Assembly (NCBI GenBank): GCA_004963905.1
Contig: SUGL01000002.1
Span: forward strand, 162,960 to 226,959
Length of the DNA stretch: 64,000 nucleotides
Direction: 5' to 3'
Source of the DNA: Mesorhizobium sp.
GTDB lineage: Bacteria; Pseudomonadota; Alphaproteobacteria; Rhizobiales; Rhizobiaceae
The notes under the pieces were generated by a model. The model worked only from the letters and a program-made list of their open reading frames with translations. It ran no database searches and was not told where the DNA came from. Below, piece after piece: positions 1-64,000 of the stretch. The translations under genes were made by a program, and so were the position numbers. The number at the start of each line of letters is the position of its first letter. Position 1 is the first letter of the stretch.

Positions 1-2
1 CG

Positions 3-455
3 CCCAATTTCATCGATAGCGTCAGCACGGTGCTGCCCTCCCTGATCGTCGTCAATATCTGGCGCGAGTTTCCGTTTGCCATGATCATGATGATGGCCGG
101 CCTGCAGACGGTCCCCGATCAGCTGCTGCGCGCCGCGAAAGTCGACGGGGCCAATGCATGGCAGCGCTTCTGGCACGTGACTTTCCCGCATTTGAGGAAC
201 GTCTCGACGGTGACGATCCTGCTGCTGGCCGTGGCCAACTTCAATTCCTTCATCATCCCGTGGATCATGACCGGCGGTGGGCCGTCGAACGCATCGCATA
301 TCTGGATCACCCACATTTACGAGCTCGCCTTCGGCCGCCAACGCTGGGGAGTGGCATCGGCCTATTCGGTGCTTCTGTTCCTCATCCTGATGACGCTCGG
401 CTACTTCTACGTCCGTGCGCTGAGCGGCAACGAGCGGAAGGATCGCGGCGCATGA
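3..455 (+). CDS. carbohydrate ABC transporter permease, MalF/UgpA type (5' truncated by window)
   Basis: Inner-membrane permease of a CUT1-type sugar importer. The reading frame is open from base 3, so the true start lies upstream of the window. The visible part holds the cytoplasmic EAA loop (QLLRAAKVDGANAWQRFW), which docks onto the ATPase, followed by two hydrophobic segments (ILLLAVANFNSFIIPWIM and SVLLFLILMTLGYFYV). Its TGA overlaps the ATG of the next permease by 4 bases (ATGA), which implies translational coupling. The substrate-binding protein would be expected upstream, outside the window. The family call is firm. The sugar is unknown, but the dehydratase downstream suggests an acid sugar or its precursor. 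Confidence 0.9.
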   Translation, partial: PNFIDSVSTVLPSLIVVNIWREFPFAMIMMMAGLQTVPDQLLRAAKVDGANAWQRFWHVTFPHLRNVSTVTILLLAVANFNSFIIPWIMTGGGPSNASHIWITHIYELAFGRQRWGVASAYSVLLFLILMTLGYFYVRALSGNERKDRGA

Positions 456-1342
456 GCACGATTGCCGAGACAGCTCCTCGAGACCGGACCCGTCGCCGCA
501 TGCGCATCGACGGATGGCGGTGGGGCGGGCGCATCTTCCTGGTGTTCATGCTGCTCTACACTGCGTTGCCGATGATCTGGATGCTGCTCACCTCGATCAA
601 GTCGGGCTTCGCAGCGATGCAATTCCCGCCGCAATGGTGGCCCGACCAGCCGACCCTCGCCAGTTACCAGAAGCTGCTCGATCCGCAGAACAGCGTCGGC
701 CAGGACTTCCTCCGCTTCTTCTGGAACAGCCTTTTCGTCTCGACCGCCACGACGATCCTTTCGGTGATCGTGGCGGTTCCCGCGGCCTACGCGTTCTCAC
801 GCTTCACCTTCCCGGGCCGGAACTTCCTGTTCTTCGCGGTATTGCTGCGCAACATGTTCCCGGCGGTGATCTTTCTCGTGCCGCTCTTCGTCCTGATGCG
901 GGCGATCGGGCTGGTGAACACGCATGGATCGCTCATTCTCACCTACCTCACCTTCGGACTGCCGCTGGCGATCTGGCTGCTCAAGGGCTTCTACGACAAC
1001 ATCCCGGTGCAGCTCGAGCAGGCGGCGCGCATTGACGGAGCGACGCGGTTCCAGGCCTTCCTCCTGATCGTGATGCCGCTCTCGGCGCCGGGTATCATCG
1101 CCACGGCGATCTATTCCTTCATCGGCGCGTGGAACGAATACATCTACGCCTACACCTTCCTCTCCAAGAACGAACAACTGACGCTGCCGGTCGGCATCCA
1201 GCGCTTCTTCTCGGAAAATACGACGGACTTTCCAGGCCTGATGGCGGCCAGCTTCATGATGAGCGTGCCCGTCGTGGTGCTGTTCCTCGTCCTGCAACGA
1301 TACTTCGTACGCGCCCTTACAGAAGGCGCGGTCAAGCACTAG
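452..1342 (+). CDS. carbohydrate ABC transporter permease, MalG/UgpE type
   Basis: Second inner-membrane permease of the importer, 296 aa, with about six membrane segments starting at FLVFMLLYTALPMIWMLL. The EAA loop EQAARIDGATRFQAF followed by LIVMPLSAPGII is typical of MalG. An in-frame ORF begins further upstream, but the ATG at 452 is preferred: it makes a 4-base overlap with the preceding permease and gives the expected cytoplasmic N-terminus rich in Arg. The ATPase gene follows after 12 bases, so all three lie in one operon. Confidence 0.92.
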   Translation: MSTIAETAPRDRTRRRMRIDGWRWGGRIFLVFMLLYTALPMIWMLLTSIKSGFAAMQFPPQWWPDQPTLASYQKLLDPQNSVGQDFLRFFWNSLFVSTATTILSVIVAVPAAYAFSRFTFPGRNFLFFAVLLRNMFPAVIFLVPLFVLMRAIGLVNTHGSLILTYLTFGLPLAIWLLKGFYDNIPVQLEQAARIDGATRFQAFLLIVMPLSAPGIIATAIYSFIGAWNEYIYAYTFLSKNEQLTLPVGIQRFFSENTTDFPGLMAASFMMSVPVVVLFLVLQRYFVRALTEGAVKH

Positions 1343-1354
1343 GGAGCTGCATAT

Positions 1355-2452
1355 ATGGCCCACGTGGTCCTCAAAGATCTCGTCAAGACCTATGGCGGCT
1401 TCAAAGCCGTCAACGAGGTTTCGCTGACGGTCAATGACGGCGAGTTCGTCGCGCTCGTCGGCCCGTCAGGCTGCGGCAAGACGACCACGCTCAATCTCGT
1501 CGCGGGCCTGACCCCGATCACATCGGGCGACATCTTCATCGGCGACCGGGTGGTCAACGACCTCGACCCCAAGGACCGGGACATCGCCATGGTGTTCCAG
1601 AACTATGCGCTCTATCCGCAAAAGTCGGTCTATATGAACCTCGCCTTCCCGCTGCAGATGCGCAAGCTGCCCAAGGACGAGATCGACAAGAAGGTCAGGG
1701 AAGCGGCGCGCGTTCTCGACATGACGCAGCTGCTCGAGCGCAAGCCGCGCGAACTTTCGGGCGGGCAGCAGCAGCGCGTGGCGCTCGGCCGCGCCCTCGT
1801 TCGGGATCCGGCGGTGTTCCTGATGGACGAACCGCTTTCCAATCTCGACGCGAAGCTGCGGGTGCAGATGCGGTCCGAGATCAAACGGTTCCACCAGGAC
1901 CTCAAGGCGACGATCATCTATGTGACGCACGATCAGCTCGAGGCCGTGACCATGGCGGACAGGATGGCCGTGATGAACGGCGGCTACCTGCAGCAATACG
2001 ATTCGCCGGCGCAGGTTTTCGCCCATCCCGTCAACATGTTCGTCGCAAGCTTCGTGGGCAGCCCGGCAATGAGCCTTATTCCGCTGGAGGCATCCACGGC
2101 AAACGGCGATACCGTTCTGACGAGCGCGGAAGGCTGGAGCCTCGCGCTGTCGCAACCCAACGCGCGCAAGGTCCAGGCGGCGACCACCCGGAAGGTCGTG
2201 CTGGGTGCGCGCCATTCGACGATCAAGCTGCACAAGAGCGCGATCCCCGGCGCCATTCCGGCCAAGGCCTATACGGTGGAACCAACCGGAGACCTGACCT
2301 TCGTGCAGGCGTTCCTCTCCGGCGCCATCGTCAATATCAGCGTGTCACCCAACATCGCCGTCACACCCGACGAGCAGATCTGGCTCGAGTTCGACCAGGA
2401 GCGCATGCACCTGTTCGACGGCGAAACTGAAATGGCTCTCAGGGCGAATTGA
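1355..2452 (+). CDS. sugar ABC transporter ATPase, UgpC/MalK type
   Basis: ATPase that energises the two permeases upstream, 365 aa, the usual MalK/UgpC length. Visible in order: Walker A GPSGCGKTT (about residue 37), Q-loop MVFQNYALYP, signature LSGGQQQR, Walker B VFLMDEP, D-loop SNLDAKLR and switch histidine VTHDQ. A C-terminal TOBE/MalK regulatory region follows (from about 240), which in relatives binds regulatory partners. One such ATPase may serve several importers in rhizobia, so its position does not by itself fix the substrate. The next gene starts about 30 bases downstream. Confidence 0.93.
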   Translation: MAHVVLKDLVKTYGGFKAVNEVSLTVNDGEFVALVGPSGCGKTTTLNLVAGLTPITSGDIFIGDRVVNDLDPKDRDIAMVFQNYALYPQKSVYMNLAFPLQMRKLPKDEIDKKVREAARVLDMTQLLERKPRELSGGQQQRVALGRALVRDPAVFLMDEPLSNLDAKLRVQMRSEIKRFHQDLKATIIYVTHDQLEAVTMADRMAVMNGGYLQQYDSPAQVFAHPVNMFVASFVGSPAMSLIPLEASTANGDTVLTSAEGWSLALSQPNARKVQAATTRKVVLGARHSTIKLHKSAIPGAIPAKAYTVEPTGDLTFVQAFLSGAIVNISVSPNIAVTPDEQIWLEFDQERMHLFDGETEMALRAN

Positions 2453-2482
2453 CGCGGCGGACGCGTGTGGAACAAGGCGGGA

Positions 2483-3646
2483 ATGACGACGAAGCTCAAG
2501 ATCACCGCGATCAAGCCTTATCCCGTGTGGGTGGGAACCCGCAACCAGATGCTCGTCAAGGTCGAGACCGACCAGGGCATCTTCGGCTGGGGCGAAAGCG
2601 GCTTGAGCGGCCGCGAGAAGGCTGTGGCCGGCGCGCTCGAGCACTATCGCGAATTTCTCATGGGCCGCGACGCGATGCAGATCGGCCGGATCTGGCAAGA
2701 GCTCTATCGCAGCCAGTATTTCGAAGGCGGGCGGGTCCTGCAGGCGGCGATTTCGGCCATCGACATCGCCCTCCACGACATCAAGGGCAAGGCGCTGGGG
2801 GTGCCGGTCTACGAGCTGCTCGGCGGCAAGCAGCGCGACCGCATCCCGACCTTCGCCTCGACCGGAGACGAGGCCGAGGGCGATGCAGCCATCGAACGGG
2901 CCCGCGAACTGCGCGAACAGGGGTGGCAGGCGATTCGCTTCTTCCCGGTCGGGCAAAGCAGCACGGGCATCTTCGAGCCGCGCGAGTCGATAGGCGCCAC
3001 CGCGGCCATGCTGAACAAGGCGCGCGAAGCGCTTGGCGACGACGCCGTCCTCGGCATCGACTATCATCATCGGCTGTCGGTGGCCGAGGCGGCGAGCTTC
3101 TGCAACAAACTCGGCCGCGGCGTGCTCGATTTCCTCGAGGAGCCGATACGCGACGAGACGCCGGAGGCCTACGAGTCTCTTCGTACGATGACCGACATCC
3201 CCTTTGCCATCGGCGAGGAATTCGCCAGCAAGTGGCAGTTCATGCCCTACATCGAGCGCGGCATCCATCAGTTCAACCGGCTCGATGTCTGCAATGTCGG
3301 CGGACTTACGGAGGCGATGAAGGTCGCGGGCTGGAGCGAGGCGCATTATGTGGACCTGATGCCGCACAATCCCCTTGGCCCGGTGTGCACGGCCGCGACG
3401 ATGCATCTCGGCGCGGCGGTGTCCAACTTCGCCTGGCTGGAGACCAGGGCGCCGGAAAGAGAGCTGGGCTTCGACAATTCCGAGTTCTTCCCCGTGCAAC
3501 CACGGCTCGACGGCACAGACTATCCGGTCAGCGATCTGCCGGGGCTGGGTGTCGAGATCAACGAAGCAGCAATCCAGGCGCAGAGTTTCCGCTTCTGGGA
3601 GGCGCCTCACCTCAAGCGCCGCGACGGTTCCGTCACGAACTGGTAG
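2483..3646 (+). CDS. enolase-superfamily acid-sugar dehydratase (galactonate dehydratase-like)
   Basis: Probable dehydratase of a sugar acid, giving a 2-keto-3-deoxy acid. About 387 aa from the ATG at 2483, chosen over the GTG at 2465 because AAGGCGGG precedes it. The capping domain is N-terminal; the barrel carries ligand motifs GIDYHHR (Asp, with His two residues on), FLEEP and IGEEFA, then LMPHNPLGP. The Asp-x-His ligand pair and the HNPLGP motif are those of the D-galactonate dehydratase subgroup. Substrate specificity in this superfamily cannot be read safely from motifs. It lies between the importer and an RraA-type aldolase, which suggests a single uptake, dehydration and cleavage route. 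Confidence 0.8.
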   Translation: MTTKLKITAIKPYPVWVGTRNQMLVKVETDQGIFGWGESGLSGREKAVAGALEHYREFLMGRDAMQIGRIWQELYRSQYFEGGRVLQAAISAIDIALHDIKGKALGVPVYELLGGKQRDRIPTFASTGDEAEGDAAIERARELREQGWQAIRFFPVGQSSTGIFEPRESIGATAAMLNKAREALGDDAVLGIDYHHRLSVAEAASFCNKLGRGVLDFLEEPIRDETPEAYESLRTMTDIPFAIGEEFASKWQFMPYIERGIHQFNRLDVCNVGGLTEAMKVAGWSEAHYVDLMPHNPLGPVCTAATMHLGAAVSNFAWLETRAPERELGFDNSEFFPVQPRLDGTDYPVSDLPGLGVEINEAAIQAQSFRFWEAPHLKRRDGSVTNW

Positions 3647-3670
3647 TTCCATCTCATCCGGAGTCCGACA

Positions 3671-4420
3671 ATGACGCATACCCCCGACATCACCCGGCCG
3701 CCCAAGGACCTGATCGAGGCGCTGAAGGAGATCGGCGCCGCGACGGTTGCCGGCACGCTCGGCCATATGGGCTTTCGCAATCCGCACATGGTCGGTCCGG
3801 TGGCGCAGAACCACGGCAAGTCGATCGTGGGGCCGGCACTGACGCTGCAGTTCATGCCGCAGCGGCCGGATCTCTTCACCGAGGGAGAATATGCCGACCC
3901 AGAGACGCAACTGCACCGGCATGTGCTCTATCACGCGCAGGAGGGCGACGTGGTCGTGGTCGACGCGCGCGGCGACATGAGCTCCGGCGTCTTCGGCGAT
4001 ATGATGTCGACCTATTTCAAGGGCAGAGGCGGCGCGGGCATCGTCATCGACGGATGCATGCGCGACCGGCCCAATGTCGAGAAGCTCGATCTGCCCCTCT
4101 GGTTGCGCGGCTGGACGCCGAACTACCATGTGCAAACCAGCATCTATCCGAACGCCGTCAACGTTCCGATTGCCTGCGGCGGCGTCACGGTGATCCCCGG
4201 CGACATCATCGTCGCCGACGATGACGGGGTGGTGGTGGTTCCAGTCTCGATGGCCCCGCAGGTGATCGAAGACGCGCAGAAGCATCATGACTGGGAAGAG
4301 TTCTCGCGGGAGAAGCTGATGCAGGGCGCGCCGTTGCAACGCTATTATCCGCTGCATGACGATGCCCGCGGGGAGTACGAGGCGTGGCGCAAGACAAACC
4401 ACTTGGAGAAGCCAAGGTAG
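3671..4420 (+). CDS. RraA/HMG aldolase family protein
   Basis: 249 aa protein of the RraA / 4-hydroxy-4-methyl-2-oxoglutarate aldolase family (often mislabelled dimethylmenaquinone methyltransferase). The family's active-site segment is visible as IVIDGCMRDRPNVEKL (about residues 125-140), including the Arg-Asp pair that binds 2-oxo acid and metal in the aldolases, and GDIIVADDDGVVVVP near residue 180. Genuine RNase E inhibitors are shorter, so a metal-dependent class II aldolase or decarboxylase is more likely. Being 24 bases after the dehydratase, it is a natural candidate for cleaving its keto-deoxy product. That role is inference. Confidence 0.8.
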   Translation: MTHTPDITRPPKDLIEALKEIGAATVAGTLGHMGFRNPHMVGPVAQNHGKSIVGPALTLQFMPQRPDLFTEGEYADPETQLHRHVLYHAQEGDVVVVDARGDMSSGVFGDMMSTYFKGRGGAGIVIDGCMRDRPNVEKLDLPLWLRGWTPNYHVQTSIYPNAVNVPIACGGVTVIPGDIIVADDDGVVVVPVSMAPQVIEDAQKHHDWEEFSREKLMQGAPLQRYYPLHDDARGEYEAWRKTNHLEKPR

Positions 4421-4426
4421 CGCATG

Positions 4427-4606
4427 GAGAAGCGACTTCGCATAATGCACTCGCAGCGCCAGACAGGCCGCCATCGGGCTGATGCGGAGTTCCACCCCGA
4501 AACGACGCTCGAGCTGGCGCCGCGAGCAATTCAGGCGGCTTGCGATCTCGGTGATCGACACCTTCTCCTGGAGGTTGCTTTCCATCAAGAGCAAGGCCCG
4601 CTCTTA
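4427..4606 (-). pseudogene. C-terminal fragment of an AraC/GlxA-type regulator
   Basis: The minus-strand frame reads ERALLLMESNLQEKVSI, then TEIASRLNCSRRQLERRF and ISPMAACLALRVHYAKSLL. This is the first helix-turn-helix of an AraC-family DNA-binding domain in the style of GlxA-type regulators (compare SAVQLAKSAGLSVRQVERLF in the gene at 39438-40436). A TAA stop lies just upstream of ERALLL. The similarity stops after AKSLL, so the second helix-turn-helix and the whole sensor domain are missing. It is a relic. It may once have controlled the sugar operon, which ends just beside it. Confidence 0.65.
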
Positions 4607-4709
4607 TAGGCGTCACCGAGACTCACTCGGAAGCTGGTTTGCCAGCGTCTTTTTGCGCCTTGAGCCTTCCGACGTACATCGAATAGGCGATGCAGCCATC
4701 ACCCGCCCC

Positions 4710-5159
4710 TTAGCCCTTCAGCCACTTTATGCCGTACTTGCGCGACATTGCCGCATAGATCTCGGGCATCGATGCACCGCTTGCCTCAGCCTGCGAAAGG
4801 TCCCGAAAGAAACGCTCAAACCCCGCCGGCGACGTTATCGTCAGGAAACGACCGGTGCGCGGCACGATACGCCGATGGGCATGCGGAACGCCCCGCGGCG
4901 CGAACACTGTTCCACCCGGCCCCACCTGAAAATCCCGGTCACCGCAACGGAAGACATGCTCGCCCTGAATCACGTAAAAAAGCTCGTCCTCATTCGCATG
5001 GCAATGAAGGGGCGTATCCAGGGGATCGATCTCCTCCACAATCGAAAAGGCGCCGCCGGTGGTATCGGCGGATGCCTTGATGAGGAAATCAGCGCCGCTG
5101 AAATGCAGCCGCTCGCCCTCACCGGCTTTTAGACCATACGCGGCAACTGTCGTCTTCAT
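4710..5159 (-). CDS. cupin-domain protein
   Basis: 149 aa single-domain cupin, cytoplasmic. The two cupin motifs are visible: PLHCHANEDELFYVIQGEHVF (metal-binding His-His-Glu) and VFAPRGVPHAHRR with the later His. Relatives include quercetinase-like dioxygenases, isomerases and sensor domains, so the chemistry is open. The ATG is preceded by GCGGAGACATGCC, a fair ribosome-binding site. It is on the strand opposite to the sugar operon, and the small ORF and the large regulator lie upstream on the same strand; the gaps are too wide to assume an operon. Confidence 0.8.
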   Translation of the reverse strand: MKTTVAAYGLKAGEGERLHFSGADFLIKASADTTGGAFSIVEEIDPLDTPLHCHANEDELFYVIQGEHVFRCGDRDFQVGPGGTVFAPRGVPHAHRRIVPRTGRFLTITSPAGFERFFRDLSQAEASGASMPEIYAAMSRKYGIKWLKG

Positions 5160-5305
5160 GGCATGTCTCCGCTCTCCACGCGGCGGGTAGATACTGCAAA
5201 GCTCTCCAGAGAATGGCTGCTCGCGCCCGCCATCGCCGCGGATGGGCTTTCGGCAGTTTTCATGCCAGCGCCCGCCCGCCGGCCAAGGCTCTGGGTAGCC
5301 CGCCC

Positions 5306-5488
5306 CTAATCCTCAGGGGACGCGGGATGCCAGGTCGGAAGATCAGCCCATTCGACTATGGTCATTGTCGAAGGGAGCTCGGTTTGCACTGGAGGCCGCC
5401 ACTTGGGCATTAAGTGCCTAACTGCACCGAGAAACCGAGATACGGCGCGCAAGAGCGAACTACTAGATATTCCAATGGCTTGAGACAT
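5306..5488 (-). CDS. small hypothetical protein (60 aa)
   Basis: No recognised family. A 60-codon minus-strand ORF starts MSQAIGISSSSLLRAVSRF and ends HPASPED, with a Trp-containing acidic tail. Support comes from its translation start: AGGAGG lies five bases before the ATG, the strongest ribosome-binding site in this stretch. An in-frame GTG two codons earlier is less well placed. The basic, amphipathic N-terminal half followed by an acidic tail recalls small DUF1127-like rhizobial proteins, but the diagnostic motif of that family is absent. It is flanked by cupin and regulator genes on the same strand. Confidence 0.45.
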   Translation of the reverse strand: MSQAIGISSSSLLRAVSRFLGAVRHLMPKWRPPVQTELPSTMTIVEWADLPTWHPASPED

Positions 5489-5585
5489 AACCACCTCCTG
5501 GCGATCAGCGACAGCGGCAGTCTCGACTCATGCGGCGGTTTGTGTCCCAAAAGACCGCCAAAATCTCTCGAAAATCCACGAGCGC

Positions 5586-7115
5586 TCAGTCCGGCAGGCC
5601 TGCCCTGCGAAGCCCGTCGGCAAGAATGCGATAGCGCTCGTGATTGGGGCGCCGATCTAGCCTTTCGAAATGCGACATGCGCAGATAGGGAGCGAGGGCC
5701 AAAACTCTTTCGACTGCTTGTTTGGCTTTCTCAACTTGGCCAAGGTGCCCGTAAGCAGCCGCCAAAGTGTACCAGGACGCCAGCCACTCCCCATTGGCGG
5801 CGATGCTCCTAAGCGCCCATTCGACACCGGCCTCAAACTCCTTGCTGAAAATATGGGAGCAGCTGATACCTAGGAGGATTTCGTAGTTTACCAGGGCCGC
5901 AGGAGAAATCTCATACGCCTTCAAGAACGTTTGCCTTCCCAGTTCCAGGTCACCTACCAGCACATTACAGAAGGCGAAGAGCGATAGCACGGTTGGGTTA
6001 TTCGGGTTGGCGAGGCGAGCCTCCGCAAGCATTGCAAGGCCGCGCTCACGCTGACCGCCGATGATAATGAGGATCAAAGCCGAAATGGCGACGACTTGCG
6101 GATCATCATGTCCCAATTCGGCGGCACGTTCGGCAAGTTCGAGCGAACGTCTTCGTTCAGTGTCGCTCATGCCTCTTCCAAATGTGTCTTGTCGCTCATA
6201 AGCCCATGCCGCTTGCGCCAGGCCGGCAGCAAAATCTGGATCGAGCCTCACACATTGTTCAAGCAAGCGAATTGCCTCGGCGCGTGCCGAGGGCTCAACG
6301 GTTCGAAAGAGTGGAAGTGCTCGCAGGTATAGGTCATAGGCATCCAGACTCTCTGGTCGCTTTCGCCGAGCGCGCTCGATTTCCGCCCGACTGATGGCGG
6401 GCTCGACGAGGCCTACGATCGCCTCGGTGACCCGATCCTCCAGGTCGAAGAGGTCGGCAACGACCCCCTCGAAGCGCTCAGCCCAGAGCTGAGTGGCATT
6501 GGGCGCATCGAGCAAGTGTGCACTGACACGAACCCGTTCGCCCGAACGAAGCACGGAGCCTTGGAGGAGGTACCGGACTCCGAGTGTCGCTGCGATGTCC
6601 CCCGTCGAGGAGTTGCGCGCCAAAGCTGCAGCGGATGTGAGTGAGGATGTGACGGAGAACCCTCGGAAGCGGGACAAGGCGGCGACAATTCCCTCGACGA
6701 CTCCCTCCGCGAAATAAGCTGAATCGCCGGCTCCAGATGGGTCTCTAAAAGGAAGCACTGCAATGACAGGGCGTTTCGGCTCCGAAAGATAGTCGTCACC
6801 GCGCGCGAGCGTTCGCAGGAAGCGGTACCCGAACCGAGGAACCGTCGCGATCCATTCCGCCCCGTTCTCCGTGCGGCCCAGAACCTTGCGAAGCGCTGCA
6901 ATCTGGACTGAAAGGTTGGCTTCTTCGACCGTCAGGCCCGGCCATCCGCGCTCAAATAGTGTATCCTTGGAGACCGGCTCGCCGCGAGCCTCGATTAGAG
7001 CAGTAAGCAGCGCCGCGCCGCGTTGCCCTATGGACAGGGGCTCGCCATCCCGCTTCAGGATGCCAGTCAGCGGGTCAAGAACGAACGAACCGAAGGAGTA
7101 TTTGGCGTCCACCAT
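5586..7115 (-). CDS. winged-helix regulator with TolB-like and TPR domains
   Basis: 509 aa. N-terminal OmpR/CadC-type winged helix (residues about 5-100: FGSFVLDPLTGILKRDG, then VSKDTLFERGWPGLTVEEANL and WIATVPRFGYRFL). Next a TolB/FlgO-like domain (RPVIAVLPFRDPSG, then GVRYLLQGSVLRSGERVRV), and from about residue 270 a run of TPR-like helices (YLRALPLFRTVEPSARAEAI, AYEISPAALVNYEILLG). This is the layout of many rhizobial proteins annotated as adenylate cyclase-like regulators although they lack any cyclase domain. It is probably cytoplasmic, with no membrane helix, so unlike CadC it would not sense across the membrane. Ligand and targets are unknown. The base composition looks lower in GC than neighbouring core genes, in keeping with an acquired region. 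Confidence 0.82.
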   Translation of the reverse strand: MVDAKYSFGSFVLDPLTGILKRDGEPLSIGQRGAALLTALIEARGEPVSKDTLFERGWPGLTVEEANLSVQIAALRKVLGRTENGAEWIATVPRFGYRFLRTLARGDDYLSEPKRPVIAVLPFRDPSGAGDSAYFAEGVVEGIVAALSRFRGFSVTSSLTSAAALARNSSTGDIAATLGVRYLLQGSVLRSGERVRVSAHLLDAPNATQLWAERFEGVVADLFDLEDRVTEAIVGLVEPAISRAEIERARRKRPESLDAYDLYLRALPLFRTVEPSARAEAIRLLEQCVRLDPDFAAGLAQAAWAYERQDTFGRGMSDTERRRSLELAERAAELGHDDPQVVAISALILIIIGGQRERGLAMLAEARLANPNNPTVLSLFAFCNVLVGDLELGRQTFLKAYEISPAALVNYEILLGISCSHIFSKEFEAGVEWALRSIAANGEWLASWYTLAAAYGHLGQVEKAKQAVERVLALAPYLRMSHFERLDRRPNHERYRILADGLRRAGLPD

Positions 7116-7170
7116 GAGCTCAGTTCTAGCCCACTGGCTGCGTAGGTGGAACCGCGTCTGCCCTCGTCGC

Positions 7171-7464
7171 TTAGACGAACCCGAGCGATTCTGCTCGCTT
7201 CACAGCGAGCTTGTATCGGGCCTGGGCGGCCTGGGGATTTTCTCCCAGCCGCAACGCCGCCCCGAGCCCGTTATCCGCTGCCTCGTGGAGGTCGCGCGCG
7301 GTTCTAGCTTTTGATCTGTCCATCGTGTCGAGCGATCGACGAACGAATTGACCGCGATCATCAAGGCCCCCTGACCTCGGTGGGACTCGACGTCGGTAAT
7401 GGAAATGATTGCCCCTCAGGTGGAGGTAGCGGTCAGGATCTTCCTCTTCACCCCTTTGTCCCAT
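7171..7464 (-). pseudogene. N-terminal remnant of a tyrosine-recombinase integrase
   Basis: The minus-strand frame contains DRYLHLRGNHFHYRRRVP, then GQFVRRSLDTMDRSKARTAR and AAQARYKLAVKRAESLGFV. This resembles the N-terminal arm-binding part of phage-type integrases (a basic YRRRVP followed by a LGT-like strand and KAR helix). A stop follows directly after GFV, and no catalytic domain with R-H-R-Y is found downstream. Its 5' end lies about 115 bases from the tRNA-His 3' end and it points away from the tRNA, the usual arrangement of an integrated element. Family assignment is by eye only. Confidence 0.55.
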
Positions 7465-7580
7465 GGCTCGTAGCTGCCATTTGTATCACAATTGGTGACA
7501 CAAAATCGCACAAGAGCAAGGAATGAAGTCCAATTTTAGATTTTTACCAAGTAAAATCAGCCGCTTGCGCGAGAAGGCGA

Positions 7581-7657
7581 TGGTACCGTTGGCTGGGCTC
7601 GAACCAGCGACCCCCAGATCCACAATCTGGTGCTCTAACCAACTGAGCTACAACGGC
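7581..7657 (-). tRNA. tRNA-His (GTG)
   Basis: Full cloverleaf on the minus strand: acceptor GCCGTTG/CAACGGT, D stem GCTC/GAGC, anticodon arm CCAGA-TTGTGGA-TCTGG with anticodon GTG, five-base variable loop, T arm GCTGG-TTCGAGC-CCAGC, and an encoded ACCA end. The discriminator base is A73 and the base before position 1 is T, so the G-1:C73 pair normal for tRNA-His is absent. That is the known exceptional form of alphaproteobacteria, whose histidyl-tRNA synthetase does not need G-1. The gene is a plausible attachment site for the element whose integrase remnant lies next to its 3' end. Confidence 0.97.
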
Positions 7658-7804
7658 ACGTCCGCTTGAGCGCAATCGCGAAGAAATCATTCTCCGCGTC
7701 CGCTCTGTCGTCGGCGATGCGTCCCTTACGGGCTAACGGAGTCTAATTCAAGGCCTTTGATAAGGCAAAGATCGGTTCGGCGAACCGGCACCCGTCTAGC
7801 CGGG

Positions 7805-7925
7805 CAAAAGAAAAGGCCGGCGGGAGGAGGTGCCGGCCTTTTCCTGTTACGAGCCAGCGGGAGGAGGAGCTGGCTGGTCACCCCGGAGAGCGAAGGGAGG
7901 AGGTTTCACTCCCCGGGTATTCATC
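7805..7925 (-). ncRNA. small RNA with three CCUCCUCCC hairpin loops ('cuckoo'/CcsR-like)
   Basis: Read on the minus strand, three consecutive stem-loops each show a ten-base loop ending in CCTCCTCCC. Hairpin 1: 7917-7881, paired arms with G-U pairs, loop 7904-7895. Hairpin 2: stem GCCAGC/GCTGGC, 7874-7853, loop 7868-7859. Hairpin 3: stem AAAAGGCCGGC/GCCGGCCTTTT, 7842-7811, loop 7831-7822, followed by T-rich sequence, so it also serves as a terminator. CCUCCUCCC is an anti-Shine-Dalgarno motif and defines the alphaproteobacterial cuckoo/CcsR small-RNA family. The RNA lies downstream of the phasin gene on the same strand, so it may be processed from the phasin 3' UTR or have its own promoter. 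The 5' end is a guess. Confidence 0.8.
7811..7842 (-). terminator. Rho-independent terminator (third hairpin of the small RNA)
   Basis: Perfect 11-base-pair stem AAAAGGCCGGC/GCCGGCCTTTT with a ten-base loop, followed on the minus strand by TTTTCTTTTG. It would end transcription coming from the phasin gene and the small RNA. Its loop carries the same CCTCCTCCC motif as the two upstream hairpins. Confidence 0.85.
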
Positions 7926-7992
7926 TGCTCAATCCATCGCACATCTATTTGTCTGACAAAATGCGACGTTTTGATGCAGTTCGTAGCGCGTA

Positions 7993-8457
7993 TCAGGCCG
8001 CCTTGACGTCCTTGATCGCCTTCTCGAAAGCGGTCTTGACCGGCTTGGAGACGTCCTCGACGGCCTTGGAAGCGACGGTCTGGAAGTCCTTGGCCTGCTC
8101 GATGGCCATCTCGACGCGCTTGCGCAGGAAGGAGGTCTGCAGCTCGACGACCTCGGAAAGCGTCTTGGCGCCGACCAGGGCTTCGAGATGCGAGAAGCTG
8201 GCCTCGGCGTTGGCGCGCAGGATGGCGATGGACTTGAGCGACAGGTCGCTGGAAACGGTCTTGGCGGTCTCGTAGGTCGACTCCAGAACCTTCTGGGTCT
8301 CCTCGGCGCCGTTCTTCAACTTGGCATAGGCCTCTTTCGACTGCTCGACGCCCTTCTCGGCGAAAGCGCGGATCTGGTCGGTGGCCTTGGAAGCGTCGAA
8401 GCTCGGGAATTCGACGTTTTCGATGGTCTCAGCGGTCTTGGCGGTGGTCTTGGACAT
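7993..8457 (-). CDS. phaP: phasin family protein (PhaP type)
   Basis: 154 aa, mostly helical and coiled-coil-like, rich in Ala, Lys and Glu, without Cys. Core: FDASKATDQIRAFAEKGVEQ, then SKEAYAKLKNGAEETQKVLE and SIAILRANAEASFSHLEALV, the phasin_2 pattern. Phasins coat polyhydroxybutyrate granules. The start MSKTTAKTAETIENVEFPSF fits the family; the frame continues upstream only as antisense of the kinase gene. GAAAGG lies ten bases before the ATG. The neighbouring CbrA-like kinase and acetoacetyl-CoA synthetase mirror the phaP1-cbrA-acsA2 order I recall from Sinorhizobium. The small RNA lies directly downstream. Confidence 0.88.
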   Translation of the reverse strand: MSKTTAKTAETIENVEFPSFDASKATDQIRAFAEKGVEQSKEAYAKLKNGAEETQKVLESTYETAKTVSSDLSLKSIAILRANAEASFSHLEALVGAKTLSEVVELQTSFLRKRVEMAIEQAKDFQTVASKAVEDVSKPVKTAFEKAIKDVKAA

Positions 8458-8703
8458 TTTCCAACCTTTCAGGGGTAGCGGCTTTGACAGAAAGCCGTCT
8501 CGTTCATGTATAATGGCAATATAAAGGCAAATTTTGTGCATTGCAACATCTTTGTTGCAGCGCACCATAAAAATCGCCAAGCCGTTAACCACGAGCCCAG
8601 AGATTTCGGCCGATGCACGGCATGGCTTGTGGACCTTCGCCCCGTACGCTTTTATTAACAAAGCGTTAACCGAAATGCCCGCTTGCGGAGGGTTCGCCAG
8701 CGC
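8458..8703. promoter_or_regulatory. divergent promoter region, phasin / sensor kinase
   Basis: AT-rich gap of about 245 bases between the divergent phasin and kinase genes, containing runs such as ATGTATAATGGCAATATAAAGG on either strand near 8507-8530 and GCTTTTATTAACAAAGCGTTAACC near 8648-8671. Both genes probably start transcription here. I could not define a single convincing -35/-10 pair. Confidence 0.4.
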
Positions 8704-11700
8704 ATGCCGCCTGAAAACTACTCCTTCCTCGATGTCGCCGTGCTCGATGCGGTGCGCCAGCGCTTCGCCGCCGGAGACGCGCTTGCCATATTGTCGGCCG
8801 ACCTCGAGCAGGTGATCTGGGCCAATGGTCCCGGCGCCGCGGTGTTCGGCTATCCTGATATCGAGGCCATCATCGGCGCCTCGGCGCGGCTGCCGCTGAT
8901 CGCCAGGCGGCAGATCATGGCGACAAGCGGCTTTCCGGACATCGGCAGCGACCGCACCATCACAGTGAGGCTGGCGACCGGCATGGTGAGCCGCGCCATC
9001 GGCTTGCTCGCCAGCACGGTGACGATGCCGGACGGGGAAAAGGCGATCCTGCTGGCGATACCAGCGGCACAGACCGGTTCGCGCAGTACCGCCGAAATCG
9101 CCAGCCGCGCCATCGGCGGCTTCACCGAGGCCGGACATTTCATCGCCTTCGTCGACGCCCGCGGTCATGTCGAGGCGGCTTCGGAAGGCTTCGCGGCGCT
9201 TGGCATCAAGCCGGAAACCCTGGCTGCCCTTGTCGCGGACGTGGCAAGTGCCGGAGACCGCGTCGTCAAGCGCCTTGTTCCCGGCGCAAGCACCTCCTAC
9301 CCGGCCGGCTTCGCGCGGCTTACCGACCAGCGCCATCTCCTGGTGGTGATCGACGAGGACCAGCTCGACGGCCAGCAGGACGACCGGCCTGGCGACGATC
9401 GGGCCGCGGCGCCGGAAAGCGCGTCCGCCGCCCCCGAAGACAAGAGCATCGCCGCCGAAGCCGAGTCGGTCCGAGAGCACGATATCTCGCCCCCGGCTGC
9501 GACCGCGGGTGGAGAGGCGGTTGCAACCTTTGCGGGACCCGCTGATCACGCCCGGCCAACGCAAGAGACCACGGCCGACGCGCCGGATGCCACCAAGGCA
9601 GGCAAACGGACTGTCGATGCCGGCCCCGCGCAGCACGACCACTGGTATTTCAACGCCGGCGGCGACGATGTGCCTGAGCAGGAAGCACCGGCGCGGGTCG
9701 AACCGACGGGTACCGTCGCTGAAAGCCGCCGGGATGCCGCCGAAACCGCCGCTCAGGCAGGGCCGGCCGCGGCTCGCAACATCGACCGTTCGGCGTCGCC
9801 GCTGCGTTTCGTCTGGCGCACCGACGCCGAGGGCAAATTCAGCGCGCTGTCGCCGGAATTCGCCGACATCGTCGGCAAGCCGGCCGCGGATGTGATCGGC
9901 CGCCGCTTCAAGGATGTCGCCACGACTTTCGGGCTCGACGCATCGGGCGAGATCGCCACCCTGCTCGAGCGGCGCGATACCTGGTCGGGACGCTCGGTGC
10001 TTTGGCCGGTGGCGGGCACGGACCTGAAGATCCCCGTCGATCTTGCGGCGCTGCCCGTCTATGGCCGCAGCCGCGCCTTCGAGGGCTTCCGCGGCTTCGG
10101 CGTCGCGCGCAGCGCCGACGCCGTCGTCGATCCGGAAGCGCTGGGCATGGCGCTCGTACCCAATGGCACCGCGCCAGCCGAAGCCGAACCCGCCGCCGAG
10201 CAGCCGGCGGCGGAGCCGCCGAAGTCTGCCGACCCGTTCCAGGGCGAGGTGCCCGCGCTGGCCATCGTGCCGAAGCCGGAGCGGCGCTATGCGGACAAGG
10301 TGATCCGGCTGGCCGAGCACAGGCAGCCGGCCAACGACAAGCAGCCAGGACCTGACACGCCAGGAAGCGACAAGCCGGGACATGAAAGGGGCCTGTCGAT
10401 CCTGGAGCGCAGCGCCTTTCGCGAGATCGGCGAGCGGCTGCGGAAGGACAGTGCCGGCCCGGCCGAGCCGCTGACGGCTGAAGTTGAAAAGCGGCCCGAT
10501 GCAACCACCGCCGGCCCAGCGGCCGAACAACCGACGACCGGTGAGAGGAAGACCGGCGAATCCGATCTGGCGGCGCCTGTCGCGACCAGCCATGAGCCCG
10601 CCGCGCAGGAAGATAACCAGCCAGAGGCCGATGCCGATGAGACGGCCGAGGCACAGACCGAGGCGGAAGATCAAAAGGATCTGGCTCGGCTCGACGGCAC
10701 CGACGATGCTTCCGAGGCAACCGGCGAGGAAGCCTCACCCGCGTCCGGTTCGCTGCTCGACTATGCCGGACGCGAGAAAGCCGCCGATGAAGCGCCGGGT
10801 TCCGAAACCCGCCAGACCGCAGCGACGGAAAAGGCGGCTGAGCCGAGGACTGAACGGCCGGCCGCGGCCTCTAACGCCGGCGCTGACGACGACAGCATGA
10901 CGGCCGACGACTTTCGCGATGCGGAAGACAGCGAGGACTGGGCCGGACCCGACGGCGCCCTACCCGCAGCTGAACAGCCCGGCGAAGCGAAAGCGACGCC
11001 TCCGGAACGGCCGCGCCTCACGGTGCCGCCGCTCAAGCTCGAAGGCTTCGTGCCATCGGCCTTCTCCACCGGAGAGGAAGCGAGGGCGCCGGACACCTCC
11101 ATCGTCGCCAGGCTGCCGGTGCCGCTGCTCATCCATTCCGGCGATGTGCTGCATTACGCCAATGACGCCTTCCTCGAACTCACTGGCTATGACGCGCTTG
11201 AGGACCTTACCGATGCCGGCGGGCTTGGCGCGCTGTTCGCCGACCACTACGCCGACGACGGCGAGGCCGCCGAAAGCGACCGTTCGCTGAAGCTCACGAC
11301 CCGCCAGGGCCAGGAATTCCCGATCGATGCGCTCCTGCGCTCCGTGCCGTGGGGCGACGGCAAGGCGCTGATGCTGGTGGTGCGCCGCTCCGGCGAGGAC
11401 GAAGCGCCGGCGGCGCACTTCGGCGCGGCGAACGACGAGCCGAGCCAACAGCCGGACGTTTCCGAGCTCAAGTCGCGCATCGCCGAAATGCGCACCATCA
11501 TCGACACCGCCACCGACGGCGTGGTGCTGATCGGCCGCGACGGCAATATCCGCTCGATCAGCCGTCCGGCCGAAGCCCTGTTCGGCTTCGACAGCGACGA
11601 GATCGCCGGCAAGCCCTTCGCTTCGCTGTTCGCCATCGAGAGCCAGCGCGCGGCGCGCGACTATCTCGCCGGCCTTTCCGAGCCGGGTGTGGCAAGTCTG

Positions 11701-12585
11701 CTCAACGACGGCCGCGAGGTCATCGGCCGCGAGGCGCAAGGGCGCTTCATCCCGCTGTTCATGACCATCGGCAGGCTGCCCAACGACAGCGGCTTCTGTG
11801 CCGTCGTGCGCGACATCACCCAGTGGAAGCGTGCCGAGGAGGACCTCACCCAGGCGCGCGCCGTGGCAGAGCGCGCTTCTTCGCAGAAGACGGATTTCCT
11901 CGCCCGCATCAGCCACGAGATCCGCACGCCGCTCAACGCCATCATCGGCTTTTCGGAACTGATGGTGGACGAGAAGTTCGGTCCGGTCGCCAACGACCGC
12001 TACCGCGACTATCTGCGCGACATCAACCGTTCGGGCAATCACGTGCTCGACCTCGTCAACGATCTCCTGGACATCTCCAAGATCGAGGCCGGCCAGCAGG
12101 AGATGGCGTACGAAGCGGTGTCGCTCAACGACACGCTGGCCGAAACGGTGGCGATGATGCAGCCGCAGGCCAACCGCGAACGCGTCATCATCCGCTCCAG
12201 CTTCGCCTCGCGGCTGCCGGAAGTGGTGGCGGACCTGAGAAGCGTGCGCCAGATCGCCCTCAACATCCTGTCCAATGCCATCCGCTACACGCAGGCCGGC
12301 GGACAAGTGATCGTCTCCACCGCTTACGAGGCCTCCGGCGACGTCGTCATGCGGGTGCGCGACACCGGCATCGGCATGACGCAGGCCGAAATCGAGCAGG
12401 CGCTGAAGCCATTCAAGCAGATCAATGCGCTGAAACGCGGCCGCGGCGACGGCACCGGCCTTGGACTGCCGCTGACCAAGGCGATGGTGGAGGCGAACCG
12501 CGCGCGCTTCACCATCACCTCGACGCCCGGCGAAGGCACGCTGGTCGAGATCGCCTTCCCTTCGACGCGCGTGCTGGCCGAATAA
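8704..12585 (+). CDS. cbrA: PAS-domain sensor histidine kinase, CbrA/PdhS-like
   Basis: About 1293 aa, probably cytoplasmic, with no clear membrane helix. PAS-like regions at about residues 20-150, 370-480, 799-900 and 920-1050, separated by long Ala/Glu/Pro-rich linkers. Then HisKA with the phospho-accepting His1071 in ISHEIRTPLNAIIGFSELM, and HATPase motifs NILSNAIRYT, DTGIGM and GRGDGTGLGLPL. The H-box region closely matches the DivJ/PleC/PdhS group that acts on the division regulator DivK. Position beside phasin and acetoacetyl-CoA synthetase suggests the CbrA orthologue, which in Sinorhizobium governs cell cycle, exopolysaccharide and symbiosis. The ATG at 8704 is preferred to the TTG at 8683; GGAGGG lies upstream. 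The linker-rich N-terminus is unusually long. Confidence 0.75.
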   Translation: MPPENYSFLDVAVLDAVRQRFAAGDALAILSADLEQVIWANGPGAAVFGYPDIEAIIGASARLPLIARRQIMATSGFPDIGSDRTITVRLATGMVSRAIGLLASTVTMPDGEKAILLAIPAAQTGSRSTAEIASRAIGGFTEAGHFIAFVDARGHVEAASEGFAALGIKPETLAALVADVASAGDRVVKRLVPGASTSYPAGFARLTDQRHLLVVIDEDQLDGQQDDRPGDDRAAAPESASAAPEDKSIAAEAESVREHDISPPAATAGGEAVATFAGPADHARPTQETTADAPDATKAGKRTVDAGPAQHDHWYFNAGGDDVPEQEAPARVEPTGTVAESRRDAAETAAQAGPAAARNIDRSASPLRFVWRTDAEGKFSALSPEFADIVGKPAADVIGRRFKDVATTFGLDASGEIATLLERRDTWSGRSVLWPVAGTDLKIPVDLAALPVYGRSRAFEGFRGFGVARSADAVVDPEALGMALVPNGTAPAEAEPAAEQPAAEPPKSADPFQGEVPALAIVPKPERRYADKVIRLAEHRQPANDKQPGPDTPGSDKPGHERGLSILERSAFREIGERLRKDSAGPAEPLTAEVEKRPDATTAGPAAEQPTTGERKTGESDLAAPVATSHEPAAQEDNQPEADADETAEAQTEAEDQKDLARLDGTDDASEATGEEASPASGSLLDYAGREKAADEAPGSETRQTAATEKAAEPRTERPAAASNAGADDDSMTADDFRDAEDSEDWAGPDGALPAAEQPGEAKATPPERPRLTVPPLKLEGFVPSAFSTGEEARAPDTSIVARLPVPLLIHSGDVLHYANDAFLELTGYDALEDLTDAGGLGALFADHYADDGEAAESDRSLKLTTRQGQEFPIDALLRSVPWGDGKALMLVVRRSGEDEAPAAHFGAANDEPSQQPDVSELKSRIAEMRTIIDTATDGVVLIGRDGNIRSISRPAEALFGFDSDEIAGKPFASLFAIESQRAARDYLAGLSEPGVASLLNDGREVIGREAQGRFIPLFMTIGRLPNDSGFCAVVRDITQWKRAEEDLTQARAVAERASSQKTDFLARISHEIRTPLNAIIGFSELMVDEKFGPVANDRYRDYLRDINRSGNHVLDLVNDLLDISKIEAGQQEMAYEAVSLNDTLAETVAMMQPQANRERVIIRSSFASRLPEVVADLRSVRQIALNILSNAIRYTQAGGQVIVSTAYEASGDVVMRVRDTGIGMTQAEIEQALKPFKQINALKRGRGDGTGLGLPLTKAMVEANRARFTITSTPGEGTLVEIAFPSTRVLAE

Positions 12586-12596
12586 CCGCGTTTTCG

Positions 12597-12660
12597 GCCA
12601 GAGCAATTCCAGGAAAAGTGCGTAGCGGCTTTCCTTCCGGAATTGCGTAAAACCAAACTA
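12597..12660. repeat. intergenic mosaic repeat, family A (RIME-like)
   Basis: Contains GCAATTCCAGGAAAAGTGCG, then CTTTCCTTCCGGAATTGCG. The two ends, GCAATTCC and GGAATTGC, are inverted, so the unit folds into a hairpin. The same unit recurs at about 20322-20490 (three copies), 27040-27112 and 32440-32505, always between genes. It matches the style of Rhizobium-specific intergenic mosaic elements. Confidence 0.75.
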
Positions 12661-12683
12661 CTCTGCGATCCAGGCCAGGAAAG

Positions 12684-12708
12684 AAAAAAGGCGTCCAATG
12701 GACGCCTT
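12684..12708 (-). terminator. Rho-independent terminator, minus strand
   Basis: Nine-base-pair stem AAGGCGTCC/GGACGCCTT (12688-12696 with 12700-12708) with a three-base loop; the minus strand continues TTTTTTCTTTCC. It is oriented to stop transcripts from the minus strand, either the synthetase mRNA or a small RNA in this gap. Confidence 0.8.
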
Positions 12709-12800
12709 GAAATGGGATTGCTGTCACAACGGGGACTTGAGCGAATCTGATCCTCAGGGGACGAGGAACGGGATTTCTCCCTCAAGTTACACGCGACTAT
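12684..12800 (-). ncRNA. candidate small RNA between cbrA-like and acetoacetyl-CoA synthetase genes (MmgR/suhB-like?)
   Basis: The 517-base gap between two convergent genes ends, on the minus strand, in a perfect terminator (12708-12684) preceded by an unpaired CAATCCCATTTC stretch and, further upstream, by short pairing blocks (ACTTGAG/CTCAAGT, GGGAGAAATCCC and CCTC...GAGG). In Sinorhizobium, as I recall, the polyhydroxybutyrate-related small RNA MmgR (alpha-r8, Rfam suhB) sits in the gap between a sensor kinase and an acetoacetyl-CoA synthetase gene. The call rests on position and terminator. I could not verify the family's sequence signature. It may instead be only the 3' UTR of the synthetase transcript. 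Confidence 0.4.
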
Positions 12801-12965
12801 CGGCGCCGTCCCTTAACAAGTCCTTACCGGGGGCCGAAAAAATTTACGAATGTGTACCACTCGTGAAATCTAGGTAAATTCGACCGACACAATTTTTTAA
12901 CCATGCCTAGGGAGTTTGACGGCCTGACATATTGCATGGCTTGGCAATTAGCCGAAGCCCTCGCG

Positions 12966-13028
12966 TCGTCGTCATCCTTGGGCGAAGCAGGAGCGAAGCG
13001 ACGAGCGCAGACCCTAGGATGACGACGG
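12966..13028. repeat. intergenic palindromic repeat, family B
   Basis: Begins CGTCGTCATCCTTGGGCG and ends CAGACCCTAGGATGACGACG. The outer CGTCGTCATCCT and AGGATGACGACG are inverted, giving a stem of about 12 base pairs. Longer two-part copies occur at 51989-52173 and 59692-59873. It lies at the 3' end of the acetoacetyl-CoA synthetase gene. Confidence 0.7.
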
Positions 13029-13102
13029 GGATAGTCGTTTCGGCCAATCTCGAACGTTGCCAGCAAACCGCAATCTTTGCTGGGAAACACTACAATCTGG
13101 AC

Positions 13103-15064
13103 CTAATCCGCCAGCTGCGGCAGGTTCTTGAACAGCTCCAGCGCCTCGGGATTGGCGAGCGCTTCCTTGTTCTTGACGGCGCGGCCGTGGACCATGTCGC
13201 GCACGGCGAGCTCGGTGATCTTGCCCGATTTGGTGCGCGGGATATCGGTGACGGCAACGATCTTGGCCGGCACGTGGCGCGGGCTGGCGCCGGTGCGGAT
13301 CCTGGCACGGATGCGCTTTTCCAGATCCTCATCGAGGGCGACGCCGGCGGCCAGCCGCACGAACAGCACGACGCGCACGTCATTGTCGAAATCCTGGCCG
13401 ATGCAGAGCGCCTCCAGGATCTCCGGCATCTGCTCGACCTGGTTGTAGATTTCGGCGGTGCCTATCCTCACTCCGCCGGGATTGAGCGTGGCGTCGGAGC
13501 GACCATGGATGATCATGCCGCCATGCGCCGTCCACTCGGCGAAGTCGCCATGGCACCAGACATTGTCGAAACGCTCGAAATAGGCGGCGCGATATTTCTT
13601 GCCTTCCGGGTCGTTCCAGAAGCCGATCGGCATCGACGGGAACGCCTTGGTGCAGACGAGCTCGCCCTTCTCCTGCCTGACCGGCTTGCCGTCGTCGTCC
13701 CAGACGTCGACCGCCAGGCCAAGGCCCGGTCCCTGGATCTCGCCGGTCCAGACCGGCTCTGTCGGAACGCCGAGCACGAAGCAGGAGACGATGTCGGTGC
13801 CGCCGGAAATCGAGGCCAGGTGCACGTCCTTCTTGATGCCCTCATAGACGAAGCGGAAATCCTCCGGCGACAGCGGCGAGCCGGTAGAGGAGATGGTGCG
13901 CACGCTTTCGAGGTCGTGGCTCTCGATGGGCTTCAGCCCCGCCTTGCGCACGGAATCGATGAACTTCGCCGAGGTGCCGAAATAGGTCATCTTCTCGGCG
14001 TCGGCGAAATCGAACAGCGCATTGCCGTCGGGATAGAAGGGCGAGCCGTCGTAGAGCAGCAAGGTCGCGCCCGAGGCGAGGCCCGAGACCAGCCAGTTCC
14101 ACATCATCCAGCCGCATGTGGTGAAGTAGAAGAAAAGGTCGCCGTCGAGCAGCCCGGCATGCAGGCGCTGTTCCTTGACGTGCTGGATCAGCGTGCCGCC
14201 GGCCGAATGCACGATGCATTTCGGAATGCCGGTCGTGCCGGAGGAGAAAAGGATGTAGAGCGGGTGCGAAAACGGCAGCCGCTCGAAGGCGAGCGGCTTG
14301 ACTGCGTAGGGCGAGAGCGCTTCTTCAAGCGCCGCTGCCTCGTCGATGGTGGCGGCGACATCGGAGGACGTGCCGAGATAGTCGACGACCAGCACCTTGC
14401 GCAGGGTTGTCAGCTTCGCTGCCACCGCCCGGACCTTGTCGGCGACCTCGATCGCCTTGCCGTTGTACCAATAGCCGTCGGGGGCGATGAAGACGACCGG
14501 CTCGATCTGGCCGAAACGGTCGAGCACGCCCTGTTCGCCGAAATCGGGCGAGCAGGAAGACCAGACCGCGCCGATCGAGCTTGCCGCCAGCATGGCGGCG
14601 ACGGTCTCGGGCATATTGGGCATCATCGCGGCGATGCGATCGCCCTCTCTGACCCCGAGCGACACAAAGAGCTGCTGCAGGCGCGAGGTGAGCGCATGAA
14701 GCTCGTTCCAGGATAGCCGGCGCTCGACCTTGTCCTCGCCGCGGAAGACGATGGCCAGGCTGCCACCCGTCTTCTTCAAGAGGTTCTCGGCAAAATTGAG
14801 CTTCGCGTCGGGAAAGAAGGCCGCGCCCGGCATCTTCTCGCCATCGACGAGGCCGCGCTCGCCCTTGTCGCCGACAAGCCCGCAGAAATCCCAGACCAGG
14901 CTCCAGAACGCCTCGCGATCGTCGATCGACCAGCGATGGAGCTCCGCATAGCTGGAGAAAGCCTCTCCCGACTTCGCTGCGGCCGCCTTCATGAAGGCGG
15001 TCATGGGCGCGGAGGCGATCCGGTCCTGCGTCGGCGTCCACAAAGGGGTGTCGGCGGCCATCAT
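13103..15064 (-). CDS. acsA2: acetoacetyl-CoA synthetase
   Basis: 653 aa acyl-adenylate-forming enzyme that activates acetoacetate to acetoacetyl-CoA, feeding polyhydroxybutyrate turnover and ketone-body use. The AMP-binding motif is ILFSSGTTGIPKCIVHSAGG (about residue 265), followed by LFFYFTTCGWMMWNWLVSG, diagnostic of AacS rather than acetyl-CoA synthetase, and later ISGGTDIVSCF, the hinge HGRSDATLNPGGVRIG and the C-terminal lysine region TKSGKITEL. The start was placed at the first ATG after GGGAGG, not at the upstream TTG. It converges on the kinase gene across a 517-base gap. The symbol follows the Sinorhizobium arrangement; aacS is an equivalent name. Confidence 0.93.
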   Translation of the reverse strand: MMAADTPLWTPTQDRIASAPMTAFMKAAAAKSGEAFSSYAELHRWSIDDREAFWSLVWDFCGLVGDKGERGLVDGEKMPGAAFFPDAKLNFAENLLKKTGGSLAIVFRGEDKVERRLSWNELHALTSRLQQLFVSLGVREGDRIAAMMPNMPETVAAMLAASSIGAVWSSCSPDFGEQGVLDRFGQIEPVVFIAPDGYWYNGKAIEVADKVRAVAAKLTTLRKVLVVDYLGTSSDVAATIDEAAALEEALSPYAVKPLAFERLPFSHPLYILFSSGTTGIPKCIVHSAGGTLIQHVKEQRLHAGLLDGDLFFYFTTCGWMMWNWLVSGLASGATLLLYDGSPFYPDGNALFDFADAEKMTYFGTSAKFIDSVRKAGLKPIESHDLESVRTISSTGSPLSPEDFRFVYEGIKKDVHLASISGGTDIVSCFVLGVPTEPVWTGEIQGPGLGLAVDVWDDDGKPVRQEKGELVCTKAFPSMPIGFWNDPEGKKYRAAYFERFDNVWCHGDFAEWTAHGGMIIHGRSDATLNPGGVRIGTAEIYNQVEQMPEILEALCIGQDFDNDVRVVLFVRLAAGVALDEDLEKRIRARIRTGASPRHVPAKIVAVTDIPRTKSGKITELAVRDMVHGRAVKNKEALANPEALELFKNLPQLAD

Positions 15065-15326
15065 CGTTCCTCCCAAAGCGCGTCGCGATCGCGGCAGTTA
15101 AGCCTGATGTCGCCTGCGTCGTTGTCCCAAAACCGGCGTGGCGTTTGCGGGCCGGACGGGTTTATCGCTTATGCATACCGCAGCGCAGCAGAGCAAGATT
15201 TTGTTGGATTCGCCGACAAAGGATAGGGCGCAAATGCCATCGCAGGGCCATAAAGACTTGAAAAGCGTCAGCTCTCGGTTACACCCGTCGGGCGATTTGT
15301 CGGCAATGGAAGCATAACGGGGCGCA

Positions 15327-17234
15327 ATGCCATCATCTTTGATCCGGCGCGGAGTGTGGATGATCGGCGTTGCCGTGCTGGTCATCGCGCTCGCCGTCGC
15401 CGCCTTGCCGCTGATTGCCTCGACACGCATCGTGCGCGACCGCATCGCCTGGGAATTGAGCGCCTGGAGCGGTTTTCGGGTCACGATCGACGGCTCGCCG
15501 CGTATCGAGGTGTGGCCGAAGTTCCGGGCAATCCTCAGCAACGTGACGCTGTCGCAATGGACCGAGACCGACGCGCCGCCGGTGGTCGAAGCCGAGCGCG
15601 TCGAGGTCGACCTCTCCGCCATGGCCGCCTTGCAGGGCGACGTCCAATTCTCGACGGCGAGGCTGGTGCGGCCGACCATCAGGGTCGAGCGCACGGCAAG
15701 CGGCTTCTATCTGCCGCCGCTGCCCTCCGGCGGCCGCATCACGCGCTCGATCGACACCGCGCGCGGCGTGGTCACCGCGAACCCGCAGAAGCCCGATCTC
15801 GGCAGACTGCCTTCCGATCCGTTCGGCACCGTCGAGTTCCGCGACGGCCGTGTCGTGGCCTCGGCCGGCGGCAAGGACACCGAGATCCTGAGCAGCCTCA
15901 GCGGCCAGGTGAACTGGGCGGCGATGAACAGCGAAGCCACGCTCACGGCGACCGGCATCTGGCGCGGCGAGAGCGTTCAGATCGATTTTTCCTCGGCGAG
16001 GCCGCTGGTGCTGTTTGCCGGAGGCGTCGCGCCCGTCACGTTCGCCTTCAAGGCGGCGCCCGCCACGCTTTCCTTCGACGGCGTCGCCTCGATGTCGGAG
16101 AACGCCTATCTGGACGGTCAGGCGAAATTCGCCGCTCCGTCGCTGAGGCGCCTGCTCGAATGGTCGCAGGCAGGCATCGCGCCCGGCGCCGCGATCGGCT
16201 CCGTCTCGGTCACGAGCAAGGTGGCGGCGTCGGCCGGACGGGCGAAATTCGAGAACACGACGGTAGCGCTGGACAACAATCCCGGCATGGGAGCGCTGGA
16301 CTTTTCGTTCAGCGAGGCGCTGCCCGTCATTTCCGGAACGCTCGCCTTCGACACGCTCGATCTTCGATCGTTCCTTTCCGCCTTCACGCCGATCGCTCCG
16401 GCCGGCCAAGCGGGTCCCGGCGAGATCGACACCAGCTTCGCCGACAAGATCAACCTCGATCTCAGGCTGTCGGCGGCGCACGCCACTGCCGGCCCGGTAC
16501 AGCTGGCCGACGTCGCCGCGACCGCGCAGGTCAAGAACGGACTTGCCGTCTTCGACATTTCCGACGCGTCTGCCTTCAACGGCAACATCCAGAGCAGCCT
16601 GCGTTTCGACCGCAAGCCGGACGGCACCCAGGTCGAGATGCGGCTCCTGGCGTCGGATGTCGATACCGGCGCCTTCGCCACCGCGGCGGGGATGACGCGA
16701 CTGGTGCCCGCCGGCACCGGCACCGTCTCGGTCATCCTCAAGGGGCCGGGCAAGGCCTGGGACTCGATCTTCGAGAATGCCGACGGATCCTTCTCGGCAA
16801 CGTTCGGACCCGGCTCGCTCAACGGGCTCAACCTGCCCGCCTTCCTCAAGCGCAACGAACAGGGCGGATTCTTCGCGCTCGACGACGTCGCCGACGGCTC
16901 GCTGCCGATAGACGGCGCCGAGATCAAGGCGAGCATCTCGAAAGGCGTGGCGCGGCTGGACAAGGCGGAGGTCAATTCACAGAAGTACAAGATCTGGCTT
17001 TCGGGCATCGCCTCCTATAGCGGACGCGGGCTGGCGCTCTCCGGCGGCATCATCCCGAACGGGCAGCCTGCGCAGCAACAGCCCGCACAGCAACAGCCGG
17101 CGCAGCAACCGGCCGCCAGCGGCCAGGCGGCGGTGCAGGCGCCGCCGCCGCCAAAGCAGTCGCTGTTCTTCGTCGGCGGCAACTGGAGCACGCCGTTCAT
17201 CTCGCCGATCAGCCGGGGCGTTTCAGGCCAGTAA
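15327..17234 (+). CDS. AsmA family protein
   Basis: 635 aa. One N-terminal membrane helix (IGVAVLVIALAVAALPLIA, about residues 12-30) anchors a long periplasmic part: WSGFRVTIDGSPRIEVWP and the rest of the AsmA N-terminal domain, then the AsmA-like C-terminal region near LRSFLSAFTPIAP and FENADGSFSATFGPGSLNG. Members of this superfamily are bridge-like proteins linked to lipid transport to the outer membrane. Near the C-terminus is a short Gln/Pro repeat (QPAQQ units, 17064-17120), a low-complexity linker. It stands alone between convergent and divergent neighbours. Confidence 0.85.
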   Translation: MPSSLIRRGVWMIGVAVLVIALAVAALPLIASTRIVRDRIAWELSAWSGFRVTIDGSPRIEVWPKFRAILSNVTLSQWTETDAPPVVEAERVEVDLSAMAALQGDVQFSTARLVRPTIRVERTASGFYLPPLPSGGRITRSIDTARGVVTANPQKPDLGRLPSDPFGTVEFRDGRVVASAGGKDTEILSSLSGQVNWAAMNSEATLTATGIWRGESVQIDFSSARPLVLFAGGVAPVTFAFKAAPATLSFDGVASMSENAYLDGQAKFAAPSLRRLLEWSQAGIAPGAAIGSVSVTSKVAASAGRAKFENTTVALDNNPGMGALDFSFSEALPVISGTLAFDTLDLRSFLSAFTPIAPAGQAGPGEIDTSFADKINLDLRLSAAHATAGPVQLADVAATAQVKNGLAVFDISDASAFNGNIQSSLRFDRKPDGTQVEMRLLASDVDTGAFATAAGMTRLVPAGTGTVSVILKGPGKAWDSIFENADGSFSATFGPGSLNGLNLPAFLKRNEQGGFFALDDVADGSLPIDGAEIKASISKGVARLDKAEVNSQKYKIWLSGIASYSGRGLALSGGIIPNGQPAQQQPAQQQPAQQPAASGQAAVQAPPPPKQSLFFVGGNWSTPFISPISRGVSGQ

Positions 17235-17308
17235 TTTCCGAAAAGCGCGCAGCCGATGCTCCGTCGGGAGAGAAAGGACAAGGCGCAGGTCGCGCCCGTC
17301 CTCTTTCC

Positions 17309-18127
17309 TCACCCACGCTGCGCCGCCTGCTCGTCGCGCTGGCGCTGGACCTCGCGGCGCTTGTTGGCGATCGAGGCGATGATGACGCCGACCGCGACCA
17401 CGGCGATCAGGATGGTGCAGGCGGCGTTGATCTCCGGCGTCACGCCGAGACGCACCTGGCTGTAGATCTTCATCGGCAGCGTCGTGGCCCCCGGGCCCGA
17501 GGTGAACGAGGCGATCACCAGGTCGTCGAGCGAAAGCGTGAAGGCCAGCATCCAGCCCGAGATGATCGCCGGCATGATGACCGGCAAGGTGATCTGGAAG
17601 AAGGTCTTCACCGGCGGCGCGCCAAGGTCCATGGCGGCTTCCTCGAGCGAGCGGTCGAAGGAGACCAGGCGCGACTGCACGACGACGGCCACGAAGCACA
17701 TGGTGAAGGTGATGTGGGCGAGCGTGACCGTGAAGAAGCCGCGGTCGAGCCCGACGGCGACGAACAACAGCAGCAGCGACAGGCCGGTGATGACTTCCGG
17801 CATGACCAGCGGCGCAAAGACCATGCCGGAAAACAGCACCCGCCCCTTGAAGCGCGTGTAGCGCGTCAAGGTGATCGCGGCCAGCGTGCCGAGCACAGTC
17901 GCGACGGTGGCCGAGAGGACGCCGACGCGGGCCGTCACCCAGGTGGCGTCCATCAGGCCCTGGTTGTGGAACAGCGACACGTACCATTTGGTGGAGAAGC
18001 CGCCCCAGACGGTGACGAGCTTCGATTCGTTGAAGGAAAAGACGATGAGCAGCACGATCGGCAGATAGAGGAAGGCAAAGCCGAGCACGATCGAGGTGAT
18101 GTTGAAGCGGCTCCAGCTGGCGTTCAT
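17309..18127 (-). CDS. potI: putrescine ABC transporter permease PotI
   Basis: 272 aa inner-membrane permease, about six helices, first at IVLGFAFLYLPIVLLIVF. The EAA-type loop reads SLEEAAMDLGAPPVKTFFQI. The ATG at 18127 overlaps the stop of potH as ATGA, so the longer upstream frame is rejected. It is the last gene of potF-potG-potH-potI. The C-terminus is charged (RREVQRQRDEQAAQRG). Polyamine specificity is inferred from the PotF-like binding protein and this gene order. Confidence 0.88.
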   Translation of the reverse strand: MNASWSRFNITSIVLGFAFLYLPIVLLIVFSFNESKLVTVWGGFSTKWYVSLFHNQGLMDATWVTARVGVLSATVATVLGTLAAITLTRYTRFKGRVLFSGMVFAPLVMPEVITGLSLLLLFVAVGLDRGFFTVTLAHITFTMCFVAVVVQSRLVSFDRSLEEAAMDLGAPPVKTFFQITLPVIMPAIISGWMLAFTLSLDDLVIASFTSGPGATTLPMKIYSQVRLGVTPEINAACTILIAVVAVGVIIASIANKRREVQRQRDEQAAQRG

Positions 18128-19089
18128 TTGCCTTGCTCCTGTGCACGCGCCTGAGCCTGCTGGAAGAACATGATCGGGACGGTCAGCACCAACAGCAGGA
18201 TGACCGCCACCGCCGACGAGACCGGCCAGTCGCGGTTGGCGAAGAACTCGTTCCACAGCGTCTTGCCGATCATCAGCGTCTGCGAGCCGCCGAGAAGATC
18301 CGGGATGACGAACTCGCCGACGGCCGGGATGAAGACCAGCAGGCAGCCGGCGATCACGCCGGGCAGCGACAGCGGGAAAGTGATCTTCCAGAAGGCGCCG
18401 GTCGGCGGGCAGCCGAGGTCCTGCGCCGCCTCGATCAGCGAATAGTCCATCTTCTCGAGCGACGAATAGAGCGGCAGCACCATGAAGGGCAGGTAGGAAT
18501 AGACGATGCCGATGAAGATCGCGGTGTAGGTGTTGAGGATGACCAGCGGCTGGCCGATGATGTGCAGCGACAACAGCACCTGGTTGAGCAGCCCTTCCGG
18601 CTTGAGGATGCCGATCCAGGCATAGACGCGGATCAGGAACGAGGTCCAGAACGGCAGGATCACCAGCATCAGAAGGGTCGGTCTGACCGTTGCCGGCGCG
18701 CGCGCCATGCCATAGGCGATCGGATAGCCGACGATGAGCGTCAGCAGCGTCGAGATGGCCGCGATGATCAGGCTGGTCACATAGGCGTTGAAGTAGAGCG
18801 CGTCCTGGGTCAGCCAGGTGTAGTTGTCGAAATTGAGCTCGCGGAATCCGGCGAAGAATCCGGAAACGCCATCGCTGAAATCGAGCACGGGCGTGTAGGG
18901 CGGCATGGAGATCGCCGTCTGCGACAGCGATATCTTGAAGACGATGATGAACGGAACGAGGAAGAAGAACAGCAGCCAGAGATAAGGGACGATGATGACG
19001 AGGCGGCTGACGAACCCCTTCGCCAGCCTGGTCGGCAACTGAGCGGCGGTTTCGCTCGATGGGGTGGCGGTGGCGGCGATTTGGGTCAT
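18124..19089 (-). CDS. potH: putrescine ABC transporter permease PotH
   Basis: 321 aa permease. First helix IIVPYLWLLFFFLVPFIIVF, then a periplasmic segment PYTPVLDFSDGVSGFFAGF, five further helices, and the ATPase-docking loop SLIEAAQDLGCPPTGAFWKI. It is translationally coupled to potI through a 4-base overlap and lies nine bases after potG. Together with PotI it forms the membrane channel of the importer. Confidence 0.9.
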   Translation of the reverse strand: MTQIAATATPSSETAAQLPTRLAKGFVSRLVIIVPYLWLLFFFLVPFIIVFKISLSQTAISMPPYTPVLDFSDGVSGFFAGFRELNFDNYTWLTQDALYFNAYVTSLIIAAISTLLTLIVGYPIAYGMARAPATVRPTLLMLVILPFWTSFLIRVYAWIGILKPEGLLNQVLLSLHIIGQPLVILNTYTAIFIGIVYSYLPFMVLPLYSSLEKMDYSLIEAAQDLGCPPTGAFWKITFPLSLPGVIAGCLLVFIPAVGEFVIPDLLGGSQTLMIGKTLWNEFFANRDWPVSSAVAVILLLVLTVPIMFFQQAQARAQEQGK

Positions 19090-19098
19090 GGCCCGCTC

Positions 19099-20238
19099 CT
19101 ACCTGGTCAGCACGACGCCGGCGTCGGGCCGGAAGGAAACCCAGGCACGGTCGTTCCAGGTCAGCGGATCCTCGGTGACGCGGGAGGCATTCAACGCGCT
19201 CGCCCGCACGATCTGACCGTCATCGAGCTTGATGTGGTAGACGGTCATGTCGCCGAGATATGCGACGTCATAAACCTCGCCCTGGAGGGCGTTGACAGCA
19301 TCCGCCGGCTTCTTCGACGAGACTTTGATCTTCTCCGGCCGGATCGCGAAGACGATATCGGCGCCCTTGGCGGTATCGGCGGCATTCTCGACGACGATCT
19401 GCGCGCCGGTCGCGCCCGTGATGCGCGTCGTATTGGCCGCCCGCTCGGCGACCTTGCCCTCGAACATGTTCACGTTGCCGACGAAATGCGCCACGAAGCG
19501 CGAGGTCGGAGCTTCGTAGATTTCCGCCGGCGTGGCGACCTGCATCACCTCGCCCTTGTCCATGATGGCGATGCGGTCGGCCATGGTCATGGCTTCCTCC
19601 TGGTCGTGGGTGACGACGACGAAGGTGAGGCCGAGTTCCTGCTGCAGGTCCATCAATTCGAACTGCGTCTCCTCGCGCAGCTTCTTGTCGAGCGCGCCGA
19701 GCGGCTCGTCCAGGAGAAGGACCTTCGGCCGCTTGGCGACCGAGCGGGCAAGCGCCACACGCTGGCGCTGGCCGCCGGAAAGCTGATGCGGCTTGCGCTT
19801 GGCGAACTGCTCGAGCTTGACCAGCCTCAGCATCTCGGCAACACGCTTTTCGATGTCGGCGGCGGGCATGCCTTCCTGCTTGAGGCCGAAGGCGATGTTC
19901 TTCTCCACCGTCATATGCGGAAACAGCGCATAGGACTGGAACATCATGTTCACCGGCCGCTTGTAGGGCGGGATACCGCGCAGGTCCTGGCCGTCGAGCA
20001 GGATGCGGCCGGCCGTCGGCTCCTCGAAGCCGGCGAGCATCCTCAGCAAGGTCGACTTGCCGCAGCCCGAGGCACCAAGCAGGGCGAAGAACTCACGCTC
20101 GAAGATGGTCAGCGACAGATTGTTGACGGCTGTGAAGTCGCCGAACTTCTTGGTCACCTTGTCGAATTGGATATACGGCTTGGCGTTCGGATCCTTCCAT
20201 GGCGCGAAATCCCTGCGGATGCTGCCAAGCGATTTCAT
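19099..20238 (-). CDS. potG: putrescine ABC transporter ATPase PotG
   Basis: 379 aa ATPase of the polyamine importer. Walker A GASGCGKSTLLR (near residue 57), Q-loop MMFQSYALFPHM, signature LSGGQRQR, Walker B VLLLDEP, D-loop GALDKKLRE and VTHDQEEAM, then a TOBE region. The start MKSLGSIRRDFAPWKDPN is chosen because GGAGTGGGGAT precedes this ATG; the frame runs on upstream through repeat DNA, which encodes nothing plausible. About 300 bases of hairpin and repeats separate it from potF, unusual inside such an operon. Confidence 0.9.
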   Translation of the reverse strand: MKSLGSIRRDFAPWKDPNAKPYIQFDKVTKKFGDFTAVNNLSLTIFEREFFALLGASGCGKSTLLRMLAGFEEPTAGRILLDGQDLRGIPPYKRPVNMMFQSYALFPHMTVEKNIAFGLKQEGMPAADIEKRVAEMLRLVKLEQFAKRKPHQLSGGQRQRVALARSVAKRPKVLLLDEPLGALDKKLREETQFELMDLQQELGLTFVVVTHDQEEAMTMADRIAIMDKGEVMQVATPAEIYEAPTSRFVAHFVGNVNMFEGKVAERAANTTRITGATGAQIVVENAADTAKGADIVFAIRPEKIKVSSKKPADAVNALQGEVYDVAYLGDMTVYHIKLDDGQIVRASALNASRVTEDPLTWNDRAWVSFRPDAGVVLTR

Positions 20239-20263
20239 ATCCCCACTCCGGTTCTGTTTCTTT

Positions 20264-20490
20264 CCGCTAGAACCGTTCATCGTTTCAAGGAAACGCAGAA
20301 CCGCTTTAGCTTTTTGTTTTTGACGCAACTCCCGGACGGAAAACCGTCCACACTTTTCTGGAATTGCTGCCTCGTTCTCACGCAATCCCAGACGGAAAAC
20401 CGCCAAGCACTTTTCCTGGAATTGCTCTGTCTCTTTGTTTTGACGCAATCCCAGGCGGAAAACCGCTACGCACTTTTCCTGGAATTGCTT
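20264..20490. repeat. three tandem family A repeats between potF and potG
   Basis: Three diverged copies of the same roughly 47-base unit, at about 20322-20368, 20379-20426 and 20442-20490, each reading ACGCAATCCCAGACGGAAAA and ending in CTTTTCCTGGAATTGCT, in reverse orientation to the copy at 12597-12660. The array is preceded by the companion piece CGTTCATCGTTTCAAGGAAACG (near 20274), itself an inverted repeat. It fills the gap between potF and potG, so the pot transcript must cross it. Confidence 0.8.
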
Positions 20491-20497
20491 CTAGAGA

Positions 20498-20531
20498 AAG
20501 CGACCCCGGCAGTTGGCTGCCGGGGTCGCTT
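20498..20531 (-). terminator. strong hairpin just after potF
   Basis: Perfect 15-base-pair stem AAGCGACCCCGGCAG with its complement and a four-base loop, eight bases after the potF stop. On the minus strand it is followed by TCTCTAG and not by a clear T run. It is therefore more likely an mRNA-stabilising or partly terminating hairpin than a full terminator. This is a common way for binding-protein genes to be expressed above their permeases. Confidence 0.6.
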
Positions 20532-20539
20532 CTCAGTGC

Positions 20540-21637
20540 CTATTGGCCGGTGACGATCTTGGTCCAGGTGCGCGTGATGACGCGCTGTGTCTTGGGATCG
20601 TATGGCTGCACGGTATAAAGCTTCTTGGTCGTCTCCTCGTCCGGGTAGACCGAGGTGTCTTCAAGCAGGGCCTTGTCGACGAACTGCTGCGAGGCCTTGT
20701 TGCCGTTGGCGTAGAGCACGTAGTTCGACGACTTGGCGATGACTTCCGGCGTCATCATGTAGTTGATGAACTCGAGCGCCTCGGCGACATGCGGCGCATC
20801 GGCCGGAATCGCCATCTGATCGAACCACATCTGGGCGCCTTCCTTCGGCACCGAATAGCCGATCTCGACGCCCTGCTTGGCTTCCTCGGCACGGTTGCGC
20901 GCCTGGAACACGTCGCCCGACCAGCCGACCGCCAGGCAGATGTCGCCGTTGGCCAAAGCGTTGATGTATTCGGACGAATGGAACTTGCGGATATAGGGTC
21001 GAACCTTCAGCAGCGCTTCCTCGGCCTTGGCGATGTCGTCAGGCGAAGTGCTGTTCGGGTCGAGGCCGAGATATTTCAGCGCCGCCGGAATGATGTCGGC
21101 GGGCGAATCCAGCACATAGACGCCGCAGTCCTTCAGTTTGGCCAGGCTCTCCGGATTGAAGAACACGTCCCAGCTGTCGATCTTGTCGGTGCCGAGTGCC
21201 GCCTGCACCTTCTTGACGTTGTAGCCGAGGCCGACCGTGCCCCACATGTAGTTGACCGAGTATTCGTTGCCCGGATCGTACTTGGCGGTGCGCTCGGAAA
21301 CGACATCCCACATGTTGGAGATGTTGGGCAGCTTCGACTTGTCGAGCTTCTGGAACACGCCGGCCTGGATCTGGCGCGCCAGGAAGTTGGCGCTGGGCAC
21401 GACGACGTCGTAGCCGCTGCCGCCCGCAAGCAGCTTCGTCTCCAGTATCTCGTTGGAATCGAAGGTGTCGTAGACGACCTTGATGCCGGTTTTCTTGGTG
21501 AAGTCGTCGATGATCGAGCTGTCGATATAGTCCGACCAGTTGTAGACGTTGACGACGCGATCGTCGGCATGGCCGCCTACGGTAAAGAGCGTCAGGAATG
21601 CCGAGGTCGCCGAAAGCAAAAGCGCTTTGCGGATCAT
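20540..21637 (-). CDS. potF: putrescine-binding periplasmic protein PotF
   Basis: 365 aa. Signal peptide MIRKALLLSATSAFLTLFTV with cleavage likely near GGHA-DD. The mature start VVNVYNWSDYIDSSIIDDF and the segment NEILETKLLAGGSGYDVVVP are hallmarks of PotD/PotF binding proteins. AVGWSGDVFQARNRA and later residues complete the fold. It captures polyamine in the periplasm and delivers it to PotHI. First gene of the operon; GGAGAAC precedes the ATG. PotF (putrescine) is favoured over PotD (spermidine) by overall similarity and the potFGHI order, but specificity was not tested. Confidence 0.88.
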   Translation of the reverse strand: MIRKALLLSATSAFLTLFTVGGHADDRVVNVYNWSDYIDSSIIDDFTKKTGIKVVYDTFDSNEILETKLLAGGSGYDVVVPSANFLARQIQAGVFQKLDKSKLPNISNMWDVVSERTAKYDPGNEYSVNYMWGTVGLGYNVKKVQAALGTDKIDSWDVFFNPESLAKLKDCGVYVLDSPADIIPAALKYLGLDPNSTSPDDIAKAEEALLKVRPYIRKFHSSEYINALANGDICLAVGWSGDVFQARNRAEEAKQGVEIGYSVPKEGAQMWFDQMAIPADAPHVAEALEFINYMMTPEVIAKSSNYVLYANGNKASQQFVDKALLEDTSVYPDEETTKKLYTVQPYDPKTQRVITRTWTKIVTGQ

Positions 21638-21978
21638 GCTGTTCTCCTTTGGTGAGTGTTCCCGTGCCGGCCCGTCGCGGCATGAGCGCGGGGCGGCATT
21701 TGTTTCAGATTGTTGAGCTTTCCGGAGAGCGACAAACGCGACCCGCCGTTGCCGTGCCGGATCGTCGAGTAGCGGTTGCAGCCCTTGCGCCCCCTCCGGG
21801 AGGGCATCAGGGCGGCGTCAGCGGCGTTCGCCGCGGCGTAGTCAGAAATATGACGTTGCGGTCCGGCCCCGGTGAGGCCGGCAGAGACACTTGGCAAGAT
21901 ACGCCTGTCTTGTTGTTGCCGTAATCGCAGCCTGCCCGCCCGGCGACACGGTTGTCAATGGCAAACGCTTGTGTGGCA
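21638..21978. other. intergenic region upstream of potF
   Basis: About 340 bases between the start of potF and the end of the EamA gene. It should hold the potF promoter, since transcription of the pot genes runs leftward from here. I see short GC-rich inverted segments (for example near 21795-21835) but no confident promoter, RNA or ORF. Confidence 0.35.
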
Positions 21979-22929
21979 TCAATTAGGGGATGGCAGGCCT
22001 GTAATGCCTGGCCGCTCGGGCCGGGTCTGCCGCTTGAACTCGAATGCGATATGCACGAGCAGCGCCGTCACCACGACCGCGCCGCCGATGATGGTGCGCA
22101 CCGACGGCACCTCGGAATGGACGAGCCAGACCCAGATCGGGCCGAGGATCGGCTCGAAGGTGCCGAGCAGTGCCGCGACGGCCGCCGGCACGAGCCGCGC
22201 GCCCATGGCGAAAAAGGCAAGGCCGACGCCGAGATTGATGACGCCGAAGGCGAAGAGAAAGCCCATGTCGCGCCCGGAGACGGCGAACTCGGTGGCCTGC
22301 GAGGCGGCAAAGGCACCGGCCAGCAGCGCGCCGAGACACGTGGCCGGAACCATGCGCACATGGGCGAAGCGCCGGGTGATCACGGTCGCGAACGAAAACA
22401 TCACCGCGATCAGCAGCGCCAGCCCGTCGCCTATCGGCGAGACGGCGCCGCCCAAAGATTCCGAGACCATGATGGCGACGCCGGTGATGACGGCGGCAAT
22501 TGCCGCCCAGGTCCCCGGGCTCACACGTTCGCGAAACAGCACCCAGGCGAGCAAGGCCGCCAGAAGCGGCACGCCTGCCTGCATCAACAAGATGTTCGCG
22601 ACCGTCGTGTAGGCGAGCGCGACGATGAAGCTCGTCGAAGCGGTGGCAAAGCAGAAGGCGACGCCAAGCCCGGGCAACCCCATGTCGCGGAACAGTTTCG
22701 AGGTGCCGCGCCAGCCGTCGCGCCAGACCATGAAGGCGATGAGGAAGGCCACCGCCCAGAGCGAGCGCCAGAACACCACTGTCCAGCTGTCGCCGACATG
22801 GATGAAGCGGGCGATGGTGCCGCCAAAACTCCACATCAGCGCCGACAGGAAGACCAGCAGCATGCCGATCCGCTCCTCGCGCGGCGAGACGACAGGCAAG
22901 GCGATGCGAGGCGAAGCGGTTTCGGACAT
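21979..22929 (-). CDS. EamA/DMT family transporter
   Basis: About 316 aa inner-membrane protein with ten predicted helices in two EamA halves (first helix MLLVFLSALMWSFGGTIARF, last IIGGAVVVTALLVHIAFEF). Members export amino acids or metabolites; the substrate is unknown. The start was placed at MSETASPRIALPVV; the same frame is open back to 23037 (MSHISADAG), which would add 36 residues with no extra domain. It follows the regulator gene at 23082 on the same strand with roughly 150 bases between. Confidence 0.82.
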   Translation of the reverse strand: MSETASPRIALPVVSPREERIGMLLVFLSALMWSFGGTIARFIHVGDSWTVVFWRSLWAVAFLIAFMVWRDGWRGTSKLFRDMGLPGLGVAFCFATASTSFIVALAYTTVANILLMQAGVPLLAALLAWVLFRERVSPGTWAAIAAVITGVAIMVSESLGGAVSPIGDGLALLIAVMFSFATVITRRFAHVRMVPATCLGALLAGAFAASQATEFAVSGRDMGFLFAFGVINLGVGLAFFAMGARLVPAAVAALLGTFEPILGPIWVWLVHSEVPSVRTIIGGAVVVTALLVHIAFEFKRQTRPERPGITGLPSPN

Positions 22930-23081
22930 GGACACGACTGTCAGCGAGTTGCGGGCGGCACGATCCACCATCTCCCATTGGCGTAGCGCAAAGGCGGGCG
23001 CCAGGCGTGATCCAGCATCCGCTGAAATGTGGGACAAAGCCGACTTACGCTTAGGAGCGGCGCAGGCTTAGCAGATGGGCA

Positions 23082-24530
23082 TCATCCCTGGAAATCGAAG
23101 GCGCTGAGGCCCGTCACCATCTCATCGAGGCCGAGCGGCCGCGTCACGGGCGGCTCGGCGCGCGCCAGGCAGCCGACGCGCTCGCAGAGCCTGCAGGCCG
23201 GACCGACCGGCGTTGCGAAGGCCGTGCCCTGCGCGGTCTTGCCGGCGGCCGGCCCAGGCAGCGCCGCGCTGTAGACGATCTCGTCGCGAAAGCCGATGTC
23301 GCAGCCGAGCAGAAGCGCGGTGCGCCGCGGCCGCTCGGAGAAGGCGCCTTGCGGCCCTTCGAGCGTGCGGGCGATGCAGAGGAACTCGGCGCCGTCGGGC
23401 ATTTCCACCGCCTCGACCAGGATCCGGCCCGGCTGCGAGAAGGCCGCATGTACCGGAAGCTTCGGGCAGGCGCCGCCGAAACGGCTTTGCGGATAGCCCT
23501 GGCTGCCCGCCTTGCGGAAGCGGTTGCCGGCATTGTCGACCTCCAGCATGAAGAACGGCACGCCCGCCGCGCCTGGCCGCTGCAGCATGGTCAGGCGGTT
23601 TGCCGCCTGCTCGAAGGACACGCCGAAACGCGAGCGCAGAACGTCGATGTCGTAGCGGGCGCGGATCGCGGCTGCGTGAAAGGCCTGGTAGGGCATCATC
23701 AGCGCGTGCGCGGCATAGCGGCCGAGCTCGAAACGGGCGAGCCGGCGCGCCTCGTCGGTCGCCAGCTTCAACGCCTGGATCTCAGCGGCCACGGCGACGG
23801 TCATGCGCATCAGGCTCGCCTCCATGGCGACCTCGCGCAACTGATCGAAGGGGGAGAGCCGCTCGGACAGGAACAGGCGTTGCGAATGGCGGTCATAACG
23901 CCTGCGCCAGTTCGGCATGGTGGCGACGGGCAGCACCTTGACCACGATGCCGTGCTCACGCCTCAGCCAAGCTTTCAGCGCGCCGAACAGGTCGTCTCCA
24001 GGATCGAGCAGCGAAATGAAGGCTTCCGCTTCCTCCTCCAGCGCGGCGAAATGGTTCGGCCGACGCTCGAAGGTCTCGTGCACTTCATCGACAGGCAGCC
24101 GCGTGCCGGACAATGCGGTTGTCCTGCCTTCGCGCGCCAGAAGCTCATTGAGATCCGACAGCCGCTCGGCCTGCTCGCGATAGGCGCGAAACAGCTTTAC
24201 CATCGCCGTGGAGGCGTTCGGCGCGATCTCGGCGAGATCGATCAGTTCCTGGTCCCCCGGCAATTCGCCGGCCAGCAGCGGATCGCCGAACACTTCCTTC
24301 AGCGCCGCAATCGACCCTTTGGTCTCGCCCTGCAGTTCGTGCGGATCGATCTTGTAGACGGACGCCAGCTTGAGGATCAACTGAACCGTCAGCGGCCGCT
24401 GGTTGCGCTCGATGAGGTTGAGATAGGACGGCGAGATGGCCAGCCCTTCGGCCATCGCCGTCTGGGTCAGCCCCTTGGCGTTGCGAAGCCGGCGGATGCG
24501 CGGCCCGGCAAAGATTTTCTGGTCGGCCAA
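23082..24530 (-). CDS. ramB: XRE-family regulator, RamB/ScfR type, divergent from aceA
   Basis: 482 aa. N-terminal helix-turn-helix ([37 protein letters not shown], residues about 10-50), a central ImmA/IrrE-like domain (about 160-300) without the HExxH zinc motif, and a C-terminal domain ending in [16 protein letters not shown], three cysteines in a conserved cluster. This is the RamB / short-chain fatty acyl regulator architecture, members of which control isocitrate lyase, methylcitrate or acetate genes in response to acyl-CoA. Its head-to-head position with aceA, sharing a 247-base promoter region, strongly suggests aceA as target. Whether it activates or represses is not visible. Confidence 0.85.
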
Positions 24531-24777
24531 TCATCTATCCTTGACAAGAATTTACACGGAAGCGCGTGGTCGTCGCCCGCCAGCCTTTTACAATCATGAC
24601 AAATTTACAGCACCGGCCTGTCAAACACAACACAGTTTTTCTCTTATTTTTCGCGAGAACCCTTGGTTTTTCTGGCTCTTTTTGCGTCGCAATGTAAATG
24701 ATGTCACACACCAGCGGCGCCGAAATGACTTCCACAAAGGCGCCATCCGAAGAAGCAGAACCGATCTGGAGCAACCG
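24531..24777. promoter_or_regulatory. shared ramB-like/aceA promoter region with repeated AATTTACA boxes
   Basis: AT-rich gap between the divergent regulator and isocitrate lyase genes. AATTTACA occurs at 24549-24556 and 24602-24609, 53 bases apart (five helical turns), and its inverse TGTAAAT at 24693-24699. A TTGACA lies at 24541-24546. The boxes are candidates for regulator binding; the spacing suits cooperative binding on one DNA face. TGGAG precedes the aceA ATG by seven bases. Confidence 0.5.
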
Positions 24778-26067
<1,290 letters not shown>

Positions 26068-26120
26068 CGATAACCCCAGAGGAAACGCCCAAAGGGCACT
26101 TTACGTCGAGGAGAAGAGCA

Positions 26121-26363
26121 ATGGCATCGATAAGCCGCGTCAAGGAACGTGCCGAGGAACAATCGAGCGCGATGAGCGTCGACCAGCAGGCGACGATCCG
26201 CATGCTTGCCAACGACCTGCACAGGCTGAACCAGTCGGTGATGAAGGCGGTCGAGGCGGGTGTGTCCGTGGAGCTGGTGCGTTCGGCCAGGCACCATGGC
26301 GGGGACGGCAACTGGGGTGATCTTTTGATCCCGGTGATCGTCACGCAGCAAACCCACGGTTGA
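26121..26363 (+). CDS. small conserved-looking protein downstream of aceA (80 aa)
   Basis: 80 aa, function unknown. The N-terminal part is a charged helix (SISRVKERAEEQSSAM), followed by SVDQQATIRMLANDLHRLNQ and a glycine-rich stretch HHGGDGNWGDLLIPVIV. GGAGAAGAGC precedes the ATG. It lies 53 bases after aceA and before a terminator, so it is almost certainly cotranscribed with isocitrate lyase. It could be a small accessory or regulatory protein of the shunt; I do not recognise a named family. Confidence 0.65.
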   Translation: MASISRVKERAEEQSSAMSVDQQATIRMLANDLHRLNQSVMKAVEAGVSVELVRSARHHGGDGNWGDLLIPVIVTQQTHG

Positions 26364-26389
26364 CGTTACGTCAACAGTCACTTGCGAGT

Positions 26390-26430
26390 GTCTCCCGTGC
26401 GCTATACGTTCGGGAGACTTTCGGTTTTTT
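26390..26430 (+). terminator. Rho-independent terminator after the aceA operon
   Basis: Stem GTCTCCCG (26390-26397) with CGGGAGAC (26411-26418), 13-base loop, followed by TTTCGGTTTTTT. Placed 27 bases after the stop of the small protein gene. Confidence 0.8.
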
Positions 26431-26586
26431 CGAATTCCGCTTGCGATAGCAGGGAGAACTTGCGCCCAATTTTAGCAATTCTTTCTATATTCTCATTTTC
26501 CACTATTTCTCCTTGACACCGCTGGCGATCTCGCGCCAATTGCGCTCAGGTTTCAACCCTGCATTGAACCAGAGCGCCCGCCAGAC

Positions 26587-27039
26587 ATGTGTCCCACCAA
26601 CCGTGACGACCCTCGAAAACCAGTGAAACCGGCGGACCGCGGCGCGGCAGCCCGGCTGCCGGCGGATTTCTCCAAGGTGCTTGTGGTCGGCAAATCGTCG
26701 ATCAATCGGGTTGTCGTGTCGAAGATCGTGGAAAGATCCGGTCTGAAGCCGATTTCGGAGCCGCCCGAGACGGCCGAGAAGGCGCTGGCCAGGCAGATTC
26801 CTGGCGCGGTCATCCTCGACGGCGGCCCCGACGACAAGGATTGCGACAGGCTGCTGTCCGGCATCGACGCGCTGCGGCGCGCTTCCGGCAAGGCGCTGCC
26901 CTGTGTGATCCTGCTTTCAACCAGGAATGGCACTCCGGACAGCCTCGGCTTGTCGAGCGTGGTCGACGCTGTGGTTGCCAAGCCGATCACGCCTGAAAGG
27001 CTGCAACCAGTGATCGATCGCCTGGTCGGCCGCAGCTAG
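26587..27039 (+). CDS. degenerate receiver-domain (CheY-like) protein
   Basis: 150 aa. After a basic N-terminal tail of about 28 residues it shows a receiver-like fold: strand KVLVVGKSSINRVVV, helix, then PGAVILDGGPDDKDCD, PCVILLSTRNG and VVDAVVAKPITPERLQPVID. The Asp at the end of the third strand and the Lys-Pro pair near the end are kept, but the acidic pair expected at the end of strand one is replaced by Gly-Lys. Metal-dependent phosphorylation is therefore doubtful. No output domain. No clear ribosome-binding site precedes the ATG. Neighbours give no hint of a partner kinase. Confidence 0.7.
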   Translation: MCPTNRDDPRKPVKPADRGAAARLPADFSKVLVVGKSSINRVVVSKIVERSGLKPISEPPETAEKALARQIPGAVILDGGPDDKDCDRLLSGIDALRRASGKALPCVILLSTRNGTPDSLGLSSVVDAVVAKPITPERLQPVIDRLVGRS

Positions 27040-27112
27040 AGCGGTTCACCGTTTCACGGAAACGCCGAGCCCTCTTTGTTTTCACGCGATTCCGGACGGA
27101 AGGCTCGAGCAG
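27040..27112. repeat. intergenic mosaic repeat, family A
   Basis: AGAGCGGTTCACCGTTTCACGG with the inverted partner GAAACG, then ACGCGATTCCGGACGGAAGG. Same two-part design as the array at 20264-20490. Located between the receiver gene and the convergent HAD gene. Confidence 0.7.
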
Positions 27113-27115
27113 CGT

Positions 27116-27829
27116 TCAGCCGGCTTTTGCGATCGCCTCGACCAGCCCCGGCAACTCGCCGAGATTTGCGATCTCGCGAAAACGCGGCGCCGCAATGGGC
27201 GCCTCGGCATGTTCGACCGCCCAGGTCAATTCGTGCGGCACATGGATGCCCCAGCCGCCGGCCTCGATGGCGGGAACCACGTCGGACCTGAGAGAATTGC
27301 CAACCATCATGCTGTTCTGCGGACCGTCGCCATGGCGGCTGAAGATGCGGGCATAGGTGTCGGCGCTCTTGTCGCTGACGATCTCGACGGCATCGAAGAG
27401 ATCGCCCATTCCCGACTGCGCAAGCTTACGCTCCTGGTCGAGAAGATCACCCTTGGTGATCAGCACCAGGCGATAGGCACCGGCGAGCCTTTCGACCGTC
27501 TCACGGGCATGCGGCAGCGGCTCGATCGGGTGACTGAGCATGTCGCGGCCGGCGGCCAGTATTTCGGCGATCGTCGAGGCTGGAACTCGACCTTCGGTAA
27601 CCTCGATCGCCGTTTCTATCATCGACAGCGTGAAACTCTTTATGCCGAAGCCATAGAGGCCGAGATTGCGCTTTGCGGCTTCAAGCAAGCTTGCCGAGAC
27701 CTGGCCTGCCTCGCCGTGTTCGGCAAGCATGGCGACAAAGCGCTGCTCGGTCATGCGGAAGAACTGCTCATTCTGCCACAGCGTGTCGTCGGCATCGAAG
27801 CCGATCGTCGTCAAATGGGGGACGGACAT
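27116..27829 (-). CDS. HAD-family hydrolase
   Basis: 237 aa. Motif I GFDADDTLWQN (nucleophile Asp near residue 11), helical cap, motif II LVLITKGD, Lys in DKSADTYARIF and motif IV MVGNSLRSDVVPAIEAGGWG. It resembles YjjG/phosphoglycolate-type phosphatases of small metabolites. Start MSVPHLTTIGFDADDTLW fits the family. No operon partner; the substrate is unknown. Confidence 0.85.
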   Translation of the reverse strand: MSVPHLTTIGFDADDTLWQNEQFFRMTEQRFVAMLAEHGEAGQVSASLLEAAKRNLGLYGFGIKSFTLSMIETAIEVTEGRVPASTIAEILAAGRDMLSHPIEPLPHARETVERLAGAYRLVLITKGDLLDQERKLAQSGMGDLFDAVEIVSDKSADTYARIFSRHGDGPQNSMMVGNSLRSDVVPAIEAGGWGIHVPHELTWAVEHAEAPIAAPRFREIANLGELPGLVEAIAKAG

Positions 27830-28069
27830 AAGCGGACACCGTTTTTTGCAAGCGGGTGGTGTAGACGTTGTTGCACCGCGCCGCCAGTCTGAAGATGGTT
27901 ACCCGCCCAAGGCGACTTGGTGCACGTCGCCCAAAGGTGCGCAGCGGTTTTGGGAGAGCTTAACGCGCGTCGCTCGAATCCGTTTCGACGCGACGCGCTT
28001 TGGCGGCCTCCCCTTCCCTTCCCCCGTGACGCCCGGCTATACTTCGAAATCCGCAACACAATCTGGTGA

Positions 28070-29506
28070 ATGATGCCGCCTGAAAAAAAGGAAGTCCGTC
28101 CGTCGAGCCGGGGGGGACGCGCCCGCACGCCTGCCTTTCTGAAAAACGAACGCGGTGTGAAGAATTGGAAGGAAGCCAGCGCCTGGCTGGAATGGCGCGG
28201 CATAGAGGACATCGAATGCATCACGCCGGACCAGGCCGGCGTCGCCCGCGGCAAGATGATGCCGTCGAAGAAATTCACCTCCAACACTTCGCTGGCGCTG
28301 CCTTCGGCGGTGTTCATGACGACGATTTCCGGCGGCTACCCGGAAGACGGCAACGGCTTCCACTATCCGGAGGATGACGGCGACCTGAAGCTGCTTCCCG
28401 ATCTGTCGACGCTGACCGTGGTGCCTTGGGAAGAGGATCCGACCGCGGCCGTGATCTGCGACCTCGTCCACCAGGATGGCCGCTCCGTCGAGTTCACGCC
28501 GCGCAACGTGCTGAAGCGCGTGCTGGCCGCCTATGACGACCGTGGCCTGAGGCCGGTGGTGGCGCCCGAGATAGAGTTCTACCTGGTGCGCAAGAACCCC
28601 GACCCGGACTATCCGCTGACGCCGCCCGTCGGGCGCTCGGGGCGGCCGATCGGCGGCGGCGCCGGCTACTCGATCGCCGGCGTCAACGAGTTCGACGAGC
28701 TGATCGACGACATTTATCATTTCTCCGAGCGGCAGGGCCTGGAGATCGACACGCTGATTCACGAGGAAGGCGCCGGCCAGCTCGAGATCAACCTGCGCCA
28801 CGGCAACCCGATCGAGCTCGCCGACCAGGTCTTCATGTTCAAGCGCACCATCCGCGAGGCCGCGCTGAAGCACGAGATCTACGCCACCTTCATGGCCAAG
28901 CCGATCCAGGGGCAGCCGGGCTCGGCCATGCACATCCACCAGTCGGTCATCGACAAGAAGACCGGCAGGAACATCTTCTCGGCCGAGGACGGTTCCGAGA
29001 CAGACGCGTTCTTCCATTTCATCGGCGGCATGCAGAAGCATGTGCCGAACGCGCTGGTGATGTTCGCGCCTTACGTCAATTCCTACCGTCGCCTGACGCA
29101 GGCGGCCTCCGCGCCGGTCAACACCAAGTGGGGCTACGACAACCGCACGACGGCCTTCCGCGTGCCGCGATCCGACCCCGCGGCGCGGCGCGTCGAAAAC
29201 CGCATCCCGTCGTCCGACGCCAACCCCTATCTGGCGCTCGCCGCCTCACTCGCCTGCGGGCTGATCGGCATGACGCACAAGGAAAAGGCTTCGGCGCCGG
29301 TGCTCACCACCGCCAACGAGGACGAGATCGACCTGCCGCGCAACCTTCTCGAGGCCGTCGACCTGTTCGAAAGCGACAAGGAACTCGGCGCCATCCTCGG
29401 AAAATCCTTCGCCGCCACTTATGCAGCGATCAAGCGGGCGGAATTCGAGACCTTCATGGAAGTGATCAGCCCGTGGGAGCGGGAGTATCTTTTGCTGAAC
29501 GTTTAG
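28070..29506 (+). CDS. puuA: glutamine-synthetase family ligase, gamma-glutamylputrescine synthetase-like
   Basis: 478 aa. N-terminal beta-grasp region (about 35-130), then catalytic domain with PEIEFYLV, IHEEGAGQLEINL (metal-binding Glu pair), GSAMHIHQSV and NTKWGYDNRTTAFRVP. True glutamine synthetase I has an adenylylation-site Tyr segment that is not evident here, which favours the PuuA group: ATP-dependent gamma-glutamylation of putrescine or another amine. The PuuB-like oxidase after the inserted element and the potFGHI importer 7 kb away support polyamine use. Specificity remains inference. The first of two adjacent ATGs was taken. Confidence 0.78.
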   Translation: MMPPEKKEVRPSSRGGRARTPAFLKNERGVKNWKEASAWLEWRGIEDIECITPDQAGVARGKMMPSKKFTSNTSLALPSAVFMTTISGGYPEDGNGFHYPEDDGDLKLLPDLSTLTVVPWEEDPTAAVICDLVHQDGRSVEFTPRNVLKRVLAAYDDRGLRPVVAPEIEFYLVRKNPDPDYPLTPPVGRSGRPIGGGAGYSIAGVNEFDELIDDIYHFSERQGLEIDTLIHEEGAGQLEINLRHGNPIELADQVFMFKRTIREAALKHEIYATFMAKPIQGQPGSAMHIHQSVIDKKTGRNIFSAEDGSETDAFFHFIGGMQKHVPNALVMFAPYVNSYRRLTQAASAPVNTKWGYDNRTTAFRVPRSDPAARRVENRIPSSDANPYLALAASLACGLIGMTHKEKASAPVLTTANEDEIDLPRNLLEAVDLFESDKELGAILGKSFAATYAAIKRAEFETFMEVISPWEREYLLLNV

Positions 29507-30003
29507 GGGAGTAGGGGAATAAGGGGAGTAGGGGAATAAGGGAATAAGGGAGTAGGGGAGTAGGGGAGTAGGGAACGGCTCGGCGGGGGATAAATGGTCG
29601 AAAAAACGGGGTCATACAAAACAGGGTCATACAAGGACTTGGTAGTCTGGCAGCAAGCGATGGATCTTGCAGTGGCGGTTTATGGCGCCACGAAATCCTG
29701 GCCAAAGGAAGAGCTTTACGGGCTGACCAGCCAGATGCGTCGCGCCGCAAGCTCGGTGCCCTCAAACATTGCGGAAGGCTATGGCAGAGAGATCCGAGGC
29801 TCCTATCAGCAATTCCTCCGTATCGCTCAGGGATCACTGAAGGAGCTAGAAACTCAAATTCTCATTGCCGAGCGCACCGGTATCGCGCCGAAAGCGACGG
29901 CGGTTTCATTGTTGGAAGGAACCGAAAGCGTGGGAAAACTTCTTCGGCTTCTGATCCGCAAGCTCTCAACTGACTAACCCTACTCCCCTACTCGCCTACT
30001 CCC
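29507..30003. mobile_element. IVS-like element: four-helix-bundle gene between inverted repeats
   Basis: Directly after the PuuA-like stop comes a run of GGGGAGTA/GGGGAATAA units (29507-29573). Its last 26 bases (29548-29573, GGGAGTAGGG three times overlapping) are the inverse complement, with one mismatch, of 29978-30003, which lies directly after the four-helix-bundle gene and touches the start codon of the next gene. In RNA the two arms would pair into a 26-base-pair stem enclosing the ORF. This is the layout of intervening sequences in 23S rRNA genes, whose encoded proteins belong to the same family. Here it sits between two protein genes. No transposase is present. Confidence 0.65.
29594..29977 (+). 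CDS. four-helix-bundle protein (S23/IVS-encoded family)
   Basis: 127 aa, all-helical. Family core: YKDLVVWQQAMDLAVAVY, then SWPKEELYGLTSQMRRAASS, VPSNIAEGYGR and the closing helices LRIAQGSLKELETQILIA. Proteins of this family form pentamers, and relatives are encoded in 23S rRNA intervening sequences or serve as accessory proteins of diversity-generating retroelements; most have unknown roles. The N-terminus has a short duplication (KTGSY twice). The gene lies between the PuuA-like and PuuB-like genes, inside the inverted-repeat element, and looks like an insertion into their operon. Confidence 0.88.
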   Translation: MVEKTGSYKTGSYKDLVVWQQAMDLAVAVYGATKSWPKEELYGLTSQMRRAASSVPSNIAEGYGREIRGSYQQFLRIAQGSLKELETQILIAERTGIAPKATAVSLLEGTESVGKLLRLLIRKLSTD

Positions 30004-31290
30004 ATGGCCTACCAATCTCCCATTTCCCCCGGCCGTTCCTGGTATGAGGACACGGTCGGAACCCGCCCCGAATATCCGGCTCTGGACGGCGACCGGACTT
30101 GCGACGTCGTCATCGTCGGCGGCGGCTTCACCGGTCTTTCGGCGGCGGCACATCTGGCCAAGGCCGGCACGAATGTCGCGCTGATCGATGCGCACCGTTT
30201 CGGCGACGGCGCGTCGGGACGCAATGGCGGCCAGCTCGGCACCGGCCAGCGCGCCTGGGCGGAAGAACTTGAAGCCGAATACGGCCTCTCGCGCGCCAAG
30301 GCGCTGTTCGATCTCGCGGAAGAAGCCAAGGCGCATCTGCTGGATTTCGCGGCCGCCAACGAAATCGAGATCGACTACATGCCGGGCCAATTGTCGGTTG
30401 CGCACAAGCGGCGTTATGTCGACGACTACAAGCGCCATGCCGAGATCATGGCGAGCCGCTTCGGCTATCCGCACATCGCCTTCATGGACGCCGGCGAGAC
30501 GGCGGAACGGCTGGGCTCGACCCGCTATTTCGGCGGCACCCGCGACACCGGCACCGGGCATATCCACCCGCTCAAGCTGGTGATCGGCACGGCAAGGGTG
30601 GCCGCCGCGGCCGGCGCGCACCTGTTCGAGCGGACGCCCTCGACCGGCATCGCCTGCAGCGGCGGCAAGGTGAAGGTGACGACGCCGAAGGGCACGATAT
30701 CGGCCGAGAAATGCCTGATCGCGGTCAATGCCTATGGCGGCAATCTGGAGCCGGTGAGCGCGTCGCACATCATGCCGATCGGCTCCTTCATCGGCGCGAC
30801 CGTACCGCTCGGAACACAATCCAAGGTGCTGCCGGGCGGCGAGTCGGTGGACGACTCCCGCTTCGTCGTGCGCTACTTCCGCAAGTCGAGGGACGGGCGG
30901 CTTTTGTTCGGCGGCCGCGAGGTCTATGCCGTCAACGATCCAAAGGACATCCATATCCACATCCGCAGGCAGATCGCCGAGCTCTACCCAGCGCTGAAGG
31001 ACGTCGAGATCACGCATGGCTGGGGCGGCTATGTCGGCATCACCATGCCGAGGAAACCCTTCGTGCGCGAGGTGATGCCGAACGTGATCTCGATGGGCGG
31101 TTATTCCGGCCATGGCGTCATGCTGGCCAACTTCTTCGGCAAGCTCTATGCCGAGGCGGTCGCCGGCAATCGCGATCGGCTGAAGCTTATCGAGGATCTG
31201 AAGATTCCCGCCTTCCCGGGCGGTCGTCGTTTCCGCGCGCCGCTTCTGTTTCTGGCGCTCAACTGGTTCGCGCTGCGCGACAGGATCTGA
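30004..31290 (+). CDS. puuB: FAD-dependent oxidoreductase, PuuB/OrdL-like
   Basis: 428 aa DAO-type flavoprotein. N-terminal PGRSWYEDTVGT typical of gamma-glutamylputrescine oxidases, then the dinucleotide-binding motif DVVIVGGGFTGLSAAAHLAK (residues about 35-54), GASGRNGGQLGTGQRAW, the segment RLLFGGREVYAVND and C-terminal MPRKPFVREVMPNVISMGGY, SGHGVMLANFFGKLYAEA. It would oxidise gamma-glutamyl-amine made by the PuuA-like enzyme. The inverted-repeat arm CCCTACTCCC directly abuts the ATG, so no Shine-Dalgarno sequence is present. Translation probably depends on coupling to the preceding gene or is reduced. Confidence 0.82.
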   Translation: MAYQSPISPGRSWYEDTVGTRPEYPALDGDRTCDVVIVGGGFTGLSAAAHLAKAGTNVALIDAHRFGDGASGRNGGQLGTGQRAWAEELEAEYGLSRAKALFDLAEEAKAHLLDFAAANEIEIDYMPGQLSVAHKRRYVDDYKRHAEIMASRFGYPHIAFMDAGETAERLGSTRYFGGTRDTGTGHIHPLKLVIGTARVAAAAGAHLFERTPSTGIACSGGKVKVTTPKGTISAEKCLIAVNAYGGNLEPVSASHIMPIGSFIGATVPLGTQSKVLPGGESVDDSRFVVRYFRKSRDGRLLFGGREVYAVNDPKDIHIHIRRQIAELYPALKDVEITHGWGGYVGITMPRKPFVREVMPNVISMGGYSGHGVMLANFFGKLYAEAVAGNRDRLKLIEDLKIPAFPGGRRFRAPLLFLALNWFALRDRI

Positions 31291-31548
31291 AGCGGGACGC
31301 CGCAGAAGCTGTTGATTCGACAAGTCCGCTTCCCTTACGGCACGTTGCAGAATCCTTAACGAACGCACAGAATTTCGCAAAAAGGCGCAGTGATGCCATA
31401 ATCGGCGGTAAAGGATGCCGGTTCTGGGCGATAAAACGGGGATTTGCGCGGGCCTGCCCGCTGAAATTTCGGGACCGATGCCGATCAGCCGCGAACTTCT
31501 TGCGGCAAGATCGAAAGAACGTCGGCCCGGTTGTTGGAGGTGGTCTAA

Positions 31549-32424
31549 GTGAACGTGCCCTTCAGTTTCGGCGCACCGGAACGACGGCGCTTTGCAGTGC
31601 AGTTCGGTTACGACATGCGGCCCTCGTTCTGGCAGGGTCTGCGGTCGAACGCCCATCTTGTGATAGCGGCTGTCGGTACCGCGGCGCTGCTCGGTGTGGC
31701 CGCGGTAGCGCTTTGGCTGGCCCTGCCGGCCAACGAGCGGCAGGCGAGCGCGGAGCAGAGCGTGCCTGCCATCCCGGTCAAGACGACGAAAATCGCCCCG
31801 GCCGCCGCAAGCGCAGTCAGCGTCGCCGCCGCGCCGCAAGCCGCGCGCAAGGCCGACGCGGTTTCGCCGGTCACCGCCGCTCGCGAAGCCGCCATCCCGG
31901 CGCTGGCAGCCAACAGCCCACGCTGGACCGGCGCGGGAGCCGAGCCTGCATCGGCAGGGGCTGCGCCTGCTTCACCCCCTCCGGCTGCCAAGCCGCCGGC
32001 GGAGCAGAAGCCGACCGTTGCCGCCTTCGCCGATTCCGTTGCCGAGACCGATGCCTCGACGGCCCTGTCGAAAGTTGCGGCGGCTGAGCAATCGGTGGAT
32101 GAAAAGAAGCCGGACGACAAGATGGATGGGGCCCAGACAGCAGCGATCCCCGACGCAAAGCCACAAGTTCCCGAGGCTCAGCCGGCCGGCGACGAAAATG
32201 ACGCCGCGGCAAAGCCAAACGAGCAGAAGGTCGGCGCTGCCGCCAATGGACGCATCCTCCGGGCAGTCACCATGCGCACCGGCCCGAAGAAAGGCGCCGC
32301 CGCAATCGTCACGGTGCCCGCAAAGGCATCGGTGCAGGTGGTGAGCTGCAAGAAGTGGTGCGAGATCGTCTATAACGGCAAGCGCGGCTGGATCTACAAG
32401 ACCTACGTCAAGACCGGCGCCTGA
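31549..32424 (+). CDS. SH3-domain protein with single membrane anchor
   Basis: 291 aa. Cytoplasmic N-terminus, one membrane helix near residues 38-60 (LVIAAVGTAALLGVAAVALW), a long Ala/Pro/Lys/Glu-rich periplasmic linker, and a C-terminal bacterial SH3 domain (ILRAVTMRTGPKKGAAAIV, then VQVVSCKKWCEIVYNGKRGW). Such domains usually bind peptidoglycan or protein partners. Start is a GTG, supported by GGAGGT eight bases upstream. It follows a 258-base gap after the PuuB-like gene, so it is probably independent. Role likely at the cell envelope; no further call possible. Confidence 0.8.
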   Translation: MNVPFSFGAPERRRFAVQFGYDMRPSFWQGLRSNAHLVIAAVGTAALLGVAAVALWLALPANERQASAEQSVPAIPVKTTKIAPAAASAVSVAAAPQAARKADAVSPVTAAREAAIPALAANSPRWTGAGAEPASAGAAPASPPPAAKPPAEQKPTVAAFADSVAETDASTALSKVAAAEQSVDEKKPDDKMDGAQTAAIPDAKPQVPEAQPAGDENDAAAKPNEQKVGAAANGRILRAVTMRTGPKKGAAAIVTVPAKASVQVVSCKKWCEIVYNGKRGWIYKTYVKTGA

Positions 32425-32439
32425 TCCGCCTTCAAAGCG

Positions 32440-32505
32440 TCTGTTTTTAGCGATCCCGGACGAAGGCCGTTGCGGGCTTTTCCTGGAATTGATCGGGCTG
32501 AAGCC
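32440..32505. repeat. intergenic mosaic repeat, family A
   Basis: Reads TTTTTAGCGATCCCGGACGA and on to GGCTTTTCCTGGAATTGATC, a diverged copy of the unit also found at 12597-12660 and 20322-20490. It lies between the convergent SH3 and SDR genes. Confidence 0.65.
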
Positions 32506-32541
32506 GGCCGGAACGCCAAAGCCCTGTCGCGCTGGGGCGGC

Positions 32542-33288
32542 TCAGATGCAGCGCCCACCATCGACTTCCAGCGCCACGCCGGTGATGAAGGCGGCTTCGT
32601 CCGAAGCAAGCCAGAGTGCCGCGTTGGCAATGTCGAGCGGCGTCGAGAGCCGGCCGAGCGGGATCGAGGCGTGGAATTTTTCGCGGATCTCCGGCGTATC
32701 GGCGCCCATGAACTTCTCCAGCATGCCGGTCTCGCCGGCAACCGGGCAGAGGCAATTGACGCGGATGTTCTTCGGGGCAAGCTCGACCGCCATCGACTTG
32801 GTGGCGGTGATCGCCCAGCCCTTGGAGGCATTGTACCAGGTGAGGCCCGGCCGCGGCCTGATGCCGGCCGTCGAGGCCGTGGTCAGAATGACGCCGCCGC
32901 CCTGCCGATCCATGATCGGCACGACGGCAAGGGCGGCATGGTAGATCGCCTTCATGTTGACGGCGGTGATCAGGTCGAAGGTTTCTTCGTCGACGCCGAG
33001 CATGTCGCCGTTGCGATGGGTGTAGCCGGCGTTGTTGACCATGATGTCGACGCGGCCGAAAGCGCTCTTGGCGGCATAGACCATCTCGTCGAATTCGGAG
33101 CGCAGCGAGACGTCGGTCTGGGTCCAGATCGCGCTGTCGCCGATTTCTTGCGCCACGCGCTCGGCGCCCTTGGCGTTGAGGTCGGCGACGACGACGCGCG
33201 CGCCCTCCTCGGCGAAGCGCTTCGCCATGCCCTTGCCGAAGCCCGACGCCGCGCCGGTGATGATGGCAACCTTGTTTTCCAGACGCAT
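32542..33288 (-). CDS. short-chain dehydrogenase/reductase (SDR)
   Basis: 248 aa classical SDR. Cofactor motif ITGAASGFGKGMA, NNAGYTHRNG, catalytic Ser in STAGIRPRPGLTWYNASKG with Tyr-x-x-x-Lys, and C-terminal ITGVALEVDGGRCI. Asp in VVVADLNAKG (end of strand two) points to NAD rather than NADP. The start MRLENKVAIITG is preferred over in-frame ATGs upstream because the Rossmann strand follows directly and GGGGAAAACC precedes it. The substrate is unknown; it is not in an operon. Confidence 0.85.
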   Translation of the reverse strand: MRLENKVAIITGAASGFGKGMAKRFAEEGARVVVADLNAKGAERVAQEIGDSAIWTQTDVSLRSEFDEMVYAAKSAFGRVDIMVNNAGYTHRNGDMLGVDEETFDLITAVNMKAIYHAALAVVPIMDRQGGGVILTTASTAGIRPRPGLTWYNASKGWAITATKSMAVELAPKNIRVNCLCPVAGETGMLEKFMGADTPEIREKFHASIPLGRLSTPLDIANAALWLASDEAAFITGVALEVDGGRCI

Positions 33289-33569
33289 GGTTTTCCCCAT
33301 CATTGCAGTCATCCCCGTCTTGAGGGGTGTCCGCCGCCATTCTCTCTTAGCTTTCGTCACATTCACGTTCTATGTTGCAGCCGCGAACGCTTCCGGAAAG
33401 CCATTGTTTGCCGACAAGCCTGCCGGTAGCGCCAGTGTCAAGGCCACATGTGGGCCCAATCAATGGCAAGCGATTGGTCCTGGATGTGACACCATGGCAC
33501 TGGACGATTTAAATCGATTAGAATATATCAGCCCCCGCTACCGGCGACCGGCATCAAATCGGACTGACC

Positions 33570-35039
33570 ATGACCAGCCAGATCATCCCCGTCGACCCTT
33601 TCGACTTCATCATCTTCGGCGGCACCGGCGACCTGTCGGAACGCAAGCTTCTGCCTTCGCTCTACTATCGCCAGTGCGACCATCAGTTCTCCGAGCCGAC
33701 GCGCATCATCGGCACGTCACGCGCGAAGATGACCGATGCCGAATTCCAGACCTTCGCCAAGCAGGCCATATCGCGGCATGTGAAGCCGGCCGATATCGAC
33801 GCCAAGGAGCTGGATCGGTTTCTTGCTCGCCTTTCCTACGTTTCGGCCGATGCGACCAGCGGCGTGGGTTTCGACAAGCTCAAGAAGGCCGTCGGCGACA
33901 GCGACCGCATCCGCGCCTTTTACCTCGCGGTGGCGCCGGCGCTGTTCGGCGACATCTCGCACCAGCTCCAAGAGCATAAGCTGATCACGCCGAACTCGCG
34001 CATCGTGCTGGAGAAGCCGATCGGGCGGGACCTCATCTCGGCGCGGGCGCTCAACGACGCGGTGGGCGATGATTTCCACGAAAGCCAGATCTTCCGCATC
34101 GATCACTATCTCGGCAAGGAAACGGTGCAGAACCTGATGGCGCTGCGCTTTGCCAATGCGCTCTACGAGCCGTTGTGGAACTCCGCCCATATCGATCACG
34201 TGCAGATCACCGTGGCCGAGACGGTCGGGCTGGAGGACCGCGTCACCTACTACGACAAGGCAGGCGCGCTGCGCGACATGGTGCAGAACCACATCCTGCA
34301 GCTGCTTTGCCTGGTCGCCATGGAAACGCCGTCGTCGATGGACGCGGACGCCGTACGCGATGAGAAGCTGAAGGTGCTGAGGGCATTGAAGCGCATCAAC
34401 GGCAACGAGGCGCCGAAGCAAACCGTGCGCGGCCAATATCGCGCCGGCGCCTCCGCCGGCGGGCCCGTCAAAGGCTATGTCGAGGAGCTCGGCAAGGACA
34501 GCAACACCGAGACCTTCGTTGCCGTGAAGGCCGAGATCGGCAACTGGCGCTGGGCCGGCGTTCCCTTCTATCTCAGGACCGGCAAGCGTCTGGCGACCCG
34601 CGTTTCGGAGATCGTCATCGAGTTCAAGCCGATCCCTTATTCCATCTTCGGCGACAGCGCCGGGCCGATCTTCCCCAACCAGCTGGTCATCCGCCTGCAG
34701 CCGGACGAAGGCGTCAAGCAGTATATCATGATCAAGGATCCGGGGCCTGGCGGCATGCGGCTGCGCCAGATATCGCTCGACATGAGTTTCGCGCAATCCT
34801 TCCACAGCCGCGCGCCGGACGCCTACGAGCGGCTGATCATGGATGTGGTGCGCGGCAACCAGACGCTGTTCATGCGCCGCGACGAGGTCGAAGCGGCCTG
34901 GAAGTGGATAGACCCGATCCAGAACGCCTGGGAAAGCGCCCGGCAGGAAGCGCAGGGCTATACGGCCGGCACCTGGGGGCCATCGGCCTCCATCGCGCTG
35001 ATCGAACGTGACGGACGGACATGGCACGAGAGCAACTGA
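33570..35039 (+). CDS. zwf: glucose-6-phosphate 1-dehydrogenase
   Basis: 489 aa, standard length. Oxidises glucose-6-phosphate to 6-phosphogluconolactone with NADP or NAD, entry to the Entner-Doudoroff pathway. Motifs: IIFGGTGDLSERKLLPSLY (nucleotide site), EKPIGRDL, the active-site signature RIDHYLGKETVQN, and [16 protein letters not shown] at the C-terminus. First gene of zwf-pgl-edd, the common rhizobial order. The preceding 280 bases include an AT-rich part (TTTAAATCGATTAGAATATA, near 33509-33528) that probably holds the promoter. Confidence 0.96.
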   Translation: MTSQIIPVDPFDFIIFGGTGDLSERKLLPSLYYRQCDHQFSEPTRIIGTSRAKMTDAEFQTFAKQAISRHVKPADIDAKELDRFLARLSYVSADATSGVGFDKLKKAVGDSDRIRAFYLAVAPALFGDISHQLQEHKLITPNSRIVLEKPIGRDLISARALNDAVGDDFHESQIFRIDHYLGKETVQNLMALRFANALYEPLWNSAHIDHVQITVAETVGLEDRVTYYDKAGALRDMVQNHILQLLCLVAMETPSSMDADAVRDEKLKVLRALKRINGNEAPKQTVRGQYRAGASAGGPVKGYVEELGKDSNTETFVAVKAEIGNWRWAGVPFYLRTGKRLATRVSEIVIEFKPIPYSIFGDSAGPIFPNQLVIRLQPDEGVKQYIMIKDPGPGGMRLRQISLDMSFAQSFHSRAPDAYERLIMDVVRGNQTLFMRRDEVEAAWKWIDPIQNAWESARQEAQGYTAGTWGPSASIALIERDGRTWHESN

Positions 35040-35737
35040 GCCAGCCTGCCTATAACTGGGACGGCTTTGCCGACCGGCAGCAGCTGGCGGCCGCCCTTGC
35101 CGGCAACGTCGCCGCCCGGTTGACCAAAGCGATTGCCGAGCGCGGCACGGCGCTGCTCGCTGTGTCCGGCGGCACGACGCCGGCAAGGTTCCTCGCCGCC
35201 CTCTCCTCGATCCCGATCGCCTGGGACAAGGTCACGGTGACGCTGGTCGACGAGCGTTTCGTGCCGCCCTCCTCGCCGCGCTCGAATGCCGGGCTGGTGG
35301 CTGCCAACCTGCTCCAGAACAAGGCCGCGGCCGCGCATTTCGTGCCGCTCTACCATGAAGCGGCGAGCATCGAGGAGGCGGCCGCCTCGGACAGCGCTGC
35401 CCTGCAATCATTGGCATGGCCGCTCGACGTCGTGGTGCTCGGCATGGGCGGCGACGGCCACACGGCTTCCTTCTTTCCCGATGCCGGCAATCTCGCTGAA
35501 TTGCTCGACCCGTCGTCGCAGCGGATCGTGCTGCCGGTGCACGCACCGAGCGCAGGCGAGCCGCGGTTGACGCTTTCGATGGCGCGGATCGTTGCCGCCG
35601 GCTTCATCGCGCTCCACATCGAGGGAGAGGACAAGCGAACCGCCTTCGACGGCGCGATGGGAGCGGGCGTGAAAAAGCCTATCCGCAAAGTGCTCGAGGC
35701 GGCGCCAATACCGGTAGAGGTGTTCTGGGCACCCTGA
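35021..35737 (+). CDS. pgl: 6-phosphogluconolactonase
   Basis: 238 aa. Hydrolyses 6-phosphogluconolactone made by Zwf. Family motifs: [38 protein letters not shown] and [19 protein letters not shown]. Its start overlaps the end of zwf by 19 bases, implying coupled translation. The edd gene follows 64 bases downstream. Confidence 0.95.
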
Positions 35738-35801
35738 TTTCACGAAGAAGCAGCCCCGGAGGCTGTGGGAGGATGTTTTCCGGGGCTCGAAAGGACCAGC
35801 C

Positions 35802-37625
<1,824 letters not shown>

Positions 37626-37648
37626 CGGCTTCCCCAATGTGCTCCACG

Positions 37649-37682
37649 AAAAGGGCGGCTTAGCGCCGCCCTTTTTCTTTTG
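37649..37682. terminator. bidirectional terminator between edd and the VWA gene
   Basis: Stem AAAGGGCGGC with GCCGCCCTTT, short loop, followed on the plus strand by TTTTTCTTTTG and on the minus strand by TTTTCG. It separates two convergent genes. Confidence 0.85.
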
Positions 37683-37699
37683 TTCGCGGACAGCAATGC

Positions 37700-39349
37700 C
37701 TACTGCACCGTAACCTCGGACCGCTCGCCGGCCTTGATCGTCACCGGCACTTCCTTCTCCTGGCCTTCAGCCGACATGTGCCGAACGACGACATAGTCGC
37801 CGGCAGGGGCTGTCTGCTGCCAGCTGTCGCCATAGCTCAAGCCCAGCGACTTGCGCTTGCCCTCGATGTCCTTCTTCGATGAAAACACCTCGATCGAGTA
37901 GGCGCCGGGCGCCGACATCGCCAGCACGCCGGCGTCGAGCGCGACCTTCACGTCCTGATTGTCGCCGGCCTTGATGCTGAAGGGCTGCTCGACGACGGCG
38001 AGATCGAGCGTGGTGAGCGCGACATAATCGTCGGGTGGCAGCCAGAACTTGCTGTCAGGCCCGTAGGAATGCTCGACGCTTTCACGCGAGCCATCGATCT
38101 TCTTCTTCGCCTTGACGATCTCGAAGCCGATACCGGAATTGTCGGCCTTGTCGCCACCGGCGGTGTAGAAGGCGTTGAGCACGGCATGGCCGACGCCAAC
38201 GACGACGTCCTTCTCGACGGTCTGCCCGGCGGCAAGCTGGACGGTCTCGGTCGCGGTGCCGGCGCCGATCTGAACCGTCACCTTCTGCTCACCCGCCGGC
38301 ACGGTGGCCTTGGCGTCGCCATAGTGTGTGGTGCTGCCGCCCGGATAGGCGAAGTCGACACGCGCCTCGCCGCTGATCTCCGAGCCCTGGCTGGCATGCG
38401 GATGGATGACCAAGGTGCCGCCGTTCAGCGTGAACAGCGGCTTGTAGACCTGACCGGCCTCTATCTTGATCTTCTGCTCGCTCCTTGCCTCGTCGTCGCG
38501 ACCGACGACGATGTAGTCGCCTGGCTCGAGGTTGGTTTTGAGCTCACCATACTCGGTCATGACCTGATCGCCGCGCGAGCCATCGGCCGCGGCTTTGTAA
38601 ATCTCCCAGGCATTGCCATCGGTGATTGGATCGCCGCCCTCGGCCATGACCACGCTCGGCATGAAATTGAATTCAGGCTTGGCGGGTTCGGGCGCTGGCG
38701 CCGGTGCGGGCTCAGGCGCCGGAGCCGGCGCCGCGACGGTTTCGACGAGCGCCTGCTGCAGCGCCTTCTCGTCCGAGGCCTGGATGTATTTGCCGCCGGT
38801 GTTCTCGGCGAGGCAGGCGATCTGCTTGCCCTCGTCGGCGGTCAGGCCGAAGCCGACCACGTCGGCGGTGAAGTCGACGCCGGTTTCCTTCAGCTCCTTG
38901 CCGAGCGCGCACGGATCGCCGCCGCAGGTCTCCAGCCCATCGGTGATGAGGACGACGGTGGCCTTGTCCTCGGTGTATCTGAGTGCTTCGGCCGCCTGCT
39001 TGACGGCCGCCGTCAGCGGCGTCTTGCCGAGGAATTTCATGCTGTCGGCGGCCGCCGAAATCGCGCTCGCCGAACCCGCTTGCGGCGGCACGATGAGCTC
39101 GATGTCCTCGCAACTGCCCTTGGTTCGATGACCATAGGCCATGAAGCCGATCTCGTCATCGGCCGGTACCGACTGCAGCACCGTGCGCAGCGATTCGCGC
39201 GCGATCTCGAGCTTCGGCTTGCCGTCGATCTGGGCCCACATGGAGCCCGATGCGTCGAGAATGATGATGACCTTGTTGGCGGCAAAGCCAAACGTGGTCG
39301 TCGACAAAAGGAGGATCGCCGCAGCGACGCTCCGTGCCAGTCCCGCCAT
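37700..39349 (-). CDS. secreted von Willebrand factor A domain protein
   Basis: 549 aa. Signal peptide MAGLARSVAAAILLLSTTTF, cleaved near GFA-AN. VWA domain (about 25-200) with metal-site motif DASGSMW, Thr in GKTPLTAAV and ITDGLETCGGD. A Pro/Ala/Glu linker (PAPAPEPAP type, near 230) leads to a beta-rich C-terminal half with several repeated Ig-like segments (for example LEPGDYIVVGRDDEARSE and LPPDDYVALTTLDLAVVE). The start was placed after AGGAGA; the longer frame adds residues before the signal peptide. Likely a periplasmic protein of unknown task. Confidence 0.85.
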   Translation of the reverse strand: MAGLARSVAAAILLLSTTTFGFAANKVIIILDASGSMWAQIDGKPKLEIARESLRTVLQSVPADDEIGFMAYGHRTKGSCEDIELIVPPQAGSASAISAAADSMKFLGKTPLTAAVKQAAEALRYTEDKATVVLITDGLETCGGDPCALGKELKETGVDFTADVVGFGLTADEGKQIACLAENTGGKYIQASDEKALQQALVETVAAPAPAPEPAPAPAPEPAKPEFNFMPSVVMAEGGDPITDGNAWEIYKAAADGSRGDQVMTEYGELKTNLEPGDYIVVGRDDEARSEQKIKIEAGQVYKPLFTLNGGTLVIHPHASQGSEISGEARVDFAYPGGSTTHYGDAKATVPAGEQKVTVQIGAGTATETVQLAAGQTVEKDVVVGVGHAVLNAFYTAGGDKADNSGIGFEIVKAKKKIDGSRESVEHSYGPDSKFWLPPDDYVALTTLDLAVVEQPFSIKAGDNQDVKVALDAGVLAMSAPGAYSIEVFSSKKDIEGKRKSLGLSYGDSWQQTAPAGDYVVVRHMSAEGQEKEVPVTIKAGERSEVTVQ

Positions 39350-39437
39350 GAAAATCTCCTGAGTGAGCCCCCTGTCCGCGCCGGGAAAGCTATTTGAGGC
39401 GGGCTTTGGAGACAAGTCCGATGGCAGGTGAAGTCGC

Positions 39438-40436
39438 TCAGTAGGTGGTGCGGCGCTCTTCCGAGGGCGGCCGGCCGAATTGCAGCCGGTAGCTCTGCGC
39501 GAAATAGGAATGCGAGGTGAAGCCGGTGGCGATCGCCACGTCGAGGATCGGCATGTTGGTCTGGCGCAGCAATTCGCGCGCGCGCTCGAGTCTCAGCCGC
39601 ATGTAGTAGCGGCCCGGCGTCACGTTGAGATGGCGCAGGAACAGGCGCTCGACCTGGCGCACCGAAAGCCCCGCCGACTTGGCGAGCTGCACCGCCGACA
39701 GCGGCTCATCGAGATGGTCGGCCATCAATTCGACGATGCGTCTCAGCTTCTCCGACTTGCCGGTGAGGTCGCGCTCGGGGCCGACGCGCTGTCGGTCGCC
39801 GGCCGAACGGATACGCTCATGCTGGAACTGGTTGGCGACGCCATTGGCGAGGTTGGAGCCGAAATCGCCGCGCACGATCTCCAGCATCAGGTCGATCGAG
39901 GTGGTGCCGCCGGCGCAAGTGTAGCGCTTGCGGTCGATCTCGAAGACGTTGCCGGTGCAGTTGATGTCGGGGAAGCGCTCCATGAAGCCGGCGCGGTTCT
40001 CCCAGTGGATGGTGCAGCGATAGCCGTCGAGCTGGCCGGCCTCGGCGAGCAGATAGGAGCCGACCGACAGCGCGCCGAGCGCGTTGCCGCGCCGGCCCCA
40101 GCTGCGCAGCGCCGCCAGCACCTTGCTCTTGCCGGGGAATTCGGTGGTCAGCCCGACCGACACGAACAGGATGTCGACCGGCGGCATGTCGGCGACGGAA
40201 TAGTCGATCTTCAGCGGCAGGCCGTTGGAGGCCATGACCGCGTCGCCATCCGCCGATATCGTCGTCCAGCCGTAAAAATCGCGGCCGAGCAGGCGGTTGG
40301 CCGAGCGGAAACAGTCGATCGCCGCGGCCAGCGAGAACATCGAGAACTTGTCGACCAGCAGGAAGCCGAATTGACGCCCCCCCTGAACGGGATCGTTCGT
40401 GACCGGCCGTTCGACGGGGACAATCAGGTTCGGCAA
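39438..40436 (-). CDS. GlxA-family AraC-type transcriptional regulator
   Basis: 332 aa. N-terminal DJ-1/PfpI-like amidotransferase fold without enzymatic role (FGFLLVDKFSMFSLAAAID, GALSVGSYLLAEAGQLDGYR, CAGGTTSIDLML), C-terminal AraC DNA-binding domain with both helix-turn-helices (SAVQLAKSAGLSVRQVERLF and ILDVAIATGFTSHSYFAQSY). Relatives govern carnitine, glycine betaine, arginine or choline catabolism. It starts 16 bases after folD on the same strand and may be cotranscribed with it. Confidence 0.88.
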   Translation of the reverse strand: MPNLIVPVERPVTNDPVQGGRQFGFLLVDKFSMFSLAAAIDCFRSANRLLGRDFYGWTTISADGDAVMASNGLPLKIDYSVADMPPVDILFVSVGLTTEFPGKSKVLAALRSWGRRGNALGALSVGSYLLAEAGQLDGYRCTIHWENRAGFMERFPDINCTGNVFEIDRKRYTCAGGTTSIDLMLEIVRGDFGSNLANGVANQFQHERIRSAGDRQRVGPERDLTGKSEKLRRIVELMADHLDEPLSAVQLAKSAGLSVRQVERLFLRHLNVTPGRYYMRLRLERARELLRQTNMPILDVAIATGFTSHSYFAQSYRLQFGRPPSEERRTTY

Positions 40437-40452
40437 GGATCAAGCTTTCCGA

Positions 40453-41355
40453 TCAGAAGGACGGCCGCTTCAACCCGGCCGCGAGGTAGGCGGAAGCTAC
40501 AGTGTTGGCCATCAGCATGGCAATGGTCATCGGACCGACGCCGCCGGGGACGGGCGTGATGGCGCCGGCGACCTTGGCCGCATCGGCATAGGCGACGTCG
40601 CCGACCAGCCGCGACTTGCCCTCACCCTTTTCCGGAGCGGGGATGCGGTTGATGCCGACATCGATGACGGTCGCGCCAGGCTTCACCCAATCGCCCTTGA
40701 CCATTTCCGGGCGGCCGACGGCGGCGACCAGGATGTCGGCGGTGCGGGCCAGCGCCGGCAGGTCCCTGGTGCGGCTATGGGCAATGGTGACGGTGCAGTT
40801 GGCGGCGAGCAGCAGATTGGCCATCGGCTTGCCGACGATGTTGGAGCGGCCGACGACCACGGCGTTGAGGCCGGAAAGGTCCTTGCCGCGCACGCGCTCG
40901 ATCAGCAGCATCGAGCCGGCCGGCGTGCAGGGCACGAAGGCAGTTTCCAGCTCGCCGGTGCCGAGCTTGCCGACATTGATGAAATGGAAGCCGTCGACAT
41001 CCTTTTCCGGCGCGATCGTCTGGATGACCTTGCCGGCGTCGATGTGGCCAGGCAGCGGCAGTTGCACGAGGATGCCGTGGATCGCCGGATCGGCGTTGAG
41101 GTCGCCGATGATCTCGAGCAGCTGCGCCTCGGTGGTCTCGGCCGGCAGCGTGTGCTGGAGCGAATGGAAGCCGCATTCCTTGGCCGTGCGCGATTTCGAG
41201 GCGACATAGACCTGGCTCGCCGGATCCTCGCCGACGATCACCACCGCCAGGCCGGGCCTGGTCGCGCCCTTGGCCGACAGCTCGACGGTCAGTGCCTTGA
41301 CCTTCTGAACCACGTCTTCGGCGACACTCTTTCCGTCGATCACTTCGGCCATCAT
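40453..41355 (-). CDS. folD: methylenetetrahydrofolate dehydrogenase/cyclohydrolase
   Basis: 300 aa bifunctional FolD, interconverting methylene-, methenyl- and formyl-tetrahydrofolate. Motifs: [17 protein letters not shown] (active Tyr and Lys), [44 protein letters not shown] (NADP site) and VGGVGPMT-like [14 protein letters not shown]. Core housekeeping gene. The GlxA-type regulator follows. Confidence 0.96.
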
Positions 41356-41526
41356 TCACCCTCAACACGTTCCGCGGACGCGCTTACGCGCAGCCCTGAT
41401 CCTCAATCCAGCATCGCGAACCGCCTGGCGTCGGGCGCGGGCGGTCGAATGCAGCGCGGCATTTTCACGAAAATTCGACAGCGCAATCCCGTCAAAACGT
41501 CGTCGGATGCCGTAAACCCGAAACCG

Positions 41527-41590
41527 GCTGCTTTTATCGACGCCAGCTTTTGTCGAAGGCAGCTTCTATCGAAGCCAGCTTTTATCGAAG
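41527..41590. repeat. four tandem 16-base repeats
   Basis: Four adjacent 16-base units, CTGCTTTTATCGACGC, CAGCTTTTGTCGAAGG, CAGCTTCTATCGAAGC and CAGCTTTTATCGAAGG. The third contains CTTC...GAAG, a partial palindrome. They lie 10 bases after the stop of the chain-length gene (minus strand), in the gap to folD. Confidence 0.8.
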
Positions 41591-41600
41591 GAGGGGCGTT

Positions 41601-43895
41601 TTAGAAATAGCGGAGGCGGGAGCGGCTTTCGGTCAGGTCGCGCACTGCCTCGCGGAACTCGCGCAGGCTGGCGCGGATCTCGTCGATCTGGCCCTGCTGA
41701 TCGGCTTGGGATTGGCGCGCCTCGGCGACCGGCGGTTGCGAATGGAGAGGCGCCGGCGACGCGGCGTATTCATCCTCGGATGGTTCCGCGGACTGCGCGT
41801 AGTCAGGCTGCCGAAAGGGATAGGCTCGGCTTTGCGCGGGCAGCGTTTCGAAACGAGGTTCCGGCATCGGCGCGGTCCGGGCGCGTGGAGACTGGTCGCG
41901 GGCCTCTGCCGGCGCTTCCGACCGACGCAGCATGAAGTCGCGCAGCGACGAAGCCAGTGATCCCAAGAACCCCGGCCGGCCGGCATCGTTGGCGGGGACA
42001 GGCGATGGCGTGAGCGGCGCAGCCGGCGGAGGGTTCGGCGGCGCGGCGCGATACGCCCTGTCCTCAAAGGCCAGCGCACGCTCCTCTGGCCTGCGGCGCG
42101 AGCGGGTGTCCGCCGTCTCGCGCAAGCTGGCATAGGCACCGCGCAGTGCGCCGAGGCCGATGCCGGCGAAGAAGCCCGCAAGCAGGCCGGCCAACGCCTT
42201 GACGGCGCGCGACGGCCCCTTGGCTTCGAGCGGCGGATAGGCCTCCGAAATCAAGCTGATGTTGGCGGTGTTGATGTCCTTCTGCTCGCCGGTCTCCTTG
42301 GCGCGCAACAGGAACTGCTCGTAGACCGAGCGCTTGGCGGCCGCCTCGCGCTCGAGCTCGCGCAGCGAAACCAGGTTGTTGTTGACGTCGCCGCTCTGCA
42401 CCTTGGCCTGTGCCAGACGTGACGACAAGTCCTGCTCGAGCTGCACGGAACGCTTCAGATCGACCTGCAGCGAGGACGCTATGCGCTGCAATTCCGCAGC
42501 GATGCGTTCGCGCGCGCCGGCAAGCTGGGCGTTGAGCGCCTGAAGCTCGGGATGCCGCGGCCCGAACTTGATCGCGGCGCGATCAGCTTCCTGTTTCAGC
42601 GCCGCATATTGCGAGCGCAGCTCGCCCATCGTGTTGGAGTTGATCTCTTCAGGCAAGGTGCCGTTGAGAACCGCGTTGACGTTCAAGGCGCGGGCCGAGG
42701 CGGCGCGGGCGTTGAGCTCGAGCGTGCGGGCGCGGGCGACCGAGAGCTGCTCGTTGAGCTTCAGCATCTGATCGTCGCTGATCAGGTGACCCTGGGCGTC
42801 GACAAGATCATGCGTGGCCCTGAAGTCCTCGACCTTGCGCTCGGCCGTCTCGACGCCCTTGCGCAACTCGTCGAGCCTGGCCGTCAGTTCGTCATTGGCG
42901 CGGCCCGCCGTGTTGGACTGGAGTTCGCTGGAGATCTGCTGGAAGGCAGTCCTCATCGTATTGGCGATCAGGGCCGACTTGTCGGGGCTCTCTGTCGTCG
43001 CGGTGATCGAGACGACGAAGGTCTTGCCGCCGCGCTCGACGTCCAGGCTCTCCGCCAGATTGGCGACCGCCAGCGCACGCCGGCGCGCTTCGCCGGCGGG
43101 GCCTTGTGCATCCTGCCGTGACAAGACCGAGCGGAGCATCGACATCAGGCCGATGCCGCCCTTGCCCTGGCCGTTGAACTCGGGATCGTTTGCGAGGTTG
43201 AGATCCGTGACGACCTTGTTGAGGACCGCGCCCGAGGTGAGGATGCGGGCCTGGTTCTCGACGATGGCGAGTGTAGCGTCCGAGGCGATCACATTCTGCG
43301 TCAGATCACGGTCGGTGAGCTTGAGGTCGCGCGGATCGACGATGACCTCGGTGGTGGCCTCGTATTTCTTCGGCGTCGACAGCGCGATGGCGATGCCGAG
43401 CGCGGCGCCCAGGATCGTCGTCGAAAGAATCAGCGCCTTGGATCGGGTGATGCCGCGAACGACCTGCATCGGGTCGATCAGCGGTTTCCATTCCTGATCG
43501 TCGCCGGCCGGCGGCCGGCTTGCGCGGCGAGGTTCGACATAGCGCGTTTCGAAACCGGGCTGCGGAGAATGGTCCGGGGGAAGGTTCCCCTCACGCGGTC
43601 CGGCTTGCAAGCCCCGCGTGGCCGAATCGTCCTCGGCCCGGGTCGATTCGGGAAGCGGGTCGACCTGAGATTGACCGGGCTCGTCCGTGTTCGCGGACCA
43701 TGGGTTCGACCGCCCTTCGCGCTCGAAGCGCGCGGCGCGGTGGCGCGCGGCGGCATCCTCGCGCCAAGACGGGTTGGCTCTGTCGCCGATTGAAACCAGC
43801 GAAGCGTCCGGGCTGTCCTCGCCACGCACGGCCTGGCCGAGCGCAAGCAAAGAGCGCTCGCGCCTCCAATCGTCACGGTTATCCCTGTCGACCAT
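41601..43895 (-). CDS. exopolysaccharide polymerisation/transport protein, Wzz/GumC type
   Basis: 764 aa polysaccharide co-polymerase. Disordered N-terminus of about 150 residues, Wzz domain beginning at DPMQVVRGITRSKALILSTT with helix one, STPKKYEATTEVIVDPRDLK, long coiled-coil periplasmic region (about 290-540), GNVR-like segment and helix two ALAGLLAGFFAGIGLGALRG, then a Pro-rich cytoplasmic tail ending in a short coiled coil. Unlike ExoP it has no C-terminal Walker-type tyrosine-kinase domain, so a separate kinase or none is used. The N-terminal extension before helix one is longer than usual. The gene faces the flippase across a 199-base promoter gap. Confidence 0.82.
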   Translation of the reverse strand: MVDRDNRDDWRRERSLLALGQAVRGEDSPDASLVSIGDRANPSWREDAAARHRAARFEREGRSNPWSANTDEPGQSQVDPLPESTRAEDDSATRGLQAGPREGNLPPDHSPQPGFETRYVEPRRASRPPAGDDQEWKPLIDPMQVVRGITRSKALILSTTILGAALGIAIALSTPKKYEATTEVIVDPRDLKLTDRDLTQNVIASDATLAIVENQARILTSGAVLNKVVTDLNLANDPEFNGQGKGGIGLMSMLRSVLSRQDAQGPAGEARRRALAVANLAESLDVERGGKTFVVSITATTESPDKSALIANTMRTAFQQISSELQSNTAGRANDELTARLDELRKGVETAERKVEDFRATHDLVDAQGHLISDDQMLKLNEQLSVARARTLELNARAASARALNVNAVLNGTLPEEINSNTMGELRSQYAALKQEADRAAIKFGPRHPELQALNAQLAGARERIAAELQRIASSLQVDLKRSVQLEQDLSSRLAQAKVQSGDVNNNLVSLRELEREAAAKRSVYEQFLLRAKETGEQKDINTANISLISEAYPPLEAKGPSRAVKALAGLLAGFFAGIGLGALRGAYASLRETADTRSRRRPEERALAFEDRAYRAAPPNPPPAAPLTPSPVPANDAGRPGFLGSLASSLRDFMLRRSEAPAEARDQSPRARTAPMPEPRFETLPAQSRAYPFRQPDYAQSAEPSEDEYAASPAPLHSQPPVAEARQSQADQQGQIDEIRASLREFREAVRDLTESRSRLRYF

Positions 43896-44094
43896 GTCTG
43901 GAACTTACTCTCTGGCGGCTTGGGAGAGGCGGTCGGCCAATCGTTAAGTCACGCTAAACAGGCATGGGAAATAAAAGGTTAATTTTGAACCCGGGGAAAT
44001 ACAGTTTCTCGCCTCGGTTGCAGCCCCGCTCAAGCCACCGGGCCGCCGCCAGAACGGCACGTTAAGCTTTCCATCCTAGGCTTTCGACAGAGAC

Positions 44095-45390
44095 ATGACC
44101 CAGACCAGCGACATACCGCAAAGGCGGACGCTCGCGCGGATCGGCCACTTCGTGGCCGCGCGCCGGAAGCTGGTTTTCGACTATTTGTCGGCAATCAGCG
44201 GCGCCGGCGGGCGGCTGGTGTTCTCGCTCGCCTATTTCGTGGCATTGGCCAATACGCTGTCGATCGCCGAATTCGGCATGTTCGCCACGGCCTCGGCGGC
44301 AGGCGTGATGCTGTCGCGCGTGCTTGCCTTCGGCTTCATCTCGGCGCTCTATCGCACCGCCACGATCCGCCCGAACCTGATCGGCACCTTCACCGCCGGC
44401 TTCCTGTTCCTCGGCGTGATTTCGCTGCCGGTCCTCGCCGCCGCCTCCTACGGCGTTTACCTGATCTTCTTCGCCGGAACGGTGCAGCTGCCGGTCTTTG
44501 CCGCGGTCGTCTTCGCCGAAGCGCTCTTGTGGCGACCGGTGGAGGTTGTGCTGATCGTCAACAACGGCCTCGGCAAGTTCGGCCGCGCCGCGGTGCTGGC
44601 GATCCTGGCTACGGCGCTCCGGGCAGCCGGCGCGGTTCTGTTCATGCTCGCCGCGCAGCGCACCATCGGCGTCTGGTCGTGGTTCTACATCGGCGCCAAC
44701 GCCGTTTCGCTTTTCGTCGCCTTCGCCTTCTTCTACCCCCGCCAGCGACTGCGGCTGCGCACCGAACTCTATTTCCGGCGGCTCGCCGATTCCATCTATG
44801 TGGCGGGGTCGGAGGTGCTGTTCTATCTGCAGATGGAGTTCGACAAGCTGTTGGTGCTTTCGATCGGCGGACCGCATCTTGCCGGCATCTACGCCATCAT
44901 CATGCGGCTGGTCGACCTCACCGCGATCCCGATCCGCACCTTCTCGATGATGCTGGTGCAGCGCATGATGCGCGCGCCCGAGCTGCTTTCGCGGTTGGCG
45001 GTCAAGTGCGGCATCGAAGGCGGCGTGTTCCTGGTCTCGACGCTGGCGCTCTTGTCGCTCGGCATCGTGCTGCACTTCTTCCCCAACGCGTTGGGCAAGA
45101 ATGTCGCCGAGGCAGCGCCTCTGGTGGCACTGGCGGTCTGCGTGCCGGGCCTGCGCAATCTCGTCGAATACCAGGCCGAGCTTCTCTTCGCACGCGGCCA
45201 GACCGCGGTGCGGGCGATCAATCTCGGGCTGCTCGCGGGTTTGAAGGCGATGCTGCTGACCTATGTGCTGACGACGATTGCCGACACGCCCGATCTGGTG
45301 CTGTCGCTCAACATCGTCTTCCTTCTGCTCTATCTCGCCTCGATGCTATTGACCTATTCGGCGATGCGGCGTCCAGCGAAGGCAATCTGA
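44095..45390 (+). CDS. oligosaccharide flippase (Wzx-like)
   Basis: 431 aa inner-membrane protein of the MOP/Wzx polysaccharide-export superfamily, about twelve helices. The N-terminal SAISGAGGRLVFSLAYFVAL and ANTLSIAEFGMFATASAAGV are the usual PST start. It would flip lipid-linked repeat units across the inner membrane for the polysaccharide made by neighbouring genes. Two bases separate its end from the convergent gene. Confidence 0.82.
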   Translation: MTQTSDIPQRRTLARIGHFVAARRKLVFDYLSAISGAGGRLVFSLAYFVALANTLSIAEFGMFATASAAGVMLSRVLAFGFISALYRTATIRPNLIGTFTAGFLFLGVISLPVLAAASYGVYLIFFAGTVQLPVFAAVVFAEALLWRPVEVVLIVNNGLGKFGRAAVLAILATALRAAGAVLFMLAAQRTIGVWSWFYIGANAVSLFVAFAFFYPRQRLRLRTELYFRRLADSIYVAGSEVLFYLQMEFDKLLVLSIGGPHLAGIYAIIMRLVDLTAIPIRTFSMMLVQRMMRAPELLSRLAVKCGIEGGVFLVSTLALLSLGIVLHFFPNALGKNVAEAAPLVALAVCVPGLRNLVEYQAELLFARGQTAVRAINLGLLAGLKAMLLTYVLTTIADTPDLVLSLNIVFLLLYLASMLLTYSAMRRPAKAI

Positions 45391-45391
45391 C

Positions 45392-46318
45392 CTATCGATC
45401 GAGCCCGATCAGGCGGCGGATGCGGCCGACGTCGGTGCCGATGAAGGACTGCATGCCGATCGCCGCCTGCTCGGGCGCCATGGCGTCGACGAAACGGCGG
45501 AATTCCTCGTCCGACAGCGCCTCGCCGTTCCAGTGGACGCGGCAGAATTCCACCGGGTCATGGAAGTGGCCGGCGCCGTCGAGCACGTCGTCGACGTAGC
45601 GGCCATAGATCATGCATTCGGAGAATTTGCGCGCCGAGCCGACGACACTGACCCAGTCGCGCCCGTGCGTCTTTTCGATCCGCTCGCACATCGCTTTGAC
45701 GGTCACGCGGCGCCAGGCGATCAGTGTCGAGATGTAATCATGCGTCGAAGCCTTAATTGGGTCGATGCCGAGCGCCGAGCCGGCATTGCGCGACCAGATG
45801 CGATGCTCGTCATGGCCGTCCTTGGCCAGCGCGCCATCGCGCCGGAACAGCCGCGTTTTGCCGTCGCGCCAGAAGACGTTCGCGTCGAAAGGCTTGAGGA
45901 AGGCGACGTCGGAATCGCAAAAGACGAGCACGTCCTCTCCGGCATGGGCGGCGATGGCGATGCGGCGCAGCTGCTGCACGTGCCAGCCACGCAGGGGCTG
46001 GGTCCTGAAGCTCAGCCAGACGCGGCGGCGGAACAGGCTGAGCGGATCGTCGAAAGCGCGCAGCCAGCGCGGCAGAAGATCCCGCTCGTCGACGACCGTG
46101 CGGCGGCTGTTTTCGAGCTGTCGAAACAGCGCCACGTCGCGATGCTCGACGAGGATGTAGTGCCGCGCGATACCGTTGACATGGCGGTCCATGGTCTCGC
46201 ACAGCAGCCGGCAGCGTTCGAAATCCGGCGCGTAGCTCGCCGTCACGACCGCGGCCGACGGCGCGCGCGGCAGCGGCTCGATCCTGGTGGCGACGTCCGG
46301 CACGAAACGACTGTTCAA
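45392..46318 (-). CDS. glycosyltransferase-like protein (DUF6492-like)
   Basis: About 308 aa. A GT-A-like fold is suggested by SAAVVTASYAPDFERCRLLC, HYILVEHRDVALF and the acidic motif VLVFCDSDVAFLKPF (candidate nucleotide-sugar and metal site). The start is uncertain: a TTG overlapping the stop of the upstream gene (TTGA) is favoured, as the longer frame overlaps the WecG-like gene with an Arg-rich sequence that looks like antisense coding. Last gene of a three-gene operon with two glycosyltransferases, so polysaccharide synthesis is the likely role. Confidence 0.65.
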   Translation of the reverse strand: MNSRFVPDVATRIEPLPRAPSAAVVTASYAPDFERCRLLCETMDRHVNGIARHYILVEHRDVALFRQLENSRRTVVDERDLLPRWLRAFDDPLSLFRRRVWLSFRTQPLRGWHVQQLRRIAIAAHAGEDVLVFCDSDVAFLKPFDANVFWRDGKTRLFRRDGALAKDGHDEHRIWSRNAGSALGIDPIKASTHDYISTLIAWRRVTVKAMCERIEKTHGRDWVSVVGSARKFSECMIYGRYVDDVLDGAGHFHDPVEFCRVHWNGEALSDEEFRRFVDAMAPEQAAIGMQSFIGTDVGRIRRLIGLDR

Positions 46319-47109
46319 CGGCGCGCCTCCGCCGGCCGCGACCCGTGCGACAATCTCTGCTTGAGGACGCGCCACAGGAAAAGCGGGTTGCCGACCACGT
46401 AGCGGCGCCACAGGCGGGCGGGTTCGATCCACAAGCGGAACAGCCATTCGAGCCTGAGACGGCGCATCCACAGCGGGGCGCGCGGCACGGTGCCGCTGAG
46501 GAAATCGAGCAGCGCGCCGACCGCGATCGGCAGTGTGCAGTGACGGGCATCGATATGACGCGCGATCCACAGTTCCTGGCGCGGCACACCCATGGCGACC
46601 AGCAGCACGTCCGGCTTCAGCCTGGCAATACGCTGGATGATGACGGGCTCCTCCGCGGGGGAGAAGTAGCCGTCATGGATGACGACGAATTTGTGCTGCA
46701 CGGCGAGCGCCGAAAGCTTGAGGGACGCCGCCTCGGCATTGACCCGCGTCGCGCCAAGCAATGCCACGGTCAGCGGCCGCGTCGATGCCTGCAGGAAGGC
46801 CGGGATGAAATCGGTGCCGTTGAGATTGTCCGGGAAAGGTGAGCCGTAGAGCAGCTTCGCGGCGATGTCGACGCCGACGCCGTCCGGCAGAACGAGGAAG
46901 TCGTCGAGCGCTTCGGCAAATACCGGATCGCTGTAGGCGAGGTTGGCGTTGTGGGCGTTGAGGAAGCTCACCTTGGTGAAGCGCCGCTCGGCGATCAAGC
47001 GCGAAAGCAGTGTGACGGCATCGTCCCAACGGATGGCAAGCACGGAGATACCGAGTATCCTCCTCAGCGTGTCGAAGCCGAAGGCGGCGCGCGCGGCATG
47101 CATATTCAT
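46315..47109 (-). CDS. WecG/TagA/CpsF-family glycosyltransferase
   Basis: 264 aa. Family pattern: FTKVSFLNAHNANLAYSDP, LVLPDGVGVDIAAKLL, LNGTDFIPAFLQ, VALLGATRVNAEAA and LVAMGVPRQELWIARH. These enzymes transfer a sugar such as N-acetylmannosaminuronate or glucose to a lipid-linked intermediate on the cytoplasmic face. The ATG overlaps the preceding gene's stop by 4 bases (ATGA), marking an operon with the genes on both sides. Confidence 0.88.
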   Translation of the reverse strand: MNMHAARAAFGFDTLRRILGISVLAIRWDDAVTLLSRLIAERRFTKVSFLNAHNANLAYSDPVFAEALDDFLVLPDGVGVDIAAKLLYGSPFPDNLNGTDFIPAFLQASTRPLTVALLGATRVNAEAASLKLSALAVQHKFVVIHDGYFSPAEEPVIIQRIARLKPDVLLVAMGVPRQELWIARHIDARHCTLPIAVGALLDFLSGTVPRAPLWMRRLRLEWLFRLWIEPARLWRRYVVGNPLFLWRVLKQRLSHGSRPAEARR

Positions 47110-48278
47110 GCCGCGACCTCCTGCCTTACGGCGCCGAGCCTCTCCAGCCCAAGCCGAATCGCGGCATCGAGCGCCCTCACCTGCTGGCGACGAAAGGCGC
47201 TGCCGTCGATGTCGCGAACATCGGCCGCCGCCGCTTCGAGCGCCGAGGCGAAGGCGATGGGATCGTCGGTCACGACACAGTTTTGCGGCCGGTAGCCGAT
47301 GCCGCGCAACGAGCGGCTGGTGGCAACGGAAGGCAGGCCAAGCTCGAAGGTCTCGATGGTTTTCAGTTGCACGCCGCTGCCGGCGGTGCTGATCAGCGGA
47401 ATGACGGCGCCACCGCGAACGAAGGCCTGGGCGTCAGGAACCCTGCCGACGAATTGGACGCCGGGATGCGTCGACGTCACGCCCGACGGCATGTTGCCGG
47501 CGATCCTGATGCGGAAATCCGCCTTAAGATGCGGAACGACCTTGGTCAGGAACCAGTCGAGGCCGATGCGGTTTGGCTGCCAGGTCCAGGTGCCAATGAG
47601 CGCGGCGTCGCAATCGATGCGGCGCGGACCGTTCTTCGCCGGCACCTCGGCGCGCGTCACCAGCGGCAGCACCGCCGAGCGGTCGTCGGAGGCGACGCCG
47701 AGCGCCGCGCGATCCTCTTCGGCCAGCGTGAAGACGAAGCGTGCGGCGCGGCAGAGACGCTCTTCCATGACTGCGAGCAGTCTGGCCTCGCGGCGGAACA
47801 GCCAGCGTTGAAGCGCACTGCCGGCCGCGGCGGCATTCTCCTCGGCCGAGCGATGCTCGACATTATGCGCGACGAAGATCGACGGCCGATCACCGAAGAG
47901 CCCTTCGAAGGCGCCGGCAAACTGCACGGAGTTGAGGATATAACCGTCGAACGGACCGGCGCGCTCGATCGCCGCGCGCACATCCGCATCGGCAACGACG
48001 CGCAGCTTGACCGAGGCGAAGGTGAGACCGGTGAGCATCGCCTTGCCCACCCAGGCCAGCTTCTGCCACGGCGAAGCGCTTTCGGTGCGCACATCGATCG
48101 CGCCGAGGACAATGGTGTTTTCGGGATCGGCGGCAGGTCTTCCCGGCCAGGTGAAGCCGATCACCGTCACGCGCACGCCGGCACGCCGCAGCGCGTCGAT
48201 GATCGCGGCGTTGGCGATCTCGTAACCCGAGGCGAGAGCGCCGTCAGGCACGATCGATGTGGCGAACAGCAGATGCAT
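47106..48278 (-). CDS. GT4-type glycosyltransferase
   Basis: 390 aa GT-B glycosyltransferase. MHLLFATSIVPDGALASGYE begins the first Rossmann domain; VAHNVEHRSAEENA and, in the second domain, ALIGTWTWQPNRIGLDWFL, RIRIAGNMPSG, VQFVGRVPDAQAFVRGGAVI and GSGVQLKTIETFELGLPSVA (acceptor and nucleotide-phosphate loop). The start MHLLFATS is preferred over upstream residues that overlap the divergent gene's leader. First gene of the three-gene glycosyltransferase operon. Confidence 0.85.
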   Translation of the reverse strand: MHLLFATSIVPDGALASGYEIANAAIIDALRRAGVRVTVIGFTWPGRPAADPENTIVLGAIDVRTESASPWQKLAWVGKAMLTGLTFASVKLRVVADADVRAAIERAGPFDGYILNSVQFAGAFEGLFGDRPSIFVAHNVEHRSAEENAAAAGSALQRWLFRREARLLAVMEERLCRAARFVFTLAEEDRAALGVASDDRSAVLPLVTRAEVPAKNGPRRIDCDAALIGTWTWQPNRIGLDWFLTKVVPHLKADFRIRIAGNMPSGVTSTHPGVQFVGRVPDAQAFVRGGAVIPLISTAGSGVQLKTIETFELGLPSVATSRSLRGIGYRPQNCVVTDDPIAFASALEAAAADVRDIDGSAFRRQQVRALDAAIRLGLERLGAVRQEVAA

Positions 48279-48446
48279 CTCACCTATCCATTGGTGTAGC
48301 CGGTAGCAGAACGCGGTGAAGCCTTGATTAAATGGCACCCCCAAAGGCCGAACGCCCCGGTGTCGTGCAGCCCGCCGCGAAAGGTGATTAACGAAACGTT
48401 ATCATCGGGCTGCTATCGAGAGCCGAACCCACACGGCTGGAAACGG

Positions 48447-49460
48447 ATGCTGCCTTTGCCATCGGACGCTTTGGTATCGATCGCGGGGGTATCGATCGCG
48501 GGGCGGTCTCCGGGCCTCGCCGCCGAGACCGTCGAGGCGGTCGTCACGCTGCCGACCTTCAAGCGGCCTCAGTTGCTCCTGGAAACGCTGGCATCGCTCA
48601 AAGCCCAGAATACCTCGCGCCGCTTCGCCGTCATCGTCATGGAAAACGAGGCCGACGCGCGCGAGGGCGCCAAGGCGGCGCTGCCGCTGTTCGAGCGCGG
48701 CGAGATGCCGGGCCTGGTGATCGTCGCGCATGAACGCGGCAATTGCAGCGCCTACAATGCCGGCTGGCAGACGGCGGTGGTGCACTTCCCCAACTTCCGG
48801 CACCTTCTCGTCATCGACGACGACGAGGTCGCCGAGCCCGACTGGCTGGAGCGCATGTGCAGAGCCGCCGAGACGCTTCGAGCCGACATCGTCGGCGGGC
48901 CGCAAGTGCCGGTGTTCGCCGATCCCTCACATGCGGGGTGGGCCGACCACCCGGTCTTTGCGCCGCCATACCGCGAAACGGGCCGTGTGCCGGCACTCTA
49001 TTCGTCCGGCAATCTGCTGGTCGGGCGCAACGTGCTGATGGCCATGGGACCGCCCTTCCTCGATCTCAGGTTCAACTTCATGGGTGGCGGCGATTCCGAT
49101 TTCCTCAGCCGCGCGTCGCAGAAGGGTTTCGCGCTCGGCTGGTGCGCCGAGGCAAGGGTCAGGGAAGGGGTTCCAGCGCGTCGCGTGGAGGCCGACTGGA
49201 TCCGCGCCCGAAGCCTGCGCAACGGCGTGATCTCGACCCTGGTGGAAAAGAAGAAGCGAGCAGGCACGCCGTTCGCCGGGACCAAGGTTCTGCTGAAGAG
49301 CCTGGCACTGCTTGCCGCCTCGCCGCTGCGCGGCACTATTAGGCTAGCGCGCACGGGTTCGCTGGCGACAGGCCTCTACCCCGTCTATGTCGCGCTCGGT
49401 CGCGTGCTTGCCGAATTCGGATATGCCAATGAGCAGTACCGGCAGCCTGAGAAGAACTGA
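48447..49460 (+). CDS. GT2-type glycosyltransferase
   Basis: About 337 aa GT-A enzyme. AVVTLPTFKRPQLLLETLAS, FAVIVMENEADAREG and HLLVIDDDEVAEPDWLERM (acidic triplet for metal and nucleotide sugar), then YSSGNLLVGRNVLM and FNFMGGGDSDFLSRASQKG. The ATG at 48447 is preferred; the upstream extension to 48324 has no homology features. Near the start, a 15-base unit GTATCGATCGCGGGG is repeated in tandem (48474-48503), adding VSIAG twice. Overlaps the ligase gene that follows. Confidence 0.85.
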   Translation: MLPLPSDALVSIAGVSIAGRSPGLAAETVEAVVTLPTFKRPQLLLETLASLKAQNTSRRFAVIVMENEADAREGAKAALPLFERGEMPGLVIVAHERGNCSAYNAGWQTAVVHFPNFRHLLVIDDDEVAEPDWLERMCRAAETLRADIVGGPQVPVFADPSHAGWADHPVFAPPYRETGRVPALYSSGNLLVGRNVLMAMGPPFLDLRFNFMGGGDSDFLSRASQKGFALGWCAEARVREGVPARRVEADWIRARSLRNGVISTLVEKKKRAGTPFAGTKVLLKSLALLAASPLRGTIRLARTGSLATGLYPVYVALGRVLAEFGYANEQYRQPEKN

Positions 49461-50748
49461 GCGCGCGCCGCTCAGCGCCGCCTTCACGCGCGAAGGCCTT
49501 GCGACGGCAATCGCGGCGCTGCTTTTTGCCACCATCATCGTGTCGTTCCGGCCCTTCCAGCCTGCCGGCGCCGAACTCACCGGCGATGGCGGCGATATCG
49601 TCAACCAACTCGGCTTCGGCTCGCTCGGCGCCATCTCGATCTTCTCGCTGCTCGCCTTCGCCGATCCGCGCGTCGTGCGCTCGCTCATCAGCCCGTCCTG
49701 GGCGCTGATGCTGGGCTTCTTCTTCCTGTCGGTGGTCCTTGCGACCGATCCGCCCTCGGCGATGCGCGCGGCCTCCTTCACCATGATCGGCATCATCACC
49801 ATGGCGACGATCCTGGTGCTGCCGCGCGACGCCGATTCCTTCGCCAGGGTCATCATCTTCACCGCCGTCGTGGTGATGGGGCTCTCCTATGTCGGCCTCA
49901 TCGTCTTTCCGCACGAGGCGCTTCACACCGCCGACTCGCAGGAACCCGAGCATGCGGGCCTGTGGCGCGGCGTCTTCACCCACAAGAACATCGCAGGACC
50001 GGTAATGGCCTGTTTCAGCTTCGCCGGGCTCTATCTGTGGCGTCGCGGGCAGCGCTGGTGGGGCGTCGGCATCTTCTCGGCGGCCATGATCTTCATGCTG
50101 CACACCGGCTCGAAGACGACGGTCGGACTGGTGCCGTTCTCGATCCTGATCGTGGTGCTGCCCAGCCTCATCGGCATGCGGCTCGGCACGCCGATCCTGT
50201 TTCTGGCCGCGATCATCGCGACGGCGGTCGGCACGCTGGGCATCGTCTTCATCCCGCCGGTGAAGCATCTGGCCGCGGTCTATTTCCCGAACCTCACCTA
50301 TACCGGCCGCACCACGCTGTGGGAGTTCGCCGGCGAGATGCTGGCGAAGAAGCCCTGGACCGGCTACGGCTACGAAAGCTTCTGGGGAACGCCGCTACTG
50401 CTCAACCAGGACCAGCCCTTCGACCGCCCCTGGGACATCCGCACCATCGTGCACGGCCATGACGGCTATCTCGACATCGCCGTGCTTATGGGCATCCCCG
50501 CGCTCTGCGTCGCGGTCTATACGTTCCTTATCGCGCCGTTGCGCGACTACATGCGCATCCCGCCGCGCAAGGAGAACATCTTCCTCGGGGACTTCTTCAT
50601 GATGGTGGTGCTGTTCGCGGCGCTGAACGGTTTCCTCGAAAGCTTCTTCTTCCGCCGCGCCGACCCCGTCTGGCTGTTCTTCGTGTTCAGCGTGCTTGGC
50701 CTGAGACAAATGTCGCTGCGGCCTCTTCCGGCTCTCCGTCCCAACTGA
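49423..50748 (+). CDS. O-antigen ligase/polymerase family protein (ExoQ-like)
   Basis: About 441 aa inner-membrane protein with ten or more helices and the Wzy_C hallmark loop: LYLWRRGQRWWG, TYTGRTTLWEFAGEMLAKKP, then VHGHDGYLDIAVLMG (the family's His-x-x-tyr-Leu segment). It polymerises or ligates polysaccharide repeat units in the periplasm. Start at 49423 or six bases later; either overlaps the glycosyltransferase gene by about 35 bases, so the two are cotranscribed. Confidence 0.85.
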   Translation: MPMSSTGSLRRTERAPLSAAFTREGLATAIAALLFATIIVSFRPFQPAGAELTGDGGDIVNQLGFGSLGAISIFSLLAFADPRVVRSLISPSWALMLGFFFLSVVLATDPPSAMRAASFTMIGIITMATILVLPRDADSFARVIIFTAVVVMGLSYVGLIVFPHEALHTADSQEPEHAGLWRGVFTHKNIAGPVMACFSFAGLYLWRRGQRWWGVGIFSAAMIFMLHTGSKTTVGLVPFSILIVVLPSLIGMRLGTPILFLAAIIATAVGTLGIVFIPPVKHLAAVYFPNLTYTGRTTLWEFAGEMLAKKPWTGYGYESFWGTPLLLNQDQPFDRPWDIRTIVHGHDGYLDIAVLMGIPALCVAVYTFLIAPLRDYMRIPPRKENIFLGDFFMMVVLFAALNGFLESFFFRRADPVWLFFVFSVLGLRQMSLRPLPALRPN

Positions 50749-50829
50749 TCTGGCCGATCGATCTCCTTGAGACTGGACTTTTCCCTAACCGCGCAAGCGT
50801 TTAAGGAGAGCCGTCTTGCGGAGGTTCAC

Positions 50830-51645
50830 ATGACGATCAGGCTCGTTCTCGCCGGCTGCGGCAATATGGGTTACGCCATGCTCTCGGGCTGGCTGAAGGC
50901 CGGCAAGCTCGAGCCGTCGGCGGTGTTCGTGGTCGAGCCCAATGCGGAATTGCGCAAGCGGGCCGAGGCACTGGGCTGCGGTGCCGCCGCCGACGCCTCA
51001 GCCATTCCGGCCGATGCCGTGCCCGACCTCGTCGTCATCGCCGTGAAGCCGCAGGTGATCCGCGACGTGACGGCGAGCTACAAGCGCTTCGGCGACGGCA
51101 GGACCACATTCGTCAGCATCGCCGCCGGCACGCCGGTCGCCACCTTTCAGGAGATACTCGGCGACCTCGCGCCGATCGTCCGCTGCATGCCGAACACGCC
51201 GGCGGCGATCGGCAAGGGCATGATGGTGGTGTTTTCCAACCCGCTGGTTCTGGACGACGTCAGGCGTTTCGTCGCCGAGTTGCTCTCGGCCAGCGGTGTC
51301 GTGACAACGATCGACGACGAGAGCCTGATGGATGCGGTGACCGCCGTCTCCGGTTCCGGCCCGGCCTATATCTTCCATTTCATCGAGGCGCTGACGGTTG
51401 CCGCCGAGAAGGCGGGCCTGCCGGCCGAAACCGCCAAGCTGCTCGCGATGCAGACCGTCTATGGCGCCGCCTCGCTCGCCGCCGAAAGCGACGAAGAGCC
51501 GGGCGTCCTGCGCCAGCAGGTGACCAGCCCCAACGGCACGACAGCCGCGGCGCTTGCCGTGCTGATGGGCGACGACCGGCTGACGAAGCTTTTGACCGAC
51601 GCTGTCGAAGCGGCGCGGCTCAGGTCGGTAGAGCTGGGGAAGTAG
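50830..51645 (+). CDS. proC: pyrroline-5-carboxylate reductase
   Basis: 271 aa. Last step of proline synthesis. Rossmann motif LVLAGCGNMGYAMLSGWL, then PNTPAAIGKGM, and the signature VTAVSGSGPAYIFHFIEALT, with the C-terminal QQVTSPNGTTAAAL. Start at the ATG preceded by GGAGGTTCAC. It stands alone, convergent with the antitoxin gene. Confidence 0.95.
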   Translation: MTIRLVLAGCGNMGYAMLSGWLKAGKLEPSAVFVVEPNAELRKRAEALGCGAAADASAIPADAVPDLVVIAVKPQVIRDVTASYKRFGDGRTTFVSIAAGTPVATFQEILGDLAPIVRCMPNTPAAIGKGMMVVFSNPLVLDDVRRFVAELLSASGVVTTIDDESLMDAVTAVSGSGPAYIFHFIEALTVAAEKAGLPAETAKLLAMQTVYGAASLAAESDEEPGVLRQQVTSPNGTTAAALAVLMGDDRLTKLLTDAVEAARLRSVELGK

Positions 51646-51663
51646 CGCGCGACGCGGCGAAAG

Positions 51664-51906
51664 TCAGGAATGTCCCCACATTTCGTCGATCTCGTTCTTG
51701 TCCATACGTCGACCCTGCATTGCTGCCTTGGCGCTCAAATCGTGGGCGATTTGAGCGAGCCGCTCGGCGAGTGGCTTGCGGCTGATCTCGCGTTGCAATT
51801 CGGATTGCAACGCTTCAATGACCGCCTTTGTCAGCGATATCTTGCGGCTGTCCGCAAGATATCTCGCCAGCTCGCGGGCACGTGGATTTTTGATGTGGAG
51901 AGCCAT
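51664..51906 (-). CDS. VapB-type antitoxin, orphan (Rv0623-like)
   Basis: 80 aa. MALHIKNPRARELARYLADS, then KISLTKAVIEALQSELQREI: the Rv0623/VapB-like DNA-binding and dimerisation domain, followed by a C-terminal toxin-binding part ending in IDEMWGHS. VapB genes are normally followed directly, or with overlap, by a VapC PIN toxin. Here the next 18 bases reach the end of proC on the other strand, so no toxin gene is present. It may be a decayed module or act against a toxin encoded elsewhere. Confidence 0.75.
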   Translation of the reverse strand: MALHIKNPRARELARYLADSRKISLTKAVIEALQSELQREISRKPLAERLAQIAHDLSAKAAMQGRRMDKNEIDEMWGHS

Positions 51907-51988
51907 CTGGTTCCTCGACGTCTTCGTTAAGGGGTCTCCAGGAACGAAGCAAATCGTCGACTTAGAGATTAGCCGAGGCGCCCGAAAT

Positions 51989-52173
51989 TCGTCATCCACG
52001 GGCGGAGCGGGAGCGAAGCGGACGCGGAGACCCGAGGATCTATGCCGTGACTTCGCGCGAAGGGCGCAGCGGGACAGAATTCTGCACCGTTGCGGCTCTC
52101 GAGAGTCACGGAATGGATCCTATGGTCTGCGCCGTGTCGCTTCGCTCCTTGCTTCGCCGTAGGATGACGAAGC
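51989..52173. repeat. intergenic palindromic repeat, family B (two-part)
   Basis: Runs from CGTCATCCACGGGCGGAGCG to TTCGCCGTAGGATGACGAAG. The outer CGTCATCC and GGATGACG are inverted and each half contains CCGAGGAT or GGATCC-type cores; CAGAATTCTGCACCG lies in the middle, also present in the copy at 59692-59873. It fills the gap between the antitoxin and the SAF-domain gene. Confidence 0.75.
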
Positions 52174-52204
52174 GATCGGTTGGCGCTCGCCAGATGGATG
52201 GGCC

Positions 52205-53518
52205 TCAGCTCCCGTACAGCATCTCGTCCTGCAGCTTGCGCAGCGCATAAAGCCTGGTCGTCGTATCGGGCACGGCGTTGTCGCTGGTCAGCAGCTCGCC
52301 CTTCCTGACCGGCTTCAGCACCTTGCCGCCTTCGAGCAGTCCGACGGGCACGGCGCGGCTGGCGCGCGCCTCGGCGGTGGTCATGGTCCAGGAGCGGTAG
52401 CAGGTCTCGCCGATGGCATCGAAGGTCTCGCCTATGGCGAGATCGCGCTTGGCGACCGCGCAGACCTCGGCCACCGGCCTCGGCAGCGGCACCATGTCGG
52501 GCTTGCCGTGGAGCATGATGCGGGCCGCGGTCAGCGGCACCTCCAGCGAGGTCAGATGGTAGGGCCTGAAGAAGCTGTAGTAAGGGCCGTGGCCGACATG
52601 GAGATCATCCATGCGCTCGACGACGCGCGGATGCGTGGCCTCGACGATGACGAAGACGCCTGGCGCCACGCCTTTGCCGATCGTGTAGTCGACGACGCCC
52701 TTCTTCGACAGGATACCGCCGTCCTCGCGCGGGATGAGCACCTTGGCCAACTGGTCGCGGTCGGCCTTGGGGCCATGCATGCCCGGAACATCGGGCACCA
52801 GGCCGGTGGCGTTGGCGATGGCGCACATCTCGACCATGGTCTTCGAGCCGTCGACGAACTCGACCAGCATGCGCGGGTTCATGTTCCGGCGCAGCGCCTC
52901 TTCCCGGTAGTCGTCGGGAACGGCGTCGTGGTTGAGCGGGTTGTTCTTGCCCTTGCCGGCCGAGACGATGGTGTAGCCGAGCGCCGAGGCGAACTCGATC
53001 AGCTCCATGCAGCTCGACGGCTCGTCGCCGGCGCCGACCGAATAGACGACGCCCAGACGGTCGGCCTGCTGCTTGAGGTAACAGCCGATGGTGACGTCGG
53101 CCTCGACATTCATCATCACCAGATGCTTGCCGTGCTCCATGGCCATCAGGTCGAAATCGGCGGCGACGCCGGGTTTTCCCGTGGCATCGATGACGACGTC
53201 GATCAGCGGATTGGTGACCAGCATCTCGTTTGAGGTGATGGCGATCCTGCCGCTCTCGATCGCCCGGCTGACCTTGGAGGCGGTGTCGGCTTCGGCGGCC
53301 ATCGCATCGTCGCCATAGGCGATGCGAATCGCGTCGCGAGCCGTGTGCGGGCGGCGCGTGGAGATAGCCGCGACCGAAATGCCCGGCATCAGCATGCCCT
53401 GCGTCACCAGGTCGGTACCCATCTCTCCGGAACCGATGACGCCGATGCGCACGGGACGGCCCTCGGCGGCGCGCCGGGCGAGATCGCGGGCAAGCCCGGT
53501 CAGGGCGACATTTGTCAT
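52205..53518 (-). CDS. NAD(P)-dependent oxidoreductase with C-terminal SAF domain
   Basis: About 437 aa. Rossmann motif VRIGVIGSGEMGTDLVTQGM near residue 25, then NPLIDVVIDATGKPGVAADF and GKHLVMMNVEADVTIG, resembling the homoserine dehydrogenase NAD-binding domain; the C-terminal part (about 360-437: CAVAKRDLAIGETFDAIGE, GLLEGGKVLKPVRKGELLT) is a SAF domain. The family is widespread in rhizobia, usually near sugar or polyol catabolism genes, and its substrate is uncertain. Start MTNVALTGLARDL chosen; ten upstream residues are unlikely to be coding. Confidence 0.8.
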   Translation of the reverse strand: MTNVALTGLARDLARRAAEGRPVRIGVIGSGEMGTDLVTQGMLMPGISVAAISTRRPHTARDAIRIAYGDDAMAAEADTASKVSRAIESGRIAITSNEMLVTNPLIDVVIDATGKPGVAADFDLMAMEHGKHLVMMNVEADVTIGCYLKQQADRLGVVYSVGAGDEPSSCMELIEFASALGYTIVSAGKGKNNPLNHDAVPDDYREEALRRNMNPRMLVEFVDGSKTMVEMCAIANATGLVPDVPGMHGPKADRDQLAKVLIPREDGGILSKKGVVDYTIGKGVAPGVFVIVEATHPRVVERMDDLHVGHGPYYSFFRPYHLTSLEVPLTAARIMLHGKPDMVPLPRPVAEVCAVAKRDLAIGETFDAIGETCYRSWTMTTAEARASRAVPVGLLEGGKVLKPVRKGELLTSDNAVPDTTTRLYALRKLQDEMLYGS

Positions 53519-54047
53519 ACAAGAACGTCCATGCTTTGCTTCAGCCCGCAATACAGGGAACGATCCCCGTTTGCCAACAAAACCAGCCGGTCATGGCAAT
53601 TTCCGGTGCGCGCCGCGCAAAACCCGAGCAGTTTTTTCGCAGCAGATTCGCGGCCTTCGCCGCGATATGCTCGAGTCTTGGAAAGGCCTGATTTCCAAGG
53701 GAGAAAATGGCCGGGTCGACACCAAGCGCTGTTTTGCCGGCAAGGGGCGCCGGCCGCCGGGCGGCTTTCCCGCGAATCTCTTTGCAGACCCGCAGATGGT
53801 TAACAAAACTTATGATTGCAGTCGTCTTCGGCCGAATCGGAATCCAGGCGGGCACCGTTTCTGTGCTATTTTTGCTACAACCGATCGGACTAATGGCCGG
53901 AATCCCCGCTTTTAGAGGCGCCAAAATCAATAAGCGCTCACATCCCCGAAAAATCTGTTAGATACTGGCCGAAAGCTCCGGTGGCAGGCTTGGGCAAATA
54001 AGCGCCTAGAAAAAACAACAAGGCGCGGGGATAGTCACGGGGTAGAA
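53519..54047. other. long intergenic region before the type I secretion operon
   Basis: About 530 bases between the divergent oxidoreductase and tolC-like genes. The right half becomes AT-rich (CTATTTTTGCTACAACCG near 53869; ATCAATAAGCGCTCAC near 53928) and probably carries the secretion operon promoter. A short ORF from 53707 with GGGAG upstream reads as low-complexity and is not called. No RNA hairpin with a T run was seen. Confidence 0.35.
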
Positions 54048-55505
54048 ATGACCAGGACGGGTAAAGTTACCGTCGGCTGGCGCTTTGCGCTCGCCATGAC
54101 GGCGTCTATGTTGGCTTGCGGAAGCGCCAGCGCACTCACACTCAAGGAAGCTGTAGCAGTCGCCGTCGAGTCCAATCCTGAGATTGGGCAGGCGATCGAA
54201 AACCGCGAAGCCATCGAATTCGAGCTGCGCCAGGCAAAAGGCCTCTACCTTCCCAGCGTCGATCTGGAAGCGTCGACCGGCGTTCGCCGCCTGGACAATT
54301 CCTCCCGGCGCGCGCTCGACGAACAGCACGACGCTCTCTATCCGAACGAGGCGGACCTCACCGTTTCGCAGACGCTTTATGACAGCGGCGCAAGGCGGGC
54401 CGAATTGAACCGGCAGGCCTCGCGCGTGGACGGGGCTTCCTTCAGGGTGCTGGAACGGTCCGAATTCATCGGGCTTGCCGTCGTCCAGGACTATCTCGAA
54501 TACATGCTGCAGGCGTCGATCGTCGCCGAAGCGAAGAAGAACCTCGCCTTCCATCAGTCCATACTCGGCGACATCAAGCAGGGCATCGCGGGCGGCGCGC
54601 TCAACGATGCCGACCGGCAGCAGGCCGAGGAGCGCCTTTATGCCGCCAAGGCGCGGATGCAGGAGGCAACGGAAGAACTGGAGGCGGCCAAGATCCGCTT
54701 CTTCAAGAATGTCGGCAAGCCGCTGACCAACCCGTCGCGGCCCGCCGATGTGGCCGGCGCGCTGCCACGCTCGCTCGACGACGCGATCGGGCTTGCCCGG
54801 CAGAACAATCCACGCGTGCATATGGCCAACAGCGACATCGACGCCGCCGCATCGCTGGTCGACGCCGCGCGGGCCAAATACGGCCCCACGATCACCGCCG
54901 AGGGTGTCGCCAGGGGAGGATATGACATCGACGGCGACGATGGCGACACCAGCGACCTGCAGGCGCGGGTCGTGCTGCGCTGGAACCTCTATCGCGGCGG
55001 CATCGACAAAGCCAACGAGCAGGAGCAGGTCCGCCGCACCAGCGAGCAGCGTCTCGCGCTGCATCAGGTGCTGCGCGAGATAGAGGAAGCCGTCCGCACA
55101 TCGTGGGACCGCCGCTTCCGCCAGGCGGAACTGGCGCAGACGCTGCGGCTGCAGGCAGCCACCAACGAGAAGCTGGTTGCTTCCTACCGCGAGCAGTTCA
55201 AGGTCGGACAACGCTCGCTGCTCGACGTGCTCGACGCGCAGAATACCCGTTTCAACACCGCAACGTTGGCCGACACCTCGTCCTATGCGTCGCTGTTTGC
55301 AGAATACCGGCTGCTGGCCGCGACCGGGCAGTTGCTGAAGACGATGAACATCCAGCCGGCCAAGCAGGCCGCGGCCTACGCGCGGACGGAATTCGGCGTG
55401 CCGGAAACGGCCGATACCGAAACCTATGCGCGGACGCCGTCGGAGCAGAAGAACGACCTGCCGTTCGACATCCTCGCGCCGGTCAGGAAGAAGCAGCCGA
55501 TGTAA
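54048..55505 (+). CDS. TolC-family outer-membrane pore of a type I secretion system
   Basis: 485 aa. Signal peptide MTRTGKVTVGWRFALAMTAS, cleaved near SASA-LT. TolC repeats: LTLKEAVAVAVESNPEIGQA at the N-terminus and LDDAIGLARQNNPRVHMANS halfway, with TVSQTLYDSGARRAEL and RVVLRWNLYRGGIDKANEQE as the beta-barrel strands and VASYREQFKVGQRSLLDVLD in the second helical hairpin. First gene of an operon with the ABC exporter and adaptor, 30 bases apart. It corresponds to LapE in Pseudomonas adhesin export. Confidence 0.9.
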   Translation: MTRTGKVTVGWRFALAMTASMLACGSASALTLKEAVAVAVESNPEIGQAIENREAIEFELRQAKGLYLPSVDLEASTGVRRLDNSSRRALDEQHDALYPNEADLTVSQTLYDSGARRAELNRQASRVDGASFRVLERSEFIGLAVVQDYLEYMLQASIVAEAKKNLAFHQSILGDIKQGIAGGALNDADRQQAEERLYAAKARMQEATEELEAAKIRFFKNVGKPLTNPSRPADVAGALPRSLDDAIGLARQNNPRVHMANSDIDAAASLVDAARAKYGPTITAEGVARGGYDIDGDDGDTSDLQARVVLRWNLYRGGIDKANEQEQVRRTSEQRLALHQVLREIEEAVRTSWDRRFRQAELAQTLRLQAATNEKLVASYREQFKVGQRSLLDVLDAQNTRFNTATLADTSSYASLFAEYRLLAATGQLLKTMNIQPAKQAAAYARTEFGVPETADTETYARTPSEQKNDLPFDILAPVRKKQPM

Positions 55506-55535
55506 CCATCGATCTCTGGTCCTTCGGGGCGGATC

Positions 55536-57668
55536 GTGAACCAGCAACCTAACATCGTCTCGCCCAAGGAGGCTTTCAAAGCCTGCTTCTCGGCGATTGC
55601 AGCCTATCTCGGCCGGCCGAGCGCGGAGACCGTGCTGTTTGCCGGGGTGCCGATCTCGGAGACGCGCATCGAGTCGGACGACATCAGGCACCTCGCCGAA
55701 CGCATCGGCCTCGAGACACAGGCGTTCGGCCATCGCGATTTCGTGCGTGGCCGCGTCGATCTTCCGGCCATCGTCTTCCGTGCCAACCAGTCGCCGGTTG
55801 CGCTGCTCGCCGAGACCGAGACCGGGCAATATCTGACGGCGCCGCAGGAAAACGGCCGCACCACGATCAGCAAATCGGAACTCGCCGAGAGCTATATCAG
55901 CGGCGGCGCCTCCTTCTCTATCACCTATGCCAACACCGCCGAAGAGATGACGGTCGGCACGGCGCCGAGGATCGAAAGGCGCCATTGGCTGACCGGAACG
56001 ATGGGCGCCTTCTGGCGTACCTATTCGAAGGTCGCGCTGTCGGCGATCTTCATCAACCTGTTGGCGATCGCCTCGCCGATCTTCACCATGAACGTCTACG
56101 ACCGCATCCTGCCGAACAAGGCGATCTCGACGCTCTGGGTGCTGGCGCTCGGGATCGGCGCGGCCATCCTGTTCGATCTCCTGCTGAAGACGGCCCGCGC
56201 CTCGCTGATCGACTATGCCGGACGCAAGGCGGATCTCAGGATTTCCTATCTGCTGTTCGAGAAGGTGCTCAACTCGTCCCTGGCGGCGCGGCCTGGATCG
56301 ACCGGCGAATACGCGAACCGGGTGACGCAATATGAATTCGTGCGCGAGTTCTTCACCTCGAACACCATCAGCGTGTTCATCGACACGGCTTTCGTCTTCG
56401 TCTTCCTGGCTGTCATCTACGCCATTGGCGGCTGGCTGGTGATCATCCCGGCCGTGGCCTTCGTTATCGCCGTCATCGTCGGACTGGTGACGCAGCGGCG
56501 CATCGGCAAGCGGGTCGCCGCTTCCATGAACGAAGCCTCGCAGCGCCAGGCGCTTCTGGTCGAATCGATCTCCACGCTGGAGACGATCAAGTCGCTGCGC
56601 GCCGAGGCCTATCTGCTGCGCAAATGGGGCGAGCATTCGAAGAACGCGGCCAACACGTCGGAAAAGATCAAGGAGCTTTCGGCCGCCGCCGGCAACATTA
56701 CGGGCGCCATCCAGCAACTCGTGACCGTCGCCCTGGTGGTTGCCGGCGCCTACGCCTTCTCGGAGGGCCAGGTCTCGACTGGCGCGATCATCGGCACCGT
56801 CATGCTGGCGGGCCGGGCGGTCGCGCCGCTCGGCCAGATCGCCATCACGCTCTCCCGCTTCCGGCAGGCCATGCTGTCGCTGAGGATCGTCAACACGATC
56901 ATGTCGCAGCCGGAGGACCGGCCCGACACGGTCGGCTTCGTCAACCGGCCTATCCGCAGCGGCGCGATGCTATTCAAGAATGTCGGCTTCGCCTATCCGG
57001 GCACCGAAAACGAGGTACTGACCGGGCTCAACATCGCCGTCAGGCCCGGCGAGCGGATCGGCATCATCGGCCGCATCGGCTCCGGCAAGACGACGATGGG
57101 CCGGCTCATCGGCCGGCTCTTCCTGCCGACTTCCGGAGAGCTGCTCATCGACGGCATCGACATCCGCCAGTACCACCCGTCGGAAGTCCGCGCCGCGGTC
57201 GGCATCGTGGCGCAGGCCGGCGACCTGTTTTCCGGCACCATCAAGGAAAACCTTCTGATGGCCGCTCCGGAAGCGACCGACGAGGAGATCATCGATGCCG
57301 CGAAGGCCGCGGGCGTCGACGACTTCGTCTCGCGGCATCCGCGCGGCTACGACATGAATGTCGGCGAGCGGGGCACCAATCTGTCGGGCGGCCAGAGGCA
57401 AGCGGTGGCGATCGCGCGACTGCTTCTGACCAAGCCGAAAATCGTCTTCCTGGACGAGCCGTCGGGTTCGATGGACCTCGCCTCGGAACGGCAATTGATC
57501 AAGCAGCTCAAGGTCGCATTCGACCGCAACACGACGCTGATCGTGTCGACCCATCGCTACAGCATGCTGGAGCTGGTCGACCGCCTCATCGTCATCGAGC
57601 AGGGCCGCGTGGTCGCGGACGGAGCGAAGGAACAAGTCATACAGGCATTGCAAAAGGCGAATGCCTGA
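55536..57668 (+). CDS. lapB: type I secretion ABC exporter, LapB-like
   Basis: 710 aa. N-terminal C39-like domain (about 1-140) lacking the catalytic cysteine, as in RTX/LapB exporters that use it for substrate binding; six helices (about 155-430, starting SAIFINLLAIASPIFTMNVY); ATPase domain with Walker A GRIGSGKTT, LSGGQRQAVAIA, Walker B KIVFLDEPSGSMD and STHRY. Start is GTG at 55536. It exports an unfolded adhesin from cytoplasm to outside. The giant repeat protein starting at 61245 is the obvious cargo. Confidence 0.9.
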   Translation: MNQQPNIVSPKEAFKACFSAIAAYLGRPSAETVLFAGVPISETRIESDDIRHLAERIGLETQAFGHRDFVRGRVDLPAIVFRANQSPVALLAETETGQYLTAPQENGRTTISKSELAESYISGGASFSITYANTAEEMTVGTAPRIERRHWLTGTMGAFWRTYSKVALSAIFINLLAIASPIFTMNVYDRILPNKAISTLWVLALGIGAAILFDLLLKTARASLIDYAGRKADLRISYLLFEKVLNSSLAARPGSTGEYANRVTQYEFVREFFTSNTISVFIDTAFVFVFLAVIYAIGGWLVIIPAVAFVIAVIVGLVTQRRIGKRVAASMNEASQRQALLVESISTLETIKSLRAEAYLLRKWGEHSKNAANTSEKIKELSAAAGNITGAIQQLVTVALVVAGAYAFSEGQVSTGAIIGTVMLAGRAVAPLGQIAITLSRFRQAMLSLRIVNTIMSQPEDRPDTVGFVNRPIRSGAMLFKNVGFAYPGTENEVLTGLNIAVRPGERIGIIGRIGSGKTTMGRLIGRLFLPTSGELLIDGIDIRQYHPSEVRAAVGIVAQAGDLFSGTIKENLLMAAPEATDEEIIDAAKAAGVDDFVSRHPRGYDMNVGERGTNLSGGQRQAVAIARLLLTKPKIVFLDEPSGSMDLASERQLIKQLKVAFDRNTTLIVSTHRYSMLELVDRLIVIEQGRVVADGAKEQVIQALQKANA

Positions 57669-57685
57669 CTGGGGCGCGTTGGGGA

Positions 57686-58975
57686 ATGTTTGCAAGGGAA
57701 GATCGGCCGCCGCTTTTCGCATCGGCGTCCGTCTACATCATAGGGGCACTGTTCGTGGCCTTCACCGCCTGGGCATCCTTTGCCGAGGTCGACGAGATCG
57801 CGCGCGGCGACGGCAAGGTCATTCCCGCCTCCAAGACGCAGATCATCCAGGCGACCGAGGCCGGCGTGGTCCAGGAGATCGCCGTCAAGATCGGCCAGAC
57901 CGTCAAGAAGAACGACCTGATCATCCGGCTCGACAACTCCGGGAACACATCGAGCCTTGGCGAGGAGCAGGCCAAGGCGCGGGCGCTGCAGGCGCGGATC
58001 GCGCGGCTGAAGTATGAGCAGAGCGGCAATGTCGAGGGGTCCTTTCCCTGTCCGGCGGAAATCCAGAAGGTCGCGCCGGAAATCTGCGACAACGAGCAGA
58101 AGCTGCTGGTCGCGCGCCGCGAGAATTTCGAGGTGAAGCTGTCGGTGCTCAAGTCGCGTCTCGATCAGCGCGAGAAGGAGCTCGACGAAGCAACCGCCAA
58201 TTCCGATCGCCTGTCCAAGAGCCTCGCCGTCAGCGATCAGGAAACGGCACTGGTCGAATCGATGGTCAAGAAGGGGCTGATGGCCAAGACCGAGCAGATC
58301 CGCGTCGAGCGTGAACAGGCCGACCTCCACGGACAGCTCAACCTTGCGGGCGAGACGATCAAGAAGACACAAGCCGCGATCACCGAGGCGCAGCTCCAGG
58401 TCAACGAGCTCGGCCTGCAGCTGCAGCAGGAGGCGCTGAGCGACCTGACGCAGGCGCTGGCCGACCTGTCGGTGGTGGACGAAACCATCCGCGGCGCCAC
58501 CGACAAAGTGGCGAGGACCGACATACGCTCGCCTGTCGACGGCATCGTCAACACGCTCGATGTCAACACGCTCGGCTCCTTCGTGCAGCCCGGCGCGGTG
58601 GTGGCCGGCATCGTGCCGACATCGGAGACCCTGCTTGTCGAGGCGCGGGTCTCGCCGCGCGACGTCGCCTTCATCCAGCCGGACCAGGACGCGCTGATCA
58701 AGGTCACGGCGTATGATTTTTCGATCTTCGGCGGTATCGAAGGCAAGGTCTCCAACATCACCGCCGACAGCCTGGTCGACCAGAAGACGGGCGAGCCCTA
58801 CTACCAGGTGCGCGTCGCGACCGAGAAATCCACGCTGCAACGGAACGGCAAGACCTACTCGATCATCCCCGGCATGATCTGCTCGGTCGACATCAAGACC
58901 GGCCGCAAGACGATCCTCAACTATCTTTTGAAGCCCATCAACAAGGCGCGTCAGGAGGCGATGAGTGAACGATAA
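57686..58975 (+). CDS. lapC: HlyD-family membrane-fusion adaptor, LapC-like
   Basis: 429 aa. One membrane helix near residues 12-30 (SASVYIIGALFVAFTAWASF), lipoyl halves GDGKVIPASKTQIIQATEAG and RTDIRSPVDGIVNTLDVNTL, a long coiled coil between them (about 90-280), and beta-barrel segment VEARVSPRDVAFIQPDQDAL. Links the ABC exporter to the TolC-like pore. The ATG at 57686 is the best start; the frame opens earlier as antisense of the exporter. It overlaps the following gene by 11 bases. Confidence 0.9.
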   Translation: MFAREDRPPLFASASVYIIGALFVAFTAWASFAEVDEIARGDGKVIPASKTQIIQATEAGVVQEIAVKIGQTVKKNDLIIRLDNSGNTSSLGEEQAKARALQARIARLKYEQSGNVEGSFPCPAEIQKVAPEICDNEQKLLVARRENFEVKLSVLKSRLDQREKELDEATANSDRLSKSLAVSDQETALVESMVKKGLMAKTEQIRVEREQADLHGQLNLAGETIKKTQAAITEAQLQVNELGLQLQQEALSDLTQALADLSVVDETIRGATDKVARTDIRSPVDGIVNTLDVNTLGSFVQPGAVVAGIVPTSETLLVEARVSPRDVAFIQPDQDALIKVTAYDFSIFGGIEGKVSNITADSLVDQKTGEPYYQVRVATEKSTLQRNGKTYSIIPGMICSVDIKTGRKTILNYLLKPINKARQEAMSER

Positions 58976-59606
58976 CGCCGCCCGCCCCGACGCTCCCCGC
59001 GAACGGCTGCTGCCGTCGCTCGCGGCCGAGGATTTCGGCCCGGAGTTCCGGGTCGTGGCGCGCGGCGGCGTGCGGCGCGGCATCCGGCTGGAGCGCGCCT
59101 TCTGGGTGTCGCTGAAGCAGATGGCCGAAAGCCGCAAATGCACGATCGGCATGCTGGTCGAGGAGATTGCCGAAAACCATCCCGACCAGGGCAATCTCAC
59201 CTCGGCGATCCGGGTCGCCTGCATGCGGGGCCTGGCCGAGGAAAGCATGACGCTGCGCAAGCTCGCCTCGATCCGGACCATCAACGCGATCCTGGTCGCC
59301 TGCCCCTCGCCCGCCTTCGCGCTGTCGTCGTCGAAGAAGATCCTGACATTCAACGCGCCGTTCCAGCAATTGGTCAGGCGGCAATTGCCGAACGCTCCGG
59401 GCGACGACGGCAGACAGGATCTCAAGCTGGCGCTCGACCTCAACGTCACCGACATCTTCGCCCGCCTCGATGCCAACAGCGAGACACCCGTCACCACCGG
59501 CTTCGTGATCGGCGCCGGCGAGCGCCGGTACCGCGGTCAGCTCAGCGCCGTGCGCGCGCCGGTGGCCGAGCCGGAGCTTTTGATGGCATTCGTCTTCAAC
59601 GGGTAG
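58965..59606 (+). CDS. ribbon-helix-helix plus PAS-like protein in the secretion operon
   Basis: 213 aa, cytoplasmic. Residues about 35-92 fit the RHH_4-type domain: VRRGIRLERAFWVSLKQMAE, SRKCTIGMLVEEIAENHPDQ, GNLTSAIRVACMRGLAEE. Residues about 105-213 look PAS-like (NAILVACPSPAFALSSSKKI, LTFNAPFQQLVRRQL, then strands RRYRGQLSAVRAPV and LLMAFVFNG). It starts at GTG, overlapping the adaptor gene by 11 bases, so it belongs to the export operon. A DNA-binding sensor here suggests feedback or signal control of adhesin secretion. No named family member with this role is known to me. Confidence 0.65.
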   Translation: MNDNAARPDAPRERLLPSLAAEDFGPEFRVVARGGVRRGIRLERAFWVSLKQMAESRKCTIGMLVEEIAENHPDQGNLTSAIRVACMRGLAEESMTLRKLASIRTINAILVACPSPAFALSSSKKILTFNAPFQQLVRRQLPNAPGDDGRQDLKLALDLNVTDIFARLDANSETPVTTGFVIGAGERRYRGQLSAVRAPVAEPELLMAFVFNG

Positions 59607-59691
59607 GTCGGCTGGCGCAGAAATTTGACGGCGCGGACGGTGCTGCGTTGGCATGTCGCATGCGTTGGAGATTGGCCGGGACGTCTGTCAC

Positions 59692-59873
59692 TTCGTCATC
59701 CTCGGGCGCAGCAAGGAGCGAAGCGACGCAGCGCAGACCCGAGGATCCATGCCACGACTTCAACGTGTTGCAACGGTTCAGAATTCTGCTCCGCTGCGCT
59801 CCCCGGCCGAGGTAACGGCATGGATCCTCGGGTCTTCGCTCCGCTTCGCGTCGCTACGCCCAAGGATGACGAC
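59692..59873. repeat. intergenic palindromic repeat, family B (two-part)
   Basis: Starts TTCGTCATCCTCGGGCGCAG and ends GCCCAAGGATGACGACG. Inner parts CAGACCCGAGGATCCATGCC and GGCATGGATCCTCGGGTC are inverse complements, so the whole folds into a long hairpin with CAGAATTCTGCTCCG near its tip. Same family as 51989-52173 and 12966-13028. It lies between the secretion operon and the convergent protease gene. Confidence 0.8.
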
Positions 59874-59945
59874 GTTGGGAAGGGCTTCGGCCAATTGCGA
59901 AGGTTCTGGTGTGCTATCCTTGAATATCTCTAACCGACAAGCGGC

Positions 59946-60920
59946 CTAATTCGCACCAGGACTGGAACTCGCTGGCGTCACCGTCACCTCAGGCGAAGCG
60001 CCCTCGCCCGGCGCGACCGTGGCGAAGCCGCCGGCGATATCGGCGATCTGCGCGCCCGACTTCGATCCGTGGATCCAGGCGCGATCGGTGCTGAAGGAAT
60101 AGAGCGGGACGTAGTCGGGCAGGTCGCGGTCCATCGCGACATTGTTGCTGAGGCTGTCCAGGATGAAGGTGCCGCTTCCCGTGCTCACCGACAGCACGGC
60201 ATGAAAGAATTTCCGGCGGCGATCCTGCAGCACGACGAGCGACATGCTCTGGGGCGGGATGCCGGCGCGCAGCAGCGCCGCCATCTTCAATATCGCGAAA
60301 TCCTCGCAATCGCCGGCGCGATGTTCGAGGATTTCCGACGGCTTCGCCCAGTAGTCGAGCTTGCCGTAGACGGCGCTGTCCTTGCGATAGGCGATCAGCC
60401 GGTTGATGCTGCTGTTGACGAAGGCCAGCTTGTCGCGGAAGCCCTTGCTGCCGGCAATGTCGATGATCTCGCCAAACGCAGCGTTCTCACGATCGCAGAG
60501 ACTTCCGGCCGTGCAGTCGACGATGGCCTTGTAGACAGGAGCCCAGCGCGCGGCGACCGGGAAGTTGTGCATGGACAAGGCCACCGAGCCGAACACGCCG
60601 GGGATGATCGCCCCAGTCTGGATCGGGTCAACCTGGCTCGGGTCGATGCCACCGCCCGAAGAACCCGCCGCCGGGTAAGCGTCGAGGGGTCCGTAAGCGC
60701 CGACGACGCCGGTTATCCGGTAGGCGGCGGCCGGCTGCCAGGGCTGCGGCCTGCTCAGCGAAACGCCGCCGAGAAGGGCTGGCGCAAACACCGTCCGAGG
60801 GGTCGGATTTGCCAGGGAGATCGTGCCGGCGGACGACTGATTCGCCAACCCCGCGAGGCCAATGGCCAGCAGCAGAACCTTGATCCCCGACATCCCCGGG
60901 GCAGTCTTTTGTATTTTCAT
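59946..60920 (-). CDS. lapG: periplasmic transglutaminase-like cysteine protease, LapG family
   Basis: 324 aa. Signal peptide (MSGIKVLLLAIGLAGLANQS, cleaved near SSA-GT). Bacterial transglutaminase-like (BTLCP) domain with a complete triad: Cys205 in HRAGDCEDFAILK, His240 in KFFHAVLSV and Asp255 in FILDSLSNN. In Pseudomonas, LapG clips the N-terminal anchor of adhesin LapA and releases it from the surface; calcium-dependent, held back by LapD. The gene is divergent from the adhesin across a 324-base AT-rich gap. No lapD is seen. Proline-rich and low-complexity stretches precede the catalytic domain. The ATG at 60920 is favoured over GTG at 60929. Confidence 0.87.
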   Translation of the reverse strand: MKIQKTAPGMSGIKVLLLAIGLAGLANQSSAGTISLANPTPRTVFAPALLGGVSLSRPQPWQPAAAYRITGVVGAYGPLDAYPAAGSSGGGIDPSQVDPIQTGAIIPGVFGSVALSMHNFPVAARWAPVYKAIVDCTAGSLCDRENAAFGEIIDIAGSKGFRDKLAFVNSSINRLIAYRKDSAVYGKLDYWAKPSEILEHRAGDCEDFAILKMAALLRAGIPPQSMSLVVLQDRRRKFFHAVLSVSTGSGTFILDSLSNNVAMDRDLPDYVPLYSFSTDRAWIHGSKSGAQIADIAGGFATVAPGEGASPEVTVTPASSSPGAN

Positions 60921-61244
60921 AACGCCCACCTTTGACTGTGGACGCTACCAATCTTGTCTCAAATTATCGGAAAGGAAGGTGGGTAAATTTCCGCGAATCA
61001 ATCTATTCTGTTTTCTATCAAATTTTATTCAAATTTATACTTCTATTTACCAAACCGGATTCGCGCCCCGAAATTGATCAGGCGCGGTTTCGGAGAATAC
61101 ATAACTGCATATATCATACGGATTTACCAAGTGTAAAAAATGCAAATCTCTACATATTCCAGTATATGAAATAAGTTGAAGCTCTGTTGCAAAGTTCGGG
61201 CCTCGCATGTCTCTTTCCGGGAAATGCCGAAGGGGGCTTGAGCT
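60921..61244. promoter_or_regulatory. AT-rich divergent promoter region, protease / adhesin
   Basis: By far the most AT-rich stretch of the window. ATTTACCAA occurs at 61045-61053 and 61122-61130 (77 bases apart), the second within TTTACCAAGTGTAAA (inverted TTTAC/GTAAA). A reversed copy, GGTAAAT-like GGGTAAATTT, lies near 60980. These are candidate operators. The long leader upstream of the adhesin also leaves room for a structured 5' UTR. Confidence 0.5.
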
Positions 61245-64000
61245 ATGACGACCAGTATCGAATTCGACGCCGTTGCAAATTCCTGGGACTCGACCGTTGG
61301 TGAACATCCGATCGCGGCGGGCGTGCAAGTCGCCCAGGCCGCCAGCGGCCAGGCCGCGGGCGAGCCGGTGCCGGTCGATGTCGGCAAGGGCGCGCCGGCA
61401 CAGGGCGCCGACAATGCACAGGGTGCGAACAAGCCGGCGGCGGACGCCAACGCTCCTGCCGCAAACGCGCGGGCGGCGAATGCCGCGGCCTCGAACGTTC
61501 CGCATGAATATCACGCCGAAGCCGGCAATGTCGTGAAGCTTCCGGCCAATGTGTCGATCGACAACATCAAGGTCAAAGGGCACAACCTCGTGCTACAGCA
61601 GCCCGACGGATCCGAGATCGTCATCAAGGACGGCGCGCTCAACGTGCCGACCTTCATCATCGGCGATGTCGAGGTGCCGCGCGTTGCCCTGATCGCCGCG
61701 CTCGAAGCGAGCCATGTCGATGTCGCCTTCGGCGCCGACGGCTCGATCTCGGCCGGCGGAAACGGCTCACCGAGCAGCGCCGGCGGCAATTTCGAGCATC
61801 CCGCAGGCGGGATCGGCGACGGCTTTGGCCTGACCTCGCTGCTGCCGCCAACGGACCTGGCGTTCGGCCAGCCGGAAAACCGCGAGTTGTTTCCCTCCGT
61901 CGCGCCCGACAGGGGCGTTTCGGTCGTGGCGGTGTCGTTGCTCAACCCGGACGAGGCGGCCAGCGAGACCGGCTTGAATGGCGGGCCGACGCAATCACCG
62001 GGCAGCGATGCGCCGAGCAGCTCGGAAACGTCGAGCATAGGAACGATCAGCATCGATGCGCCGGATGGTATCGGATCGATCGTCATCAACGGCGTCGCCG
62101 TCACAGCCGCTGGCCAGCAGATCCAAGGCCAGTTTGGCTACCTGACCATCGTCTCCATCAACCCGAACACGGGCGCTATCGAATACAATTACACGGTGAC
62201 CGAGTCGGTCACCCATCCCACAGCCACGAACGGATACGATCAAAGCGATACGGTTCCGGACAATTTCAGCATCACCGTCACGGATTCCGACGGCGACACG
62301 GCCAGCACCACCTTTGCCGTCGCCATCATCGACGACGTGCCGACGGCGATTGCCGACACCGACAGCCTTGCAGCCGGCCAGTTCGGCCCGGCGACCGGCA
62401 ATGTGCTGCTCGGCGGCACCGATGCGGGCGATGCCAACACGACGGACGGCGTTGCCGACGTCCAGGGTGCAGACGGCGCGAAGGTGGTTGGCGTTGCCAA
62501 GGGCACGACCAATGCCGATCTGGACGACGCCAGCACGCTCGATGTGCAGGTCCAGGGCGCCTACGGCAAGCTGACGCTCCACGCCGACGGCAGCTACACC
62601 TATGTGCGCGACGCCAACACACCCGGCGGCGTCAACGACGTCTTCACGTATACGATCAAGGACGGCGATGGTGACACCTCGCACACCACGCTGACGATTT
62701 CGATCGGCAACTCGACGCCCGAGATCACCGATCTGACGCAGGAAGCCAATGGCGGCGACGTCGTCGTCAACGAAGCGGCGCTCAATGTCGGCACGCCGGG
62801 CGGGCCCGGATCCGATCCGGCAAGCACGGCCGAGACCGGCACAGGGAGCTTCACCATCTCCTCGCCCGACGGCGTCGCCTCTTTGACGATCGACGGCCAT
62901 GACTTTATCACCAACGGCGTCTTCAGCGCGGGCTCCTTCACCACAGCCCTTGGCAACACGCTCACCGTCACCGGCTACAATGCCGCGACTGGCGTTGTCA
63001 GCTATACCTACACGCTGCTCGACAACGAGACGCACGCGACAGGCGCAGGCACCAACAGCCTGTTTGAGAACATGACCGTTTCGCTCACAGACCAGGACGG
63101 TCAGAACGCAACTGGCACGCTCTCCGTCAACATCGTCGACGACGTGCCGACCGCCACCAATGACGGTCCCTACACGGTGGTCGAGGACGGCGCCGGCGCG
63201 GCCAACACGCCGCCGACCAGCACCGTGTCCGGAGACGTGCTTGCCAACGACGCCTCGGGCGCCGACACGCCCAAGAGCTTCGTCGGCTGGTCCGCCGGAG
63301 ACGCGGCCGCGATCGCGGCGCTCAACACCTATGGCACGCTGACCCAGAACGCCAACGGCACCTGGAGCTACGTGCTCGACAACAGCCGCGCCGCAACCCA
63401 GGCGCTGACCGCGGCCAGCAACCTCAGCTACACGCTGCACTACACCATGCAGGACGCCGACGGCGACACCTCGTCGGCGACGCTGACCATCAACGTCACC
63501 GGCGCCAACGACACCGCCTCGGTAGTCACAGCCTCGGCCCAGGGGCCGGACAACACCGTCTATGAGGCCGGCCTCAACCCGAACGGCTCGAATGCTGTCT
63601 CTAACACCGAGACCAGCACCGGCTCCTTCACCATCGCGGCCAGCGACGGCATCCAGAACATCGTCATCGGCGGCACCACCTTCACGCTGGCCCAGATCCA
63701 GGCCTTCAACGGCACCCAGACCGTCAACACCGGCGAAGGCATCCTGACCTTGACCGGCTACAGCGGCGATGCCCATTCGGGCACCGTCTCCTACAGCTAC
63801 ACGCTGTCGGCAACCATCGACAACGACAGCAAGGTGCCGACCGGCAACGACACCGTCGACGCAACCGGCTTCAACGACAGCGTCGCGCTCACCGTCAACG
63901 GCGCCGGCGGCACAACCGCAAGCGACAACCTCGTCGTCCATGTCGTCGACGACGTGCCGACCGCCACCAATGACGGTCCCTACACGGTGGTCGAGGACGG
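61245..64000 (+). CDS. giant repeat adhesin, LapA/VCBS type (3' end outside window)
   Basis: 918 codons visible, open to the window edge. No classical signal peptide, as expected of a type I substrate. Residues about 1-95 are Ala-rich and disordered; about 95-190 form a beta-rich module (NVVKLPANVSIDNIKVKG, IVIKDGALNVPTFIIGDVEV) like the retention modules of RTX adhesins; from about 280 come VCBS/DUF5801-like repeats with DGDTA, IDDVPTA and NDG motifs. VDDVPTATNDGPYTVVEDG returns 270 residues later with identical DNA (63135 and 63945). TAAG at 287-290 matches the LapG site motif but lies far downstream; AAG also at 24-26 and 37-39. AGGGGGCTTG precedes the ATG. The C-terminal secretion signal is not visible. 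Confidence 0.88.
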   Translation, partial: MTTSIEFDAVANSWDSTVGEHPIAAGVQVAQAASGQAAGEPVPVDVGKGAPAQGADNAQGANKPAADANAPAANARAANAAASNVPHEYHAEAGNVVKLPANVSIDNIKVKGHNLVLQQPDGSEIVIKDGALNVPTFIIGDVEVPRVALIAALEASHVDVAFGADGSISAGGNGSPSSAGGNFEHPAGGIGDGFGLTSLLPPTDLAFGQPENRELFPSVAPDRGVSVVAVSLLNPDEAASETGLNGGPTQSPGSDAPSSSETSSIGTISIDAPDGIGSIVINGVAVTAAGQQIQGQFGYLTIVSINPNTGAIEYNYTVTESVTHPTATNGYDQSDTVPDNFSITVTDSDGDTASTTFAVAIIDDVPTAIADTDSLAAGQFGPATGNVLLGGTDAGDANTTDGVADVQGADGAKVVGVAKGTTNADLDDASTLDVQVQGAYGKLTLHADGSYTYVRDANTPGGVNDVFTYTIKDGDGDTSHTTLTISIGNSTPEITDLTQEANGGDVVVNEAALNVGTPGGPGSDPASTAETGTGSFTISSPDGVASLTIDGHDFITNGVFSAGSFTTALGNTLTVTGYNAATGVVSYTYTLLDNETHATGAGTNSLFENMTVSLTDQDGQNATGTLSVNIVDDVPTATNDGPYTVVEDGAGAANTPPTSTVSGDVLANDASGADTPKSFVGWSAGDAAAIAALNTYGTLTQNANGTWSYVLDNSRAATQALTAASNLSYTLHYTMQDADGDTSSATLTINVTGANDTASVVTASAQGPDNTVYEAGLNPNGSNAVSNTETSTGSFTIAASDGIQNIVIGGTTFTLAQIQAFNGTQTVNTGEGILTLTGYSGDAHSGTVSYSYTLSATIDNDSKVPTGNDTVDATGFNDSVALTVNGAGGTTASDNLVVHVVDDVPTATNDGPYTVVED

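Follow-up and report, generated by a model that had tools for sequence, protein, structure and literature searches.

The Element at the PuuA-like/PuuB-like Junction

The window, i.e., the whole 64-kb stretch of Mesorhizobium DNA that was analysed, carries a gene of the PF05635 family that is enclosed by inverted arrays of short tandem repeats and has metabolic enzymes of the glutamine-synthetase and DAO families as its neighbours. The locus is made up as follows:

28070–29506, + strand: PuuA-like gene of the glutamine-synthetase family (PF00120, 1.8e-102), whose TAG stop codon at 29504–29506 abuts the repeats
29507–29573, + strand: left tandem array, the 5′ arm of the hairpin, with units GGGGAGTA / GGGGAATA(A)
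29548–29573, + strand: 26-nt inner left arm (96% complementarity with the right arm)
29594–29977, + strand: PF05635 / TIGR02436 four-helix-bundle gene of 127 aa (profile matches, AlphaFold pLDDT 90.5, fold of XCC0516)
29978–30003, + strand: right arm, with units TACTCCCC / TACTCGCC; the next gene's start codon follows immediately
30004–31290, + strand: PuuB-like FAD-dependent oxidoreductase (DAO family), with its ATG start at 30004

The original prediction had placed 26-base arms, inverse complements with a single mismatch, around a four-helix gene, and this was borne out: 25 of the 26 positions of the two arms (29548–29573 and 29978–30003), which are tandems of an 8-nt unit, are complementary at a spacing of 404 nt, and on the left further GGGGAGTA/GGGGAATAA units run outward to 29507, where they reach the PuuA-like stop codon. 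The left array amounts to eight register copies (29499–29579), and at the threshold used the arms were the only arrays of period 7 or 8 in the window. The element was also said to lie exactly between the PuuA-like stop and the PuuB-like start, and it does fill this interval completely, from the TAG to the ATG. The window copy is thus located between two protein genes, not in a 23S rRNA gene, and its ORF matches both PF05635 (23S_rRNA_IVP; 1.6e-36, 125.2 bits, curated cut-off 33.8) and TIGR02436 (3.8e-34, 117.2 bits, cut-off 24). No Rfam family matched positions 28900–30600, and a search for terminators or a promoter within the element returned nothing notable. The surrounding genes had been called a putrescine operon. 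The PuuA-like ORF scored 215 bits against the gamma-glutamylputrescine synthetase model, the cut-off of which is 650; the “Puu” names used here denote likeness only.

Matched Arms across Genomes and Phyla

The same build was found around all four PF05635 genes of the window's own genome, each of which lies between inverted tandem arrays with a different unit (GGCAGTA, GGGGAGTA, GCGAGTA/GCGAATA and GGAACTGA). Among 121 relatives the gene is present in 62 (59 of the 73 in the genus and 3 of the 48 elsewhere in the order), and all match rows from these 62 were merged into 111 loci. The arms were measured as the best inverted alignment of the flanks, with a threshold score of at least 28, which was reached by 106 of the 111 loci and by 0 of 555 positions drawn at random from these loci. 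A score of at least 36 was reached by 90 of the 111, versus 114 of 658 shuffled pairs, a control that is inflated because unrelated copies have a unit in common. Among 80 named loci, taken as the best from 546 relatives, 76 passed the threshold of 28, as did 6 of 400 random positions; these loci belong to Cyanobacteria, Acidobacteria, Chloroflexi, Planctomycetes, Bacteroidota, Spirochaetes, Fibrobacteres and others, about ten phyla in all, and 13 of them are Mesorhizobium loci partly identical with loci among the 111. Most other family members have arms as well. The original prediction's placing of the element in a putrescine operon describes that one junction, but the element is not restricted to it, with five sites in the genus and an occurrence in about ten phyla.

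When flanks from different organisms were mispaired, 54 of 374 pairs still reached 28 because the units resemble one another. In a comparison of 48 loci, with one locus taken for each name, a locus's own right arm ranked first or tied for first as partner in 23 cases and within the top three in 39. In a further set, 21 genomes of other phyla contributed 30 loci, of which 28 passed the threshold (several of these loci are genes among the 80) and 2 failed; of 41 Pseudomonadota loci, 26 passed and 15 failed (loci L289, L247 and L249 were left out of this count). The Pseudomonadota draw had the gene in 52 of 299 genomes, and some branches of this phylum are without arms or have decayed ones. Ten arm-less or weak loci were considered as rRNA inserts, and this was rejected as they had no Rfam match.

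The lag spectrum of the arms peaks at 7, 14 and 21 and, within the genus, also at 8 and 16. Among 86 period-7 arms there are 54 distinct units (up to rotation), which share a weak common form near T-[AG]-G-N-[GC]-A-[AG] (5.3 bits vs 3.9–4.0 for shuffled units), and the left and right units agree within an element although they vary widely between copies. One Acidobacteria genome (G417, L372–L384) holds 19 PF05635 matches; matched arms, with units different by eye, were present at 11 of its 13 further loci, and over all loci in the same comparison 17 of 20 passed, a few of them repeating earlier loci. The left arm is purine-rich (90/90 and 39/40), which was rejected as a gene-strand bias since the hairpin is symmetric, and means only that the arms run 5′-purine-rich on both strands. 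Two loci (L282 in G410 and L389 in G420) have perfect inverted arms of 40–41 nt around their PF05635 genes that are not plain heptamer tandems and are possibly another arm type. Draft contigs were seen to end at or near arrays (L033, L036, L048, L056, L081, L121, L122, L125 and L127), for which reason element counts in draft genomes are low estimates.

Copies in 23S rRNA and the Question of RNA Pairing

In one genome (G294), two identical PF05635 copies lie inside two 23S rRNA genes (RF02541, >2170 bits each) and have TCAGGAA-type heptamer arms of the same design as elsewhere; they were not counted as two insertion sites, as they reflect two rRNA genes. On the E. coli map the insert lies in what we take to be helix 45. 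An inserted hairpin is also present in the 23S rRNA of the window's own genome (L391), ~130–230 nt into the gene and presumably near helix 9; it contains no heptamers and was rejected as the same element. According to the accessible part of PMC4990558, the intervening sequence (IVS) of Coxiella sits in helix 45, has a 28-bp terminal stem with heptameric repeats before an S23p ORF, and is excised by RNase III; the origin of 23S rRNA IVSs is there called unclear, a mobile origin being one hypothesis among several. Because the G294 copies have the same arm design, rRNA IVSs with a PF05635-type ORF appear, from this one genome and one paper, to belong to one kind with the mRNA element and to differ from it in location. 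The 23S rRNA IVSs of Coxiella and Leptospira share with the window element the S23p/PF05635 kind of protein and inverted arms around the ORF, but the window element is situated in an mRNA junction and its kind occurs at several sites per genome, with satellites and with its own unit in each copy. The original view of an IVS-type four-helix-bundle element in mRNA, with no transposase in it, is thereby supported, the G294 copies providing the direct link.

The original prediction also had RNase III possibly splitting the transcript, should the stem form in the mRNA. In a fuller RNA-level explanation the arms would be maintained for their pairing in the transcript, and removal or splitting of the insert by RNase III would render it neutral in operons and in rRNA. 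The existence of family copies in rRNA (G294) and the published excision of the Coxiella IVS (accessible part of PMC4990558) speak for such a process, and so do the fold of the window transcript, which is better than that of shuffles (z −3.2), and the co-directional orientation of both neighbours at 78 of 132 loci, as judged by a rough criterion based on the longest ORF. The logic of a G-U test was that, by reasoning, both kinds of transition are equally expected under neutrality, and that RNA pairing would favour those differences between arms after which the sense RNA can still form a G-U pair. Such differences were not favoured (99 v 179, 68 v 69 and 42 v 65, in loci that are related and hence not independent), and the own genome's 23S rRNA insert without heptamers likewise counts against RNA-level removal. 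RNA pairing was accordingly rejected as the conserved principle. Cleavage of the RNA by RNase III gains no support from this test, which does not decide against it either, and on the sequences compared we regard an RNA-level explanation as unlikely.

Sites, Empty Junctions and Lineages

Comparison of the flanks placed the relatives' loci at five sites:

Site 1: the window's PuuA-like/PuuB-like junction (flank comparison)
Site 2: behind tolB (flank comparison, named by reading the sequence)
Site 3: the nuoC/nuoD junction (flank comparison, named by reading the sequence)
Site 4: acyl-CoA dehydrogenase/HIBADH (flank comparison, named by reading the sequence)
Site 5: an ATP-grasp/alpha-E pair (flank comparison, named by reading the sequence)

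By both flanks 103 loci were placed, and 7 contig-end loci by one flank; L111, from another family, was the sole locus without a place. At the window site 41 congeners are without the gene, and 30 of these loci were fetched, 26 of them readable. A bare spacer of 9–13 nt was present in 8 of the 26 and a gene-less insert of 107–210 nt in the other 18, with arms of at least 28 in 15 of the 18; the own arm pairs of these inserts scored 34 vs 22.5 for mispairs, the own pair being the best in only 5 of 18. Three of the four remaining loci were at a contig edge or without an upstream gene, and the fourth (L138) is a gene-less hairpin. The nuoC/nuoD junction could be matched in 51 of 54 gene-lacking congeners, and among 30 loci fetched, 29 of them readable, 27 had a spacer of 2–15 nt and 2 had other inserts. 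These two inserts, of 375 and 607 nt (L310 in G007 and L327 in G066), are of note in themselves, as the junction seems to tolerate foreign DNA.

Within the genus the nuoC/nuoD copies fall into three classes, GTGAGTA, GTGAATG and GCGAATA, and copies with further units are found at this junction in Bosea, Methylobacterium, Rhizobium, Rhodopseudomonas and others; two nuoC/nuoD loci are from other families (G082 and G088). By eye, most of 51 junctions have the beginning of the left array on the nuoC stop codon or a short distance after it, and the nuoD start was found on the right side of 35 of 151 loci. A protein tree was built from 112 columns and 192 rows, thinned from 224 once interrupted or short frames, duplicate rows and the majority of the named Mesorhizobium loci had been removed, and many of its forks stayed open. 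Site 2 (97, starred), site 4 (99, starred) and site 1 (84) each formed one group, and nuoC/nuoD needs nine changes, two of which are forced by starred branches. The Corticibacterium nuoC/nuoD copy (L204) groups among site-5 copies (98, starred), and the GCGAATA copies L065 and L106, which stood outside the tree and were compared separately, have median identities of 0.76 and 0.85 to site-5 proteins and of 0.62 and 0.71 to other site-3 proteins.

The site-1 group includes Brucella, Ochrobactrum and Paramesorhizobium, where both flanks encode the same two neighbours. The original prediction had proposed comparing loci with and without the element between puuA and puuB homologues; the junction is filled in these three genera and not in all relatives, i.e., the puuA/puuB lineage has persisted long without being universal. 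Of 32 loci at the window site 4 were unclassed, and in 26 of the 28 that had a class the right-arm unit matches the protein subtype, so that arm unit and protein subtype travel together. Taken with the tree and the junctions, this agreement points to arms and gene being inherited as one unit that has changed places, rarely within the genus. The claimed mobility therefore has support from empty junctions (8/26 at the window site and 27/29 at nuoC/nuoD), gene-less hairpins and several nuoC/nuoD lineages, three of them in the genus, and this support is indirect.

With one genome per species compared, no insertion event was seen, and no target-site duplication was recognised by eye in junctions compared between species. 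Concerted evolution of the arms per genome was weak within one site, the left and right arms of one locus agreeing hardly more than arms taken from different genomes, with site 3 as the exception. Palindromes in the host flanks, suggested by eye at two sites, were rejected as a target, own and mispaired flanks having medians of 12 vs 12 over 101 loci; 16 of the 101 own pairs lay above the 95th percentile, where ~5 were expected, an excess that could come from leftover arm sequence. An apparent recent transposition on two Calothrix plasmids was discarded as well, since the neighbours were duplicated too.

Gene-less Hairpins

Gene-less arrays of like build occur at about twelve other places in the window's own genome. 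Where fetched they are mostly visible hairpins, two places running off contig ends; one lies behind a gene end (C111:113852) and another between two genes (C395:20991), and they are more numerous than the four gene-bearing ones. A triplet pattern of GCGAATA/GTGAATG type gave 0–114 matches per genome of the genus, with none in 3 of 73, and was absent from 45 of the 48 genomes that represent the order's other families; the reversed pattern gave 7 matches in total. Outside the gene elements the median number of matches was 43 in genomes with the matching gene (n = 33), 21.5 in those with another gene (n = 26) and 5.5 in those with none (n = 14), with one-sided P values, in which kinship is ignored, of 0.0005 for matching v other, 2e-6 for matching v none and 0.003 for other v none. 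When the comparison was placed on a tree of 58 host genomes, the trend pointed the same way and was not significant, with too few independent pairs for the test: 6 were supported, of which on average 2.5 agreed and 0.2 disagreed. Three of the 14 gene-lacking genomes keep 16, 23 and 39 matches.

These hairpins could have a separate origin, arising at gene ends by slippage or template switching and serving as a landing pad, with the gene as a cassette swapped into them by homologous recombination. Such an order of events would fit the excess of gene-less over gene-bearing hairpins in the own genome, the gene-less inserts in 18 of 26 readable gene-lacking genomes at the window junction and the presence of repeats in genomes without the gene. 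It would not explain why arms match the protein subtype within one single site, why nuoC/nuoD is clean and without a hairpin in 27 of 29 gene-lacking genomes, or why the pattern is missing from 45 of 48 genomes belonging to the order's other families, and we consider it unlikely.

Fold and Selection of the Protein

The window protein is predicted by AlphaFold to be a four-helix bundle (pLDDT 90.5), and the best solved folds found with Foldseek were XCC0516 (2gsc, TM 0.82–0.87) and BT_0352 (2rld), followed by Avd, an oligomeric nucleic-acid binder of diversity-generating retroelements (DGRs). The match to Avd (4dwl and 8ub7/8ubb/8ube) has a TM of 0.70–0.75 at an E of 0.015 or worse, with 10–13% identity in the structural alignment; a likeness of PF05635 to Avd was already noted in the accessible part of PMC10053308.

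At five Mesorhizobium sites dN/dS was 0.06–0.13, with a median dS of 0.8–1.3 that is near saturation, as measured on intact genes of the same length only (21/26, 14/23, 13/19, 17/18 and 10/15). The PF05635 proteins are thus under purifying selection. The gene has a divergence of 0.16–0.32 vs 0.09–0.17 for the flanks and lies above both flanks in most pairs, which fits replacement, horizontal arrival or faster evolution; its divergence follows that of the flanks weakly, except at site 5 (rho 0.79–0.82).

Selection of this strength would also be expected of an ordinary conserved operon gene with a regulatory role, inherited by descent and often lost, the repeats being by-products, and the extension of the puuA/puuB lineage to Brucella and Paramesorhizobium would suit it. 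Such a gene would hardly be accompanied by arms that span about ten phyla (among the best 80 loci from 546 relatives), by three classes at one site within a genus, by copies in rRNA and by up to 19 matches per genome, all of which make this explanation very unlikely.

A Proposed Two-Tier Element and Its Relation to Known Systems

We consider it probable, with moderate confidence, that the window contains one copy of a widespread two-tier, REPIN-like element, in which an Avd-like protein takes the place of the Y1 transposase and acts on DNA. In the “master” form, inverted arms would enclose a PF05635 gene, each arm repeating a private unit of 7 or 8 nt in tandem; the “satellite” form would be a gene-less hairpin of the same kind scattered at other gene ends. 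At the DNA level, the protein may recognise those hairpin arms that belong to its own class, and with the help of host replication or repair enzymes it would let hairpin-ended units settle at tolerant transcribed boundaries, such as those behind stop codons and in rRNA hairpin loops. The arms would stay alike by re-copying of one from the other (template switching, slippage) and not by selection on an RNA stem. Recognition at the DNA level and host chemistry are proposed because protein, hairpin and host are the remaining constant parts; the mobilisation and the catalysis we infer. Against the two-tier element stand the mere five sites in the genus, with sites 1, 2 and 4 as single tree groups, as in a vertically kept gene, and the site-5 gene divergence that tracks the flanks (rho 0.79–0.82).

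The likeness to RAYT/REPIN systems, for which a long co-evolution was proposed (accessible part of PMC3116915), lies in a gene with its repeat beside it and in gene-less hairpin doublets dispersed in intergenic DNA. Unlike them, the window's own genome has no Y1 transposase, the window-type protein is a four-helix bundle, and the arms are tandem heptamers whose sequence varies from copy to copy. The DGR partner Avd resembles the window protein in fold (TM 0.70–0.75), but identity is 10–13% and the window copy lies between two metabolic genes; where a DGR would combine an Avd-like protein with a reverse transcriptase and a template repeat, the neighbours here are metabolic and the reverse transcriptase (PF00078) occurs in only 34 of 73 congeners.

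The hairpin form, like that of REPINs, and the fold near Avd (TM 0.70–0.75, Foldseek E 0.015 or worse) would suit an element that cannot move by itself and is mobilised in trans, either by a Y1 (REP) transposase or by a reverse transcriptase. Y1 (PF01797) had 0 matches in the own genome and was absent from 63 of 73 congeners (present in 10), PF00078 was not found in 39 of 73, and a genome with five PF05635 matches at four loci (G011) has neither enzyme. Y1 transposase and reverse transcriptase were therefore rejected as constant partners, and movement in trans by either is highly improbable.

The tandem heptanucleotides of Calothrix (STRRs) have a unit style like that of the PF05635 arms. In the accessible part of PMC4692102, heptameric SSRs (GGGAATC of Xanthomonas, GGGGA(C/T)T of Nostoc) are described near gene ends and often as inverted pairs, with 70 and 75 cases in two Xanthomonas genomes, and their role is given as unknown. 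Their units are of the style of the PF05635 arms, but that part of the paper draws no link to PF05635, and “four helix” and “intervening” are absent from its text. We tentatively extend the two-tier element to a transposase- and polymerase-free mobile DNA, in which an Avd-like protein would recognise hairpin arms made of a private heptamer, and hairpin-ended units would be copied into gene boundaries and rRNA loops via host replication and template switching; the same process might yield 23S rRNA IVSs, cyanobacterial STRRs and the excess of heptameric repeats seen in many genomes.

Singly, rRNA IVSs with an S23p ORF, intergenic heptameric repeats (PMC4692102) and REPIN-type two-tier systems (PMC3116915) are known, as far as the accessible parts of these sources go. 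Open-access titles and the starts of abstracts gave no link of PF05635 genes to matched heptamer arms outside rRNA. Nor did searches of the open-access literature bring up an element that combines all three, with a unit private to each copy and a place in operons across many phyla. If the mechanism is true, this would be a new class of mobile DNA. The element joins three things that the sources cited treat separately: S23p-type 23S rRNA IVSs, heptameric repeats to which no role is assigned there and the large “four helix bundle” gene family, to which no function is assigned. Since each gene copy is labelled by its own repeat, protein-DNA recognition and mobility are directly testable. In the accessible part of a CRISPR survey (PMC10910872), the 23S rRNA IVP is named in a figure legend on CRISPR-linked proteins; tandem arms of the kind described here could be mistaken for CRISPR arrays.
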